From: a virus
DNA length: 54,092 nt
Strand: one strand, 5' to 3'
Virus record (IMG/VR): IMGVR_UViG_3300047557_001894
Span: 1 to 54,092 of that record
In this document: positions 1-54,092 of the stretch, piece after piece
How the letters are laid out: every line of letters begins with the position of its first letter
Numbering within the stretch: position 1 is the stretch's first letter
Translations under genes and position numbers: made by a program
The notes under the pieces: model-generated
What the model saw: only the letters and a program-made list of their open reading frames with translations
The model's database searches: none
Told to the model about the DNA's origin: nothing

Positions 1-3
1 CAC

Positions 4-723
4 ATGGAGTGGGCGCCTCCGAGCGTCGGGCAGTGGACCGACTACATGCTGGCGCAGGGCGGCGGCGCGAGCTCCAACATGGTGACCATCGACATCGTGG
101 CCGAGGAGCAGCGCGTCGACGCGGCGTGGGCCGGTGCCTACGCGAAGGCGGCGGGGCTCGTGACCGCGTTCCTGCGCTCCCGCGCGCAGCATCTCCACGC
201 CATGCCCAAGGCGGGCGCCGCGTATCTCGACGCGATGCGCTGGCCTTCGCACCGCTCGTGGTCGAACGCGACCAACGCCTTCGCGAGCTCGATCGTGCAA
301 GGCACCGCGAGCATGTACCGCGACCGTCTGATCGCGGCCTACGTGGGCCAGGGCATCAGCGAAGAGTTCGCGAATTGGACCGCGACCGCTGACCTTCCTG
401 ATCCCGACGAAGTGATGGACGGCAAGATCACCTTCAAGCACGAGCCGCACCGTCTCGATCGCACCCTCGCTCTTTCGAGCTCCATGGCGGCGTCGCTCCT
501 CGGCGACGACAACGCGGGTCGCCGCCAGGTTCGCTCGGACGCCTTCTGGCGCTTCATCGGGCAGATGGCCGACCAGAGCGCGACCGACCTGGTGATCCCC
601 GGCGTCGGGGCGATCTTGCGGGCCGAGACCGCGAAGCCCGAGCTTCGCCTCTCGACTACCCGCGAGGGCAATGCGGCGATCTCGAAGATCGCTCCGCACA
701 TGAAGGCGGCTGGGCGCATCTAG
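4..723 (+). CDS. Hypothetical protein, possibly 5'-truncated by the window edge
   Basis: The reading frame is open to the left edge, so the ATG at 4 may be internal and the true start may lie outside the window. The 239-residue product is soluble, Ala-rich and without signal peptide or membrane segment. A Trp/Ser-rich stretch near residues 78-90 and a C-terminal part ending in SKIAPHMKAAGRI are the only landmarks. I do not recognise a family. It ends one base before the first copy of a recurrent structured element, so it is probably the last gene of its translational group. Confidence 0.55.
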   Translation: MEWAPPSVGQWTDYMLAQGGGASSNMVTIDIVAEEQRVDAAWAGAYAKAAGLVTAFLRSRAQHLHAMPKAGAAYLDAMRWPSHRSWSNATNAFASSIVQGTASMYRDRLIAAYVGQGISEEFANWTATADLPDPDEVMDGKITFKHEPHRLDRTLALSSSMAASLLGDDNAGRRQVRSDAFWRFIGQMADQSATDLVIPGVGAILRAETAKPELRLSTTREGNAAISKIAPHMKAAGRI

Positions 724-783
724 CCCCTGTGCTCTCGGTAGGCCCACGCATGCGCATGCGTGGGCTCTCCGTGAGCACAGGGG
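724..783 (+). promoter_or_regulatory. Recurrent structured element, copy 1 (nested hairpin upstream of the gene at 812)
   Basis: An outer perfect 11-bp stem (724-734 with 773-783) encloses CGG/CCG (736-738 with 769-771) and a perfect 24-bp palindrome (742-765). The conserved flanks are CGGTAG at 736-741 and TCTCCGTGA at 766-774. They abut the inner stem exactly, as in copies 2 and 3. There is no U-tract, so a simple terminator is unlikely. The TCTCC at 766-770 is complementary to GGAGA in the downstream ribosome binding site (802-806), which suggests a translational control role. The function is inferred. Confidence 0.7.
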
Positions 784-811
784 CCACGGTCGGCTCGTGC
801 GGGAGAAAGTC

Positions 812-1726
812 ATGGATGAGGACGACGACTCGATGATTCCGAAGACGCTGAAGGACGCTGCGCGAATGCTCGACGCGAATGGCGGTCCGCGTCAGCGCTT
901 CTTCGAGCAGAAGATGAAGCCGCTGATCGAGCAGCTCGAAGCGTTGGCGAACGCCGAGGGCATCCCGTGGGTGAGCGTCATCGAGCTCGATCGAGTGGCC
1001 GCGAAGGAGGGTGAAGCCATCGCCTCGGTGTTCACCCTCGCCGGACAGCGAGACTCGCACGGCAGGATGATTCCGCCGTTGCACCCCGGCATGGTCCTGG
1101 CCGCGGAGGCGTGCTGCGGCACTCCAGACCCAGACCTCATGCACCTAGGTCGTGTGATGCGCATGAAGGCGAATGAGGGGCTGTGCCCCTGCCCTGCGTG
1201 CACGCAGCGGCGTGAGGAGCCCGACGCCAAGCCCGCAGAGGGCGCGAAGACTTCCTCACCGCTGGTGCAATTCAGCAGTCAGGACATCGCCAGTCTCTTT
1301 GCTGAAGTAGCGGCGGTGCGTGTCGAAGGTGAGGTCGTCACCGGGCGCCCCGCGAAGGGGCCGAAGGAAGAAGCCTTCGAGAAGGAGCTGGTGCCGCTTA
1401 TCGAGAATCTGCGAGCGGCGGCGAAGCAGCACGGTGTCCAAGGCATCTTTGCCTTCGACATCGGGAACGGGGAGCGCATCGAAGAAGGGGTCATCGGTGG
1501 CGGTGTCGTGATGGACATGCAGGACATCACGGAGCCGCGTCTGTTGGCGGCCTCGGGTGTGCTCTTCGGCAATCCAGAGAACTACCCGGTCGCGATGCGG
1601 CAGGTAGTGATCGAGTCAGCCAACTTCATCAAGAAGAAGCGCGACGAGCGCGAACGTGCGGGCAAGGGGGAAACGAAGTTCACGCAGCCGGTCGACCCGA
1701 AGGTCAACACGTTCGGCTCGAACTAG
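812..1726 (+). CDS. Hypothetical protein with two copies of a small phage domain
   Basis: The start ATG at 812 is chosen because GGGAGA (801-806) sits at ribosome-binding distance; an in-frame GTG at 797 is less likely. The 304-residue protein contains the same domain twice. The first copy (about residues 30-70) reads like KPLIEQLEALANAEGIPWV. The second (about residues 190-230) reads like VPLIENLRAAAKQHGVQGI and is followed by FAFDIG. Between them lies a Cys cluster (CPCPACTQR, about residue 130). A third copy is in the next gene. The domain resembles small hypothetical proteins common in phage early regions; its function is unknown. It is preceded by structured element copy 1 and followed by copy 2. 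Confidence 0.75.
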   Translation: MDEDDDSMIPKTLKDAARMLDANGGPRQRFFEQKMKPLIEQLEALANAEGIPWVSVIELDRVAAKEGEAIASVFTLAGQRDSHGRMIPPLHPGMVLAAEACCGTPDPDLMHLGRVMRMKANEGLCPCPACTQRREEPDAKPAEGAKTSSPLVQFSSQDIASLFAEVAAVRVEGEVVTGRPAKGPKEEAFEKELVPLIENLRAAAKQHGVQGIFAFDIGNGERIEEGVIGGGVVMDMQDITEPRLLAASGVLFGNPENYPVAMRQVVIESANFIKKKRDERERAGKGETKFTQPVDPKVNTFGSN

Positions 1727-1727
1727 G

Positions 1728-1787
1728 CGCGAGCTCCGACGGTAGAGCGCGCGGCACCAACCACGCGCTTCTCCGTGAGCGCTCGCG
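1728..1787 (+). promoter_or_regulatory. Recurrent structured element, copy 2 (upstream of the gene at 1817)
   Basis: This has the same architecture as copy 1. ACGG (1739-1742) pairs with CCGT (1773-1776), with TAG (1743-1745) opposite TCT (1770-1772). The inner stem is 1746-1754 with 1761-1769 (one C/A mismatch) and has a 6-nt loop. The conserved right flank TCTCCGTGA is at 1770-1778. An outer stem CGCGAGC (1728-1734) with GCTCGCG (1781-1787) carries a 2-nt bulge. The inner stem sequence is unrelated to copies 1 and 3, so pairing is conserved while sequence is not. TCTCC can pair with GGAGA in the downstream ribosome binding site (1807-1811). Confidence 0.7.
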
Positions 1788-1816
1788 TTGTGCGAGGGCC
1801 TGATCGGGAGAGTGAC

Positions 1817-2305
1817 ATGGACGAGAAGCAGAAGGCAGAAGCACAGATGAAGGCGTGCGGAGCGAAGGTAGAGATGGTCGCCACGCACAAGCAGGCAGCC
1901 ATCGACCACCTGAAGGTGCAGGAGCTCCGTCGTCTGAACGCCGAGATGCTCAACTCGGCTTACGAAGGGCCGGAAGCCATCTTGAAGAAGGCGGCTCTCT
2001 TCAAGGAGAAGCTGGACGATCTGCTCGATCCTTCGCCGCACCAGCAGCCCAAGGTCGCGGGCGACCCGAACGACACCCGCGGGCCGAAGGAAGTCATCTA
2101 CGACACCGAGATCGGTCCGCTGATGGATCAGATCATCGCCTGCTGCGAGAAGAACAGCATCCCCATTCTCGCTCACTTCGAGTTCGACGGGGACATGAGA
2201 TGCACAACCAACCTCGGCCCGTTCGCACACATGGGCGCGAGGGTCGCGGAGGCTGCGCTCGTGGGTGGGCCGCGCGCCATTCTGGCGGTTATGGCGGGGG
2301 GCTAG
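1817..2305 (+). CDS. Hypothetical protein with a third copy of the domain found in the 812 gene
   Basis: The start ATG at 1817 follows GGGAGAG (1806-1812). The product is 162 residues: a Lys/Glu-rich helical N-terminal half (about 1-95), then the domain with the pattern IGPLMDQIIACCEKNSIPIL followed by AHFEFDG (about 98-125). This matches both repeats of the preceding protein. The tail is Gly/Ala-rich. The 3' end overlaps the radical SAM gene by 41 bases, suggesting translational coupling. The family is common among phage hypotheticals and its role is unknown. Confidence 0.75.
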   Translation: MDEKQKAEAQMKACGAKVEMVATHKQAAIDHLKVQELRRLNAEMLNSAYEGPEAILKKAALFKEKLDDLLDPSPHQQPKVAGDPNDTRGPKEVIYDTEIGPLMDQIIACCEKNSIPILAHFEFDGDMRCTTNLGPFAHMGARVAEAALVGGPRAILAVMAGG

Positions 2306-3074
2306 CCCCTCCGTGCTCCTAAAGATCACGAACTTTTGCAGCTTAGGCTGCAAGCACTGCATGGAGGACTCGACCATCGCGGGCGAGCACATGACGCGCG
2401 AGACCTTCGAGGCGGCGCTCGATCTCACCGAGCGTGTCGAGGCGAAAGCCTACGCGGCGGGTGCGCCGAGGCATCTGCTCCTCTCGGGTGGCGAGTGCTC
2501 CGAGCACCCTGACTTTCTCGCCTACTTCGAGCGCGCGTTGGAGCGGCGGTTCGTGGTCACGATCATCACCAACGGGATGTGGCTTGGCGACGAAGCGTTG
2601 CGAAACGCGATCGTGCCACGCGCCCTGATGGTGCAAGTGACGAACGATCCGCGCTTCTACCCGAAGGCTCCACCGCGGATCGAGATGCCTCGTCTCGGGT
2701 ACGTGGACTCGCTCACGGCGCTTGTTCCGCTCGGGCGACTGGCTCGCAAGTCGGGGCCACATCCCCTTCCAATCAAGGGCTCTCCGAGCTCGTTCAACGT
2801 CCGCAGCCTCACGCGCAGCCTCGGAGACATCGGCGAAGCCGTTGCCATGATCCGCGTGCGGGCGATGATGGGCAGGGGCGGGCACTGCGCGCCGAGCATC
2901 GGGTGGGACGGCGGCATGTACGCCGGAGAGACGATCAACTGCTTTCGCATCGGAGATGTGCGGAGCACGAACCTGGAGCTGTCGCGGGCCGTTTGCGAGA
3001 TGAAGTGCAACGCCTGCGGCTTGGTCGATGGGCTGCCCGACACGCACAAGGCAGCCATTGGTGAACTCGAATAG
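2265..3074 (+). CDS. Radical SAM domain protein
   Basis: This is a radical S-adenosylmethionine enzyme: Cys25, Cys29 and Cys32 form the CxxxCxxC ligand set for the 4Fe-4S cluster that cleaves SAM, and GGE at 75-77 is the SAM-binding motif. The length is 269 residues. The C-terminal part adds further cysteines (HCAPS, NCFRIGD, CEMKCNAC). These could bind an auxiliary cluster as in SPASM/twitch enzymes, but a full SPASM pattern is not clear. The GTG at 2265 retains PSVLLKITNFC, the usual lead-in to the cluster motif; GTG 2313 is an alternative. The substrate is unknown. It overlaps the preceding small protein and lies 12 bases before a VWA protein, so these may form one functional unit. It lacks the hallmarks of QueE. 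Confidence 0.85.
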   Translation: MGRAPFWRLWRGASPSVLLKITNFCSLGCKHCMEDSTIAGEHMTRETFEAALDLTERVEAKAYAAGAPRHLLLSGGECSEHPDFLAYFERALERRFVVTIITNGMWLGDEALRNAIVPRALMVQVTNDPRFYPKAPPRIEMPRLGYVDSLTALVPLGRLARKSGPHPLPIKGSPSSFNVRSLTRSLGDIGEAVAMIRVRAMMGRGGHCAPSIGWDGGMYAGETINCFRIGDVRSTNLELSRAVCEMKCNACGLVDGLPDTHKAAIGELE

Positions 3075-3086
3075 GGAGAAGCAACG

Positions 3087-4439
3087 ATGGGAATGAACCT
3101 GGCGCAAGCGACTAAGAGCCTGCCAGCACAGCAGAAGCTCTCGGTCGCGCGCATGATGATCGCGCACAAGAACCCGTACTTCACCAGCCTCGTGATCCGA
3201 ATGATCTTCCGCGAGGTCGACAAGGAGTCGCAGCCGATGGGCATCGGCGTCTCGCGTCGAGGCGTCGTGTACTGGCGTCGTGACTTCATCGACCATCTCA
3301 CCGCGGAGCAGCTCGCCGTGTTGCTCCTGAACAAGTCGCTGCACGTCCTCTTTCGGCACTCGGACAGGGCGCGAGCGGGGGCCTTCAACCCCGAGGTGTT
3401 CAACGAGGCGGCTGACTGCGAGATCAACGACGATCTCGAAGCCGCTGGATGGACGATGGAGTCCGTCGACGAGAACGGGCAGCCGTGCAGGCTGCTGACA
3501 CCGAGCCACTTCAAGCTGGAAAGCCACAAGTCAGCCGAGTGGTACTACAACGAGATCATGCAGCAGCGGGCGCAGAACCAGGCGCCCCCTGTGAACCACG
3601 GCACCGCCCGTGGCTGCGGTGGTTCGGGCGCTGGCGGGGCGCCTGGCCCTAACGAACCGAGCGGGCAGCCACAGCCGAACGGTGAGGGTGACGCTTCGGG
3701 CAGCGAGCAGGGCGATGGGGGCATGGACGGGCGCTCTGAGGGCGAGCTGGAGGGAATGCGCGATCAAGTCGCGCAGGGCATGAAGAAGCGGCAGGCGGGG
3801 AAGGGCCAGGGGTCCATGCCCCTCGGCTGGCAAGTCTGGAGCGACGAAGAGCTCAAGCCGCCGACGATCCGGTGGCAAGACGAGCTTCGGCAGACCGTGC
3901 GCAACGCTTTCCGAGCGGTCGCCGGGAACGTGGACCGCACGTTCAAGAAGTCGAACCGCAAGCAGGCTGGCCTTGGCTTCGGCTCGGGTCGCCCGGTCCT
4001 TGCGGGGTGGCACAAGCCCACCCCCAACGTGATGATCGCGATTGACACTTCGGGTTCTATGGGCGGGCTGATGCCCGAGATCATGGCCGAAGTGCAGTCC
4101 ATCCTCACGGAGGTGCGCGGCAGCGTGTCCTTCGTGTCCATCGACGCCGAAGTGCAGAGCTCGGGCCGCACGGCTGACTGGCGAGTGATTGCTCGCGAGT
4201 CGAAGGGCGGCGGCGGTACGGACTTCCGCCCACTGTTCGATCACATCGAGAAGATGCCGAAGAACGAGCAGCCCAACGTGGTGATCTTCGCCACCGACGG
4301 CTGCGGCCCCGCGCCGAAGGACGAGCCCGACCCGCACGTCATCTGGCTCCTGTGCGGGGACTACACGATGAAGCCTGCCTCGTGGGGCAAGTACATCAGC
4401 ACCGACAAGAAGACCACGCCCGAGGCGTACTCAGAGTGA
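3087..4439 (+). CDS. VWA-like domain protein, DUF2201-type, with degenerate metallopeptidase site
   Basis: The N-terminal region (about 1-130) resembles the putative metallopeptidase-like domain of DUF2201 proteins. Where the family normally has HExxH, this protein has NKSLH (residues 82-86), so the zinc-protease site appears lost. A Gly/Pro/Gln-rich linker (about 165-225) joins it to a von Willebrand A domain with an intact MIDAS start, DTSGS at 320-324, and a later ATDGCGP. VWA proteins of this kind usually act with a MoxR-type AAA+ ATPase as metal-dependent protein-remodelling pairs; no MoxR gene is visible here. The start ATG at 3087 is preceded by AGGGAGAAG. It sits in the same transcription unit as the radical SAM gene. 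Confidence 0.85.
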   Translation: MGMNLAQATKSLPAQQKLSVARMMIAHKNPYFTSLVIRMIFREVDKESQPMGIGVSRRGVVYWRRDFIDHLTAEQLAVLLLNKSLHVLFRHSDRARAGAFNPEVFNEAADCEINDDLEAAGWTMESVDENGQPCRLLTPSHFKLESHKSAEWYYNEIMQQRAQNQAPPVNHGTARGCGGSGAGGAPGPNEPSGQPQPNGEGDASGSEQGDGGMDGRSEGELEGMRDQVAQGMKKRQAGKGQGSMPLGWQVWSDEELKPPTIRWQDELRQTVRNAFRAVAGNVDRTFKKSNRKQAGLGFGSGRPVLAGWHKPTPNVMIAIDTSGSMGGLMPEIMAEVQSILTEVRGSVSFVSIDAEVQSSGRTADWRVIARESKGGGGTDFRPLFDHIEKMPKNEQPNVVIFATDGCGPAPKDEPDPHVIWLLCGDYTMKPASWGKYISTDKKTTPEAYSE

Positions 4440-4612
4440 GCGCCGAGACCACGAACAGCAGCGCATCCATGCGCGTGCAGGGGGAGGTCGAGGGCCAGAA
4501 GTACGAAGCCCAGCTCTCCATCAAGACGACGCGGCTCCTCTCGAAGGATGAGCTCGTCGCTCTGATGGCAGAAGTACATCGGGCCATTCGATCGTCGCTG
4601 TCTCAGCGATGA
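4436..4612 (+). CDS. Small hypothetical protein (58 aa)
   Basis: The GTG at 4436 overlaps the stop of the VWA gene (GTGA), the usual coupling in this genome. The product is Ser/Thr-rich at the N-terminus, followed by a short beta-like segment (VQGEVEGQKYEAQLSIK) and a C-terminal amphipathic helix. The stop overlaps the left arm of structured element copy 3. No family recognised. Confidence 0.6.
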   Translation: MSAETTNSSASMRVQGEVEGQKYEAQLSIKTTRLLSKDELVALMAEVHRAIRSSLSQR

Positions 4613-4660
4613 CGGTAGGGCACGGGGTTCGCTCCGTGCCTCTCCGTGATCTCTGGAGGA
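4612..4660 (+). promoter_or_regulatory. Recurrent structured element, copy 3 (upstream of the gene at 4664)
   Basis: ACGG (4612-4615) pairs with CCGT (4644-4647). TAG (4616-4618) lies opposite TCT (4641-4643). The inner stem is GGCACGG (4619-4625) with CCGTGCC (4634-4640), loop 8 nt. The conserved right flank TCTCCGTGA is at 4641-4649. No convincing outer stem is seen. TCTCC/CTCC can pair with the strong Shine-Dalgarno GGAGGA (4655-4660) just before the ATG at 4664, which would block initiation. The role is inferred. Confidence 0.7.
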
Positions 4661-4663
4661 GCC

Positions 4664-5134
4664 ATGAACAAGGCTATTCGTCGCGAGCAGGAGCGCCGTG
4701 CCTACGACCGGCACCAGCGCTCGCGCAAGCCACTGCACTACAAGAGCAAGTACCCTGGCAAGACGCAGGGCAAGCTGTGCTCCTGCGTGATGTGCGGGAA
4801 CCCGCGCAGGCACTTCGGCAAGTCCAAGCGCAAGGAGCTCAACGCGACTCGCGAGAGCCCCGAGCTCTTGCACTTCGAGTCGCTGGACCCGGGGTTTCCC
4901 GACGAGTGCAACATCTGGGATTGCGACTGCGATGACTGCCTCTGGGCGCACCGGCACGACAACGAGCCGTACGTCCAGTCGCGGTTCGAGCACCGGCCCT
5001 TGTCCGCACTCGGAGCATGCGAGCCGTGGCGGTTCATCGAGGAGCTCCGCGTCGCAGAGATTCTGGCGAAGATGGCGCTTCGTCGGACGAAGGCGAAGAT
5101 GGCGCTTCGTCGGACGAAGGCGATGGTGTCGTGA
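4664..5134 (+). CDS. Small Cys-motif protein (CSCxMCGNPR type)
   Basis: The start ATG at 4664 directly follows GGAGGA. The 156-residue basic protein has the motif CSCVMCGNPRR (about residues 42-52). This is typical of a widespread small phage/bacterial family of unknown role and probably coordinates metal. A second Cys cluster, CNIWDCDCDDC, lies at about 83-93. The C-terminus carries a perfect 9-residue tandem duplication, KMALRRTKA twice. The gene is preceded by structured element copy 3. It ends overlapping the next gene (GTGA). Confidence 0.75.
   Translation: MNKAIRREQERRAYDRHQRSRKPLHYKSKYPGKTQGKLCSCVMCGNPRRHFGKSKRKELNATRESPELLHFESLDPGFPDECNIWDCDCDDCLWAHRHDNEPYVQSRFEHRPLSALGACEPWRFIEELRVAEILAKMALRRTKAKMALRRTKAMVS
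5069..5122 (+). repeat. Perfect 27-nt tandem duplication
   Basis: Two identical 27-base units (5069-5095 and 5096-5122) lie at the 3' end of the Cys-motif gene. They encode KMALRRTKA twice in that frame. The length is a multiple of three, so the reading frame is preserved. Likely a recent replication-slippage event. Confidence 0.9.
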
Positions 5135-5643
5135 GTGTCAGCGACGAGCGCGTGCGCGAGTTGGTGGCTCGCGCTCTACGCACCATCGAGACGTACAACC
5201 GCGGCGAGATCATCCAAGAGCAGGACGCTGCCGTCTCGTTCGTTGGTGGCGTGATGGCTGCGACCCGTGCGTCTGCGAACGACTACCTCCAGCGCACGAC
5301 CTTCATGTCCTCGTCCGAGCAGATGTTGGACACCTACGAGTCCAGACAGCTTGTGTACCTAACCGCACGCGCATGGATCACGGCACCCGAGCAGTGGTTC
5401 GGCGTCCCGTGCATGTGGAACCCGGCCCTCGCAGTGCTCGGGGAGATGCTTCGAGAAGACCCGAGCTGGTCTCTAATGATCCTGTTGCCTGAAGCCGTCA
5501 TGCAGACCGGCTCTCGGATCGGTGGCCCGTTCGTTCCCGAAGAGGAGCGCGGCTACCTCGTACCCGTTGCCCATCGGTGGGCGGACTACCTGCGGCAGAC
5601 GAACCCACGACCCATCACACCCGAGGAAAGAGGAGCGACATGA
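5131..5643 (+). CDS. Hypothetical protein
   Basis: The GTG at 5131 overlaps the previous stop (GTGA) and gives a 170-residue product. An upstream in-frame extension through the 27-nt repeat is possible but would be unusually acidic and low in complexity. The protein has an N-terminal amphipathic helix (SDERVRELVARALRTIE) and a Trp-rich centre. The C-terminus looks like AHRWADYLRQ. No membrane segment or known motif was recognised. It ends with ATGA overlap to the next gene. Confidence 0.65.
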   Translation: MSVSDERVRELVARALRTIETYNRGEIIQEQDAAVSFVGGVMAATRASANDYLQRTTFMSSSEQMLDTYESRQLVYLTARAWITAPEQWFGVPCMWNPALAVLGEMLREDPSWSLMILLPEAVMQTGSRIGGPFVPEEERGYLVPVAHRWADYLRQTNPRPITPEERGAT

Positions 5644-6227
5644 AGCTGATCGCATTGCTGGCAGAGCACAAGGAGGCCCGTCGTCGTGGAGCCGCGAAGG
5701 GTGCGCTCTGGCTCGCCAAGGAGGGAGCACCGGGAACGAAGTATTCGTGGGGGCTCGGTGAGCGTGATGCGTGGCACGTCCACAGCCCGACTTCGGGCAC
5801 AGCGAACTACGCGCTGACTATGGAGGATATGAGCATCGACACCTGGTACACGGTGCCGCCGAACCCGCGCGAGAGCTTCACGATCCCCGATCTCGACCCG
5901 TCGATCCCCTGGTCCGAGGGCGTGGTGGAGGATTTCCTTCGGGTAGTGCGCGGGCTTCCGTTCGCGCACAACGACGTGGTGGGTGGCGTCGAGTCGCTCG
6001 TCGCGCAGCGCAAGAAGCTCAACGAGAGCTATCAGCAGCAGCTCAGGCTCGCTGAGGAGATGGCCAATCGGGCCAACCAAGCGGGCGAGAAACTCGCGCA
6101 GGCCGAGCGGCAGAGGGACGAGTTCTCGCTGCTCCTTGCGAAGCACAGCAGGTGCAACGCGCGCTTGCGTCAGGCACTCAAGAGCTTCGGACTGTCGGAC
6201 ACCATCGTTGCGATGCTGGAGGAGTGA
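5640..6227 (+). CDS. Hypothetical coiled-coil protein
   Basis: The ATG at 5640 overlaps the previous stop and follows GAGGAAAGAGGAG, a strong ribosome binding site. The product is 195 residues. The N-terminal two thirds is a mixed domain with several Trp and Pro. Residues about 120-175 form a Gln/Glu/Ala-rich coiled coil (QQQLRLAEEMANRANQAGEK). Function is unknown. Confidence 0.65.
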   Translation: MKLIALLAEHKEARRRGAAKGALWLAKEGAPGTKYSWGLGERDAWHVHSPTSGTANYALTMEDMSIDTWYTVPPNPRESFTIPDLDPSIPWSEGVVEDFLRVVRGLPFAHNDVVGGVESLVAQRKKLNESYQQQLRLAEEMANRANQAGEKLAQAERQRDEFSLLLAKHSRCNARLRQALKSFGLSDTIVAMLEE

Positions 6228-6229
6228 AC

Positions 6230-6595
6230 ATGGGCGAGTCTCACATTCGTATGGTCGATCCTGCGGCGCTGTACGACAGGATCGGGGAGCTCGAACGCGA
6301 GCTCGAAGCTACGCAGCACGAGCTGGTCCGCGTGCAGGAAAGGCACGCGGACCCCCCGCACAGGTTGCAGCTCGCTGCGTGGGCGAGACCCCTGCCGCAG
6401 TGGGCCGCGGCCGCTTGGGTCGTCTGCATTGCAGGGTGCTTCGCGATCCAGGCGTGGCGTCTGACGGACGGCACGTCGCTCGTGACAGTGCTGATCGCGT
6501 GGGTCCAGTTTTCTGTGGTGGTGCTGGTCGTAGTGCTGATGGCGCTGCTCGCCATCTTCATCGCGGCGTTCGAGTGGGTGAAGGTGAAGCGATGA
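6230..6595 (+). CDS. Small membrane protein with two predicted transmembrane helices
   Basis: The start ATG at 6230 has GGAGGAG a few bases upstream, overlapping the previous stop. The product has 121 residues. A short coiled coil (DRIGELERELEATQHELVRVQ, roughly 16-36) is followed by two hydrophobic helices (about 57-75 and 84-114). The C-terminus is short and basic. It could be an early inner-membrane effector or exclusion protein; nothing more specific is visible. Confidence 0.65.
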   Translation: MGESHIRMVDPAALYDRIGELERELEATQHELVRVQERHADPPHRLQLAAWARPLPQWAAAAWVVCIAGCFAIQAWRLTDGTSLVTVLIAWVQFSVVVLVVVLMALLAIFIAAFEWVKVKR

Positions 6596-6596
6596 A

Positions 6597-6617
6597 CCAC
6601 CGCAGGAAACGCGGTGG
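6597..6617 (+). promoter_or_regulatory. Stem-loop between genes
   Basis: CCACCGC (6597-6603) and GCGGTGG (6611-6617) form a perfect 7-bp stem with a 7-nt loop, directly after the stop of the membrane-protein gene. No U-run follows, so it may be an RNA-stability or processing hairpin rather than a terminator. Confidence 0.5.
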
Positions 6618-6637
6618 AATGCGAGAGTGATTAGAGC

Positions 6638-6862
6638 ATGGGTATGAGCGAAGCCGAGTTCATGTGCATCGAGTGCGGTCATCGCACTTCGATGCGCCCA
6701 CGTCCCGACGTGATGTACCAGCTCACCCGAGAGCTGCTGGTGCCGTACCCCGACGACATACCCGTCGCTTCGTGCGATGGGTGCGGCGAGACGTACACGA
6801 ACCGAGCCGAGGACGAGGCGATCCGCGCCTCGTTGCTTGCGAAACACGGTGTGCCCGCGTGA
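6638..6862 (+). CDS. Small zinc-ribbon protein, YgiT/MqsA-type finger
   Basis: The 74-residue protein has CIECGH near the N-terminus and CDGCGETY about 35 residues later. This is the spacing and wording of the YgiT-type zinc finger found at the N-terminus of MqsA antitoxins (a tyrosine-containing linker, then P-A/V-x-x-C-x-x-CGE-x-Y). The MqsA C-terminal HTH is absent, so it is a stand-alone finger. ATG 6638 or 6644 could start it. No toxin gene is adjacent. Confidence 0.65.
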   Translation: MGMSEAEFMCIECGHRTSMRPRPDVMYQLTRELLVPYPDDIPVASCDGCGETYTNRAEDEAIRASLLAKHGVPA

Positions 6863-6884
6863 TCGAGAAAGGAATCCCCTGACC

Positions 6885-7157
6885 ATGAGCGACATTGCAG
6901 AGACGCTTTCGCCGCTGGAGCAGCGCGTCGCTGACTACATCGAGACCCACTACAACCTGTCGCTGACCCGCGGGGGCGTAATGAACGTCCTGGCTCTCGG
7001 TAGGTCGTACCGCATGGAGCGCGGAGACGACGTGTTCACCATGTCGATGCGCTTCGACGAGAACGACGAAGCGGCAGCGATCGAGTGGGTCGACAGCGCG
7101 CAGGCGAAGGAAGCGATGCGCGAGATGTTCGGAGCCGACAAGGGCGACGAAGAGTAG
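6885..7157 (+). CDS. Hypothetical protein (90 aa)
   Basis: The start ATG at 6885 is preceded by GAGAAAGGAA at a somewhat long distance. The product is acidic, with an N-terminal helix (LSPLEQRVADYIETHYN) and a likely beta hairpin around YRMERGDDVFTMSMRF. Unrecognised. Confidence 0.6.
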   Translation: MSDIAETLSPLEQRVADYIETHYNLSLTRGGVMNVLALGRSYRMERGDDVFTMSMRFDENDEAAAIEWVDSAQAKEAMREMFGADKGDEE

Positions 7158-7165
7158 TCACCGGA

Positions 7166-7204
7166 CGCGGGGGGCCGCGCACAGAGAACGTACGAAAGAG
7201 AAAC
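7166..7204 (+). promoter_or_regulatory. Leader region: GC hairpin plus GTACGAAAG motif
   Basis: CGCGG (7166-7170) pairs with CCGCG (7175-7179) around a GGGG loop. It is followed by GTACGAAAGAGAAA (7190-7203). Nearly the same string, GTACGAAAGGAAAG, precedes the sigma-factor gene (11639-11652). The shared motif may be a promoter -10 region or leader signal for phage transcription. No matching -35 was seen here. Confidence 0.35.
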
Positions 7205-7218
7205 TGGAGAAGCGAAGC

Positions 7219-8079
7219 ATGGACATCATCGCAACGGATAAGCAGGGCAGCACTGGCTCGATCACCTACTGGTCCCTCTCGGGGGCCGTGAACTACAGCA
7301 AGCTCGAAGCAGCGTGGGTCGCGCAGGGGTTGAACCCGCAGCTCCTCCCGCCGCGCACCAGTCCGAAGACTGCTCTGCGCCGCGCCATGGACGGTCTCGT
7401 GTCCGGGCAGAGCCAGATGGTGAAGGCCGGGTCCGCGCCGGGGTGGCTCGGGTTCTTCCAGCGCGAGACCACTGGCGGGCGTCCGAACTTCCCGATGGTG
7501 GTCGAGGCGTGCTTGAACGCGGACCCCACCAAAGACCCCGTGATCCGTACCCCTGACGGATCGCCAGTGCCCGAAGCCATCGAAGATTCGGTGACGATCT
7601 TGTACTCGAACGAGCTCAAGAACGTCCACCACGACGACCTGGGCACCTGGCTCGTGAGCACGGCGCGTCGCCTGATGGCAGTGCGCTTGCGCGAGTCGGG
7701 CGGCATCTACTTCATCCCCTCCGCGGGCGGGCTCGCGGAGTGGCAGCAGGTTGCCTCGGTCCTGCACAAGGCTACGGCGTGCACGATCCAAGAGGTGCCT
7801 GCGATGCACTCTCGGGAAGCGGCGAGGGCTGTCCTCGAAGGCATCACGAACGAGGTGAACGCCTACGTCGAGCAGATCGACGCGGAGCTCGGCAAGGTGG
7901 GCGTCCGAGCGCTGGAGAGCCGAGAGGCGTCCATCACTGCCTACGCTCGCAAGATCAGCATGTTCGAGGAGGTCATCGGGTCGAAGCTCGATGGTCTTCG
8001 GGGGGCCTTGAACGGGCTCGAAACCAAGGTCGCGCACGCGAAGCTGACCGCCATCGCGGTTGCTGAAGACGCGGCATGA
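7219..8079 (+). CDS. DUF6744-like protein, function unknown
   Basis: The 286-residue protein starts at ATG 7219 after CTGGAGAAGCG. The N-terminal ITYWSLSGAVNYSKL, the PxTSPKTALRRAM segment and the central HHDDLGTWL plus VRLRESGGIYFIP pattern match my recollection of the DUF6744 family. That family is widespread in phages and mobile elements and has no assigned function. The C-terminal third (about 195-270) is helical and probably coiled coil. The next gene starts within its stop codon (ATGA). Confidence 0.6.
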   Translation: MDIIATDKQGSTGSITYWSLSGAVNYSKLEAAWVAQGLNPQLLPPRTSPKTALRRAMDGLVSGQSQMVKAGSAPGWLGFFQRETTGGRPNFPMVVEACLNADPTKDPVIRTPDGSPVPEAIEDSVTILYSNELKNVHHDDLGTWLVSTARRLMAVRLRESGGIYFIPSAGGLAEWQQVASVLHKATACTIQEVPAMHSREAARAVLEGITNEVNAYVEQIDAELGKVGVRALESREASITAYARKISMFEEVIGSKLDGLRGALNGLETKVAHAKLTAIAVAEDAA

Positions 8080-8753
8080 TGATCGACCCGCCGAATGAGT
8101 GGATCGAACTGCTTGGGGACGGCGACAGTAGATGCGGCGTCCTCAGCAGCGCCAGTAAATCCGGCGTCCTCAGCAGCGACTACGCGCTCCTCACGGAGTC
8201 GGGCCTCGATCCTTTCAAGATGGCTGGGATCGAGCTGCTTCGCGCAGCCAAACGAACTGAGCGCGCGTACGCGGTGGAGTACGCGCGCTTCGCGTCCGCG
8301 ATCTTCACAAGGTTGACGGGAGTGTGGCGGTGGCGGTTCGACAACTGCGCCTACGCTGGCGCCGATCGAGGTGACATACCGGGCATCCACGGAGCGCTCT
8401 ACGTCCCTCCGTTCGCAGCGGTCTGGTACCTGCGCGGCAGCGGACAGGCGTATTGGGGTCAGTGCTACATCGAGGGCAACATCAGCTCGGTGGACAAAGA
8501 TGGGTGCGACCTGATGATGGGCGCGTCCGAGGCAGTCCGCGTGCAGATGGCCAGCGCTATCAGCGATAAAGAGCCTTGGCCCACGGGAGCTTTGCCACTC
8601 GTCGGCCCAGGCTCAGTGTGTGCGGAGCTGAGCAGTATCGCGGACGTAGATCAGCCCGCTAATCTCGATCCGGCGACCCTGATCGAGTGGACTGTTCGCG
8701 TCGTCGACAAGCTGCACACCAGGGCGAGCATCGTCGCCGCCGTCACCGAGTGA
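8076..8753 (+). CDS. Hypothetical protein (225 aa)
   Basis: The ATG at 8076 overlaps the previous stop. The N-terminal part contains a short partial duplication with 9-residue period (GVLSSASKS then GVLSSD), from a 17-base direct repeat at 8135-8151 and 8162-8178. The middle is Trp/Tyr-rich and likely globular. No motif recognised. Confidence 0.6.
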   Translation: MMIDPPNEWIELLGDGDSRCGVLSSASKSGVLSSDYALLTESGLDPFKMAGIELLRAAKRTERAYAVEYARFASAIFTRLTGVWRWRFDNCAYAGADRGDIPGIHGALYVPPFAAVWYLRGSGQAYWGQCYIEGNISSVDKDGCDLMMGASEAVRVQMASAISDKEPWPTGALPLVGPGSVCAELSSIADVDQPANLDPATLIEWTVRVVDKLHTRASIVAAVTE

Positions 8754-9187
8754 CCGTGGCGAAGCGAAACCGCACCCCGGAGTGGTGGTCCGCGCCGCGG
8801 GATGGGCTCGACTTCATCACGGCAGCGTGTTGGACCGACGCCTATCAAGAGCTCCGATCGCCTTACCGCAACGGCGATGAGGCGATTCGGGTGCTTGCGA
8901 CGGCGAAGTTTACTATCCGCCTCAACCCCGGTATTCACTTGTACGCGGGCCTCAATCGAGATTTTCCAATCTCGCTCAATTTGGAGTTCGACGAGCACGG
9001 CGAGCGCGAATACGTCGTCCGCGTTGGGTCGTTCTCCAGTCAGCTACGGGGGCTCATCTTCGCGATTGGGGGATCAGGATTCCCCATCCCAAACAACCGA
9101 GCGCACCCACGCACGAAGAGAGCGTGGGTGCAGCAATGCCTTGAGTCCTTCGTCGTGCGCAAAGCCATCCGAGAGGTCACCGAATGA
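8750..9187 (+). CDS. Hypothetical protein (145 aa)
   Basis: The GTG at 8750 overlaps the previous stop (GTGA); GTG 8756 is an alternative. The product is a basic, beta-rich looking protein with FTIRLNPGIHLYAGLNRDF in the middle and a helical C-terminus (WVQQCLESFVVRKAIREV). Unrecognised. The next gene overlaps its stop. Confidence 0.6.
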   Translation: MTVAKRNRTPEWWSAPRDGLDFITAACWTDAYQELRSPYRNGDEAIRVLATAKFTIRLNPGIHLYAGLNRDFPISLNLEFDEHGEREYVVRVGSFSSQLRGLIFAIGGSGFPIPNNRAHPRTKRAWVQQCLESFVVRKAIREVTE

Positions 9188-9615
9188 ACCGCAACGCCAA
9201 AGCCATGATCCGTCACATCCTCAAAACCACCGCGCGGAACGCCGAAGACACTTCGCAGTATCGAGAGCAGTCCATCACCCGTGTCTTGTGCAAGGGCGGC
9301 GAGATTAGGCTGCCCGGTGGGGATGACGCGACGTTCTTCAACACGCTGCCCTGTGGGCACCCGGATCAGAAGGACAAGGCCAAGCTCGACTTCTGGAAGG
9401 ACTCGGGGATGGTCGTTTACAACGGCTGTCAGCCGGATTCCTGCTGCCACAAGCTGATGCGGGTGACGGACTGCGAGAAGGCGCGCGCGTTCGTCTCGGG
9501 GCTCACCGGGATCGACATGCCCCCCATCAACGCCAACCCCCGGCGGCAGCTCCAGTGGGTGAAAGGGTTGCAGGAAAACCACGCAGTACGTTGCGTAGCG
9601 AAAGACCGTGGGTAG
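9184..9615 (+). CDS. Cys-rich hypothetical protein (143 aa)
   Basis: The ATG at 9184 overlaps the previous stop (ATGA). Six or more cysteines, including LPCGH, GCQPDSCCHK and DCEKA, suggest metal binding. The N-terminus is basic. No known zinc-finger family is evident. Confidence 0.6.
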   Translation: MNRNAKAMIRHILKTTARNAEDTSQYREQSITRVLCKGGEIRLPGGDDATFFNTLPCGHPDQKDKAKLDFWKDSGMVVYNGCQPDSCCHKLMRVTDCEKARAFVSGLTGIDMPPINANPRRQLQWVKGLQENHAVRCVAKDRG

Positions 9616-10069
9616 TCGCGGACGTGGGCCGCGGCCCTGGACTCCCGTTTGGCACGCTGGCTTGAGCGCTCGGGCGATTGAGATGGTCAGCATCCGATCG
9701 AGAGACCTCATGCAGAACGCGAAGCGCCGAATCTCCGGCGTCCCTCTCGGGAGAATCACCACCTACTCGGTAGAGTCCGTGAGCATCGCCCTCATGGGGT
9801 ATCCGACATCGCGAGGGGCGGTGCAGAACGGGCTGATGTGCTTGGGGCGGCGCATCGATTCCCCGATCACCGCGCTCCTATGCACGGACATGGAGGCGAT
9901 GCTCGACGGCATTGCTAACGCGACGGGCATGCCGCGATTCGTCTTCCCCGTCGGGCAGCGGCCCGGTGTGAACTTGCATCGGTGGTTGGTGCGCGCGGAG
10001 GCAGAAGCCTGTCGCAGGCTCATGCTGCGTCGAGTTCTGGCTGCGCAGCCAACCGACTTCCCCTGGTGA
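9608..10069 (+). CDS. Hypothetical protein; start uncertain
   Basis: The frame is open from GTG 9608, which overlaps the previous gene by 8 bases. ATG 9683 would give a shorter 128-residue product (MVSIRSRDLM...), and neither has a clear ribosome binding site. The C-terminal helix (WLVRAEAEACRRLMLRRVL) resembles in layout the C-termini of neighbouring small proteins. Function unknown. Confidence 0.5.
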   Translation: MGSRGRGPRPWTPVWHAGLSARAIEMVSIRSRDLMQNAKRRISGVPLGRITTYSVESVSIALMGYPTSRGAVQNGLMCLGRRIDSPITALLCTDMEAMLDGIANATGMPRFVFPVGQRPGVNLHRWLVRAEAEACRRLMLRRVLAAQPTDFPW

Positions 10070-10073
10070 CGAG

Positions 10074-10448
10074 ATGACGCTCATCGACAAGTACGCGCTC
10101 CGGCAAGGTGCGCAGGTGAACACAGAGCTCTTGCACAAGGTTGTGCGGTACCTCGTGACGGGTGCTCCCGTGGGCAACGAGTACATGCTGAGCTTGTTCT
10201 CCATCTCGCACGACAAACAGGTTCCTGGCCTAGCTCGCGGGGCGGGGTGGGCCTGGCTGCCGGATCACAACGCCTTCTTTCGGTGGCTCTCCGAAGAGTA
10301 CGACCTGCCGAACCCTCCGCAGGGAGCCCGCGCCGCGATTCGCGTGGCGGACGCAGTGGCTTGGATGGAGAAGGTCACCGAAGCGGCAGCGACACGCAGG
10401 GCCATCGTAGCGATGGCACCGGAGGACGAAGCAGATGCCGTACGATGA
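10074..10448 (+). CDS. Hypothetical protein (124 aa)
   Basis: The ATG at 10074 lies four bases after the preceding stop. The mostly helical protein has a Trp-rich centre (GWAWLPDHNAFFRWL). The next gene begins inside it, after GGAGGACGAAGC. Unrecognised. Confidence 0.6.
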   Translation: MTLIDKYALRQGAQVNTELLHKVVRYLVTGAPVGNEYMLSLFSISHDKQVPGLARGAGWAWLPDHNAFFRWLSEEYDLPNPPQGARAAIRVADAVAWMEKVTEAAATRRAIVAMAPEDEADAVR

Positions 10449-10881
10449 ATCGCAGACTCCTCTGCGGCTGATCCCATACGTGGAGACTAATGGCATGCCC
10501 CTACTGTGGAATGCTTGCGCGTCGGTGCGCGTGATCGGCGTACGGATGCAGGCGCACTACTCACTCAACCTGACCTGCTTCGACGTGGGGTGGAACAGGA
10601 AGCCCCGTATTGACGACGAGGAATACGTGGCGTCGCTCGGGCTGACGGTCGATGACAGCCACAGCGTGCCCGCGAGCAGCTTGGCGAAGTTCGCACCCGA
10701 AGCAGCGCGCGTGCTCGGAATCGAGTGGTGCGTCCCTGAGTGGAATCCCGAGTGGACTAAGTGGTCCGACGAGATGCAGTCCTGGTTCCTCGCTTACTTC
10801 GAGGCTAGGAACACGAACCTCGCTCTGATGGGGTTCGAGATCGAGCCAGACAGCTCTTCGTACGGCGGTCCTGGGCTATGA
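10435..10881 (+). CDS. Member of a tandem family of small proteins, copy 1
   Basis: Start ATG 10435 after a good GGAGG. The 148-residue protein shares its C-terminal layout with the next two: a segment like FAPEAARVLGIEW, then a Trp/Phe-Tyr-Phe helix (SWFLAYFEARNTN) ending in ALMG. It is the most diverged of the three. Function unknown. Confidence 0.6.
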   Translation: MPYDESQTPLRLIPYVETNGMPLLWNACASVRVIGVRMQAHYSLNLTCFDVGWNRKPRIDDEEYVASLGLTVDDSHSVPASSLAKFAPEAARVLGIEWCVPEWNPEWTKWSDEMQSWFLAYFEARNTNLALMGFEIEPDSSSYGGPGL

Positions 10882-11258
10882 AACCGAAGGATGAGCCTAA
10901 CTACGAGAAGCTGCTCCCGATGCCCTTCAGCTCCTTCTCATACTACACCCGCGAGTGGGACATCGAGTTCGGGGTGAAGTGCGTTCTCAGCGAACGCGCT
11001 CCAGCGCCGTCGTGGATGCACTGCATCGACAAGTCGCGCAGGAGCGTTCTCTACTATCGAGACGGCCGAGACCGCGTGGACTTCGCCAACGCTTGTGCGC
11101 GAGCACACGGTCTCGATATCCCGCTGCTCACCGAGGAAGACCTAGCGCCCTGCAACAGGCAGGTCTTCCTAGAGTGGATGGGCAGCTACTTCGATCAGGT
11201 GCGGGCTCGATACGTCATCATGGGTGCAGACACGTCCACCACGAACGGAGACGAGTGA
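10878..11258 (+). CDS. Member of a tandem family of small proteins, copy 2
   Basis: The ATG at 10878 overlaps the previous stop. The 126-residue protein contains DFANACARAHGLDIP followed by FLEWMGSYFDQVRARYVIMG. This aligns with the corresponding part of copy 3 (LMQCANAHGVVCE...LEQWLVNYFTQVQVRYVV). Duplicated, diverged genes of unknown role. Confidence 0.65.
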   Translation: MKPKDEPNYEKLLPMPFSSFSYYTREWDIEFGVKCVLSERAPAPSWMHCIDKSRRSVLYYRDGRDRVDFANACARAHGLDIPLLTEEDLAPCNRQVFLEWMGSYFDQVRARYVIMGADTSTTNGDE

Positions 11259-11620
11259 TGCTCGTGCTACCGCTGCCTGCCGCCGACTACACGGCGTTCC
11301 CGCTGAGCACTGACCTGTCCTTCGCTATGAAGGCTTTGGGCAGGCACGCACGCATCCCGTTGGGATTGTTTCACTGCGTGCCCAATATTGCGATCCGCGT
11401 AACCTCGCGCGAAGATCAGGCAGCGGCACTCATGCAGTGCGCAAACGCGCACGGCGTAGTGTGCGAAGCCTTGGAGAGCGCCTGGCTGCCGCCGTTCCGC
11501 CTAAACGATCCGCACCCCTCGGTTGCGGAAGCGACGAAGCTGGAGCAGTGGCTCGTCAACTACTTCACGCAAGTACAAGTACGGTACGTGGTGCGGGGGG
11601 CGACAGACGACGCGCGTTGA
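11258..11620 (+). CDS. Member of a tandem family of small proteins, copy 3
   Basis: The ATG at 11258 overlaps the previous stop (TGATG). The 120-residue product aligns with copy 2 across its second half (AxAHG motif, then W..YFxQVxxRYV). The stop overlaps the -35-like sequence of the putative promoter for the sigma-factor gene. Confidence 0.65.
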   Translation: MLVLPLPAADYTAFPLSTDLSFAMKALGRHARIPLGLFHCVPNIAIRVTSREDQAAALMQCANAHGVVCEALESAWLPPFRLNDPHPSVAEATKLEQWLVNYFTQVQVRYVVRGATDDAR

Positions 11621-11645
11621 CGTGTTGGGGGGTGCGTGGTACGAA
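11617..11645 (+). promoter_or_regulatory. Candidate sigma70-type promoter for the sigma-factor gene
   Basis: TTGACG (11617-11622; five of six consensus bases) and TACGAA (11640-11645) are separated by 17 bases. The -10 match is only three of six. TACGAAAG also occurs upstream of the gene at 7219, which may mean this hexamer belongs to a phage-specific promoter class. Confidence 0.4.
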
Positions 11646-11672
11646 AGGAAAGACTGCGAAAGAGGTAGGCCA

Positions 11673-12242
11673 GTGCGACAGAATGACAGGGAAAACTACG
11701 ATCCGGCTGAGCTAAAACAGATGGTAACGATCGCTGGTCAGGCCAGCAAAAAGGTCGTCTCGATGGTGCCCTGGCTGTGCAGCGACGATCTCGCTCAGGC
11801 AGCCATCCTGGCGATGTGGCTGGCGCAGGATGACTTCGACGGACGTGGTTCGTGGCAGGGGTTCATGCTCCGCGTCGCGATCCGTGCGTGCGCCCGAGAG
11901 GCTCGCCATCGCATGTCTCCGGTGTCGGGAGACGTTTCGCGAGTAGCGCCTCTCAAGGGTTTGCGCGGGGTGGAGTACGAAGACCACGGCTCGACCGAGC
12001 CCGCGCAGCACGAGCAAGTCTCGAAGACCCGCCTGTCGCGTGCGGTGCGGGGGCGTGTCGTTGGGTTGCTGTCCGACAGCGACGCGGTGTTCATCCTCGC
12101 ATACCAAGGGCACGAGCTCTCGACCGAGGACGCTGCCGAAGCGTTCGGCATGACGCAGGACGCGGTGAAGGCGCGCAGCTACCGGACGCGCAAGCGTCTG
12201 CGCGAAGACCCGGTTTTGAGGGCGCTGTGGACTCACAGCTAG
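11673..12242 (+). CDS. RNA polymerase sigma factor, sigma70/ECF-like
   Basis: Start GTG 11673 after GAAAGAGG. The 189-residue protein has an ECF-sized layout. A region-2-like segment (about 22-85; LCSDDLAQAAILAMW then WQGFMLRVAIRACAREAR) is followed by a region-4 helix-turn-helix (about 135-180; LSTEDAAEAFGMTQDAVKAR). It would redirect host RNA polymerase to phage promoters, probably middle or late. It is the only sigma-like gene in the window and has its own candidate promoter. An anti-sigma function is unlikely given the intact HTH. Confidence 0.8.
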   Translation: MRQNDRENYDPAELKQMVTIAGQASKKVVSMVPWLCSDDLAQAAILAMWLAQDDFDGRGSWQGFMLRVAIRACAREARHRMSPVSGDVSRVAPLKGLRGVEYEDHGSTEPAQHEQVSKTRLSRAVRGRVVGLLSDSDAVFILAYQGHELSTEDAAEAFGMTQDAVKARSYRTRKRLREDPVLRALWTHS

Positions 12243-12243
12243 A

Positions 12244-12277
12244 CCCATTGGAGTTCGAGTCCTCGCTCCGTGATGGG
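12244..12277 (+). promoter_or_regulatory. Stem-loop partly covering the ribosome binding site of the next gene
   Basis: CCCAT (12244-12248) pairs with ATGGG (12273-12277) and GGAG (12250-12253) with CTCC (12266-12269). The GGG of the Shine-Dalgarno sequence GGGAG (12275-12279) is inside the stem. The right side contains CTCCGTGA, as in the three recurrent elements, but the CGGTAG half is absent. Confidence 0.4.
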
Positions 12278-12286
12278 AGCAGCCCC

Positions 12287-12718
12287 ATGTCCTACTTCGG
12301 CGCGTACTGCCCAGCCACCGCGACTCTCTCCAACGCGACGGTGGATCACGTAGAGCGAATCGTAGCGAGAATGTTCGACGGCCAGGACATCTTCATCCTC
12401 ACCGCGTGGCCGGTGTTCGAGCTCCAGCATCCCAGGTTCGAGCCTGGGACTGCCACCGAAGTGATGCGCGAGCGCTACGGGGTGAATCTCACGGTCGTGG
12501 GGTACGGATGGGCCGACTATCGCGGCGATGCGGGTACGGTCCGCTTCGACATCGACGCCATCCGTAAGATGGTCGACCGCTCTCGCGAAGAAAACCCGTG
12601 GTTTCATTACCGGCCTACGCCGAAGCGCCTCACCAAGAGGTTTGTCACGGCGTATTGCTGGGCTCTTTATGAGGCTGCGCGCATTCGGCGTGCCCTGATG
12701 GGGGTGTCCGATGAGTAG
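12287..12718 (+). CDS. Hypothetical protein (143 aa), possible distant member of the 10435-11620 family
   Basis: The start ATG at 12287 has GGGAG at 12275-12279. The product has an N-terminal aromatic segment, a middle beta-rich part (VNLTVVGYGWADY) and a C-terminal helix ending in WALYEAARIRRALMG. That ending is reminiscent of the three tandem proteins upstream. Function unknown. The next gene overlaps by 8 bases. Confidence 0.6.
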   Translation: MSYFGAYCPATATLSNATVDHVERIVARMFDGQDIFILTAWPVFELQHPRFEPGTATEVMRERYGVNLTVVGYGWADYRGDAGTVRFDIDAIRKMVDRSREENPWFHYRPTPKRLTKRFVTAYCWALYEAARIRRALMGVSDE

Positions 12719-12965
12719 CTCGGAGGATCAAGCCTTCGAGGCAGCGACCGGAGACTTCATCGACGCGATCCGAGCAGAGATGACGGCCCAAGGGCTCACG
12801 TACACCGAGGTCGCGAAGCGCATGGGGACCGACCGGAGCATGGTGTCTCGCACCTTGGACAAGGACGCTGGCAGCAAGCAGGGCCCTACGCTCTTGACCT
12901 TGGTGAAGATGGCTCAGGCGGTCGGTGCGAAGCTGCGCGTCTCCGTGGTACGGGAGCACACATGA
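12711..12965 (+). CDS. XRE/Cro-type helix-turn-helix regulator
   Basis: The 84-residue protein carries a classic HTH: LTYTEVAKRMGTDRSMVSRTL (roughly residues 30-50) within a five-helix Cro/CI-like fold, ending in a short LRVSVV strand. It probably binds DNA as a dimer and represses or times phage genes. Start ATG 12711 overlaps the preceding stop. It is followed immediately by the ParB-like gene (4-base overlap). Confidence 0.8.
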   Translation: MSSSEDQAFEAATGDFIDAIRAEMTAQGLTYTEVAKRMGTDRSMVSRTLDKDAGSKQGPTLLTLVKMAQAVGAKLRVSVVREHT

Positions 12966-13612
12966 AGATTCGCTACGAAGTCGTGCCCTGCGCGAAGATT
13001 CGCAGGCAGAGCCGCAACCCGAACCAGATGACCGCGGAGGAGTTCGCGCTCCTGCGGGCCTCGTTCAAGCAGTTCGGCTTCCTCGACCCGCTGCTGGTGT
13101 TCGAGCGGCCCGATGGGGAGTTCGAGCTGCTCGACGGGCATCACCGTTTGGACGCAGCAATCGCGGAGGGGTTTACGGAGCTTCCCTGCGTCATCACCGA
13201 CAAGCGGTCGAAGGATGCGGTGGACGCGATCCAGCTCGCGATGAACCGTAACCGGGGCCGCGTGCGCCTGGACATCGCGGAGCAGATTCTCCGAGAGCTG
13301 CGCGAGGAGGGCTGGGGCATCGAAGAGATGGCCGCCACCGGGTTCTCGGAGGCTGAGATCAACGACATGCTGCTGGAGGCCGACAAAGAGGCCGACAAGG
13401 CGGCGAAGTCCAAGCCCAAGAGCATCGGCGACGTGCTCGGGGAATCGGGCGCGGATAGGCCGTGGACCTTGGAGCTCAAGTTCACCACGCAAGCCGAGCT
13501 CACCGAGGTCAAGCGCGCGCTCAAGAAGGCGTCGGGCGGGGCCAAGGACGAGTCGCTGGGAGTGCTGCACCTGCTCAGGATGCAGAAGGAGGAAGAGGAA
13601 GATGCCGTTTAG
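12962..13612 (+). CDS. ParB/sulfiredoxin-fold protein, copy 1
   Basis: The N-terminal 100 residues form a ParB-N-like domain. It contains the sequence IRRQSRNPNQMTAEEF, then FGFLDPLLVFE and the nucleotide-binding motif DGHHRLDAA (about 59-67). Phage proteins of this kind are linked to CTP-dependent DNA binding, nuclease activity or regulation near methylases. No ParA is present. A helical, charged C-terminus follows. A second paralogue lies at 30963. ATG 12962 overlaps the HTH gene. Confidence 0.75.
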   Translation: MKIRYEVVPCAKIRRQSRNPNQMTAEEFALLRASFKQFGFLDPLLVFERPDGEFELLDGHHRLDAAIAEGFTELPCVITDKRSKDAVDAIQLAMNRNRGRVRLDIAEQILRELREEGWGIEEMAATGFSEAEINDMLLEADKEADKAAKSKPKSIGDVLGESGADRPWTLELKFTTQAELTEVKRALKKASGGAKDESLGVLHLLRMQKEEEEDAV

Positions 13613-13925
13613 TCAAAAGCCCCCTGCGAACCCCAAGAAGGTTCGCAAGCACCTGGACGAGCTCGAAGTCCGCATGGCTAAGGAGGGCTTCGTCAACCCG
13701 TCGCGGGTCGCCGAGATTATGACCCTCGGCAAGCCCACCGTGTATCGGTGGATGCAGCAGGGCCACGTCGCGAAGATGGAGTGCCGCCAGCGAGTCTTCA
13801 TGGACTTGAAGACCCTGCGCACCTTCCTGCGAGACCCGCTGATGAGCGACCGTATCGAGAAGTTCGCTGCGGACCTGATCGCGGAGCACGAAGCGGAGGG
13901 CTCCGATGAGCCCTCCATGGAGTAG
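13602..13925 (+). CDS. MerR/excisionase-like helix-turn-helix protein
   Basis: The 107-residue protein contains SRVAEIMTLGKPTVYRWMQQ, a winged-helix HTH of the excisionase/HTH_17 type (about 33-52). The wing-like VFMDLKTLRTFL follows. It is a likely DNA-binding regulator. No integrase is visible, so an excision role is not supported. It overlaps the ParB-like gene by 11 bases. Confidence 0.75.
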   Translation: MPFSQKPPANPKKVRKHLDELEVRMAKEGFVNPSRVAEIMTLGKPTVYRWMQQGHVAKMECRQRVFMDLKTLRTFLRDPLMSDRIEKFAADLIAEHEAEGSDEPSME

Positions 13926-13927
13926 CC

Positions 13928-14164
13928 ATGGATCAAGTGAACATGCGGCTTGTGCTCACCCTCGTGTTCGTGGGGTGGCCCGGCTTCTCGATCCTGTCTT
14001 CGCTCGCCAAGTCCCGGTACGACGGGCTCAGCGAAGGCGCACGACTGACCTTCTGGGGCGGGCTCTGGTATCGCACCAGGCAAGTGTGCAGCCTGCTCTC
14101 TTGGGGGTGCTTCGCCGCCCTGGTGCTCAGGGTGGTGTGGCTCGTGGCCCGGTGGTTCGCATGA
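13928..14164 (+). CDS. Small membrane protein (78 aa)
   Basis: Two hydrophobic segments (about 8-25 and 53-74) flank a short polar loop, consistent with an integral inner-membrane protein. Start ATG 13928 lies two bases after the previous stop. The stop overlaps the next ATG. Role unknown. Confidence 0.6.
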   Translation: MDQVNMRLVLTLVFVGWPGFSILSSLAKSRYDGLSEGARLTFWGGLWYRTRQVCSLLSWGCFAALVLRVVWLVARWFA

Positions 14165-14775
14165 GTCGAGTACAGAAGGGCGAGCGCGTCGCCATCCAAG
14201 AGTTCCATCCGACCGACCGAAGGATCAGCGCGATTCACACAGGTGTCGTGAAGAAGGCTGGCGCCAACGGAGCTCAGGTGCAGTTCGATGATCGGGTGAA
14301 GTTCCCGAGAGAGGTGTGGGTGGTCGACTCACGGCTGCACTTCGTTGTTCGAGAGGGCGACACGGAGCACGCACCGATTCTCTCGAAGACACGCGCACCA
14401 CGCAGTTTTGCGTCGAGCATTGCCAAGCAACAGATCGAACCGAAGACAGAGGAACCGATGGCGAACAAGCCGAGCGCGATGAACGGGGATGCCTTGGACC
14501 GCTTGATGAACTCGGGGATCGACCCGCTCAAGCTCTGGGAAGACCTGGGCACGAGGATCGCGGGGTCGATGACGCAAGAGCTGGCGTCGGCGAAAGCCGA
14601 TGTCGCCAAGGCTACAGAAGAGAAAGTCATCGCAGACAAGCTCGTGAACGACGCCGTGGTCTCTCTCCGCAACGCGGAGACCATGGCAACCGCTGCGCGG
14701 CAGCAGCTCTACGACGCAGAGAACCGACTCGCTGACGTGGAGACGAAGATGGATCGCTTGCGAGCCGTAAGGTGA
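14161..14775 (+). CDS. Hypothetical protein with C-terminal coiled coil
   Basis: The ATG at 14161 overlaps the membrane-protein stop. The N-terminal 75 residues form a small beta domain (GERVAIQEFHP, GAQVQFDDRVKFPREVWVV) like an SH3/KOW-type fold. A linker follows, and then a long Ala/Glu-rich coiled coil (about 135-200). An internal ATG at 14458 could begin a separate product. Unrecognised. Confidence 0.6.
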   Translation: MSRVQKGERVAIQEFHPTDRRISAIHTGVVKKAGANGAQVQFDDRVKFPREVWVVDSRLHFVVREGDTEHAPILSKTRAPRSFASSIAKQQIEPKTEEPMANKPSAMNGDALDRLMNSGIDPLKLWEDLGTRIAGSMTQELASAKADVAKATEEKVIADKLVNDAVVSLRNAETMATAARQQLYDAENRLADVETKMDRLRAVR

Positions 14776-15407
14776 CGTTCGACGAGCTGCCTGCCGATCA
14801 ACAGGAGCTAGTCAGCCGCTACCTTGCGGCCTGGCTGACGTACATCGACCCCGCAGTACCCATGAACCACGAGTCGGGAGTCAGGGCTGCTCAAGTCTTC
14901 GCACAGATGAGCGAGCAAGCGCAGCTCGTTGCGCGGAAGATCAAGTGGGAACGTCGAGCGATCCTCACACTCGCGAAGGGGGTCGATAGCCTGACGTACG
15001 AAGAGCTGCTGCCGGAGGAGCAGGACCGGCTAGACAGAGCGCTGAGTCTCGCGACCGAATATCACGCAGACGTGGGAGACCTCAGCAGCGTCTCTGCTGA
15101 GTGGCACGCCTGCTGGAGGCTAATGTCGGAAGAGGAGCGCACGATATACAGCCACCTGTGGCGAGCGCGGCTAATCGCTCAGGGGGGTGACATGACGTAC
15201 GAAGAGCTGCCCGACGATCGCAAGCAGATCGTCGACGAGTTCGTGGCCGAGCTCTGGGTCTACTGGAGCCTGCCGTTCGGTGATCCGAGAGAGCGGCTCG
15301 CATTTCGACGATGGGTCGCCGCTCACAGCCTGATGACCGAAGAAGAGCGTACGATCGGAGCGCACATACTCCAGACGCGCAGGGCCGCGCGCGATCCGTT
15401 GGAATGA
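14772..15407 (+). CDS. Protein made of three tandem ~70-residue repeats
   Basis: The GTG at 14772 overlaps the previous stop. The 211 residues divide into three diverged copies of one module, starting MTFDELPADQQ (residue 1), LTYEELLPEEQ (about 74) and MTYEELPDDRK (about 141). Copies 2 and 3 contain LMSEEERTI and LMTEEERTI. A fourth copy is the next, separate gene. The third copy begins with an ATG (15192) behind AGGGGGG and could also be translated alone. The family is unknown; the duplications are clear from the sequence. Confidence 0.7.
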   Translation: MTFDELPADQQELVSRYLAAWLTYIDPAVPMNHESGVRAAQVFAQMSEQAQLVARKIKWERRAILTLAKGVDSLTYEELLPEEQDRLDRALSLATEYHADVGDLSSVSAEWHACWRLMSEEERTIYSHLWRARLIAQGGDMTYEELPDDRKQIVDEFVAELWVYWSLPFGDPRERLAFRRWVAAHSLMTEEERTIGAHILQTRRAARDPLE

Positions 15408-15628
15408 TGTTGACCTACGATGACCTGAGCGATGACGAGAAGGCTCAGGTAGACGACATCCTCGCTCGCAGGCAGGTGTGGGTGGGGATGCCGAGAGACA
15501 ACATCATACTGGCGGAGTACAGAAGGGACGCCTTCTGGAAGTGGATGGGCTTCAAGCAGAAGTCCCCTCCGCGCGTGCGTGAGGTGGTGAACGGCGTACT
15601 CGCTGTGAAGCGTTTGGCCGACGAGTAG
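15404..15628 (+). CDS. Single-module paralogue of the preceding repeat protein
   Basis: ATG 15404 or 15407 (adjacent) overlaps the previous stop. The product of about 74 residues begins MLTYDDLSDDEKAQVDD, matching the start of each repeat in the upstream protein. Its C-terminal half (FWKWMGFKQKSPPRVREVV) has diverged. Function unknown. Confidence 0.65.
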   Translation: MMLTYDDLSDDEKAQVDDILARRQVWVGMPRDNIILAEYRRDAFWKWMGFKQKSPPRVREVVNGVLAVKRLADE

Positions 15629-15639
15629 TCTACCCCCTC

Positions 15640-17085
15640 ATGTGGCTGGAGTACCGCAACGCGGACACGCGCGCCGTCCGCATGACCGACGAAGAGGCCG
15701 CCTGGCTGCACAACTTCCTTGTGCTGCCCGACAAGGCTGGACACTTCGGACCGCAAGCGCGGACGGTCACGCTCTACGACCTACGCACGCAGACCTTCCC
15801 GTCTGGGCTGCTCCCCCTGGTGGTCGAGCAAGGCCGCAAGGAAGGCTACGAGATCGAGGTCCGCGACCTACGTGGCGTGAAGCCGATTCACGACACGAAC
15901 GCAGACCTCGATTGGCTCTACGACCACCAGCAGGAAGCGGTGGAGCTGATCTTCGAGAAGGAGCGCGGGATCATCTGCGCGCCAACCGGATCAGGCAAAG
16001 GCGAGGTGATGTGCGCGCTCGCGCGCCTCTATCCGAAGGCGCACATCGTCTACCTCGTGGACCGCAAAGACCTGGTGGACAACATCGTCAAGCGCTTGAG
16101 GGAGCGTGTCAGCGAGAAGGTCGGGCAGGTTGGCGACAACGTGCGCGACATTCAACGCCTGACGGTCTGCAACGCACACAGCCTCCGCAAGCCGATCAAG
16201 ACCGGATCGCTCGGGTGGTTCTTCACCCGTACGACCATCTTGGTGATCGACGAAGTACACACCGCGGGCGGCGCCACGATGTACTTGGCTGCGCAAGCGT
16301 TCAAGAACGCGCGCATCCGAGTCGGGTTCTCCGCGACGCCGTTCGATCGTGCAGACGACCGCTCGCTGATGGTGGCCGGATGCACCGGGGAGATCATCCA
16401 CCACGTCCAGTTCGAGCAAATGGTGGACACGGGCGTGATCGCGAAGCCCGTTGTCCGCGCGCACAGGGTGCCCATCAAGCCTGAACGCATCCGGTACACG
16501 AGCAGTCGTGTGGGACTCGGAAAGGCGTGGGCCGAAGGCTACGCGGCGCAGATGCTCTCGCCAGAGCGCATGGCCGCAGTACGCAAGATGGTGCAGCACG
16601 CATCGAAGCCGTGTCTCGTCCTACTCGAATCTATCGACCACGGTGAGGCAGTCGCCAAGGCGCTGACTCTGCACGGGATGCCGTGCGAGTTTGCGAGCGG
16701 GGAGTCTTCCTCGAAGGACCGACGCCGAATGATCGACGAGATCGAGTCTGGCGCACGCGATGTGCTCGTCGCCAACCGCATCTTCAAGACGGGCGTGGAC
16801 ATGCCAGCCATCCGTTCGGTGGTGTCCGTCGGGGCGGGCAAGAGCGTCATCTCCAACATTCAGTCCGTGGGTCGCGGCACGCGGCGCAGGGACAAGGACG
16901 GTAACGTGGTCAAGGACAGCTTCGACTTCCACGACCTAGCCGACCGCGATTGCGGGTGCCGTCACTTGGTCGCGGGTGTTGCGCACTATGACCACACGGC
17001 GTGCAAGTGGTTCGACCAGCACAGTCGTAAGCGCCTCGCGGCTTACCGCCGTGCGGGCTTCGAGATCGTGGAGCATCTGGAATGA
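15640..17085 (+). CDS. SF2 DEAD/DEAH-type DNA helicase, UvsW-like
   Basis: The 481-residue protein has helicase motifs in order: Walker A APTGSGKGE (about 114), DEVH box (about 203), a SATPFDR motif III (about 235) and motif VI QSVGRGTRR (about 407). The size and order match phage UvsW-like/RadD-like helicases, which remodel branched DNA and start recombination-dependent replication. A Cys/His cluster (DCGCRHLV and ACKWFDQH) near the C-terminus may bind zinc. It opens the replication block; the next gene overlaps its stop (ATGA). Confidence 0.88.
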   Translation: MWLEYRNADTRAVRMTDEEAAWLHNFLVLPDKAGHFGPQARTVTLYDLRTQTFPSGLLPLVVEQGRKEGYEIEVRDLRGVKPIHDTNADLDWLYDHQQEAVELIFEKERGIICAPTGSGKGEVMCALARLYPKAHIVYLVDRKDLVDNIVKRLRERVSEKVGQVGDNVRDIQRLTVCNAHSLRKPIKTGSLGWFFTRTTILVIDEVHTAGGATMYLAAQAFKNARIRVGFSATPFDRADDRSLMVAGCTGEIIHHVQFEQMVDTGVIAKPVVRAHRVPIKPERIRYTSSRVGLGKAWAEGYAAQMLSPERMAAVRKMVQHASKPCLVLLESIDHGEAVAKALTLHGMPCEFASGESSSKDRRRMIDEIESGARDVLVANRIFKTGVDMPAIRSVVSVGAGKSVISNIQSVGRGTRRRDKDGNVVKDSFDFHDLADRDCGCRHLVAGVAHYDHTACKWFDQHSRKRLAAYRRAGFEIVEHLE

Positions 17086-17786
17086 TCGCGGAGGATGAAG
17101 AGGATTTAGACATCCACGGGGGGTCCAGTGGGTACCCCCGAACGTGGGCGGCGGTGGTGCGCGAGCACTCGGACCTACTCCCGCGCTCTCCGGGCCCCTG
17201 GCTCGGAGTGACGACGCCTGGGTGCCCCAACATCACCGAGGCGATGCTCGACGACCTAGAAGGGACTGCGGAGGGGGTGATCCGCACGTTCCAAGGAGCG
17301 TGGATCGCGTTCTACGACGAGAAGCCGCCGCAAGTCGCGATGCGCGTAGCGGCGGCTGCGGTGCCGGTGTTCCACGAGAAGTCCATCTTCCCCGCTGAGT
17401 GGTTCTGGTGGAACTTCCCGATGTTCGAGGAGAAGGTCAAAGCCTGGAACGTGGAGCACGGGCGCGGTGAGCTGCCCAGCCCACGGTGGCTACTCGATCC
17501 GCAGAGGATGCGCCGCCATTACGGTTGGTATGCGCACACTCCGGGTCGGAGACTCGGCGGGCTGACGACCTTCTCGAAGGATGCTGTCGAGTACGAACGA
17601 GCGTACCGACGGCTGCAAGACGAGCTTCGGTCGGGCACGAACATGCCGACCGCGGCGAGGGTTCAGGGAGCGGTTCGGATGCACTTCGGAGGGATGAACG
17701 TCGAGGCGCTCGCTGAAGAGGCGAAGCGCAAAACGGAGGCCCTGCGCGAGAAGGCAGCCGACTGGTGGTTCATCTGGGGCGAATGA
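17082..17786 (+). CDS. Hypothetical protein (234 aa)
   Basis: ATG 17082 overlaps the helicase stop. The acidic N-terminus is followed by a Trp-rich central domain (AEWFWWNFPMFEEKVKAW) and a helical C-terminus ending WWFIWGE. Its position between two helicases suggests a replication accessory role (for example a loader), but no motif supports this. Confidence 0.6.
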   Translation: MIAEDEEDLDIHGGSSGYPRTWAAVVREHSDLLPRSPGPWLGVTTPGCPNITEAMLDDLEGTAEGVIRTFQGAWIAFYDEKPPQVAMRVAAAAVPVFHEKSIFPAEWFWWNFPMFEEKVKAWNVEHGRGELPSPRWLLDPQRMRRHYGWYAHTPGRRLGGLTTFSKDAVEYERAYRRLQDELRSGTNMPTAARVQGAVRMHFGGMNVEALAEEAKRKTEALREKAADWWFIWGE

Positions 17787-17793
17787 GGAGTTC

Positions 17794-19125
17794 ATGGCTA
17801 AAAAGCCGCTCTCGGTTGATGCGTATGGGCTGACGACGGACTTCGAGAAGCTGATCGCCCTAGCAGGCTCCCAGCGTCCGGGGTTCCTCGGCTCCCTCGG
17901 AAACTTCGACACGGACAGGATCGACCACCCGGCCGCGAAGCTCGTCCTGCGGGCCTGCCTCGCGATCCAGCACGAACACGGCAAGGGCCCCGGCAGTCCG
18001 ATGACTGTCATTCAGCGCTTGCGTAGGTGGGTAGAGGAGGGCGCTGTCTCCGACGCTGAGTTCGAGATGGCGACGGATTTCTTCTACGACATGGCTGGCG
18101 TCCCGATCGACGACGCCGAGATCATGCGTGAGCTCGCCCCGGTGCTGCGGCGGTCGATCCAATCCGAAGCTGTCACGACGGCGATGGATGCCTTCCGCAA
18201 GCGCGAAGACTTCGAGAAGGTCAAGAAGAAGATCGCCGAAGCCGAGCGCGTGGGCATCGTGGACGTGTCCGTAGGGTCGGTGCTCGGCCTGCACAGCTTC
18301 GACGAGATCGAAGCTGTGGGCGCGATGGAGCGCCTGCCCACGGGGATCACCGAGCTCGATATCCTGACCGAGGGAGGGGTGCCCAAGGGGTGCATGCTGG
18401 TCTGGGTGGCCAGCACCTCGGGTGGCAAGAGCCAGTGCCTCAACCACGCGACGGCCACGGCCATGCGAATGCGCAAGCGGTGTGCGGTCGCGACGTTGGA
18501 GCTGCCGCCGCCCAAGTGGCAGGCCCGCGTGATGGCAAACCTAACGGGGGTGCCCTCGAACATGATCCTCTCGGGTGAGGGCAGGAAGCGCGCGGAGCAA
18601 ATCCTCGCGCAGATGCTCCCCGATCTGGGTGGCTTCACGATCAAGCCTTTCCCGCCGCACCAGACCACCTCGCAAGATATCGAGGACTGGCTCGACAACA
18701 TCGAGCAGAAGACGGGAGAGAAGGTCGAGTTCGTAGCCGTCGACTACGGCGACAAGCTCGCGAGCCACAACCAGGCCGAGAATCTGGTGAGCTCCACCTA
18801 CCACGCGATGAACACGGTCTACGAGTCGCTCCGCGTGAACGTCGCGGAGAAGCATGGTCGGTACCTGCACACCGCGAGTCAGAGCAAGCGGCGCGTCTCG
18901 AACGAACGGACCAAGCGGATCGAGAGCGAGGACGTGTCCGACTCGATGAACAAGTCTCGCGTCACGGACATGATGATCTCGGTCGTCATCCAGAAGGACT
19001 GCGAGCCGAAGATGGCGACCTACCACGTCGCCAAGCACCGCACAGGCGAAGACGGCAAGACGACGAGCCCGATCCCGGTGGACCTGGAGTGCTCGCGAAT
19101 GTCCCCCATCATCATCTTGGAGTAG
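17794..19125 (+). CDS. Replicative DNA helicase, DnaB-like
   Basis: Start ATG 17794 after GAGGAG. The 443-residue protein has a helical N-terminal domain (about 1-160) and a RecA-like core with Walker A ASTSGGKSQ (about 206-214). A DnaB-type LPTGITELDILTEGGVPKG lead-in precedes it. Walker B-like VEFVAVDYGDKL is followed by later TASQSKR (arginine-finger region). It is the hexameric helicase of the phage fork and acts with the primase encoded four bases downstream. Confidence 0.88.
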   Translation: MAKKPLSVDAYGLTTDFEKLIALAGSQRPGFLGSLGNFDTDRIDHPAAKLVLRACLAIQHEHGKGPGSPMTVIQRLRRWVEEGAVSDAEFEMATDFFYDMAGVPIDDAEIMRELAPVLRRSIQSEAVTTAMDAFRKREDFEKVKKKIAEAERVGIVDVSVGSVLGLHSFDEIEAVGAMERLPTGITELDILTEGGVPKGCMLVWVASTSGGKSQCLNHATATAMRMRKRCAVATLELPPPKWQARVMANLTGVPSNMILSGEGRKRAEQILAQMLPDLGGFTIKPFPPHQTTSQDIEDWLDNIEQKTGEKVEFVAVDYGDKLASHNQAENLVSSTYHAMNTVYESLRVNVAEKHGRYLHTASQSKRRVSNERTKRIESEDVSDSMNKSRVTDMMISVVIQKDCEPKMATYHVAKHRTGEDGKTTSPIPVDLECSRMSPIIILE

Positions 19126-19129
19126 GGCG

Positions 19130-20107
19130 ATGACGCTTCCGACCACAGGCTACAAAAGCGAAACGAAGGGATCGAAGAACCGTCGCTTGGTGCAGGCCGC
19201 ACTCGATGACTCTCGCACCCGTACGCACGGGACAGCAGCTCGTGCTCCGTGCCCTGTGTGCGAGGGGGAGCGCGGCAAGCGTGACGGCAAGCTCGCGCTC
19301 TCGATCAACCTGACGACGACCGCGTACCACTGCCACCGCTGCAAGCTCTCGGGCTACTTGGACCGGGAAGCCGCCGAGCTCGCTGGTAAGGCGAGAGCGG
19401 TCCTGGCGGGTGAGCAGGTCTTGGAGTCAGACATCAACGAATCGCTCAATCACTGGTTCACTGCGACGACCAGCGTTCGTCGGCGGTCCCTCGTGAATGA
19501 CTCTCTACGCGGTTTGTTCCCAGACATCGAGCAGATCGAGTCCAGTCGGCATCTGTCCTTGTCGCACCCCGAGGTAGTGGCTTTCGTGGGGGAAAAGCTG
19601 CACGCGATTGCCTTCCTGATCTGCGGCCCCGAGGAGACGACGATCCCGGCGGTAGCTGGCTTGATCAGAGATCGCCACCAACACACCACGGGCAAGCTCA
19701 AAGGGTGGGTGCTGCGGTCCTTTCAGAACCGCGGTCCCAAGTATCAGAACTGCCCGCTGATGCTGCGGGCAGCATGCTTCTTCAACGAGCAGGCGGTCTA
19801 CAAGCCCACCTCTGAACCGCTGGTTGTGGTGGAGGGGTGCTTCGACGCGCTGTCCCGCTTCCCGAACGGCGTCGCTGTGCTCGGGAGTCTCTCTCAGTGG
19901 CAGCGAGAGCGGCTGCTGCTCGCACCGAGGCCGGTGCTGATCGTTCCTGATGGTGACGCCTGGGAGGCTGGGCGCATGGACGCGATGGAGCTCGCCCACT
20001 ACGGGCAGACCGCGGGCTTTCTGCGGTTGCCCGCTGGGAAAGACCCCGACGAGTTCAGCAACAAGGAATGGTCGGCCATGGTGCGAGAGAAAGCCGAGTG
20101 GTTCTAA
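19130..20107 (+). CDS. DNA primase, DnaG-like (zinc ribbon plus TOPRIM)
   Basis: The 325-residue protein has a zinc ribbon with Cys41/Cys44 (CPVC) and Cys68/Cys71 (CHRC), and a TOPRIM domain with VVVEGCFDAL (about 231-240) and LIVPDGDAWEAG (about 272). The catalytic Glu and the two acidic residues of TOPRIM are present. It is shorter than bacterial DnaG and lacks the C-terminal helicase-binding domain, as in many phages. It makes primers for lagging-strand synthesis beside the DnaB-like helicase. Confidence 0.85.
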   Translation: MTLPTTGYKSETKGSKNRRLVQAALDDSRTRTHGTAARAPCPVCEGERGKRDGKLALSINLTTTAYHCHRCKLSGYLDREAAELAGKARAVLAGEQVLESDINESLNHWFTATTSVRRRSLVNDSLRGLFPDIEQIESSRHLSLSHPEVVAFVGEKLHAIAFLICGPEETTIPAVAGLIRDRHQHTTGKLKGWVLRSFQNRGPKYQNCPLMLRAACFFNEQAVYKPTSEPLVVVEGCFDALSRFPNGVAVLGSLSQWQRERLLLAPRPVLIVPDGDAWEAGRMDAMELAHYGQTAGFLRLPAGKDPDEFSNKEWSAMVREKAEWF

Positions 20108-20835
20108 GACCCGAAGACGTGGTGCCCGAGGGGCATCCGATGCGCGAGACCTTGAGAGACCGGGAGTGGGTGGACCCGGCAACCTACGGCTACGCGATGC
20201 GCGACCTACGGGGGAAGTGGGGGCGCCTGAGCGCCCTGATCCCCTTCAAGCCCCCGGTCGGCATGAAGCGCACGCAGATGCACTGGCTTTGCCGGTGTGA
20301 GTGCGGCGAGTTCATCATCGTCCAAGGCGACAAGCTGATCGACGGGTACAGGCTCGCCTGTACTGCGCAGTGCTTCGAGCGAGCCGTCACAGAGTTCGCA
20401 GAGCTCACGAGCACGACCTACGAGTACGCGCGCACGGCTCTCATCACGCGGACTCTCTCGCCCGTCGTCGCCCCAGCAAGCTCACGCATTCGCGTGAACA
20501 AGGGCAAGATGTGGCAGCTCCCTCCGGGGCACAGGGAGCCGAACCCTGCGGGGACTGGTAGGCGCATGGGCGAGACCATTCCCGCGCTCATGCGAGCGGT
20601 GGAGATCGCCTGGTCGCTGACCGGGGTACCGGGCGAATGCACCGTGGGAATGCGCGGGAAGGCGTGGAAGCAGCGCCGCAAGACTCGCGACGGGTACGCG
20701 GTGCATTGGCAGTGGCGCGCGCGAGTCACGCGCCTGTCCGACGGTTCCTCGCTGGAGGGCAAGCCCGCGAACACGATCCACGCGGCAATGATCCTGCTGC
20801 TCAAGCAGCTCTCGGAAGACAGGGAGACACGATGA
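20098..20835 (+). CDS. Zinc-finger/AP2-like DNA-binding protein
   Basis: GTG 20098 overlaps the primase stop; ATG 20140 behind GAGGGG is an equally good start. The centre has WLCRCECGEFIIV and later ACTAQC. This is the small Cys domain that also begins the HNH protein at 51105 (GRL...WVCRCDCG). The C-terminal part (WRARVTRLSDGSSLEGK, then a helix) resembles AP2-type domains seen in phage endonuclease-like proteins. No HNH motif is present, so a DNA-binding role is more likely than cleavage. Confidence 0.55.
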   Translation: MVLRPEDVVPEGHPMRETLRDREWVDPATYGYAMRDLRGKWGRLSALIPFKPPVGMKRTQMHWLCRCECGEFIIVQGDKLIDGYRLACTAQCFERAVTEFAELTSTTYEYARTALITRTLSPVVAPASSRIRVNKGKMWQLPPGHREPNPAGTGRRMGETIPALMRAVEIAWSLTGVPGECTVGMRGKAWKQRRKTRDGYAVHWQWRARVTRLSDGSSLEGKPANTIHAAMILLLKQLSEDRETR

Positions 20836-21167
20836 AACGGCGAGAACCGATGGACGGATGGCACGAGTGGCTCGGAACCTACGTGGCGGGTGCTGCGCAC
20901 GGTGATTTCGCCAACGACCTTCACTTGCTAGAGCACGGCCTCATCCTGACCCTGGTGCGTGAGCCGCAGAACCCGCACGACCCGCAAGCCGTACGCATCG
21001 AGCTGAATGGCAAGAAGGTCGGGTACATCCCGTCCACGCAGGCGCCTGGGATCAACAAGCTGATTCGCTTGGGCTACCCGGTGATCGCGTCGGTGGACGT
21101 GGTGGAGAAGCCCAAGAAGCTCGTGCTCATCGAGCTCGCGATTCGCGCATGGGGAGACGCGCCGTGA
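20832..21167 (+). CDS. HIRAN-domain protein
   Basis: ATG 20832 overlaps the previous stop. The 111-residue product is almost entirely a HIRAN domain: LEHGLILTLVREPQNPHDP, then AVRIELNGKKVGYIPSTQA. In HLTF and other DNA-remodelling proteins HIRAN binds 3' ssDNA ends. Here it stands alone in the replication block and may recognise damaged or stalled DNA. The next gene overlaps its stop. Confidence 0.8.
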   Translation: MKRREPMDGWHEWLGTYVAGAAHGDFANDLHLLEHGLILTLVREPQNPHDPQAVRIELNGKKVGYIPSTQAPGINKLIRLGYPVIASVDVVEKPKKLVLIELAIRAWGDAP

Positions 21168-21616
21168 ACGGGGTTTGGGATGACGACAGCCTGATCTACA
21201 AGCTGAACGATCGAACGTACCGAGTCAGAGACGGGAACGACAGCATTTGGCTGCACAGAACGCACATCGCGATGTCCCTCATGGACAAGTCGAATCCCTC
21301 GGACGACCCCAACATCGAACACATCTGGGGAGCGTTCGATAGGGAGGACGTGCCGATCCCGCAGGCACAGGCATTCGTTGTCGCCAGCCGAGAGAACAAC
21401 TTACAGGACAGAGATGGCATCGGATGGCAAGTCGTCGGTGAGGGTGCGACTGCCGAGGAGGCACGCGAGCTGCTCTCACACACCGGGCCCACTTGCGGTG
21501 TTGATCAGCGTTTGCTGGCCACAGGCAACATCGAGGCTGAAGCCTGGGAAGCGGCCGAGGCGCAAGTCGCCCGTAAGGTGCTCTCGGGAGAGTGGTTCCC
21601 ACAACCCGTCACCTAG
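21164..21616 (+). CDS. Hypothetical protein (150 aa)
   Basis: GTG 21164 overlaps the HIRAN gene stop (GTGA); an earlier GTG at 21149 is possible. An N-terminal beta-rich part (IYKLNDRTYRVRDGNDSIW) is followed by an acidic, helical C-terminus. No family recognised. The stop lies in the loop of a hairpin described below. Confidence 0.6.
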   Translation: MNGVWDDDSLIYKLNDRTYRVRDGNDSIWLHRTHIAMSLMDKSNPSDDPNIEHIWGAFDREDVPIPQAQAFVVASRENNLQDRDGIGWQVVGEGATAEEARELLSHTGPTCGVDQRLLATGNIEAEAWEAAEAQVARKVLSGEWFPQPVT

Positions 21617-21660
21617 TGACGCGGGTTGCGCACAAGTACACGGGGGCGAGGGGGCAACCC
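21603..21660 (+). promoter_or_regulatory. Leader with two mutually exclusive hairpins
   Basis: AACCCGTCAC (21603-21612) can pair with GTGAC/GGGTT (21616-21620 and 21623-21627, with a GC bulge). Alternatively GGGTTGC (21623-21629) can pair with GCAACCC (21654-21660). Both use GGGTT, so only one can form. The first hairpin contains the upstream stop codon and the region leads into the AT-hook gene at 21702. This geometry is typical of attenuation or translation-coupled switching; no U-tract is seen. Confidence 0.4.
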
Positions 21661-21701
21661 ACCGTCCCGTGGTTCAGAGAAACGAAAGAGGAGTAGACCC
21701 A

Positions 21702-22325
21702 ATGTTCAAGATCGAAAGCCTGTCCCTGATCGAAAGCGCGCAGCAAGGCGGTTGCCTCAGTCTGGCCATCACCAGCAACAGCAACGAGGGCCTGGAGAAC
21801 CTGCGCACCGTTGTCGCCAACCTGATGCTCTCGAAGCCCGAAGAGCTCATCGACTCGCTGATGGGCCTGCGCGCGGCGGCTAGAGAGAAGTCGGAGAGCA
21901 AGCCCGCTCCCGTGGTCGAGCCGAGGGCTGACCAGGCGGACGAAGAGAAGCCCGCGGTGGCGGCGAAGCGTGGTCCCGGCAGGCCGCCGAAGGCATCGAC
22001 GGCAGCCGAGACGCCGAAGGTCGAACCCAAGGTCGAGCCCAAGGTCGAGCCCAAGGTCGAGCCGCAGGCCGAGCCGCGGGCTGACCCGATGGACGAAGAC
22101 CCGATGGAGCAGGCGGCGGGCAGCGCCTTGCCCGAAGAGATCATGAAGTCGGAGAAGATGCGGCCCATCGTGAACTACCTCGCGGAGACGCTGGGCATGA
22201 CCGACGCCGAGCAGGCCGGGGCGTGGGCGATCAAGCACAAGGACGACGTGCCCTTCTTGAAGGGGCTGCCGAACCCGGTCGAGCGGGTGAAGGTGGCCTT
22301 CAAGATGAAGCTCCAGGGCGGCTGA
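21702..22325 (+). CDS. AT-hook protein with KVEP repeats
   Basis: Start ATG 21702 after AAAGAGGAG. The 207-residue protein has an N-terminal domain (about 1-65), an AT-hook (KRGPGRPPK, about 88-96) that would bind the minor groove of AT-rich DNA, and a repeat KVEP four times (22017-22064, 12-base units). It ends in a C-terminal helical domain. It may act as a DNA-organising or regulatory protein. The repeats are extended Pro/Glu linkers. Confidence 0.65.
   Translation: MFKIESLSLIESAQQGGCLSLAITSNSNEGLENLRTVVANLMLSKPEELIDSLMGLRAAAREKSESKPAPVVEPRADQADEEKPAVAAKRGPGRPPKASTAAETPKVEPKVEPKVEPKVEPQAEPRADPMDEDPMEQAAGSALPEEIMKSEKMRPIVNYLAETLGMTDAEQAGAWAIKHKDDVPFLKGLPNPVERVKVAFKMKLQGG
22017..22064 (+). 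repeat. Four tandem 12-base units
   Basis: Units at 22017-22028, 22029-22040, 22041-22052 and 22053-22064 follow AAGGTCGARCCS, encoding KVEP in the linker of the AT-hook protein. Confidence 0.85.
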
Positions 22326-22470
22326 GAGCTATGACCCAGCCGCAGGTGGTCTAACGCCCACGCATCCCATGTTGGCTTCGCAGCGTGTGCGGGATGGAGT
22401 AACGGCGGCAGTGCGGGCCTTCGCTCCTTTCCGAAGGTGACTGCATCGTCTGGCCCACGTCACGGGCTTT
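22326..22470 (+). other. Non-coding, structured region upstream of the tRNA gene
   Basis: No convincing reading frame. GCCGC near 22335 can pair with GCGGC near 22412, enclosing CATCCC/GGGATG around 22365-22396. A second hairpin-like segment lies around the CTTCG and CGAAG at 22422-22437. It may be a small RNA or tRNA leader. Confidence 0.35.
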
Positions 22471-22546
22471 GGGACCGTAGCTCAATTGGTTAGAGCCCCC
22501 GGCTGTGGACCGGGGAGTCAGGGTTCGAGCCCCTGCGGCCCCACCA
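22471..22546 (+). tRNA. tRNA-His (anticodon GTG)
   Basis: A 76-nt cloverleaf with encoded CCA at 22544-22546. The D-stem is GCTC/GAGC, the anticodon stem CCCGG/CCGGG with loop CTGTGGA (anticodon GTG), and the T-arm CAGGG-TTCGAGC-CCCTG. The acceptor GGGACCG/CGGCCCC has one A4-C69 mismatch. Unusually for bacterial tRNA-His, the discriminator is A73 and the preceding base is T, so the G-1:C73 identity pair is missing. It is transcribed with the replication genes. Confidence 0.88.
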
Positions 22547-22746
22547 GCACAGGCCCCCTCGCGTCTCCCGCATGGTGCAGGAGCGCCCGTCGTTGACCCT
22601 CTTTCGGGGAGGGCGGGCGCCAGAAGGGCCTCGTCAGCGAGTCGATGCGCTCGCACCTCAACAAGACCAAGTAGCAGGGCGCGGTACAGCCTACGAAACC
22701 GTAGGGCTGCAAGGCAGCCCTACCCTCCATCACAAAGGCCAGGGCA
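22547..22746 (+). other. Non-coding region between tRNA-His and the gene at 22747
   Basis: No supported gene in these 200 bases. It contains a perfect 10-bp hairpin with a three-base loop (22701-22710 with 22714-22723) and CCCTC/GAGGG near 22598-22614. The last hairpin ends about 23 bases before the next ATG. Possible tRNA processing or 5' leader signals. Confidence 0.4.
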
Positions 22747-23181
22747 ATGAAGAAGTGGAGCGAGATTCGCGAGGGTACTTACGGCATCGAGACTGTCCTG
22801 CTCCGGCGGCTAGCAGACGCAGCCGCCGCCGCTGGCGAGGATGCGTTGGAGCAGAGCATCAAGGTCGACGACCAGACCCAGGTGGCGAAGGAAGTCGCGT
22901 CGGCTCTGCTCGGCGCGCACGGTGAGATGGGCGCCCTCATGGTTGTCGGCGCGATCCTCGCGACGATTCAAGAGTCGTCAGACACCAAGCTCGGTGAGCT
23001 GCTCGGCACCAAGCCGGACGGGACAGTGAACGAGCTGAGCCCCGCGCGGGACTTCGACGCGGCCCACCACGCGACGATGGAAGCCTTGAGCGGCCCCGCG
23101 TTCCACCTCGTGCAGAACATCTGGTCCGTGCTGCTCGTGCATCACCAGGCCAAGGCTGTCGCGGCGATCAGCGAGGAGTGA
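22747..23181 (+). CDS. Hypothetical protein (144 aa)
   Basis: Start ATG 22747. A largely helical protein. The central AHGEMGALMVVGAILATIQ and the following helix resemble in spacing a segment of the protein at 35072 (QHGGVGVAMLLGTLMTQM), so the two may be distant paralogues. The polymerase gene overlaps its stop. Function unknown. Confidence 0.6.
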   Translation: MKKWSEIREGTYGIETVLLRRLADAAAAAGEDALEQSIKVDDQTQVAKEVASALLGAHGEMGALMVVGAILATIQESSDTKLGELLGTKPDGTVNELSPARDFDAAHHATMEALSGPAFHLVQNIWSVLLVHHQAKAVAAISEE

Positions 23182-25862
23182 TGCACACCGCGAAGATGTA
23201 CCGGCATCTGCCGATCTCTCCGCTGTCCGACATGGACATGGAGCGGCTGGCGACAGACTCCAACTGTGCGCGGTGCTCGCTCGCGCTGGGAGCCAGCACG
23301 ATCTGTATGGACGCAGAGCTCTCCAACACGACTGGCAAACCCGTCGAGGGTGATCCGGTCATGGCTCTGGTCTTGGACTACCCCAGCCGCAACGAGGACG
23401 CGACGGGGCGGCCGATGGTGGGCCAATCAGGGCAGCTCCTCCGCGATCTGGTGAAGAAGCACTGGAAGGGGAACGTCCTGATCGACAACGCCGTTCGGTG
23501 CTCTCCTGGCCGCACGGAGGTTGACGAGTCGAACGTGGATGCCTGCCGCCCGTATGGCGCGGATCGGCTTTCCGGGTTCAACGGGAGCATCGACCGCATC
23601 CTCACGATGGGGACGTGGGCAAGCTACTCAGTCCTGGGGTTCAAGGTACCCACGCTATCCGCGAGGGGCGGATACGGCTGGTACTTGGACGAGTCCAAGA
23701 TCGAGCAGGGTATGCGAGCGGCGCTCGTGCCCGTGTACATCTTGCCGAACCCCACGGCAGCCTTGCGCAATCACTTCCTGCGCAAGGACTTCGTATCGGA
23801 CTTCGAGTACGCGGCTACGCGCCCGACTCCAGCGTTCGACGTGATCGACGCTCAGATCAAGCTGGTCGAGGATTGCAACGACGCAGTGGATTTCGTTGCG
23901 TGGGCGCACCAGCAGTCGGCGGTCGCGTTCGACACCGAGACCGCCGGGAAGATGCACAACCGCAACTTCCGGGTGCACGCGGTCAGCTTCGCTTCGCCAG
24001 ACGACCCCTCCGTCGTGTGGGTGTTCGGTCGCAAAGCCCTGAGCGATCCGAAGGTCGTCGCGTGGCTCAAGCACATCTTGGAGAACGAAGACATCTCCAA
24101 GATCGGGCACAACATCAAGTACGACATGCTGGCGATGTGGTGCGCGTTCCGCATCCAGACCCAAGCAGTCGACCTGCACGACACCCGCCTGATCCGCAAG
24201 CTCTTGGAGGCGACCATCGACGGTGGCCTCGACGTAGCTGCAACGCTCGTCGGGATGGGCGGCCACAAGCGCGAAGCGAACGACGCGATCAAGGCCATCC
24301 GAAAAGACCTGGCAGCGCTCGCAGGGGAGGCGAATCGTAAGCCGCTCGCCTCGGGCAAACCGAGAGCCCCGGTGAAGACCGCGTACCTCGATCGTGCGGA
24401 GGTGGAGAACAGCCACCTCGAAGAGATCAGGGCCGGGGAGGATACCTGGACGTTCGCCTACGGGTATCTGCCGGACGACATCCTGCACCGATACAACGCG
24501 ATGGACGCCATGGCGACGGCGATGCTCTTCTCGCGCGTCCTACCCAGGATCACCGCACTGCCTGGGCGGCTCGCCGTCTACAACGAAGTCTCGATGACTG
24601 CCGTACGGGCGTTGTTCGAGATGGAGAAGTGGGGGCTCAAGCTCGACACGATGGCCGTACAGCAGTTCAGCATGTACCTGAACATGAAGCTGGACGCGAT
24701 CGACGCGCGCTTGAAGGTCTACGGCGAGGTCAACTTCGACTCGCCGAAGCAGCTCGCAGAGCTGCTGTACGACAAGCTCGGACTGACCGAGCCGAAGAAC
24801 TCCCGCACCGCGAGTGGGCAGCGCGGCACGGGCGAAGAGGTGCTGCTCCAGCTCGCCTCCCAGCACAAGATCGTCCGAGACATCCTCGAACGTCGCACGC
24901 TGGTGAAGCTCAAGGGGACGTACGCGGACCCGCTGATCCGGTACCGCCGAGACGACGGGCGCGTTCACTCGACGACGCTCACGGACGGCGCGGAGTCGGG
25001 TCGCTTGTCGAGCCAAGACCCGAACATGCAGAACGCACCCTCTCCCGACCGGGATGAGGAGGGTGGCGAGCAGTACGGGCACATGAGCCGCGACTGCTAC
25101 GTGGCCGAGGATGGCTTCATCTTCTTGGAGGTAGACACCAAGCAGCAGGAGGCTCGCGTTGCAGCGAAGCTCTCTGGCGATGATGTCCTTCTAGGCTGCT
25201 TTTCCTCTGGCGAAGACATCCACCGCACCACCGCTTCGGTGGTCTATGGGATCGCGCCAGGGAATGTCACGAAGAAGCAGCGGTCGGATTGTAAGACCGT
25301 GTTCTTCGGCCTACTGTACGGCAAGACGGACTACGGGCTGGCCAAGCAGCTCGGGATCACCGACAAAGAGGCGGCCCGTATCCGTGGGGTCATCCTCGGG
25401 CGCTTCAAGAAGCTCGCCCGATGGTGCTTGAAACAGGTTGAGTTCGGCCGCGAGCACGGCGGCGTCTTCACTTGGTGGAACGGGCACGCAGAAGCGCGTT
25501 GGCGCCCGCTCTACGGCATCGCTGCCCAAGGCGACGAAGGCAAGGGGCAGCGGTTCAACGCGGAGAACAGCACAGTCAACACGCCCATTCAGGGTCTCGC
25601 CGGGGACATCGTAACGGCGAGTCTGTGGAAGCTGGTGTGCGCGCTCCGCGAGGAGCGGATCGAGGCCCGGCTCGTGAACACGGTGCACGACTCAATGATG
25701 GTCGAGGTTCGCATCGGCCAGGAGCTCGCAGCGGCTCGCGTGATGAAGGCGGCCATCCTCTCGCAAAACTGCGAGGGTGTAGACCTAGACGTGGACTTCA
25801 AGAAAGGCGCGTCGTGGGGCTCGATGGCTGAGTGGAAGCCGAACTTTTCGGAGGCAGCGTGA
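23178..25862 (+). CDS. Uracil-DNA glycosylase-like / DNA polymerase I fusion
   Basis: The 894-residue replicative polymerase begins with a UDG family-4-like domain (about 25-200): Cys pair CARC, LDYPSRNEDATGRPMVGQSG and a later NAVRCSPG. SPO1-like phage polymerases have this fusion. The 3'-5' exonuclease has FDTET (about 250), HNIKYD (about 314) and YNAMDA (about 440). Family A motifs are VDTKQQEAR (motif A, about 651), CKTVFFGLLYG (motif B, about 705-715) and VHDS (motif C, about 836). Motif C carries Ser where bacterial enzymes usually have Glu. GTG 23178 or ATG 23181 starts it. Confidence 0.9.
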   Translation: MMHTAKMYRHLPISPLSDMDMERLATDSNCARCSLALGASTICMDAELSNTTGKPVEGDPVMALVLDYPSRNEDATGRPMVGQSGQLLRDLVKKHWKGNVLIDNAVRCSPGRTEVDESNVDACRPYGADRLSGFNGSIDRILTMGTWASYSVLGFKVPTLSARGGYGWYLDESKIEQGMRAALVPVYILPNPTAALRNHFLRKDFVSDFEYAATRPTPAFDVIDAQIKLVEDCNDAVDFVAWAHQQSAVAFDTETAGKMHNRNFRVHAVSFASPDDPSVVWVFGRKALSDPKVVAWLKHILENEDISKIGHNIKYDMLAMWCAFRIQTQAVDLHDTRLIRKLLEATIDGGLDVAATLVGMGGHKREANDAIKAIRKDLAALAGEANRKPLASGKPRAPVKTAYLDRAEVENSHLEEIRAGEDTWTFAYGYLPDDILHRYNAMDAMATAMLFSRVLPRITALPGRLAVYNEVSMTAVRALFEMEKWGLKLDTMAVQQFSMYLNMKLDAIDARLKVYGEVNFDSPKQLAELLYDKLGLTEPKNSRTASGQRGTGEEVLLQLASQHKIVRDILERRTLVKLKGTYADPLIRYRRDDGRVHSTTLTDGAESGRLSSQDPNMQNAPSPDRDEEGGEQYGHMSRDCYVAEDGFIFLEVDTKQQEARVAAKLSGDDVLLGCFSSGEDIHRTTASVVYGIAPGNVTKKQRSDCKTVFFGLLYGKTDYGLAKQLGITDKEAARIRGVILGRFKKLARWCLKQVEFGREHGGVFTWWNGHAEARWRPLYGIAAQGDEGKGQRFNAENSTVNTPIQGLAGDIVTASLWKLVCALREERIEARLVNTVHDSMMVEVRIGQELAAARVMKAAILSQNCEGVDLDVDFKKGASWGSMAEWKPNFSEAA

Positions 25863-25878
25863 CCAAGGAGCCTAGCCG

Positions 25879-26172
25879 ATGAAGGTTCCCGAGGGCGTCG
25901 AGTACGACTACAGGGCTGGGCAAGTTCCCGGCGCAGAACTCATCGCAGCGTACATGAGCCTGCACCCCGGATGGACGTGCAGGGGTGTGGACGACGACGC
26001 GAACGCCATCGGCGCTACGTGGATCGAGACCTGGGAAGGTAAGGTCGTGGCGAGCGCCTCTTACACGAAGGACCAGAGCAAGGCTCTCGGTCTTCGGGGG
26101 CTCATGTACGCCCGGACCTTCGTAGCCGTCTCGGTTGCAGAAGGGTTCGCGATGCTCGCGGGTACGGCGTGA
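25879..26172 (+). CDS. Hypothetical protein (97 aa)
   Basis: ATG 25879 lies 16 bases after the polymerase stop. Small globular protein with WTCRGVDDDANAIGATWIETWEGKVV in two short strands and a hydrophobic C-terminus not long enough to be a clear membrane helix. The next gene begins within its stop (GTGA). Unrecognised. Confidence 0.6.
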   Translation: MKVPEGVEYDYRAGQVPGAELIAAYMSLHPGWTCRGVDDDANAIGATWIETWEGKVVASASYTKDQSKALGLRGLMYARTFVAVSVAEGFAMLAGTA

Positions 26173-26672
26173 GCCGTAGGGTCTGGAACATCGACTCCAC
26201 TCAAATCGAGGAGGAGTTCATTCGGCTGCCGGGAGACCTAGCAAGTCTCTCGGAGCTGCACGTCGAAGCGGCAGAGTCCGCTGAGTATGCAGACCTGGCC
26301 CTAGAGATTCTGGAGGCCAGAGCCACCGCCGAGATTCGAGAGCACGCGAAGCTGATGGGCGACAACGCCACGGTCAACTTCCTGTCCTCGAAGCTCAAGC
26401 TGCGCCCCGATTGGCAGAGCGCAAAGAGGGAATCCATCGCAAGGCGTGCCGAAGAGGCCAGAGCGAAAGCAATGGTCAACGCGGTCATCGCGAAGCGTGA
26501 GATGCTCATTTCGTTGGGCGCCCACATCCGAGCTCAACTCATGGGCGACCCAACCACCCGAGCGAAGGGGTCGATCAGTCGATCCAGCCGCAAGGGATCG
26601 TTCGAGGATCACGATTGGTCCTCGGACACGAACCATCACGACGGAAGTAGAGACGACGATGAACCGACCTAA
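26169..26672 (+). CDS. Helical protein before SSB; possible recombination mediator
   Basis: GTG 26169 overlaps the previous stop. The 167-residue protein is mostly helical (AAESAEYADLALEILEARATAEIREH, then an Arg/Lys/Ala-rich helix) with a Ser/Asp/His-rich tail. Similar small helical proteins precede gp32-like genes in other phages and are proposed UvsY-type mediators. That comparison is positional and structural only; I see no decisive motif. Confidence 0.45.
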   Translation: MSRRVWNIDSTQIEEEFIRLPGDLASLSELHVEAAESAEYADLALEILEARATAEIREHAKLMGDNATVNFLSSKLKLRPDWQSAKRESIARRAEEARAKAMVNAVIAKREMLISLGAHIRAQLMGDPTTRAKGSISRSSRKGSFEDHDWSSDTNHHDGSRDDDEPT

Positions 26673-27519
26673 GAGCACGGACCCGATGGACGATCCCATG
26701 GACAACCCGATCGACGACGGGGACGATTCCCGCTACGACGATCCGGGGGCGGGGGAGAACCACAAGGGCAGCCGTACGGGCGTGGCGCTGTGGGGAGACT
26801 TCGACGACGAGTCGGCGCGCGAGCAGGCCGACCGCGACGAGAAGGACCGCGGCGTCGGCAAGTTCCTCAAGCTCAAGGAGGGCAAGACCATCCTGCGCGT
26901 GCTGCCCCCGGCACGCGGAGAGAAGGTTCCCTTCAAGACGGTGTGGGAGCACAACCTGAAGCTGCCGGGTGGCAACGTCGCGTTCGCCTGCCCGCGCAAC
27001 AACTTCAAGCTGCCCTGCCCTGCTTGCCAGCAGGAGTCCAAGCTCAAGCAGGAGGGCATGGACGAGCGCGCCAAGGGCTTCCGAGCCAAGAAGCGCTACT
27101 ACGCGAACGTCATCGTTCGCGGTGAAGAAGAGCTCGGCCCCCGCATCTGGGGCTTCGGCGCGATGATCGAGGAAGACCTCATGTCGATCCGCAACGACGG
27201 CGGCGTGAACTTCTCGCACCCCATCTCGGGCGTCGATCTGATCGTGACCCGCAAGGGCACGGGTGAGAACGACACCGAATACAAGGTGATCGCGAACCCC
27301 AAGGGCCCCACGCCGCTTGCCTCCGACGAGGTGATGCAAGAGCTCGCGGAGTCGATGCACGATCTGGGGTCGATCGTCCGCACGAAGACCGCTTCGGAGA
27401 TCATCGACGCCATCGCGGGTCGCGTGAGCAACGACCGCGGCGGCAACCGGCTGGGCAGCGGTGAGCAGCCCAGGGGCGGCGGGGCCGCCGCGCAGCTCCG
27501 TAACAGCAACCGCCGGTAG
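26659..27519 (+). CDS. Single-stranded DNA-binding protein, gp32-like
   Basis: Start ATG 26659. The 286-residue protein has an acidic N-terminus. A core follows with FLKLKEGKTILRVLPP, the zinc-ligand region HNLKLPGG...CPRNNFKLPCPACQQ (about 95-118), then KKRYYANVIV and DLIVTRKGTG. This is the T4 gp32-type OB fold with a zinc subdomain. The Gly/Arg/Asn-rich C-terminus (RGGGAAAQLRN) is not the usual acidic tail. It coats ssDNA at the fork and in recombination; neighbours are polymerase and the SbcCD pair. Confidence 0.85.
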   Translation: MNRPKSTDPMDDPMDNPIDDGDDSRYDDPGAGENHKGSRTGVALWGDFDDESAREQADRDEKDRGVGKFLKLKEGKTILRVLPPARGEKVPFKTVWEHNLKLPGGNVAFACPRNNFKLPCPACQQESKLKQEGMDERAKGFRAKKRYYANVIVRGEEELGPRIWGFGAMIEEDLMSIRNDGGVNFSHPISGVDLIVTRKGTGENDTEYKVIANPKGPTPLASDEVMQELAESMHDLGSIVRTKTASEIIDAIAGRVSNDRGGNRLGSGEQPRGGGAAAQLRNSNRR

Positions 27520-27530
27520 TCCGGCTGGTT

Positions 27531-27582
27531 TCCGCGGCCTGGCGGTGGCCGAGTTCGGGTTCGATTCCCGACCGCGGAGCAA
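27531..27582 (+). other. tRNA-like minihelix (acceptor stem plus T-arm)
   Basis: TCCGCGG (27531-27537) pairs perfectly with CCGCGGA (27572-27578). A canonical T-arm, TCGGG-TTCGATT-CCCGA (27555-27571), abuts the 3' acceptor strand exactly as in tRNA. Only 17 bases lie where the D and anticodon arms should be, so no anticodon arm exists. The end reads GCAA instead of NCCA. It could be a tRNA relic, a captured tRNA 3' end (attachment-site-like) or a functional tRNA mimic. A GCCGG/CCGGC hairpin (27512-27525) precedes it. Confidence 0.55.
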
Positions 27583-27593
27583 GGAGTAACAGG

Positions 27594-28904
27594 ATGAGCG
27601 CGACTTTGGATGCGTTCGCGTTCTGCGCGGACGTGCATCTGGGCAACATGCGGTCGTACGCGAAGCCCTGGTTGGGCTCTCTCAACTCTCGGGCGAAGCA
27701 CTCCCTCGATAGCCTCACTTGGTTTCTAGGGAGCTGTGTTCACAGCAAGACGCCCGTAATCTGCGGAGACCTGTTCGACTACCCGAACCCAGAAGCGATG
27801 CTGCTGGCGAAGGTCGCGGGCATTCGGGGGATGAATAACTCCATCCAGCTCCTCGGGAACCACGACCAGCACAGCAAGGAAGTGGGGGACAACGCTCTAT
27901 CGGCTCTCCGCGTCGGTCGCGCCATTACGGAGCCGAAAGTCGTAGGCGCACGCCTAGCACTGGTGCCGTTCGAGCCGGGAGTAGCGCCCGCAGAGCTCAT
28001 CGAGCGGGCGCTGAAAGGTAATCCGATCCCCACGACGACCTACTCGCCGAGGTTCATGGCGATCCACGCTGGCATTGCCGACGCTGGGACGCCTGAGTTC
28101 ATGCTCCACAAGAAGGACGAGTACATCCAAGTCAGCGACTTGGTGGACTTGATGGAGCAGTACGACATCGACACCTGCTTCGCGGGCAACTGGCATGAGC
28201 CGCGGTCGTGGAAGATGAACCCGAGTGGCAAGCCGCGGCGGGTGATCCAGTGCGGCGCGTTGTGCCCGACGGGGTTCGACAACGAGGGCCTGCTCTACGG
28301 ACTCTCGTACACCACGCAAAGGACCGACAAGTGGACTCGCACGGCGGACGCGCCGACGATGATCCTGACGCGCGGGCCGCGATTCCTCACTCTCCGACAG
28401 GATGAGCCGATCCTGCTGCGCGTGATCGAGGCGTACTCCCGCATCCTCACGCTCGACGAGCACTGCCGTGGTCTGTCCGCGCTGAGCGGGCCGCACGACT
28501 GGCCGAGGCAGTCAGTGTTGGCTCTTGGGCCCAAGACCATGTACTCGGGGCTGTGCCTCTCGGACTTCGCATCGGCCCTGTATGTCAACGTGAAGGTCGA
28601 CCCTCGGTCGAGCATCGCCAAGATTCGCTCGGATGCTGAGGACACCATCAACACAGCGCTCTCGCTGCACCCTGCATCCCGCCGCAGATACAACCCAGAC
28701 GGGGTGCTGGAGTATTTGAGCGTCACGCCCGACGCAAAGGCGCAGGAGCGGACGCACGAAGACGCAACGCGCAAAGCGCTGCACGACTCCCGCGGGTTTC
28801 GCGAGCGCGTCGAGACCTACTTGGACTCGATGGAAGTCCCCGAGGGCGTGGACCGCGGCGTAGTGCTCGGCAAGGTGATGCACTTTCTCAACAGAGGTAC
28901 CTGA
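27594..28904 (+). CDS. SbcD/Mre11-like metallophosphoesterase (T4 gp47-like)
   Basis: Start ATG 27594 after AAGGAG. The 436-residue protein shows calcineurin-type motifs: FCADVHLG (about 12), CGDLFDYP (about 60), GNHDQH (about 93), AIHAG (about 155) and GNWHEP (about 198). In the last motif the first His of the usual GHxH is Asn. It is the nuclease partner of the SbcC-like ATPase encoded at 29311 and processes ends and hairpins during recombination and host-DNA degradation. Confidence 0.88.
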   Translation: MSATLDAFAFCADVHLGNMRSYAKPWLGSLNSRAKHSLDSLTWFLGSCVHSKTPVICGDLFDYPNPEAMLLAKVAGIRGMNNSIQLLGNHDQHSKEVGDNALSALRVGRAITEPKVVGARLALVPFEPGVAPAELIERALKGNPIPTTTYSPRFMAIHAGIADAGTPEFMLHKKDEYIQVSDLVDLMEQYDIDTCFAGNWHEPRSWKMNPSGKPRRVIQCGALCPTGFDNEGLLYGLSYTTQRTDKWTRTADAPTMILTRGPRFLTLRQDEPILLRVIEAYSRILTLDEHCRGLSALSGPHDWPRQSVLALGPKTMYSGLCLSDFASALYVNVKVDPRSSIAKIRSDAEDTINTALSLHPASRRRYNPDGVLEYLSVTPDAKAQERTHEDATRKALHDSRGFRERVETYLDSMEVPEGVDRGVVLGKVMHFLNRGT

Positions 28905-29314
28905 TGCCCTTCATCGTTGCGCCGACCACGCTCTTGAACTCGACCAGCACAGTTTACTCGTACCGTGGTGTCGACATGAACACGCAGAAAGCCAAGCGGG
29001 AGACCGTGTACGAAGAGACTTTCCAGTACGGGGAGCGCAACTGGCGCGACCCTGATTGGATGTTCGAGACTGTGACGCACGCCCAGGCGTTGAACTGGCT
29101 GGAGACCATCGAATCTGCGGGGGCCGAAGTCATCGGACGGTGGGGAGCGAACTTCGCCGTCAACGCACGAGCCTGGGTCGCCAAGGCGGAAGCCATGGGA
29201 CAGACCGAGAGCATCTTCACGGGCAAGCACCTCGTCGTCATGCACATCCTGATGAACAAGATCAGCAAGAAGGTCAGCGCAGAAGTGCTCCAGATGATGA
29301 AGGACGTGACGTGA
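28904..29314 (+). CDS. Small protein between SbcD and SbcC genes
   Basis: ATG 28904 overlaps the SbcD stop by one base; ATG 28976 is an alternative start that removes a Ser/Thr/Val-rich leader. The main body is helical (AQALNWLETIESAGAEVIG; LVVMHILMNKISKKVSAEVLQ). T4 also has a small gene between gp46 and gp47, but homology is not claimed. A role in the nuclease complex is only positional inference. Confidence 0.55.
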   Translation: MPFIVAPTTLLNSTSTVYSYRGVDMNTQKAKRETVYEETFQYGERNWRDPDWMFETVTHAQALNWLETIESAGAEVIGRWGANFAVNARAWVAKAEAMGQTESIFTGKHLVVMHILMNKISKKVSAEVLQMMKDVT

Positions 29315-30966
29315 AGGGGCTGTCGATCCAGTCGATTCAGATGACCGGGTTCTCCAAGCACAACGAGTCCTGCATCGACCTTCCCAAGAACGGCGTGGTG
29401 CTCGTCACGGGGCCAAACGGCTCTGGCAAGAGCTCGATGATCGACGCAGTGGGCGTCGCCTTCTGGAACGAGCACGTTCGAGGAGTGCCTCTGTGGCGTG
29501 CGAAAGCTGCGGGGGCGGTGACGGTTCTCGCAGATGGGATCGTCGTCGAGCGGGAACGGACCCCTTCGGGTTCGGGGAAGCTCTCGTGGTCGCAGGGCAA
29601 CGACCCCCCGACGCAATTCGAGTCGATGACGAAAGCGCAAACGCAGCTCGGCGTCCTTGTGGGGCCCTACGAGCAGTGGCGCCGTACTCACGTCTTGTGC
29701 GCGGAGGATGGGGAATCGTTCACCCGCGCGTCCGACTCTGCTCGCAAGGAGCTCTTGGAGCAGATGCTCGGTGTCCACGGCTTCGAGGACGCGATCGAGC
29801 GGACGACAGAGGCCCGCAGGCAGGCCGACAAACAGGCCGCGGCTGCGCTTGTGCTGATCGACGCCTCCGAGAAGGGCATGGACTCTACCCAGACCCTCAT
29901 CGACAAGATTCCGAAGCCAACCGGGAGCGCGTCAGAAAGCCTGGTAGCTGTGGATGCTCGGCGGGAGGAGCTGCACAAGGTTCAGAAGCTCGTCGAGTTT
30001 CGCCGGGAGCTCGTAGTCGAGTACCGAGGGCGTCTACGGGATGCGGAGAGCGCTCTCTCGAAGGCGACCGGGCTCAAGCTCGCGCACGAGGAAGCTAAGC
30101 CTGTCCGTCAGGATGCCTGTCGGGAGTGCGGACAGGCGATTCCGCCGGGGGACTTCGCTCAACAGATCGAGGGGTGGGAGTCCAAGCACCGTTTGCTCAG
30201 TGCGGCAGAGCTCAAGGCCGAAGCCAGGGCAGAAGGCGCTGGCAAGGAGCTCGAAACAGCCGTTGCGAACGAGCGACTGGCGCGTGCCGAGGCCGATAAC
30301 GTCACGACGGCCTTCTCGAAGGCTCAAGCGGCCTATCAGTCAGAGCTGGACAACGAGCGGCACGCGAAAGCGTGGAAGGGACTGGTCGATGCGTGGTGGG
30401 CGCATAGCGAATCCCGCGACAAGGCCACTCTCGACGCGCAGAAAGCGGAGCAAGAGCTCGCGGTTCTGCACGCCGTGCGTCAGGTACTCGGGCCGAACGG
30501 CATTCGGTCCGTGATGCTCTCCGATGCGCTGGCCTGGCTGACAGACCTGTCGAACGGATGGCTCCAGAAGATCAGCCAGCGCAACCCGCTGCGGGTTTCC
30601 ATCGAGCCCTACGCCGAGCGCGCGGGGGGCGGGGTTCGCAACGCGGTCACGATCAAGGTCTCGACTCCGGGGGGCGTCTACAAGGGCTGCTCCAAGGGGG
30701 AGCAGAAGCGTCTGGACGTTGCGATCCTGCTCGGCATCGCCGAGATGTCGCAGTCCATGCTCGGCATCGAGCCGGGGACGATGTTCGTGGACGAGATCGT
30801 CGACGGTCTGGACGACGAGGGCGTCGAAGCCGTCTGCAAAGCGCTGAATGAGATGGCGCGTACCCGGTGCGTCGTGGTGATCTCCCACAATGAGCGGGTG
30901 TACCGGGCGCTGAAAGCGTCCCGGCACCTTCACGTTGAGGATGGTGAGGTGACCGAGTGCAGATGA
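29311..30966 (+). CDS. SbcC/Rad50-like ATPase (T4 gp46-like)
   Basis: GTG 29311 overlaps the previous stop. The 551-residue protein has Walker A GPNGSGKSS (about 34-42), a long coiled coil broken by a zinc-hook-like CRECGQ (about 270), the ABC signature region SKGEQKRLD (about 466) and Walker B FVDEIVDGLD (about 491). The H-loop is VVISHN. The signature has SKGEQ in place of SGGE. The coiled coils are short, as in phage gp46. It drives the SbcD-like nuclease. Confidence 0.88.
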   Translation: MKGLSIQSIQMTGFSKHNESCIDLPKNGVVLVTGPNGSGKSSMIDAVGVAFWNEHVRGVPLWRAKAAGAVTVLADGIVVERERTPSGSGKLSWSQGNDPPTQFESMTKAQTQLGVLVGPYEQWRRTHVLCAEDGESFTRASDSARKELLEQMLGVHGFEDAIERTTEARRQADKQAAAALVLIDASEKGMDSTQTLIDKIPKPTGSASESLVAVDARREELHKVQKLVEFRRELVVEYRGRLRDAESALSKATGLKLAHEEAKPVRQDACRECGQAIPPGDFAQQIEGWESKHRLLSAAELKAEARAEGAGKELETAVANERLARAEADNVTTAFSKAQAAYQSELDNERHAKAWKGLVDAWWAHSESRDKATLDAQKAEQELAVLHAVRQVLGPNGIRSVMLSDALAWLTDLSNGWLQKISQRNPLRVSIEPYAERAGGGVRNAVTIKVSTPGGVYKGCSKGEQKRLDVAILLGIAEMSQSMLGIEPGTMFVDEIVDGLDDEGVEAVCKALNEMARTRCVVVISHNERVYRALKASRHLHVEDGEVTECR

Positions 30967-31640
30967 TGACGTTCGCCGGGATGAAGCTGGCGATGATCCC
31001 CATGGACCTGATCGTCCAGACGCGCGCCAACTACAAGAAGATGAGCCCGGAGCAGTTTGCTGCACTCCGGGCGAGCATCCAGACCTTCGGGTGGCGTTCG
31101 TTCGTGGTGGTCCGGTCGCTCGACGACGGCACGTTCGAGATCATCGACGGCCACCACCGCTACGAGTTTGCCAAGGGGCGCGGGATGGTGGAGCTGCCCT
31201 GCGTGATCTTGGACGAGAACACCGAGCTGTCAGAGCTCGCGCGGTTCTCGTTCAACGTCGCGGGCGAGGTACTCCCCGACGTGATGCTCTCCGCGATCAA
31301 GGAGCTCGACTCCAAGTACGGCACCACGGACGCGGCGCTGTACACGGGCATGTCGGAGACCTTCGTGGCGGGCTTGATGGCTCAAGCCGAGAGCATCGCG
31401 AACGATGCCATGGTCGATCTGCCTTCGACGAAGGCAGAGAAGCCCAGCAAGGCGGCCGAGGTCGAGGCGCCGAAGCTCACGACCGAGGCGCTCCTGCTGT
31501 CGGAGGCCATCGCGCACAGGGTGGACGGGCTGATCCGCACGAAGTTCCCGAACATGACGAGAGAGCAGCTCATCCTGCGGGCTCTTGTCGCGCTGGAGAC
31601 TCGTGGTGGCACGGAAGAAGAAGAAGCCAGCCTCAACTGA
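30963..31640 (+). CDS. ParB/sulfiredoxin-fold protein, copy 2
   Basis: ATG 30963 overlaps the SbcC-like stop. The 225-residue product has the ParB-N-like fold: MSPEQFAALRASIQTFGW, then EIIDGHHRYEFA (about 60-71). It is clearly related to the protein at 12962, but the C-terminal two thirds differ. A C-terminal helix-rich part ends in an acidic tail. It probably binds DNA or nucleotide; its partner is unknown. Confidence 0.75.
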   Translation: MMTFAGMKLAMIPMDLIVQTRANYKKMSPEQFAALRASIQTFGWRSFVVVRSLDDGTFEIIDGHHRYEFAKGRGMVELPCVILDENTELSELARFSFNVAGEVLPDVMLSAIKELDSKYGTTDAALYTGMSETFVAGLMAQAESIANDAMVDLPSTKAEKPSKAAEVEAPKLTTEALLLSEAIAHRVDGLIRTKFPNMTREQLILRALVALETRGGTEEEEASLN

Positions 31641-32073
31641 TCCCCCGGCGAAGGTGAAACCCACCCGCGCGAACGGCTCTCGCTCCCGAGAGAAGGGGGC
31701 CGAGTTCGAGCGCGAGGTGGCGATCATCTTGCGGGAGTTCTATGCGGAGGCGCGGCGGGGGCTGACGCAATCGCGGAACGGAGCGGAAGTCTCCGACGTA
31801 ACCAACGTGCCGTGGTGGGTGGAGTGCAAGTGGCACAAGGTGCCGCCCAACATCCGAGCGGCGGTAGCCCAGGCGATCACCGCGAGCGGCGGGGCAATGC
31901 CCATCCTGATCGTGACCAAGGCAGGCCGCGATCCTGACCCGCTCGTGACCGTGCCGATGAGCCAGTGGTTGAAGGAGCACCGCGAGCTGTTGTCCTTGCG
32001 GGCTGAGAACAAGGCGTTGATGGAGGAGTTCATCGCGTGGCGAAAAGAGGTCGAAGCCGGGAGAACCGCGTAA
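31603..32073 (+). CDS. PD-(D/E)xK nuclease, Holliday-junction-resolvase-like
   Basis: GTG 31603 or 31606 starts a 156-residue protein with a basic leader. Then KGAEFEREVAIILREF supplies the conserved Glu of helix 1. The nuclease core is EVSDVTNVPWWVECKW, where D and ExK are the metal-binding residues. AVAQAI helix and PILIVTKAG strand follow, matching archaeal-Hjc/phage resolvase-type endonucleases. It would resolve branched replication intermediates before packaging. Confidence 0.75.
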   Translation: MVARKKKKPASTDPPAKVKPTRANGSRSREKGAEFEREVAIILREFYAEARRGLTQSRNGAEVSDVTNVPWWVECKWHKVPPNIRAAVAQAITASGGAMPILIVTKAGRDPDPLVTVPMSQWLKEHRELLSLRAENKALMEEFIAWRKEVEAGRTA

Positions 32074-32975
32074 ACAGGGCGCGGTGGACACCTGAGCTGG
32101 TCGCAATCCTAACGGCCCGCTGGCCAGACCCAGGCCAGCGGGCCGATTGTTTGAAGCTCTTTACAGAAAAGGGGTTCCCGTACCAAGCGGTGACGCGGAA
32201 GGCTGTTGCCCTCGGGCTCTACGCGCCCTTCACGATGGGTGACGAGGAGCTGATCGACAAGTTCTACAAGTCCGACCGAGCCAAGCTCTTCAAGCTGCTC
32301 GCGGACCGTCACAGCTACACCAGTGTCCAGCTTCACTGGCGCAAGATGTTCTTGGCGGGGAGGAGCCGTCACACGCGCCGCAAGGCGCACTGGTCGCGCG
32401 AAGAGGATGCGACGCTCCGGCGCATGGTGCAGGAGCTCTACGGCTACCGAGCGATCCGTACCGCGCTGAATAGGCGCACCCACAAGCAGATCAGGGCCCG
32501 CATTCGCAAGCTCGGGCTCACGTCCGAGAGGCCGCAGGGCATGGCGACGATCACAGAGATCGCCAATAAAGCGGGTTTCTCGTGGAAGATGGTCAAGCGC
32601 GAGCTGGAGGCCGCGGGGGTCATCATCCACGTCACGAACCGTATGACGACGGAGCGGGGTCGCAAGCGCACGCACATGCTCGTGGACGAGTGCGACGCCA
32701 TGGAGGCCATGGAGGCGTTCGTCGCGAAGCTGAACCGCTGTGTCGGGTGGAAAGACCTCGCGCAGGAGTTCAAGACCAGCATCCAGACGCTCCAGACAGC
32801 CTGCCGAATCTACAAGGTGGCCTTCCCTGCTGCGCCTGCACCAGGGGTGAAGGTCCAATTCGAGCCTGAGAAGGCCGACGAGATTCGCGAGGCGATGCGC
32901 AAGCACCGCGCGAACCCCATTCCAGACGGACCGAAGACCAGCAAGGCGCGCAAAGCATGGGAAGCCAGTGTGTGA
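32037..32975 (+). CDS. Myb/SANT-like DNA-binding protein
   Basis: GTG 32037 overlaps the nuclease gene. The 312-residue basic protein has repeated Trp-containing helix-turn-helix-like units: RARWTPELVAILTARWPD (about 14) and AHWSREEDATLRRMVQELYG (about 118). Another HTH-like segment is TITEIANKAGFSWKMVKREL (about 172). These resemble Myb/SANT or GcrA-type domains. It is a likely transcription regulator or DNA-organising protein. Confidence 0.65.
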   Translation: MAKRGRSRENRVNRARWTPELVAILTARWPDPGQRADCLKLFTEKGFPYQAVTRKAVALGLYAPFTMGDEELIDKFYKSDRAKLFKLLADRHSYTSVQLHWRKMFLAGRSRHTRRKAHWSREEDATLRRMVQELYGYRAIRTALNRRTHKQIRARIRKLGLTSERPQGMATITEIANKAGFSWKMVKRELEAAGVIIHVTNRMTTERGRKRTHMLVDECDAMEAMEAFVAKLNRCVGWKDLAQEFKTSIQTLQTACRIYKVAFPAAPAPGVKVQFEPEKADEIREAMRKHRANPIPDGPKTSKARKAWEASV

Positions 32976-33261
32976 CTGCCTCTTCTGCAAAGAGCCAGGC
33001 CCCGCGCGGTGCGCCTTCTGCAAGGCGTACTGCCCCTTCTCCGAAAACCGATTCGAGGATCGCTGGCTCGCGGTCTTGCGGTGGAAAGCCCACCGCTACT
33101 ACGCCTTCGTTGAAGAGGAAGGCGGCGTCCCAGAGCTCTACGCAGCCGAAGCCCGCCACGGGAGGCTCCGCGAGGCGGTCGATCTGCTCGAAGAAGCTCG
33201 CCTGCTCGATGCGAGGTTCCGCTCGATGTTCCCGTACCCCTACAAAAGAGAAGACTCGTAG
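32968..33261 (+). CDS. Small Cys-cluster protein (97 aa)
   Basis: GTG 32968 overlaps the previous gene's end. The N-terminus has CDCLFC and CAFCKAYC, a compact zinc-binding pattern, followed by an aromatic/basic stretch and a helical C-terminus. The end overlaps the HNH gene in another frame by about 50 bases. Unrecognised. Confidence 0.55.
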   Translation: MCDCLFCKEPGPARCAFCKAYCPFSENRFEDRWLAVLRWKAHRYYAFVEEEGGVPELYAAEARHGRLREAVDLLEEARLLDARFRSMFPYPYKREDS

Positions 33262-33553
33262 GCGGAAGCGTCAGTGGGACCATTACCAGCGACGTAGGGC
33301 ACGGATTTTCGCCTACCTCGGGGGGTGCTGCGACGAGTGTGGGAAGACCCCAGAAGAGGCTTTCCTCGAAGTCGATCACGTTCGGCCTTCGATGAAAGCC
33401 TACGACCCGCTGCGAAGGTGGTCCCAGCGGTGGGAGGTACTGGTCGAAGAACTCGACAAGTGTGTTCTTCGCTGCCACGCGCCTTGTCACCGGGACAAAA
33501 CCACCGCGCACAGACGGGGAGAAGGCCCCCGCGAGGACGAGGTACCGTTCTAA
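33209..33553 (+). CDS. HNH endonuclease
   Basis: ATG 33209 is the most downstream plausible start; the same frame is open further upstream but there it only shadows the Cys-cluster gene. The 114-residue protein has CDECG, then EVDHVRP and the C-terminal half CVLRCHAPCHRDKT. This gives the HNH beta-beta-alpha metal fold with zinc-binding Cys pairs. It resembles phage HNH nucleases linked to packaging or mobility; no terminase is adjacent. Confidence 0.7.
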   Translation: MRGSARCSRTPTKEKTRRRKRQWDHYQRRRARIFAYLGGCCDECGKTPEEAFLEVDHVRPSMKAYDPLRRWSQRWEVLVEELDKCVLRCHAPCHRDKTTAHRRGEGPREDEVPF

Positions 33554-33560
33554 GAGGCAT

Positions 33561-34565
33561 ATGGACGCGCGATCAAAGGTGCTGAACGAGTTTCGAGCTG
33601 GTGCCAAGCGGATTGCCAAAAAGCACGGGGTCTCGCTTCAGCAAGCGATTGACGCAGTGCTTGATCCGCCTAGCTACTCAGGCGGTACCTGGCAGGCCAC
33701 CCAGCGAGAAGATCGGATTGAAGACCTCACAACGAATTGCTTGGTGTCGGCAGCCGCCGCCACAAGGGCCGAGGATACCGCTATTGAGCGGTGGATAGTG
33801 AATGCGGCAAAGGTCAGGCCGCCGGGTACATACGCCGTGGCTGAATCTAAGGAGAAGCCAGTGGGAGAAAACACCCCCAAGTTCGTGAAGGTCCGTACCC
33901 GTATTCGGAGCGAGAAAGCTGTGTGCGGGGATGACTCAAACCTGCACGCTAATCACATCGACGGGCTCGATATGTCTCGTGCGATCAACGTAACAAAAGA
34001 GAAAGAAGCTGCCATGAAGACGCCAAACCGAAGCCTCGTGTCTACCGCCGCCGGAACCTTCGTAGCCAAGCTGCGGAAGGGCAGCGGGCTGTCGGCAACC
34101 ACCGCTGCCGAAGGCGCCAAGCTCGCTGCCAAGCTGACGGGTGCGAAGATGGCGATGACGATTGCCCACAGGGGGGTGGTCAAGCTCGTCGAGAAGAGCC
34201 CCCTCCCCTTGGTCTACAAGGGGCCCGCCCTGTGGGCGCTCAACACCAAACCCGGCTTCGCTGCGGTGGGCGCTACCGCGGGCGCGATCCTGCCCTTCGC
34301 GCAGCCGTTCCTGCCGACGAAGTACCAGAGCGTCTGCGCCGAGGCGAGCTTCGTGCTCTCCACGCGCTCGCAGCAGTTTGTGTACGAGACCTGGGGCGAT
34401 GCCGCGGTGCAGTGGCTCTCGTCCATGCTCGACGAGATGGCTCCGGCGCTGGGCGTCTCCGTCCTGCCCGCAGAAGACGCCCCTCGCGAGCTCGATTCGC
34501 CCGCCGTCTCGGGTGAGGTGATGCCCAAGGTCCAGAGGAAGGTTCACGCGAAGAGCCCGCGATGA
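33561..34565 (+). CDS. Hypothetical protein; low-GC N-terminal segment fused to a membrane-associated domain
   Basis: The frame runs from ATG 33561 for 334 residues, but it has two unlike parts. Bases 33561-34013 use many A/T-ending codons, unlike neighbours, and encode a hydrophilic segment starting MDARSKVLNEFRAG. From ATG 34014, behind an A/G-rich leader, codon use returns to normal. The 183-residue remainder contains a hydrophobic stretch (GFAAVGATAGAILPFAQPFLP) suggesting membrane association. The genuine ancestral gene may start at 34014, with the first part acquired and fused. Confidence 0.5.
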   Translation: MDARSKVLNEFRAGAKRIAKKHGVSLQQAIDAVLDPPSYSGGTWQATQREDRIEDLTTNCLVSAAAATRAEDTAIERWIVNAAKVRPPGTYAVAESKEKPVGENTPKFVKVRTRIRSEKAVCGDDSNLHANHIDGLDMSRAINVTKEKEAAMKTPNRSLVSTAAGTFVAKLRKGSGLSATTAAEGAKLAAKLTGAKMAMTIAHRGVVKLVEKSPLPLVYKGPALWALNTKPGFAAVGATAGAILPFAQPFLPTKYQSVCAEASFVLSTRSQQFVYETWGDAAVQWLSSMLDEMAPALGVSVLPAEDAPRELDSPAVSGEVMPKVQRKVHAKSPR

Positions 34566-34897
34566 GCCTGGACGTGTACCTCTACCGCCGCGACGAGGCG
34601 GGCGAAGAGCACGATCTGTACACGGCCAACATCACGCACAACCTCAACACGATGGCTGACAAGGCGGGCATCTACGAGCTGGTGTGGCGACCCGAGGAGG
34701 TCGGCATCGTCGTAGCCTCGCAGCTCATCGAGCCGCTGCGTAAGGGTATCGAGGTGCTCGAATCCGACCCCGAGTTCTTCGAGGCGTTCGAGCCCCCGAA
34801 CAAGTGGGGGTACCTACGCGCGATTCCTGCCGTGGCTGCGCGATTACCTTGCCGCGTGCGAGCATACCCCGACGCTCTGGTTCAGGTGTCCAGATGA
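34562..34897 (+). CDS. Conserved small phage protein (MSLDVYL family) with compensated frameshift
   Basis: ATG 34562 overlaps the previous stop. The N-terminal MSLDVYLYRRDEAGEE, ITHNLNTMADKAGIYELVWRPEE and LIEPLRKGIEVL segments match a common small protein of phages and bacteria. Between 34809 and 34865 the frame reads a poor sequence. The +1 frame instead reads GTYARFLPWLRDYLAACEH, as the family would predict, and PDALVQVSR then returns in the original frame. An extra G in the run 34806-34810 and a lost base near 34865 explain this. Function unknown. Confidence 0.7.
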   Translation: MSLDVYLYRRDEAGEEHDLYTANITHNLNTMADKAGIYELVWRPEEVGIVVASQLIEPLRKGIEVLESDPEFFEAFEPPNKWGYLRAIPAVAARLPCRVRAYPDALVQVSR

Positions 34898-35058
34898 CCT
34901 GGCAGGCAGAGCTGATGTTGTTCCTCGGGTTCCTCCGAGAGAACTGGCCCCTGGTGTTGCTGTTCTGCGTTGTGATCCTGCTGTGCCTGCTCGGGCGCTG
35001 GGACATCGCCGCAGACATCGTGGACTCGATCCACCCGGACGACGACGAATCGAACTAA
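34894..35058 (+). CDS. Small single-pass membrane protein (54 aa)
   Basis: ATG 34894 overlaps the previous stop. One strong transmembrane helix (NWPLVLLFCVVILLCLLG, about 17-34) is followed by an acidic C-terminal tail. The topology is like small phage inner-membrane proteins, but no holin assignment can be made. Confidence 0.55.
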   Translation: MTWQAELMLFLGFLRENWPLVLLFCVVILLCLLGRWDIAADIVDSIHPDDDESN

Positions 35059-35071
35059 GAAGGAGAGCATC

Positions 35072-35479
35072 ATGGAGACGACGACTGACCGAGTTCTGAA
35101 CGCCTTGGACAAGCTCAAGGAGGAGGCAAAAGCCGCGGGGATCGAGGAGGGCAGCGAAGCGTTCGGCAAGTTTCTCTCAGAGCGGCACGGTCCGGTGGTG
35201 GACGAAGAGATGGAGGGCATCCGTGACCAGGCAGATCGCATCCTCGAACAGCACGGGGGTGTCGGTGTTGCGATGCTGCTGGGTACCTTGATGACCCAGA
35301 TGAACAAGGACGTACTTTCCCGAGCTGAAACTGCGGGTTGCCCGGTCGGGGCTTTGATGGCGAAGATCGTCGACCACGAAGTCACGCAGATGATCTCGTC
35401 GACGATGACGCTCACGCGAGTAGTCATCGGGTTCGAGTCGCACGACCGCTCCTGTGACGCGAAGAAAGCGCCGGTCTAA
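35072..35479 (+). CDS. Hypothetical protein (135 aa)
   Basis: ATG 35072 after AAGGAGAG. Helical, acidic N-terminus; the segment QHGGVGVAMLLGTLMTQM resembles one in the protein at 22747. No known motif. Confidence 0.6.
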   Translation: METTTDRVLNALDKLKEEAKAAGIEEGSEAFGKFLSERHGPVVDEEMEGIRDQADRILEQHGGVGVAMLLGTLMTQMNKDVLSRAETAGCPVGALMAKIVDHEVTQMISSTMTLTRVVIGFESHDRSCDAKKAPV

Positions 35480-35559
35480 GACCTAAGAGGGGGTTCCCTG
35501 TTTGCCCAGAGAGCCCCCGCGTGCGTCCTTGGCCCGGAATGCGCAGAATGGAGCCCGCC

Positions 35560-35841
35560 ATGTCCAACACAGAGCTTCAGACCTACCCCCCGATCTTGCC
35601 GCGAGACGCGCTCGACTACTCCGCAGACCTCCAGCGCGCTCTAGCCCACGTTCGTCATGCCCGCCGGTTGGCGAGCGAGATGCTCGTGCCGGATGACGAC
35701 CTGCACGAACTGGAGTCAAAGCTCCTTTCGCACGCAGAGCGGGCGCGCAGGTTCGCAACCGCCACAACCGCAGCCGCGTTCTGGTCGGGTGGCGACCCGA
35801 GCGTGCCTGTCTCGCGCGAGACGATCCTGCGCGCGCACTAG
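35560..35841 (+). CDS. Hypothetical protein (93 aa), last rightward gene
   Basis: ATG 35560 is preceded by GGAG (35549-35552), favouring it over ATG 35548. The product is a small helical protein (ADLQRALAHVRHARRLASEM). It is followed directly by the strong bidirectional terminator. Confidence 0.6.
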   Translation: MSNTELQTYPPILPRDALDYSADLQRALAHVRHARRLASEMLVPDDDLHELESKLLSHAERARRFATATTAAAFWSGGDPSVPVSRETILRAH

Positions 35842-35853
35842 GATCGAAAGACG

Positions 35854-35893
35854 AAGGGCCGGGGAGAGGTGGTGCTCTCCCCGGCCCTTTGCT
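35854..35893. terminator. Bidirectional intrinsic terminator between convergent gene blocks
   Basis: A perfect 15-bp stem (35854-35868 with 35875-35889) has a 6-nt loop. On the + strand it is followed by TTGCTTTT; on the - strand by CGTCTTTC. It sits exactly between the rightward and leftward transcription units, so it probably stops both. Confidence 0.9.
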
Positions 35894-35918
35894 TTTGGCC
35901 TGTCCAACCAGAAGTTTC

Positions 35919-36917
35919 TTACGGTCCTGACCCAGGAGCGGGCAAGCCTTTCTTCTGGGCCGCCGACTCGATCGCAGCCTTGGTCACGGGGCCCGCGATC
36001 CCATCGACGGAGAGCCCGTGCGCCTTCTGAAAGTCCCGCACCGCCGTGGGGCCAGTGAAGCCCAAGTGGTGCATCCGGCAGGCGCACGCGAAGGCAGCCG
36101 CGCCTTCCCTGTCTGCCCGAGTGGGGAGCGCCCACCCGAAGGTCAGGGGGAGAGCGAGCAGCGCGGGAAGGGTGTCTGCGAAGGCGACGTGGTGGAGCTG
36201 GTAGTACGGCATCCAGTCTACGTCGATCGCATCGAGCTCCGTTCCTTCGGGATCGTCGGCCTTGATCCACCCTGCGCGCACAGCAGCGGCCCACGAGTCG
36301 AGCGCGCGCCTCTCTCTGTCCGGCAGCGCACCGCGTTTCGCAGTGACGACGCCTTCGCCCGCTGCGTAGACCTGCGGCAGGCTCGCGAGGATGGGCGATC
36401 CGGGCCCCAGCCACGCCTTCCACGGGTAGGTGGAATGCAGGCTGGGGTGGTCGTAGGCAGTGTGCCACTGCCACAGCGCCGGGAATCGCTCCTTGACCGC
36501 TGCGAGGCCGCCCTGGACGACGCCGTAGATGCGCTTCGCCTCTTCACTGGTCGGCGGACGCTTCCACGAGGCTTCTGCGTTCCAAACAACGGCGAAGGCA
36601 CCGACATCGCGAGCGATCTGCGCGAGCTCGACGAAGGTGTTGATGCCCTTGGCTTCGGTGTTTCGAGCCTTCGCCACTTCGCGGGCGATGGAGTCCACCC
36701 CGAAACCGCAGATGACCCCCGCGCCGGGGAGAATCTTGCGGAGCTCGGCCGCCGTTTGGCGGGGAGACCAGGAGTGAATCTGGACCGCTTCGGGCTTCGT
36801 CATGCTCAGAAGGGTTGCCGAGGCACGCAGGGCGGCGAGAGGTCCACCGTTGCCGTCGTACAGGGTCGGTACGGGACCGCGGAACCACGCCCCGCCGCAT
36901 GCGGCGTCGGTGGTCAC
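35919..36917 (-). CDS. Putative endolysin: TIM-barrel-like domain plus peptidoglycan-binding domain
   Basis: GTG 36917 overlaps the stop of the upstream gene (GTGA). The 332-residue protein has an N-terminal region of about 250 residues with TIM-barrel-like alternation (VQIHSWSPRQTAAELRK; GVICGFGVDS; AFAVVWNAEASW; HTAYDHPSLHS). The C-terminal peptidoglycan-binding-1 domain has GFTGPTAVRDFQKAHGL followed by DGIAGPVTKAAIE. This architecture fits a cell-wall hydrolase released through the holin. The catalytic family is not recognised. It ends the leftward transcription unit. Confidence 0.7.
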   Translation of the reverse strand: MTTDAACGGAWFRGPVPTLYDGNGGPLAALRASATLLSMTKPEAVQIHSWSPRQTAAELRKILPGAGVICGFGVDSIAREVAKARNTEAKGINTFVELAQIARDVGAFAVVWNAEASWKRPPTSEEAKRIYGVVQGGLAAVKERFPALWQWHTAYDHPSLHSTYPWKAWLGPGSPILASLPQVYAAGEGVVTAKRGALPDRERRALDSWAAAVRAGWIKADDPEGTELDAIDVDWMPYYQLHHVAFADTLPALLALPLTFGWALPTRADREGAAAFACACRMHHLGFTGPTAVRDFQKAHGLSVDGIAGPVTKAAIESAAQKKGLPAPGSGP

Positions 36918-37644
36918 AACGACACCCGGCCCTTGAGGCCTTGCCCGTGGACTTCGCAGACCGCGAGGGCCACGCGGGCGGCCCAGATGTTCGGCGTACC
37001 GCCGCTTTCCAGCGTCCGGTAGTGCGTGCGCAGCGCCGCTTCCGCAGCCTGCGGGCCGAACCCGCCCAGGTTGTAGTGCGCCTTGAGCTGTTCGATGCGC
37101 GCGTCGCGACTCGTGACCGTTCCGGTGAGGAACAGCTCCATCGCAGCGCTCACGCCGTAGCCGTCGCCTTCGACTTTGCCGACGTAGATCGACCCATCCT
37201 CGGTCTGGGCCAGCACGCCCGCGAGGTACAGCACGCTGTGCGAGGTGAAGTCGGGCCACCCCGAGCCCTTCACCTGATCAGCGTGCTGCTTGACGTGCTG
37301 CCGCTCGTGCGGCTTCACCAAGAGGCGCTCGACCACAGCCTCTCGTGCGTGCATCCATCGCGGAGCCGAGATGCGGCGACCGTACGTGGTGACGTACGAG
37401 TCCGTAAAGGTCTTACCGTCGACCGCGGAGATCGCTGCGAGGGGGTCTTTCACCCCGATAAGCGACGAGATCATGCGGGCGACGGCCTTCACGTCCTTCA
37501 CCCGGTCCAGCCCCCACGCAGCAGCCTGCATGAAGGGGTCGTCCTCTTTGACGATCCAGTCCGCGGGGAACTCTTCGTCCATCCTCGCGTCGATCCGCTG
37601 CTCCAGTGCGATCAGATCGTCGATCATCGCCTGCGACATCGTGC

Positions 37645-37648
<4 letters not shown>
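36914..37648 (-). CDS. HExxH-containing protein in the lysis region
   Basis: GTG 37648 overlaps the upstream stop and has GGAGG at suitable distance, better than ATG 37639. The 244-residue protein contains KPHERQHVKQHA (about 115-126), an HExxH zinc-peptidase motif followed by another His. The C-terminal half is globular (LEQLKAHYNLGGFGP; ESGGTPNIW). It could be a peptidase or tail/lysis accessory; no signal peptide is seen. Neighbours are endolysin and a lipoprotein. Confidence 0.55.
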
Positions 37649-38680
<1,032 letters not shown>

Positions 38681-38690
38681 GCCCTCGATG

Positions 38691-38891
38691 CTACCGCGTA
38701 GCGGTGAGCCTGGTGCCGCTCTCGCGTCGCCAACGGCTCACATCGGCGCCGAGGCGAGCCGCTTCGGTTTTCGTCTTCGCCGCCTTCTCGCAGACTTCCA
38801 TCGCAGCACGGCAAAGGTGCTGAACGGGGTCCATCGACCCGAACTTGGCGGTGATGACGTGATCGCGGGGTGCCTTAGCTACCGTGTTCAT
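38691..38891 (-). CDS. Small hypothetical protein (66 aa)
   Basis: ATG 38891 with GGGAG upstream gives a basic helical protein with two Cys (HLCRAAMEVCEKAAK). It overlaps the end of the upstream spanin-like gene. Unrecognised. Confidence 0.5.
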   Translation of the reverse strand: MNTVAKAPRDHVITAKFGSMDPVQHLCRAAMEVCEKAAKTKTEAARLGADVSRWRRESGTRLTATR

Positions 38892-39441
38892 CGCTGTGGT
38901 CTCCCTTGTGCGCTGCGATCCATCGGACGCGAGCCGCGCGGGTTTCCTCAGACAGGTCGCGAATGCCCTCTCGGAGTTCCGCAAGCGCCTGCGCTGAAGT
39001 TTCCAGCGAGGAGCTGTTCGCCGTCAACGCACTGGTGCAGGATTGGACAATCTGTACCATTTGTTGATTGCTAAGGTTCACGTCCGCTACCCGAGCTGCG
39101 TGCAGCTCATTCGTAGCTCGGAGGTGAGCCTCTTTGGCAGCCGCGAGTTCGGCATTCGCGCGCGTCGTAGTCTCGGCCAACAGCCGATTGTGGCGATCAT
39201 TCGCCTCGATGATCGCCAGCGCTTTCGCAGAGTCCGCTGTCGCGACGCGAGCCGTCAACTCCTTGATCTCCTTCGCAGCCTCCTTCCGTTCGGTGCGTGC
39301 GTCGATCCACAGGTACACGACGGCTAGCACGAGCAACACGCAGACCGCCCCGATGGGACCACTGGCCGCGAGCTTGCTCATCGCGTCGCTACCGGATGCG
39401 ACAACGGGGGGCACTTGATCCGCCTGTAGGAGCAGGTTCAT
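38875..39441 (-). CDS. Membrane-anchored coiled-coil protein, possible inner-membrane spanin
   Basis: The 188-residue protein has one transmembrane helix (PIGAVCVLLVLAVVYLWI, about 29-46) and a long coiled coil (RKEAAKEIKELTARVATA onwards). This topology is like i-spanins (Rz), which fuse membranes after endolysin action. No adjacent classic o-spanin exists, but the lipoprotein at 37645 could be its partner. Start ATG 39441. Confidence 0.5.
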   Translation of the reverse strand: MNLLLQADQVPPVVASGSDAMSKLAASGPIGAVCVLLVLAVVYLWIDARTERKEAAKEIKELTARVATADSAKALAIIEANDRHNRLLAETTTRANAELAAAKEAHLRATNELHAARVADVNLSNQQMVQIVQSCTSALTANSSSLETSAQALAELREGIRDLSEETRAARVRWIAAHKGDHSDEHGS

Positions 39442-39468
39442 GGCCCGAGTGTATCCGCTGTTTGGTGG

Positions 39469-39867
39469 CTACGTTGGCCGACCCGACGTGGGGAGAATCA
39501 CGAAGGGCGAGACGGGGACCAAGCAGGTCCGGTCGTCGTCTGAAAGTCGCCAAACGTCGAAGATGTACCGCCGCGGAGGCATCCCGGCCGTGTCTGCGGG
39601 CGTGATCGTGAACTCCACGATGTTCCCCGTTGCGCTGGCAGTCTTGATGAACCCGACGGGGACAGAAAGCGCCATGGGAGATCGCTTCACCGTCAGCGAG
39701 TAACTCCCGTCGAGCGCCGCGGGTGTGCCGTCTGGGTAGACCATCTCGACACGGATGAGGGCAGATACGCCCAGCGGCAAATCGACCTGCTGTGCGCCGT
39801 ACTGCGGCACCCGTGGGTTGAAGGTGCGACCGTCGTTCACGACGCCGAGAAGAGTGACAACCAGCAC
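39469..39867 (-). CDS. Hypothetical beta-rich protein, probably structural
   Basis: GTG 39867 after GGAGG. The 132-residue protein looks like an Ig-like or baseplate-accessory beta sandwich (VSALIRVEMVYPDG; IVEFTITPAD; RRYIFDVWRL). The size and composition resemble the protein at 43186, suggesting a tail-associated role. Confidence 0.5.
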   Translation of the reverse strand: MLVVTLLGVVNDGRTFNPRVPQYGAQQVDLPLGVSALIRVEMVYPDGTPAALDGSYSLTVKRSPMALSVPVGFIKTASATGNIVEFTITPADTAGMPPRRYIFDVWRLSDDDRTCLVPVSPFVILPTSGRPT

Positions 39868-39876
39868 GCGAGCCTC

Positions 39877-40779
39877 CTATCGAGTGGAGATTCTACGGCC
39901 CGCGGCGGCTCCGAGTAACTTCTTCTCTGTAGCGCTCATTGCCTTCGGGGCGGGCGCGCGGATCGCGGAGAGTTTCGCCGGGTCGTAGCTCGTCCACAGT
40001 GCTTCCGTGCGCGTTACGCCTTTGCGAGCTTCCGCAGGCGCCACCCGGAGGGCGACCTCGAACGTGGTTCGGTACCACCCCGCGAACAGCTCATCGTCGT
40101 AGAGCGGGTTCGGGTAGCCCGAGATGGCGACCATTGCTCCGACCTCGCGGGCGCGGTTGCACGCGGCTGCAAATCGGCGGTGGTGGTTGTCGTCCATCTC
40201 GTGCGCGTACACGTCCTCGTCTACGCGAGAGGACAGCACGTACGGAGGATCGCAATAAACGAAGGCATCCGGCTTCGCGTACGAGTCAATCACCTGGATG
40301 GCGTCTCGGTTCTCGATCTCGATGACGCGGGAGAGCCGGTAGGCGTACTCCTCCAGGCGCTCGATCACACTCGCACTACGTTCGGGGACGGGAGAACCCG
40401 GCGTAGATCGCGCCCACCCGTTGCCTTGCTTTGCGATCCCTCCGAAGCTCTGCCGCGTCTTCATCCAGAAGCGGCGGGCCACGTCCAGATCGTCTACAGG
40501 CGGGTTGTACGCGGTTGCGTACTCGTCCGCGGAGTGGGGCGTGAGCCGCAGCACTCGTTCGAGCTCTTTGGGCCTGTCGCGCAGCACGCGGAAGAACGTC
40601 ACAACCTCCCGGTTGATGTCGTTGACCACCATTGTGCGGTAGCGACCTGGGGGGATGGCGAAGAAGACCGACCCACCCCCGAAGAACGGCTCGACGTACA
40701 TGGCTGCGGGAGGGAACAGCGGTAGGAGCTGGTTCATCATGCCGCCCTTTCCTCCGAACCAGCGTAGCGGGCCGCTCAC
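39877..40779 (-). CDS. D12-class DNA adenine N6-methyltransferase
   Basis: GTG 40779 overlaps the upstream stop. The 300-residue protein has the D12 (Dam-type) motifs: FGGKGG (about 8-13) and EPFFGGGSVFF (about 30) form the AdoMet site, and YCDPPY (about 170) is the catalytic motif. It probably protects phage DNA against host restriction or marks it for replication or packaging. The location inside the late/lysis block is unusual. Confidence 0.9.
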   Translation of the reverse strand: MSGPLRWFGGKGGMMNQLLPLFPPAAMYVEPFFGGGSVFFAIPPGRYRTMVVNDINREVVTFFRVLRDRPKELERVLRLTPHSADEYATAYNPPVDDLDVARRFWMKTRQSFGGIAKQGNGWARSTPGSPVPERSASVIERLEEYAYRLSRVIEIENRDAIQVIDSYAKPDAFVYCDPPYVLSSRVDEDVYAHEMDDNHHRRFAAACNRAREVGAMVAISGYPNPLYDDELFAGWYRTTFEVALRVAPAEARKGVTRTEALWTSYDPAKLSAIRAPAPKAMSATEKKLLGAAAGRRISTR

Positions 40780-41066
40780 TTGGGTTCCGCCATCGACCAC
40801 GGGTAGGGACCGCTGCCAGCCTTGCGCGTCCAGCAGTGTTCGACCTTGGCGGTGCGGTACTGCATCCAAACTGCGACGAGCTGAAGGCAGGGCTGCCCTT
40901 CGCGGCACGCGGAGCACCCTGGGTGAGAGGACCACCCGTAGTCCTCGAAGACCATCGCTTCGCCGACGCGCACGGCTCTGTCGGGAATCTCGACTTCGAG
41001 GTCCGTGTTCGTGCCGACTTTTTCCCCGCCGATGAGCTCTTCGAGCTGCTTGATCTGAAACTTCAT
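40776..41066 (-). CDS. Small CxxC protein, paralogue of the 37896 gene
   Basis: ATG 41066 follows GGAGGAG, which lies in the second arm of a perfect hairpin, so initiation is probably repressed. The 96-residue product contains GCSACREGQPCLQLV, shared with the 37896 protein. The N-terminal KFQIKQLEELIGGEK is distinct. Its stop overlaps the methylase start. Confidence 0.65.
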   Translation of the reverse strand: MKFQIKQLEELIGGEKVGTNTDLEVEIPDRAVRVGEAMVFEDYGWSSHPGCSACREGQPCLQLVAVWMQYRTAKVEHCWTRKAGSGPYPWSMAEPK

Positions 41067-41104
41067 AGGCTACTCCTCCGAGCCGAACCCGGAGGAGTAG
41101 CCTA
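41066..41104 (-). promoter_or_regulatory. Perfect 15-bp hairpin burying ribosome binding site and start codon
   Basis: On the - strand, 41104-41090 and 41080-41066 form a perfect 15-bp stem with a 9-nt loop. The second arm contains GGAGGAG, and its last base is the A of the ATG at 41066. With this structure closed, the gene at 40776 and the coupled methylase gene would not be translated. There is no U-tract, so termination is less likely. Confidence 0.75.
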
Positions 41105-41117
41105 GCGCGTAACGCGG

Positions 41118-41693
41118 TTACTGAAACGTCCGCACGAAGCGGAGAGTGATCTCGTTGAGCTCGAACGAGCGCGGACCCAGGGGGTTGCCTTCGGGGTCGA
41201 ACTCCGATCCGAGCCAGGGGTTGAGTACCGACTCCCCGTACTCGCCCGTCCAGCAATCAGACTCGTCTCGCGGCGCGAGGCAGATGTGGTGCGGCCGGGC
41301 GTGCGTGTGCTTCCACTCGTACCAGTGGAGCACCTCGTGCCCGCAGACCGTCAGGAGCTGCGGGTCGCCGTGTGCGCAGGCGTAGTCGATGAACACCTCG
41401 TTGGTGCCGACCTCGTAGTAGCCGCCGCCATGCTCGCACCGAGCGCCCGAATCGAACGTGCGCAGGATGAGGTGTGCTTCGCTCGTAGTGCCGAAGCGGA
41501 AGGTAGCCCCCGTCGGCGCGAGGATGGTGGTCAGCGCCGAGAGTGCCCGACGATGCTCCGGGCGCCAAGCGGTCGGCGCTCCCGGCACGTCGTCCTCGAA
41601 AGCGATCACGTAGCGCTCGCCCGTTGCAGGCAGGGCGGGGGGCTCGCACGCGGCGAGCAGGAGCGCGAACAGGACGAGGATCAGACGGCCCAT
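41118..41693 (-). CDS. Lipoprotein with HExxH metallopeptidase motif
   Basis: ATG 41693 overlaps the fibre gene's end. The 191-residue protein begins with RLILVLFALLLAAC, a lipoprotein signal (lipobox LAAC). The centre has CGHEVLHWYEWKH, a zinc-peptidase HExxH with a nearby His; Cys residues on both sides may form disulfides. It would be exported and lipid-anchored in the cell envelope. It may be a peptidoglycan- or protein-cleaving lysis aid, or an exclusion factor. Confidence 0.6.
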   Translation of the reverse strand: MGRLILVLFALLLAACEPPALPATGERYVIAFEDDVPGAPTAWRPEHRRALSALTTILAPTGATFRFGTTSEAHLILRTFDSGARCEHGGGYYEVGTNEVFIDYACAHGDPQLLTVCGHEVLHWYEWKHTHARPHHICLAPRDESDCWTGEYGESVLNPWLGSEFDPEGNPLGPRSFELNEITLRFVRTFQ

Positions 41694-42895
41694 ACAGGTT
41701 GCCTCCGGGGCTGGGCGAAGTTCAGGTCGTACAGCCATCCGTAGACGTGCCCGTTCGCGTTGTCGGACAGGACGTTCGTGTTGGCTGCGCTCACCGTACC
41801 AAGCGCCGACCCCGTGATGGAGCACTTCGTGACGGTGAGCCGGTTGCGGCCCATCGCTACGATGGTGGGTAGCCCGCCGCCGAACTGGACGAAAAACCGC
41901 AGCTCGTCCAGCGCATCCCATGTGAGCGGCGAGGTGGTGTTGTTGACGCCCCCCACTCGCACCGTCAGTACGCCCGTCGCGGTGTTGAGCGCGACGTAGT
42001 TACTAGCGTTCTGCCACCAGAGGTACGCGGTGCCTGTGTACCCGACGCTGCCGCGGGGGGAGTAGGTGAGCTCCAGCCCAAGCTGCCCACCTACGATGAA
42101 CGGCGCGATGTACGCCGCGCCCATCGTCAGGTAGCGCGCGGGGCGCGTGCCTGACGGGAACCACTCCGTTGCGAACGGGAGCGCCTCCCGCTGCGCGAAG
42201 TCCACGTAGGCTGATCGCGCGCCGGGGGCGAGCCCCCCAAACGCAGTCTGGTCTCGCCCGTCTACTGGCACGATCGCAGACGAGGAAGTGGCAGTCCCCG
42301 TGGCAGCGAGGCGGGCCCACGAAGCAGCCGCGCCTCCGTTGTTCGGCACGCGCGGCGTTGGGGTCAGAAACAGGTTGAACCCGGGCGGCCCGCCGTTCGC
42401 TGAGAGCACGTAAGAGCTGACGGTGACGACTCCCGCCGACCCGCTGGCGGCGTTCTCTCCGACGCCGAACACCCCGCTGGGGGCGTCTACGCGCCATGCG
42501 TTCGTGCCCCCCAGCGGCGTAGTCTGCGCGGGCACCTGCGCGCGCGAAGCGCCCCCGCCCAACGCCCAGTTGGCCGTGCCGAAGTTCCGGGGGTCGAGCA
42601 CGAGCTGCGTCGATGGGCCGTCTACGATCACCCCGCCGTTGCGCGTGTCGTCCGGGCGTCCCCACAGGATCGTGTTGGGGACTCCCGCAAGGAAGCTCAC
42701 ATCGAACACGAGGCCCGCGCCCCACTGAATCGTCTCCGAGCTGGCCGCCTTCGTGACGGTGAACTGAGGCATCCCCGTGAACGACGAGGCGAAGCCGAAC
42801 GAGCTCACGCGGAAGGTGAAGCGTGCGGCGAAGATCAGGTCCGGGGGCGCGAGCCGCCCGCCCCCACTCATCAGGGCGCCGAGAAACTGCGGCAC
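41681..42895 (-). CDS. Tail fibre or virion surface protein
   Basis: The 404-residue protein is Gly/Ala/Thr/Ser-rich and beta-structured throughout (WALGGGASRAQVPAQTTP; GVVTVSSYVLSANGG). The second half reads like a LamG/jelly-roll carbohydrate-binding fold (LWWQNASNYVALNTATG; LRFFVQFGGGLP). Such proteins decorate tails or capsids. Exact role unknown. Confidence 0.6.
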   Translation of the reverse strand: MPQFLGALMSGGGRLAPPDLIFAARFTFRVSSFGFASSFTGMPQFTVTKAASSETIQWGAGLVFDVSFLAGVPNTILWGRPDDTRNGGVIVDGPSTQLVLDPRNFGTANWALGGGASRAQVPAQTTPLGGTNAWRVDAPSGVFGVGENAASGSAGVVTVSSYVLSANGGPPGFNLFLTPTPRVPNNGGAAASWARLAATGTATSSSAIVPVDGRDQTAFGGLAPGARSAYVDFAQREALPFATEWFPSGTRPARYLTMGAAYIAPFIVGGQLGLELTYSPRGSVGYTGTAYLWWQNASNYVALNTATGVLTVRVGGVNNTTSPLTWDALDELRFFVQFGGGLPTIVAMGRNRLTVTKCSITGSALGTVSAANTNVLSDNANGHVYGWLYDLNFAQPRRQPVWAV

Positions 42896-42896
42896 G

Positions 42897-43178
42897 TCAG
42901 CCCTCCGCGACGATCTGCACGACGATACCCGAGGCGGCGGCCCCTCGCTTCAGCCACACGCGCGTAGTCCTCTGGCTGAACACCATCCCGGCGCTCGGAG
43001 TGCCAGGAGTGAGCTGTGCGTCGTCGCTCTGACCATCGAAGCTCACGAGGGCGTTCGCTCCCGTCGGTCCTTCGTTGACGACCGCGATGGACTTCGGAAC
43101 GAATGGAATCACTACCTGTGGGGTGCCGGGGTAGCTGCTCACCGCATCGAGCGTGATGACCTGTCGGTAGATTGCCAT
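42897..43178 (-). CDS. Small beta-rich structural-type protein (93 aa)
   Basis: ATG 43178. The small beta protein (ITLDAVSSYPGTPQVVIPF; SIAVVNEGP; TRVWLKRG) resembles small virion decoration or baseplate accessory proteins. It is encoded between tail genes. No family assigned. Confidence 0.55.
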   Translation of the reverse strand: MAIYRQVITLDAVSSYPGTPQVVIPFVPKSIAVVNEGPTGANALVSFDGQSDDAQLTPGTPSAGMVFSQRTTRVWLKRGAAASGIVVQIVAEG

Positions 43179-43185
43179 GCGACGA

Positions 43186-43515
43186 CTATAGCCTTGGAAG
43201 GACAAGCATCGGAAGCGTCCCCGTGTTTGGGAACGACAGCTTGGCGGCGCCGATCGTGACCTCGTAGCGGTAGTCGTACTCGCCCGCCTGAAGGTCGCTG
43301 GCGGCGAACGAGGTATCCACGTACCCCAACGCTGCGTCGGAAAGCGTTGGGGTTTTCTCGATGCGGACACGGTAGACCCGGTGGACCGCCACGAACTTGA
43401 TCGTGGCGCCATCGAGCCCTTCGGGGACCACACCGTCCTGCGCAAGCGTGTCCTTGAGCACCGGGAGCGTGTCCCCTTCGACGATGGTGAAAGCCGCGCA
43501 GCCGCAGTTACTCAT
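43186..43515 (-). CDS. Hypothetical tail-associated beta protein (109 aa)
   Basis: ATG 43515. The N-terminus MSNCGCAAFTIVEGDTLPVL leads into an Ig-like or BppU-like beta sandwich (DGATIKFVAVHRVYRV; AGEYDYRYEVTIG). Similar small proteins accompany tail fibres. Function not known. Confidence 0.55.
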   Translation of the reverse strand: MSNCGCAAFTIVEGDTLPVLKDTLAQDGVVPEGLDGATIKFVAVHRVYRVRIEKTPTLSDAALGYVDTSFAASDLQAGEYDYRYEVTIGAAKLSFPNTGTLPMLVLPRL

Positions 43516-43661
43516 CTTCTCTCCGTACCACGGTTGTTTCGCCCCTCGACCGACCGCTCGCGCTCGTCGTCGAGAGGTTTCGGCTGCTGACGCTCGTTAC
43601 CGCACGACGATTCACGCGAAACACGACGAGCGCTGCCGTTGCGCTCGAAGACCCGGTGCAT
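43512..43661 (-). CDS. Possible tiny basic protein (49 aa)
   Basis: Between the fibre gene and the gene at 43515, ATG 43661 opens a frame whose stop overlaps the next start (ATGA), the normal coupling here. The product is Arg-rich and hydrophilic (MHRVFERNGSARRVSRES). No good ribosome binding site is seen, so it may be spurious. Confidence 0.3.
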   Translation of the reverse strand: MHRVFERNGSARRVSRESSCGNERQQPKPLDDERERSVEGRNNRGTERR

Positions 43662-43674
43662 GTCGCGCTGAACG

Positions 43675-46600
43675 TCAGGGGCCAATGACCAGCTCCGCGC
43701 TCACGATGTTGGCTTTGAACACCGTGCTGTTGGCGTCCACGAGGTACGCGATCAGGTTCTTGTCGCTGCCGAAGGAGCTGGAGAGGTCTGCGGAGATCAC
43801 CTCCGTGGGCGCCACGCCGCTCGACGTGTTGAGCGTCGCGATGAGCGTCGCGGTGTCGTCGTACAGCGTGAGTTGGGCGTCCGCGGACAAGTCCTCCACC
43901 CACATCTGCGCGCGGAGCTTGATCGTGCGGCCACCCGTCAGGTCGTGCTCGGCCGTCTTGAACGACCCACCTCCGACGAAGATGGAACTGATGCCCACCG
44001 TGAAGAAGCCGCCCTTCACCAACGGCACGTAGGTGTACGTCGGGCTCCCGCCACCACCGCCGCTCGGGTTCGCGTTGTACTGCCCGAGGATCAGCCACAC
44101 GGAGCTCCGCGGAGCGAAGTCGTAGGCGTCGTTCCACTTGAGCGTGATGGTGTTCTTGGCCGCGTCGTAGTCCGTGCCGCCGGACGTGTGCGCAGCGAGC
44201 GAGAGGTTCTGCTTGTTGGTCGGCCCGGTGTACTTCACGCGCAGCCGTCGATCGGGCTGGAACCCCGTCGGGTTCGGCATCGTGACGGTGAACGTGGAGC
44301 CCGACCCTGGGATCACGATGGCAAGCGTGGTGTCCTTCGCGATGGTCGCCGTCGTCGTGATGAGCTGCACCCGCTCCGGCTGCGTCGTCGTCTCACCGTT
44401 GTAGGTGATCCCGGTGTCGATCTGGAGCGCGGCGCTGGTCGTGTCCGCGTAGATGACCGGGCCCTGCACGTTCACCGTGCCCGTCCCTGCGCCGGTCTTC
44501 TCGATGTGCTTCGTGGTGTTCGCCCCCGCCTTCACGCGCACATTGGCCCCGAGGTTCACCGTCTGGGCGCCGTCGATGGTCACGGGCGGGTTGGAGCCCG
44601 AGAGAGCTGCTGTCTCGTGCCGCGTGTTTGCTCCGAGGGTGACTACGGAGCCCGTCCCCGTGAGGTACACGCGCCCGCCGAGATGCTTGTCCGCGTCGAG
44701 CCCGTCCAGCACCGGGTTGAACACAACAGTGGCAGAGCTGGCGTAGATGGCGTCCGCTTGGGCCGAGCCCGAAGCGCCCGTAATGATGTGCCCGTCGTAG
44801 TAGACCCCGGCGCTCACCACGCGCAGAGCCTTCGCGGACGATCCGCCGGGGGTGGTGAGCGCACAGCGAGTGGCACGCACGACGACCAGCCCGCCGAGCG
44901 AGCCGTCCACATGGAGGCTTGCGTAGGACGCGGAGGTGGCGGCGCAGTCCGACTCCACATCATCCAGCCACAGCTCTGCGTCTGCCGCGGGCCGCACGTA
45001 GATGGCGTCCACCGCAGCGCTCGCTTGAACGACGCGGCAGTGGGCGAGGCCCGCAATCGGCGTGTTGGGGCTAGACAACGGCTGGTAGTCCACTCGCCCC
45101 ACGATGGTGTTGGCGCGGCGCGAGGCCCCGAGGCCCACGATGAACGTGCCCGCGCGCAGCGTAGGGTTTTCCGTGATCGTGCCGGTGAAGAACCCGACGC
45201 GGGGGGCGAGCGCAGTGGCGCCGTCCGCTACCATGGCGTTCATCATCGCGGTCAGGGTGGCGTATTGCGGGTTCGACCCACCGGGCCCCGAGCCCGCGGG
45301 ACCGGCGAAGTAGAAGGGCTCGCCCCCGAGCCAGCTTCCCCACGGCAGCCACGCGCTGCCCGAGTACCACTCGAAGCGCGCGTTGGTCGTGTTGAAGATC
45401 ACGAGGGACGTGGCGGGAGAGCTGATCGCGTCGCGCTGCGTCGTCGTGAGGCGCGGCCCGAGCCACCCGGTCGTGGTGCTCTGCATCTCGAAGGACGCCG
45501 AGGCGTTCGCTGCTCCCGTGCCGACGATGAATCGCGTTTGCGCGCTCACCTCGCCGCTGACTCGGGAGATGTTCGAGATGCCGATGTGAACGCCAGACGT
45601 GAGCGTGAACTTCCGGGTGGACCCCGTGAGGATGTCTACGCCAGTGGACGTGAGCTCCAGGCGGTTGTTCGTGGCGTTGCGCAGGGCGAGCGTCGCACCG
45701 CCCGAGAGCCGAAGGGGTACTCCGGTGGTCCCAAGCTCGTGCTGGCCGCTCAGGTATTCGTAGACGGTGACGAGCCCGGAGCCGGTGTCTTCGATGATCC
45801 GCGCGCCCGTCCCGAGGGTCACGTCTGCGGCGAACGTCTTGGCCCCCGTCACGGTCTGCGCCCCCGCGAGCTTCACGTAAAGCGCGTCGTTCGACCCCTC
45901 CAGCACCTCGCCTGCGGACGTGCCGAAGTCCGCTGCGAAGGTGTTGCCCGTGAGGGTTAGCCCCGCGCCCGCGCTGTAGATCGTTCCCGAGGGAGCGCTG
46001 TACCCGACCACACCCGCGGTCACGCCCAGGTACGTGCCGTTCGCACCCTTCGCCAACCGCGTCCACGCGCCCGCCTTGCGGACGATGACGTCCTCGTCCT
46101 GCTCCCCCGAGATGGCGAGCGAGATTACGCGGTTGGCCGACAAGTCCACCGCCGCGTATCCGCCTGCGATGGCGATGGGGCTCGTCCCCTGGAGCGTGCG
46201 AGTGGTGGGCACGAACGTCCCCACGGCTACGGCGTCGTCGTACAGACCCGCGCCGTCGAAGGCGATATCCCACGGGCCAGACCCGCCCACGATGCGGCCA
46301 ATCAAACGGCGGTTTGTGCCCGCAGACGTGCTGGACGTGCCCGCCGTGTCCGCGAGGAAAACCTGTGCTCCCGACGACGGCGACCCACCGATCGTCGCTC
46401 CCTGGAACAGACCGCGCAGACGCACGTTGATGAGCGACCCACTCGTGATCGAGCCGCCGTCAACCGCACCCTCCACGATGCCCAGCAGGCCGCGGGTGTT
46501 CCCCGTGGTGTCTGCCGCAGCCTTGACCCAAGTAGGGACGACCTCTTGGCCCGGAAGACCGCTCTTGATCGTCGCCACACCGGAGAGTCGGACTACATCC

Positions 46601-47034
46601 CCTCGGGCCAGCGAAGCTCCAGCCTGGCCGACGACCATTCCAGGGTCGGCCTTGGTTGCGTCGATGAGCCCGAGCGTGATGTTCGCCGAGGTAGCCCACC
46701 CTCGCGGGGCCGAGGCTGCCTCGTTGGTCTCCGACCCTGCCGGGATTCGGATGCGCGTCTTGAGGTGCCGGACAGCAGCAACGACCTGGTTGCTCAGGGT
46801 CGAGTTGACCACGAGCCGGAGCAGGTAGGTGCCTTCCTTCTTGGGCGTGAAGGTGACCGACGGCCCGCTCGAACCCGAAAGCACATCGGCAGTCCCGTCA
46901 GGCTGGTCGACGATGCTCCAGGCGTAGGTGATCTCACCCCCTGCATCCTGATTGGTCAGGACGACGGAAGTGTCGATCGGTAGGTCGGTGTTGCTACCGG
47001 CTACCCCGTTGATCTTGATGATCGCAGCGGGCAC
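43675..47034 (-). CDS. Large tail fibre protein
   Basis: GTG 47034 after CAGGAGG. The 1119-residue protein begins with a PKD/Ig-like domain (about 1-90; EITYAWSIVDQPDG, VTFTPKKEGTYLLRLVV). A Gly/Thr/Ser-rich repetitive fibre shaft follows, then a likely parallel beta-helix (about 590-850; VVVRATRCALTTPGG, VTLGANTRHETAALSG) and a C-terminal globular part. This is a receptor-binding fibre of a myovirus tail. Only 160 bases separate it from the next gene. Confidence 0.8.
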   Translation of the reverse strand: MPAAIIKINGVAGSNTDLPIDTSVVLTNQDAGGEITYAWSIVDQPDGTADVLSGSSGPSVTFTPKKEGTYLLRLVVNSTLSNQVVAAVRHLKTRIRIPAGSETNEAASAPRGWATSANITLGLIDATKADPGMVVGQAGASLARGDVVRLSGVATIKSGLPGQEVVPTWVKAAADTTGNTRGLLGIVEGAVDGGSITSGSLINVRLRGLFQGATIGGSPSSGAQVFLADTAGTSSTSAGTNRRLIGRIVGGSGPWDIAFDGAGLYDDAVAVGTFVPTTRTLQGTSPIAIAGGYAAVDLSANRVISLAISGEQDEDVIVRKAGAWTRLAKGANGTYLGVTAGVVGYSAPSGTIYSAGAGLTLTGNTFAADFGTSAGEVLEGSNDALYVKLAGAQTVTGAKTFAADVTLGTGARIIEDTGSGLVTVYEYLSGQHELGTTGVPLRLSGGATLALRNATNNRLELTSTGVDILTGSTRKFTLTSGVHIGISNISRVSGEVSAQTRFIVGTGAANASASFEMQSTTTGWLGPRLTTTQRDAISSPATSLVIFNTTNARFEWYSGSAWLPWGSWLGGEPFYFAGPAGSGPGGSNPQYATLTAMMNAMVADGATALAPRVGFFTGTITENPTLRAGTFIVGLGASRRANTIVGRVDYQPLSSPNTPIAGLAHCRVVQASAAVDAIYVRPAADAELWLDDVESDCAATSASYASLHVDGSLGGLVVVRATRCALTTPGGSSAKALRVVSAGVYYDGHIITGASGSAQADAIYASSATVVFNPVLDGLDADKHLGGRVYLTGTGSVVTLGANTRHETAALSGSNPPVTIDGAQTVNLGANVRVKAGANTTKHIEKTGAGTGTVNVQGPVIYADTTSAALQIDTGITYNGETTTQPERVQLITTTATIAKDTTLAIVIPGSGSTFTVTMPNPTGFQPDRRLRVKYTGPTNKQNLSLAAHTSGGTDYDAAKNTITLKWNDAYDFAPRSSVWLILGQYNANPSGGGGGSPTYTYVPLVKGGFFTVGISSIFVGGGSFKTAEHDLTGGRTIKLRAQMWVEDLSADAQLTLYDDTATLIATLNTSSGVAPTEVISADLSSSFGSDKNLIAYLVDANSTVFKANIVSAELVIGP

Positions 47035-47067
47035 AGAGCCTCCTGGCCGTCAGGGTAGCGCAGGCGG

Positions 47068-48219
47068 CTACGTGGTCTGGAAGTCGATCGCGAAGTCGAT
47101 GGTCATGGTCCCAGACGTGGGCTGGGCCACGGTCGTGCCGTCGAACTTCTTGGGGTAGAAGCTGGCGATGGCCGCCTTCTGGCCAATGGCCGCCGCAACA
47201 GCAGCGGGAACAGTGGCCGCCGCGAGCGCTGTCTGGCTGCCGGAGTCGATGGTGAAGACCGACGAGTTGACCTCGCAGCTCCGCAGCTCGGTGTTGAGCG
47301 CGTAGGCAGCGCCCGCCTCTTCGGTTGCCTGTGCGACCGCCGAAACCCTGGTGATGTTGCCGCCGATCACGTACGCGGTGGCGAAGCGAGCGAACCCGGC
47401 GCCTGCGTACCCCGTGGTAAAGGCCACGCTCACACCGGGCGGGGCGTTCAAGTAGTCGAGCGTGACTGCGGGCGGGCTGCCCGTCATCGCGAGGCGGATA
47501 CGCCCGGTGACACGTCCGAACCCGCCGTTGGGGAACAGCAAGCTGCGGGTGTCCTTGATCTTGTTCTCGGCGATCGACGTAGCCGCAGCATCGACGAGAA
47601 TCTCCGCGATCTTGACGTACCCAGCGCTGGTCGACGGTGCGGCCGGTACTCCGGCTGGAGTGCCCGTCTTGTAGTTGATGCTGGCCGAGCCGTTCAGCGA
47701 CGTGCGCCCGTCCTGAATCCAGGCGAGCGTCTTGTTCACGAGCGTGGGATCGAAGGCGCCAGTCCCGGTGTTCAACACGTCGCGCGACGTGTTGTCCGTG
47801 AGCCGACGGTCGTACTTCACCTCCACGATGTCGATGCGCGGGTTCGACGGGTCGGCGGCCGGGACAGTCAACGACTGACTCGTGCCCAGGAACATCGGCT
47901 TGTACGCGGACAGGTCGTTCAAGTTCAGGCAGCCCCCGATGTCCGCAGCCACATCGGAGAGGTTGTCCATGAACCCGTACCCGGCGCGAACGACGACCCC
48001 CATGGCAGCCGGAGACTCGGGGCCGACGCGGAAGCTGTCGCCCAGGAATCCCGTCGCCGGAGCGTTGGTCAGGACCGAGTTGCTGGCCCTCCCCGCGAGC
48101 AGATAGCGAAGCAGCTCCCGCAGGGTGCGGTTGATCTGCGACGCCTCGCCGTTCACATCGCTGCTCAACGGCCGCTCTCGGACGTTGATCGAGGTCTGAT
48201 CCCAGGCGTTGTTTCCCAC
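47068..48219 (-). CDS. Tail fibre/baseplate-associated protein
   Basis: ATG 48219. The 383-residue protein has an N-terminal MGNNAWDQTSINVRERPLSS and an RTLRELLRYL helix, as seen in short fibre or baseplate-attachment proteins. A segment PRIDIVEVKYDRR with later KIAEILVDAAATSIAENKI is common in baseplate-proximal fibre proteins. The C-terminal third is Ala-rich. It probably links the large fibre to the baseplate. Confidence 0.65.
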   Translation of the reverse strand: MGNNAWDQTSINVRERPLSSDVNGEASQINRTLRELLRYLLAGRASNSVLTNAPATGFLGDSFRVGPESPAAMGVVVRAGYGFMDNLSDVAADIGGCLNLNDLSAYKPMFLGTSQSLTVPAADPSNPRIDIVEVKYDRRLTDNTSRDVLNTGTGAFDPTLVNKTLAWIQDGRTSLNGSASINYKTGTPAGVPAAPSTSAGYVKIAEILVDAAATSIAENKIKDTRSLLFPNGGFGRVTGRIRLAMTGSPPAVTLDYLNAPPGVSVAFTTGYAGAGFARFATAYVIGGNITRVSAVAQATEEAGAAYALNTELRSCEVNSSVFTIDSGSQTALAAATVPAAVAAAIGQKAAIASFYPKKFDGTTVAQPTSGTMTIDFAIDFQTT

Positions 48220-48221
48220 GT

Positions 48222-49856
48222 CTATTCTCCGCGGAGTTCCAGCAGCACGGTGACACCGGCCGCCTTGATGGCGTTGAGGTTTTCCAGAAGCGTCAGGTAG
48301 AACTGCCGCTTGGGCAGGTCGAACCCATCGTAGCCGCCCTGGAGTCCGAGCGTGCTGTCCAACGTACTTGGCACGTCGTACGCGGAGATGGACCGCCGCC
48401 CTGTGATCTGCCCGGTCGTCACCGACCGATCAGTTTCGTCCATGGCCGTGTCGTCGTAAGCCATCCCCACGTCAGACTGCGCCGGGAGGTTGGGCACGCC
48501 GATGATGACCGTGCCCCGCATCTCCACGTCGTCCAGCCAGCGGTTCGAGATCGGGACCGCGGGGGTCGTCGGCCAGTCGAACACGAAAAGGTCTTTCCAG
48601 AGCGCGAGTCGGGACGAGAGCGGGTCCGACAGGTACGTCGGGGTTCCGACGTTCGGGCTCGGGTAGTCGTAGGCCGTCTGGTAGTCCTTCTCGAAGGTCT
48701 CCACGAAGTCGTACGTCAGCCCGTACAGGTCGAACACCGAGTCGAGAAACCGGCGAAAGGCTCCTGGGCTCACCGTGTCGGGCAGGGTTCGCACGCGGTA
48801 GCGGTACTTCTCGTCAGGCTCCCCGACGCCGCGCTCGATCCCACGGTCGGCGCCAATCTGGTCGAGTACGGGGGGCCGACCGCCTGTCGTCGGGTTGATG
48901 TTCTCGACGACGAATCCGGGCTCGATGAAGGTTCGGTTTCCAGTCGTCGGGTCACGCTGAATGGCGCTGCGGATCGTGTCGATCTCCCCTGGCAGTTCGA
49001 TGTTCGAGACAGGCGTGATGAGCTTGCCGGGCACGTTGTACTGGAAGCTCTTGAACAACGATCGGATGGCAACCCCGACGGGGCCCAAGTCCGTCGAGCC
49101 GAACTCAGCGTCCTCCGTGGTGATGAATCCACGACCGGACTTCGAGCACTGCACGATGGTCCCCGCAGCGAGGGTCACCGCGCCAGCGTCGGCGTTCGGC
49201 CGAGTGAACTCGACAGTACCCGTGGCGTAGCTACCACCCGCGGAAAACATCGAGAGGTTCAGCGTCTCGAAGTTGCAGATGGCCTGAGACATTCGCGCAC
49301 CGACTTGAGCAGCAGCGCGGAACAGCTCGTACCCGCTATTCGGGGTGTTCTTGAGCGGGTACAGGTACCACTCGGGCAGCATGTGATCGAAGACACGCAG
49401 GTAGTACGCCGCGTCGTTCACAGGAGCGTCTGATCCACCGGGCCCCGGTCCGGGGACGGAGGGGAACACAGGGATGACCGCAGGCTCCGGGGGAGTCACC
49501 GGGTCGGTCAGGCTCCACGTTGCAGTCGTGGTCTGCGATTGCCCAACCGTGTTGAACGCCCTGACCAGCAGGCGCGGGCCGTCGGGCCAGAAGGGCTCCC
49601 GCAAGAGCGTGTACCCATAGCCGTTCCCGTACGTCATGTCGGTCACGGGAACGCGGAAGGAATGCGCTTGGTACGGCTCGGTGAAATCCGTGCCGTCGAA
49701 CGCAACCTCCTCGATGCCCATGCCCGCGAAGTGGACGGACAGCGCGGTGTGCAGCAGCGTCCCTCCGTTCTCGTACACCTCGACGTAGACGACCTGGGCA
49801 CGGTTGATCGCCGTGCTGGGCGTAGGGCTCGGAGTCGTGATGTGCGGGGCGGCCAT
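48222..49856 (-). CDS. Baseplate J-like protein, second copy
   Basis: ATG 49856 starts a 544-residue protein. The N-terminal Ig-like part (YVEVYENGGTLLHTALSV) and a Pro/Gly-rich linker are followed by a baseplate-J-type core: ATGTVEFTRPNADAG, LAAGTIVQCSKSG, VAIRSLFKSFQYNVPG, then DEKYRYRVRTLPDTVSPGAFRRF. This is the pattern of J/gp47-like wedge proteins. A true gpI-type protein could be replaced by it. It overlaps the upstream J-like stop. Confidence 0.7.
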   Translation of the reverse strand: MAAPHITTPSPTPSTAINRAQVVYVEVYENGGTLLHTALSVHFAGMGIEEVAFDGTDFTEPYQAHSFRVPVTDMTYGNGYGYTLLREPFWPDGPRLLVRAFNTVGQSQTTTATWSLTDPVTPPEPAVIPVFPSVPGPGPGGSDAPVNDAAYYLRVFDHMLPEWYLYPLKNTPNSGYELFRAAAQVGARMSQAICNFETLNLSMFSAGGSYATGTVEFTRPNADAGAVTLAAGTIVQCSKSGRGFITTEDAEFGSTDLGPVGVAIRSLFKSFQYNVPGKLITPVSNIELPGEIDTIRSAIQRDPTTGNRTFIEPGFVVENINPTTGGRPPVLDQIGADRGIERGVGEPDEKYRYRVRTLPDTVSPGAFRRFLDSVFDLYGLTYDFVETFEKDYQTAYDYPSPNVGTPTYLSDPLSSRLALWKDLFVFDWPTTPAVPISNRWLDDVEMRGTVIIGVPNLPAQSDVGMAYDDTAMDETDRSVTTGQITGRRSISAYDVPSTLDSTLGLQGGYDGFDLPKRQFYLTLLENLNAIKAAGVTVLLELRGE

Positions 49857-51064
49857 TAGTACCCCAGCCCGTCAGGGTTGGCGCTTCCCTGGAGTGCGCG
49901 GTCGGGCTGCACGCTGGTGGCGACGATGAGGTTGATGCCGGAGCGAAGGACCGAGAGCGGCGGCACCACTACGTCGCCAGCCGGAGAAAGAATCTCCGCA
50001 CCCGTCACTTCCAGCCCATTCACTGTCCGCAGGCGGGCGATCAGCTCAGAGACGAGCATGTCGTCTCCGGGGTTCAGCGAGTTGATGTAGGCCGCGAGCA
50101 CGGCGCGAGCGTTCAGCGCTACGAGGTCCGCACTCACGCCAGCCAAGAACCGCAGACCCAGCGTGACCGGCTGCAGAACGACCACCGCGACCTGAATCTG
50201 GACGTAGATGCCCCCGGCCCGAACGTCGTCCAGCGCGAGCGCAACGGAGTCTGCGAGCACCTGGCTCTGCGTCTGGTAGGTCGCCGGGGTGGGGTCGATA
50301 TCAACCAAGTCGTCGGTGTAAGCGTCCGTGACGACCAAGTTTACGAACCGCGCGGGGCGTCCGAGTGCGTCCAGCCCCTCGAAGACGTTGGCCGTACGAA
50401 CACCAGGGACGCTCAGTGCCGCGGCTTCGATCGCCTTGAGCGTTCCTCGGCGGGCAGTAGTGAAGAAGAGCCGGGCCCGTGCACGGAGCTGATCGTCCTC
50501 TTCCTCGTCGTCGGCACCGGCCGTCGCGAGCGGGTTCGTGACGCGAAGGTCGTCTGTCTGGTTGGTGATCTGCGACTGGATGCTCGTGATGGTGTTGGCG
50601 CGGGCTTGCTGGTCGGAGCCAGGGAGCGTCGAGCGGACTTCGACCACGATCGGACCGACGGACCCCATCGGGAACGTCGCGTCAGCCCACGTCACGAACT
50701 GCCGCCCGTCGCTCGTCGCAACCACAGTCCCTCGCGGGATGGGCATGGTCGCGGGGGCGGGCGTCGTAGTCGTGAAGTTGACCGAACCGAGCGCCTGGGA
50801 AGCGGGCTTGCGGCTCAAGCCGTAGCGGTCGAACACCAGCCGGTCGAGCGTGGTGCCGCGCGCGGAGTCGAGGAACAGGCCCGCCTGAGCCCGGACCATC
50901 TGCGTCGTCAGGTCGTCGCCAACCGCCGCCATGCCAGCGGTGATGGCATTGGCATCCGACCCCTCACGCTCGATCACTTCGAGCGTGAGAGTGCTGTTCT
51001 TCGACAGCATCTCGTCTCGCGCGAGGCGCTGCTGGTCCGCGAACGTGGGGAAGTCCGGTGGCAC
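49856..51064 (-). CDS. Baseplate J/gp47-like wedge protein
   Basis: GTG 51064 starts a 402-residue protein with the baseplate J signature: FLDSARGTTLDRLVFDRYGL, then PIPRGTVVATSDGRQFVT and an acidic DDEEEDDQLRARARLFF. LKAIEAAALSVPGVRTANVFE comes next. J proteins form the baseplate wedge of contractile tails. The gene follows the spike and gp25-like genes, interrupted by the HNH insertion. Confidence 0.85.
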   Translation of the reverse strand: MPPDFPTFADQQRLARDEMLSKNSTLTLEVIEREGSDANAITAGMAAVGDDLTTQMVRAQAGLFLDSARGTTLDRLVFDRYGLSRKPASQALGSVNFTTTTPAPATMPIPRGTVVATSDGRQFVTWADATFPMGSVGPIVVEVRSTLPGSDQQARANTITSIQSQITNQTDDLRVTNPLATAGADDEEEDDQLRARARLFFTTARRGTLKAIEAAALSVPGVRTANVFEGLDALGRPARFVNLVVTDAYTDDLVDIDPTPATYQTQSQVLADSVALALDDVRAGGIYVQIQVAVVVLQPVTLGLRFLAGVSADLVALNARAVLAAYINSLNPGDDMLVSELIARLRTVNGLEVTGAEILSPAGDVVVPPLSVLRSGINLIVATSVQPDRALQGSANPDGLGY

Positions 51065-51104
51065 TAGGTTGTCCCTTTCAATGAGTCTGTGGTAGTCTCA
51101 CGTT

Positions 51105-51740
51105 GTGGACATCACAGGCGTACGATTCGGACGGCTGACTGTAGAAGGTCGAAGCACAAGCGAACAGCCCAAGAACGGATCGAAGTGGGTGTGCCGATGC
51201 GACTGTGGCGCGACTCGCGAGGTTGCTAGGGCGGCCCTGGTGTGCGGGAGAACGAGGAGCTGTGGGTGTTTGCGTAGGGAAGCCGCACGGCAAAACATCA
51301 AAGCGGCGACAGCAGGTGGCCCGACGTACGGGAACCTTCGCCACGGCGGGTCGAAAACTGCGGAGTGGCGTACGTGGTGCGACATTCGGAAGCGATGCGG
51401 AAACCCCAAGTCGCGGGCTTACGCCTATTACGGGGGTCGCGGGATCGCCGTTGATCCTCGATGGGAGTCCTTCGAGAACTTTTTGGCCGACGTTGGGCCT
51501 AGACCAGCAGGTGGATACACGCTGGATCGCATCGACAACAACGGGCCCTACTCGCGCGAGAACTGCCGATGGGCTAACCGACTGGATCAGGCGAACAACC
51601 GTCGGTCCAACGTACGCCTTGTTATCGACGGCGTTTCTCACACCATCACAGAGTGGTCGCGCATCTGTGGAGTAGGACGAACCACGATCCAGGCCCGACT
51701 CAAGCGAGGGCTGAGTCCAAAAGCAGCGATGGAGCTTTAG
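51105..51740 (+). CDS. HNH homing-type endonuclease with N-terminal zinc domain
   Basis: GTG 51105 gives a 211-residue protein on the strand opposite to the flanking baseplate genes. The N-terminal FGRLTV...[10 protein letters not shown]...SCGC is the small Cys domain typical of phage HNH/AP2 proteins. The core reads [16 protein letters not shown] and [20 protein letters not shown], an HNH-like catalytic fold; the C-terminal HTH-like [14 protein letters not shown] may read the target. It behaves like a free-standing homing gene between two structural genes. Confidence 0.85.
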
Positions 51741-51758
51741 GCCAGCCATTGGTGCCCT

Positions 51759-52592
51759 CTACAGTTGGACTACGGTACCGGACAGGGGGACGGCGACCTT
51801 GAGCTGGCCGCCCGTCGAGGCGCGCTTGGCGTCGATCTGGATGAACACCAGGCCGTCGTCGTCGATCATCACGGCGGCGCGCACGTCCGCAACATCCGGC
51901 TCACGCGAGACCTGACGTTCGACTTCCGCGCGGAGCGCTGGAACGTCGTTCAGCAGCAGAATCTCCTTGGGGCGAAGCCCCAATCCGAAGTTCTCGGGCG
52001 GGATGTACGCGAAGTCGCCAGGGACCGCCGAAGCTCGGCGGTAGATCATCTTCTCCAGCAGCACGTCCCCGGACTGCTTCGCGTAGTCCCCGCCTGCCAG
52101 CGTCGGGATGATTCCCGAAGCCATCTGACTGTCCACGACCACGTTGGCGATGTCCGCGGGCTCGGCTCGGTTCACGAGTACCTGACGCGGAGGGTGCTTG
52201 GCCCCGGCGCAGTCTCCCGAGGTTGCGCCCACGATCGGGTCGCCGTTCGCGTCGAGAATGCTCGGGAAGCTGACTTCGATCGTGCCGAAGCGGTCGGGAA
52301 ACTTCTGGAGCGTGTACAGCTCGAACTGCCGCCCGTCGGTGTCCACCTGACGCACCGCGAGCAGGGTCAGCGGCGTTCCGTCGGCAGAGATGCTCCACGT
52401 CGAGACGTTCAGAGCAGCTCCGGCGAGCAGAGCAGTCCCCACGAGTGCGGAGTCCGTGAACGTCACGCGGACAGTCCGCTCGCTGTTGGCGAAGATGCTC
52501 TCCAGCGAGAAGGTGCCCGTTGCAGTGCCGATGCCCCACGGACCTACGCCGTAGTAGTCGAGGCCGAAGCCCTGGTAGTTCGTCGGCATCAC
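51759..52592 (-). CDS. Baseplate wedge protein, gp25/gpW-like C-terminus
   Basis: ATG 52592. The 277-residue protein has an N-terminal Ig-like domain (about 1-110; TFSLESIFANSERTVRVTF) and a C-terminal gp25/lysozyme-fold part (about 190-277; GDFAYIPPENFGLGLRP, LRAEVERQVSREPDVADVR). gp25 is the small wedge protein of contractile baseplates. The N-terminal extension is not usual. It overlaps the spike gene's stop. Confidence 0.7.
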   Translation of the reverse strand: MMPTNYQGFGLDYYGVGPWGIGTATGTFSLESIFANSERTVRVTFTDSALVGTALLAGAALNVSTWSISADGTPLTLLAVRQVDTDGRQFELYTLQKFPDRFGTIEVSFPSILDANGDPIVGATSGDCAGAKHPPRQVLVNRAEPADIANVVVDSQMASGIIPTLAGGDYAKQSGDVLLEKMIYRRASAVPGDFAYIPPENFGLGLRPKEILLLNDVPALRAEVERQVSREPDVADVRAAVMIDDDGLVFIQIDAKRASTGGQLKVAVPLSGTVVQL

Positions 52593-53359
52593 TTCACCTC
52601 CGTGTCCGTTGCTCGGGTCTCGGGGGCAGTCTGCGGTACAGGCGCGGGGGGTGAAAAGGCCGCAGGCACCGCAGCAACACCGCCCGCCGACGCCACTCCA
52701 ACGGTGACGCCCGAGACGGTAACAACGTGGGTGTGGGTGCTGAACGCTGTTACGAACTGCCCGATGGCCGTTTCCAGCGTTTTGATGCGGGTCTCGTGGT
52801 CGTCGAGCACGCTCTGGTTGGCGTTGCCCAGCACCGCAGGCTGAAGGTTCGTGTCCCCCAGCTTCACCTTGCCGGAGCCGCGAGCTTGCAGCCGAATGTC
52901 TCCGGCGCCGTCTACATCGACGAGAACAGCCCCGCCGCCATCGACGAAGAGCTTGTGGCTGTCCCCCGACTTCACGCGGGTCACCACGTCGTCGGTGATG
53001 TCCTCACCGTTGATCGCTTCCGGCGGGGGCGGCATCTGCCCGTTCCACAGCCGAGCGATGATGATGGGGCCCGCGTCTTGAATGCCCTCGGGCACGGCGA
53101 TGACCACAACGTCGCCGACCTTCGGCTTCACCACGGAGCCGTACCCAGCGCCCGCGTAGTCGGACCCGACGAAGACGGTTTGCTCCTCCCCCGAGGGGAT
53201 GAACTCCACATCGGCGAAGAGCCCCTGCTCTGCGTCGGAACCCGTCTCCGTGACGACCGCGAGAGTGATCCAAACGCGCGGGTCCACTCCCGGCCGCGAG
53301 ACTGCGGACGCGAGCTTGCCCAGGTCGATCGTGCGCCGCGTGCGGCCCATTCGCCTCAT
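52589..53359 (-). CDS. Baseplate assembly/spike protein, gpV/gp5-like
   Basis: ATG 53359 (or 53350). The 256-residue protein has an OB-fold-like part with VKPKVGDVVVIAVPEG, PIIIARLWNGQMPPP and a repetitive beta stretch (DIRLQARGSGKVKLGD). This matches gpV/gp5-type spikes. The C-terminus contains HTHVVTVSG, a possible metal-site tip, and a Pro-rich tail. It forms the puncturing tip assembly under the tail tube. Confidence 0.8.
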   Translation of the reverse strand: MRRMGRTRRTIDLGKLASAVSRPGVDPRVWITLAVVTETGSDAEQGLFADVEFIPSGEEQTVFVGSDYAGAGYGSVVKPKVGDVVVIAVPEGIQDAGPIIIARLWNGQMPPPPEAINGEDITDDVVTRVKSGDSHKLFVDGGGAVLVDVDGAGDIRLQARGSGKVKLGDTNLQPAVLGNANQSVLDDHETRIKTLETAIGQFVTAFSTHTHVVTVSGVTVGVASAGGVAAVPAAFSPPAPVPQTAPETRATDTEVK

Positions 53360-54087
53360 CGGCGCCCCCGAGCGCGCAAGAGCGCTTCCATCACGCCCTG
53401 CTCCTCCGTCGGGCGATCCGACATATCGCGTCGGCGCGGCACTGGCGTTGACGTTGGCCGCGGTCGGCGGTCGGGAACCGACGTGCGCTTGCCAGGACTC
53501 GACGCCTGCTCGCCGCGAAGGAGCTGGTTCGTCTCCGCGCCCAGCAGGTCGTTGCGCACCACGAAGTAGTTTTGGAACTCGAAGCTCACGTTGAGCCCTT
53601 CGAGCGCCCAGGTGTAGTTGACGCTGGAGACGCGAAAGAAGTTCTGGATGCGCTGGATGCTCCCTCGCGAAGTCGCGAGGATCGCACGGGCCATTCGTTC
53701 GCTGCCGATGCGCTCGGTGATCTCTCGCAGCTCTTGCGCGAAGGGCTGCCGAAAGTGGTCGGCCGCATCGTTCGGGTTTGCCGCGCCGCGCAGGTTGCCG
53801 TCGAAGTAGAACTCCACCGCGTCACCAGGGCGCAAGCGGAGCAAGTCGGGGTCTTCGTTGCCAGCGCCGAAGCTGGACAAGTCCTTCGACTCGCACGTTC
53901 CGCCCATCTCGTTGCGCCCGATCTCGTTGAAGAGAGCCTGCGCAATGGTCAGCAGACGCTCGCGGTCGCGCACACCGTAGACGGGCACGTTCAACAAGTC
54001 GGTCTGTGACTGGCCCCCCGAAGGGGCCACACGGTTACGTGCCGCCGCCTCGACTTGGCGCGACAGGGGAGCAGAGGGCGGCGGCAC
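53356..54087 (-). CDS. Baseplate hub protein, C-terminal fragment
   Basis: The frame is open to the right window edge, so this is the 3' part of a larger gene; the GTG at 54087 is only the outermost visible codon. The sequence has LRPGDAVEFYFDGNLRG and FFRVSSVNYTWALEGLNVSFEFQNYFVVRND. These fit the C-terminal region of late-control-D/hub proteins, which sit between tube and spike. The Arg/Pro-rich tail ends just at the spike gene start. Confidence 0.6.
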   Translation of the reverse strand: MPPPSAPLSRQVEAAARNRVAPSGGQSQTDLLNVPVYGVRDRERLLTIAQALFNEIGRNEMGGTCESKDLSSFGAGNEDPDLLRLRPGDAVEFYFDGNLRGAANPNDAADHFRQPFAQELREITERIGSERMARAILATSRGSIQRIQNFFRVSSVNYTWALEGLNVSFEFQNYFVVRNDLLGAETNQLLRGEQASSPGKRTSVPDRRPRPTSTPVPRRRDMSDRPTEEQGVMEALLRARGRR

Positions 54088-54092
54088 GTAAC

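Follow-up and report, generated by a model that had tools for sequence, protein, structure and literature searches.

Why does an operon at the left end of a viral genome carry, in its gaps between genes, three hairpins with the same nucleotides in the middle and different ones in their stems? The genome is IMG/VR record IMGVR_UViG_3300047557_001894 (54,092 bases, linear, G+C about 64%), and the window referred to below is this whole stretch at its full length. If the hairpins are a processing or binding signal, they would mark cotranscribed phage genes with a compact tag of sequence plus structure, in a lineage without a laboratory representative, and would provide a testable case of how phages without the machinery of T7 divide or control polycistronic messages. 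Compensatory changes found inside one genome also make the element a promising candidate for a genuine RNA family awaiting relatives.

The record encodes replication proteins on the + strand (a DnaB-like helicase, a primase, a PolI-like polymerase and an SbcC-like protein) and has a baseplate wedge gene on the - strand. Its left end is an apparent polycistronic operon on the + strand, which carries all three hairpins. The features of this region are as follows.

4-723, + strand: C-terminal part of a MoxR-like ATPase gene (phrog_1297 ATPase, E 6e-10), cut by the contig end; its stop codon TAG (721-723) adjoins the copy 1 element
723-784, + strand: copy 1, whole hairpin (MFE -55.5 kcal/mol, z -8.6; also detected as an inverted repeat); perfect outer stem of 12 bp, 723-734/773-784; core CGGTAG...TCTCCGTGA, 736-774, with an insert of 24 nt; core pairs CGG/CCG, 736-738/769-771, followed by an internal loop, with T.T outside the core; inner stem 741-751/756-766, loop 752-755
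812-1726, + strand: gene B, downstream of copy 1; two copies of a GPKE..PL domain, no Pfam family
1726-1789, + strand: copy 2, whole hairpin (-39.9 kcal/mol, z -3.9); outer stem of 9 bp, 1726-1734/1781-1789; core 1740-1778 with an insert of 24 nt; core pairs ACGG/CCGT, 1739-1742/1773-1776; inner stem 1745-1754/1761-1770 with one C.A mismatch
1817-2305, + strand: gene C, downstream of copy 2 (phrog_20111); one GPKE..PL domain in common with gene B
ending at 3074, + strand: radical SAM protein gene, between gene C and the VWA gene
3087-4439, + strand: VWA-like DUF2201 protein gene (PF13203, PF09967)
4436-4612, + strand: small gene; its stop codon TGA (4610-4612) adjoins the copy 3 core
4597-4662, + strand: copy 3, whole hairpin (-38.9 kcal/mol, z -4.5); weak, interrupted outer stem; core 4613-4649 with an insert of 22 nt; core pairs ACGG/CCGT, 4612-4615/4644-4647; inner stem 4618-4627/4632-4641, loop TTCG
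4664-5134, + strand: gene D, downstream of copy 3; CSCVMCGNPRR motif (phrog_4499, E 5e-5), no assigned function

DUF2201 VWA-like proteins are partners of MoxR-type ATPases, and we infer the MoxR-like label of the truncated ATPase from this VWA partner gene. The short GPKE..PL domain, present in the neighbouring genes B (two copies) and C (one), matches phrog_20111, a family of no known function; no domain of this type was detected in gene D.

The original prediction, made from the letters of the sequence, described identical flanks, CGGTAG and TCTCCGTGA, abutting a paired insert three times. A search for the pattern CGGTAG-N{5,35}-TCTCCGTGA confirmed this with three matches in the window, all on the + strand, against none in 100 shuffles (mean 0.00). 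The inner stems are perfect in copies 1 and 3 and carry one mismatch in copy 2, as had been claimed: the insert pairs completely in copy 1 (10 pairs) and in copy 3 (9 pairs, one of them G.U), and the mismatch in copy 2 is C.A. Equally good pairing at the outer nine positions is rare in random window segments matched in length to the inserts: 0.04% reach it for copy 1, 0.36% for copy 2 and 0.03% for copy 3. The stems had also been called unrelated in sequence, which goes too far, since copies 2 and 3 share six of the first nine left-arm bases.

The element is larger than first described. Outer stems of 12 bp in copy 1 and 9 bp in copy 2 had been missed, so that the complete element reads stem, core, stem and loop over about 62 nt, with the conserved core in the middle of the hairpin. 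Within this core, CGG pairs with CCG, and UAG lies opposite UCU with a G.U pair beside the inner stem, giving a symmetric internal loop; an alternative pairing, AG with CU between two single-U bulges, costs copy 1 only 0.8 kcal/mol. The closing pairs ACGG/CCGT that had been proposed hold for copies 2 and 3, where the outermost pair is A-U, and fail for copy 1, which has T.T at that place. The TGA on the 3' side is fixed though its partners vary (T.T in copy 1, G.G in copy 3). The conserved core is thus CGG-UAG / UCU-CCG-UGA, partly mispaired, and it joins two stems that differ between copies; this combination of conserved core and variable stems is certainly present in the sequence. A coarse scan of the window found no stretch of this size more stable than copy 1, which has 26 standard base pairs, interrupted at the core only. 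In copy 3 the outer stem is weak because the left arm is coding sequence, the ribosome-binding site GGAGGAG falls within reach of the right arm, which overlaps it, and a competing hairpin lies at 4592-4612.

Is the pairing itself under selection? When the three copies are aligned, 93% of cells are standard pairs. Seven of the ten inner pairs compared have changed on both sides among the copies, and these seven, all in the inner stem, compare with 2.7 in shuffles, in a sample of three sequences from one genome whose structure was chosen from the same sequences. The signal weakens or disappears when the pairing partner is shifted by one to three columns. The covariation is suggestive and falls short of being conclusive, but it is hard to explain without selection on pairing. 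The genes after copies 1 and 2 have a domain in common, and these two copies also have similar ribosome-binding regions; they may therefore descend from one duplicated leader, while copy 3 precedes a gene that is apparently unrelated to B and C. This raises the alternative that the elements are functionless remnants of old paralogous leaders, with a core kept by chance, and three copies in one genome are thin evidence against which to judge it. We regard it as quite improbable, as neutral drift would not be expected to leave compensatory changes in seven of ten inner pairs beside 15 identical flanking bases, and copy 3 stands before a gene in which the shared domain was not detected. Selection on pairing is likely, with the proviso that the three copies come from one genome and two of them precede domain-sharing genes.

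The placement of the elements bears on whether they work as RNA or as DNA. On the coding strand, every copy fills the gap that runs from a stop codon to the ribosome-binding site of the following gene, and each sizeable gap in the first 4.7 kb of the operon holds one element. In copies 1 and 2 the outer arm begins at the final base of the upstream stop codon, and the element ends about 17 nt 5' of the ribosome-binding site. The original prediction placed each copy in the leader of a different early gene. A position before genes is borne out; "early" is not. The sites are spaces between the genes of what appears to be a polycistronic operon, and a domain is common to two of the three genes that follow them. 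No space for a promoter is left between stop codon and element, and a scan found no promoter-like site near any of the three. The hairpins are not followed by a run of at least four T, which argues against intrinsic terminators. Elsewhere, the other tested gaps of the window show no unusual folding, with the exception of an intergenic hairpin at 35480-35520 (GGGGGTTC.CTG...CAG.GAGCCCCC, z -3.5), whose core is unlike that of the three elements.

Because the gap is filled from the stop codon to near the ribosome-binding site, and always on the coding strand, the elements probably act as RNA. Folding does not decide this, since the minus strands fold about as well overall (-55.5, -43.4 and -30.4 kcal/mol for copies 1, 2 and 3). 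Of the predicted selected, structured RNA, then, structure and selection are upheld by the paired inserts, the compensatory differences and the low folding energies, and the choice of RNA over DNA is not, given the similar folding of the minus strand. A palindrome acting at the DNA level could be a dispersed mobile hairpin, a single-stranded DNA recombination site or a site recognised as a cruciform. The similar folding of both strands would suit it, as would the distribution of wobble pairs between them (the G.U of copy 3 is on the + strand, and the C.A of copy 2 becomes G.U on the - strand), and the elements separate genes as cassette boundaries would. Recent moves should leave shared stems, however, and here the stems differ beside identical flanks; the three copies all point the same way with respect to the genes, and no copies occur elsewhere in the window. 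An integron attC site was rejected, with neither the boxes GTTRRRY and RYYYAAC nor a tyrosine integrase found in the record, and so were transposon ends, with no Y1 transposase in the record. We consider a DNA-level role unlikely.

What, then, might such an RNA do? Our leading explanation, held tentatively and drawn by analogy, is that the elements are cis-acting intercistronic mRNA hairpins, laid out like the RNase III sites of phage T7 and processed by a double-strand endonuclease. In the T7 record, one pattern recovers five hairpins in or just before early-gene gaps, with near-identical outer arms (AAGGTC...GGCCTT) and variable tips. Four of them we take, by position, to be published RNase III sites (the T7 set is R0.3, R0.5, R1, R1.1 and R1.3). 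The remaining one, R1.1, between genes 1.0 and 1.1, is a 60-nt hairpin with an internal loop and an experimentally proven RNase III substrate (PMC6121014). Like the present elements, the T7 sites are single hairpins of about 60 nt, several per operon, in gaps between consecutive genes of the same strand; they combine conserved arms with variable tips across copies, and a promoter or terminator role is not needed to account for them. The T7 arm sequence AAGGTC/GGCCTT and asymmetric internal loop are absent here, and the conserved part is a symmetric mispaired loop between two variable stems rather than the lower stem, as in T7; cleavage of the present elements is putative.

In the proposed mechanism, the operon would be transcribed as a single RNA, as its gene layout suggests, and each hairpin would form in the mRNA. 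The conserved core may be where a double-strand-specific endonuclease, in the simplest case host RNase III, recognises and cuts the RNA. Cutting would separate the cistrons, give the upstream message a stable 3' end and leave the gene after it with a short 5' leader. Because the outer arm of copies 1 and 2 begins on the last base of the stop codon, a ribosome terminating there could hold back folding and might in this way tie processing to translation. The hairpins themselves, their covariation and gap position, the lack of promoter space and of a T-tract terminator, and the occurrence of the same layout in a known system all speak for processing. Around 26 base pairs is also the size of an RNase III substrate, and copy 1 has that number. 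Against processing, RNase III does not need 15 fixed nucleotides, the internal loop is symmetric here as opposed to 4/5 asymmetric in R1.1, copy 3 has its poor outer stem and competing hairpin, and the minus strand again folds about as well.

The fixed nucleotides point to another possibility. Sequence-specific recognition is indicated because the 3' TGA is fixed while its partners are not kept, and the elements may be binding sites for a sequence-specific RNA-binding protein, of phage or host, or for RNA polymerase, controlling translation or antitermination of the MoxR/VWA operon, with the core as recognition element and the variable stems as scaffold. The freedom of both stems around a fixed core fits this account, and several genes of one operon have a copy ahead of them, as would be expected of regulon sites. 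In addition, the nearly equal AG/CU form of the core, with two single bulged U's, resembles paired bulges, a common protein-binding shape, as has been suggested for the pan motif (PMC2864571). That Rfam motif is likewise a stem with conserved single-base bulges in more than one copy, but the bulges would be U on the coding strand here, the gene context is different, and no Rfam match was obtained.

No candidate RNA-binding protein was identified among the genes scanned. A search of the record for a single-subunit RNA polymerase (PF00940) gave no match, and control genomes were likewise unmatched. With regard to antitermination, the put RNAs of phage HK022 are also repeated, structured, cis-acting phage RNAs of about 70 nt, but the published ones have two stem-loops and lie downstream of early promoters (PMC9378689), whereas each element here is one hairpin within an operon, abutting a stop codon; identity with put was rejected on the single hairpin and the absence of a promoter-like site nearby. 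The fixed core amid changing stems and the TGA kept without pairing hold protein binding close to processing, and ranking processing above it is a reasoned choice. The boldest version would be a new class of phage cis-regulatory RNA, an internal-loop core on freely varying stems, recognised by a protein of phage or host dedicated to it and coordinating the MoxR-ATPase/VWA operon in a lineage without sequenced close relatives; this is conceivable, if on balance rather unlikely.

The conserved internal loop in a leader position, together with the overlap between the outer arm of copy 3 and its ribosome-binding site, could also bring to mind a riboswitch, that is, a leader that senses a small molecule for the downstream genes. 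A core this small would be unusual in an aptamer, copies 1 and 2 stop short of the ribosome-binding site without an obvious expression platform, and the genes downstream of the three hairpins have no common metabolic theme, all of which makes this highly improbable. A related candidate, an anti-Shine-Dalgarno switch pairing UCUCC with GGGAGA, is possible in letters and unlikely in practice, as a very stable hairpin would have to be disrupted.

Does the element occur elsewhere? No described family had been recognised in the original prediction, and the lack of any Rfam 15 match to the elements at the gathering threshold supports this as far as that database reaches, the one match in the window at that threshold being a tRNA at another place; a permissive Rfam scan gave chance-level matches only. 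A covariance model of the three copies found no fourth copy in the window (next independent match, E = 0.11). Relaxing the core yielded 11 matches against 2 expected, and the extra ones, which have no long abutting stem, were rejected. So were a site at 6993, which has a 12-mer in common with copy 1 and lies within coding sequence with no element-like fold, and 11246-11272 on the minus strand, which has a short stem only. Scans of viral contigs for the exact core starting with ACGGTAG or TCGGTAG returned chance-level matches only, and scans of viral contigs with any preceding base and of bacterial genomes did the same among the matches listed; the insert pairing of scan matches follows the chance distribution. 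Single elements compared with phages and plasmids gave chance-level pieces only.

Searches of viral contigs with the DNA polymerase, radical SAM, gene B and gene C proteins found no close relatives. The VWA protein led to 12 related loci (26-39% identity), in which the covariance model had no credible match. Among GenBank phages there was no DNA match to positions 1-6000 and no protein match for genes B and C, and gene D had one short, weak protein match. With no close relative recovered by the protein searches, the absence of further copies mostly reflects the absence of relatives, and it neither confirms nor refutes the element. In a generic search for sets of flanks with variable stems, covering the window and the 12 related loci, the three-copy level was reached by this set alone.

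Repeats with a comparable position are known from cluster K mycobacteriophages, whose extended start-associated sequences (ESAS) are multi-copy inverted repeats of one orientation in gaps of more than 50 bp upstream of non-structural genes, with no known function (PMC3203893). The elements here resemble them in lying upstream of genes, in being repeated in one orientation and in that their function is likewise not known. ESAS differ in that their 17-bp repeats are conserved and enclose a short spacer, with a 13-bp GGGATAGGAGCCC next to them, and the TM4 repeats (TGTTGA...TCAACA) do not resemble the core here. The GGGATAGGAGCCC box had no match with fewer than three mismatches in this phage, and its three-mismatch matches were at shuffle level. 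Identity with ESAS was thus rejected on sequence, organisation and the lack of GGGATAGGAGCCC enrichment.

Several other structures were observed in the window. A tRNA-like fragment on the + strand (27531-27583), between genes ending at 27519 and starting at 27594, combines an acceptor-like CCGCGG stem with a canonical T-arm (CGGGTTCGATTCCCG) and lacks an anticodon arm; it gave a sub-threshold mascRNA-menRNA match (22.3 bits against a gathering threshold of 42.5) and no ARAGORN call. At the convergence of + and - strand gene blocks, a G+C-rich hairpin of 17 bp (35852-35891) is probably a transcription terminator. A perfect inverted repeat of 15 to 18 bp at 41066-41104 forms a hairpin on the - strand. 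Finally, a perfect 16-bp inverted repeat (54034-54049 / 54077-54092) ends exactly at the right contig end and is either a genome-end feature or an assembly fold-back.
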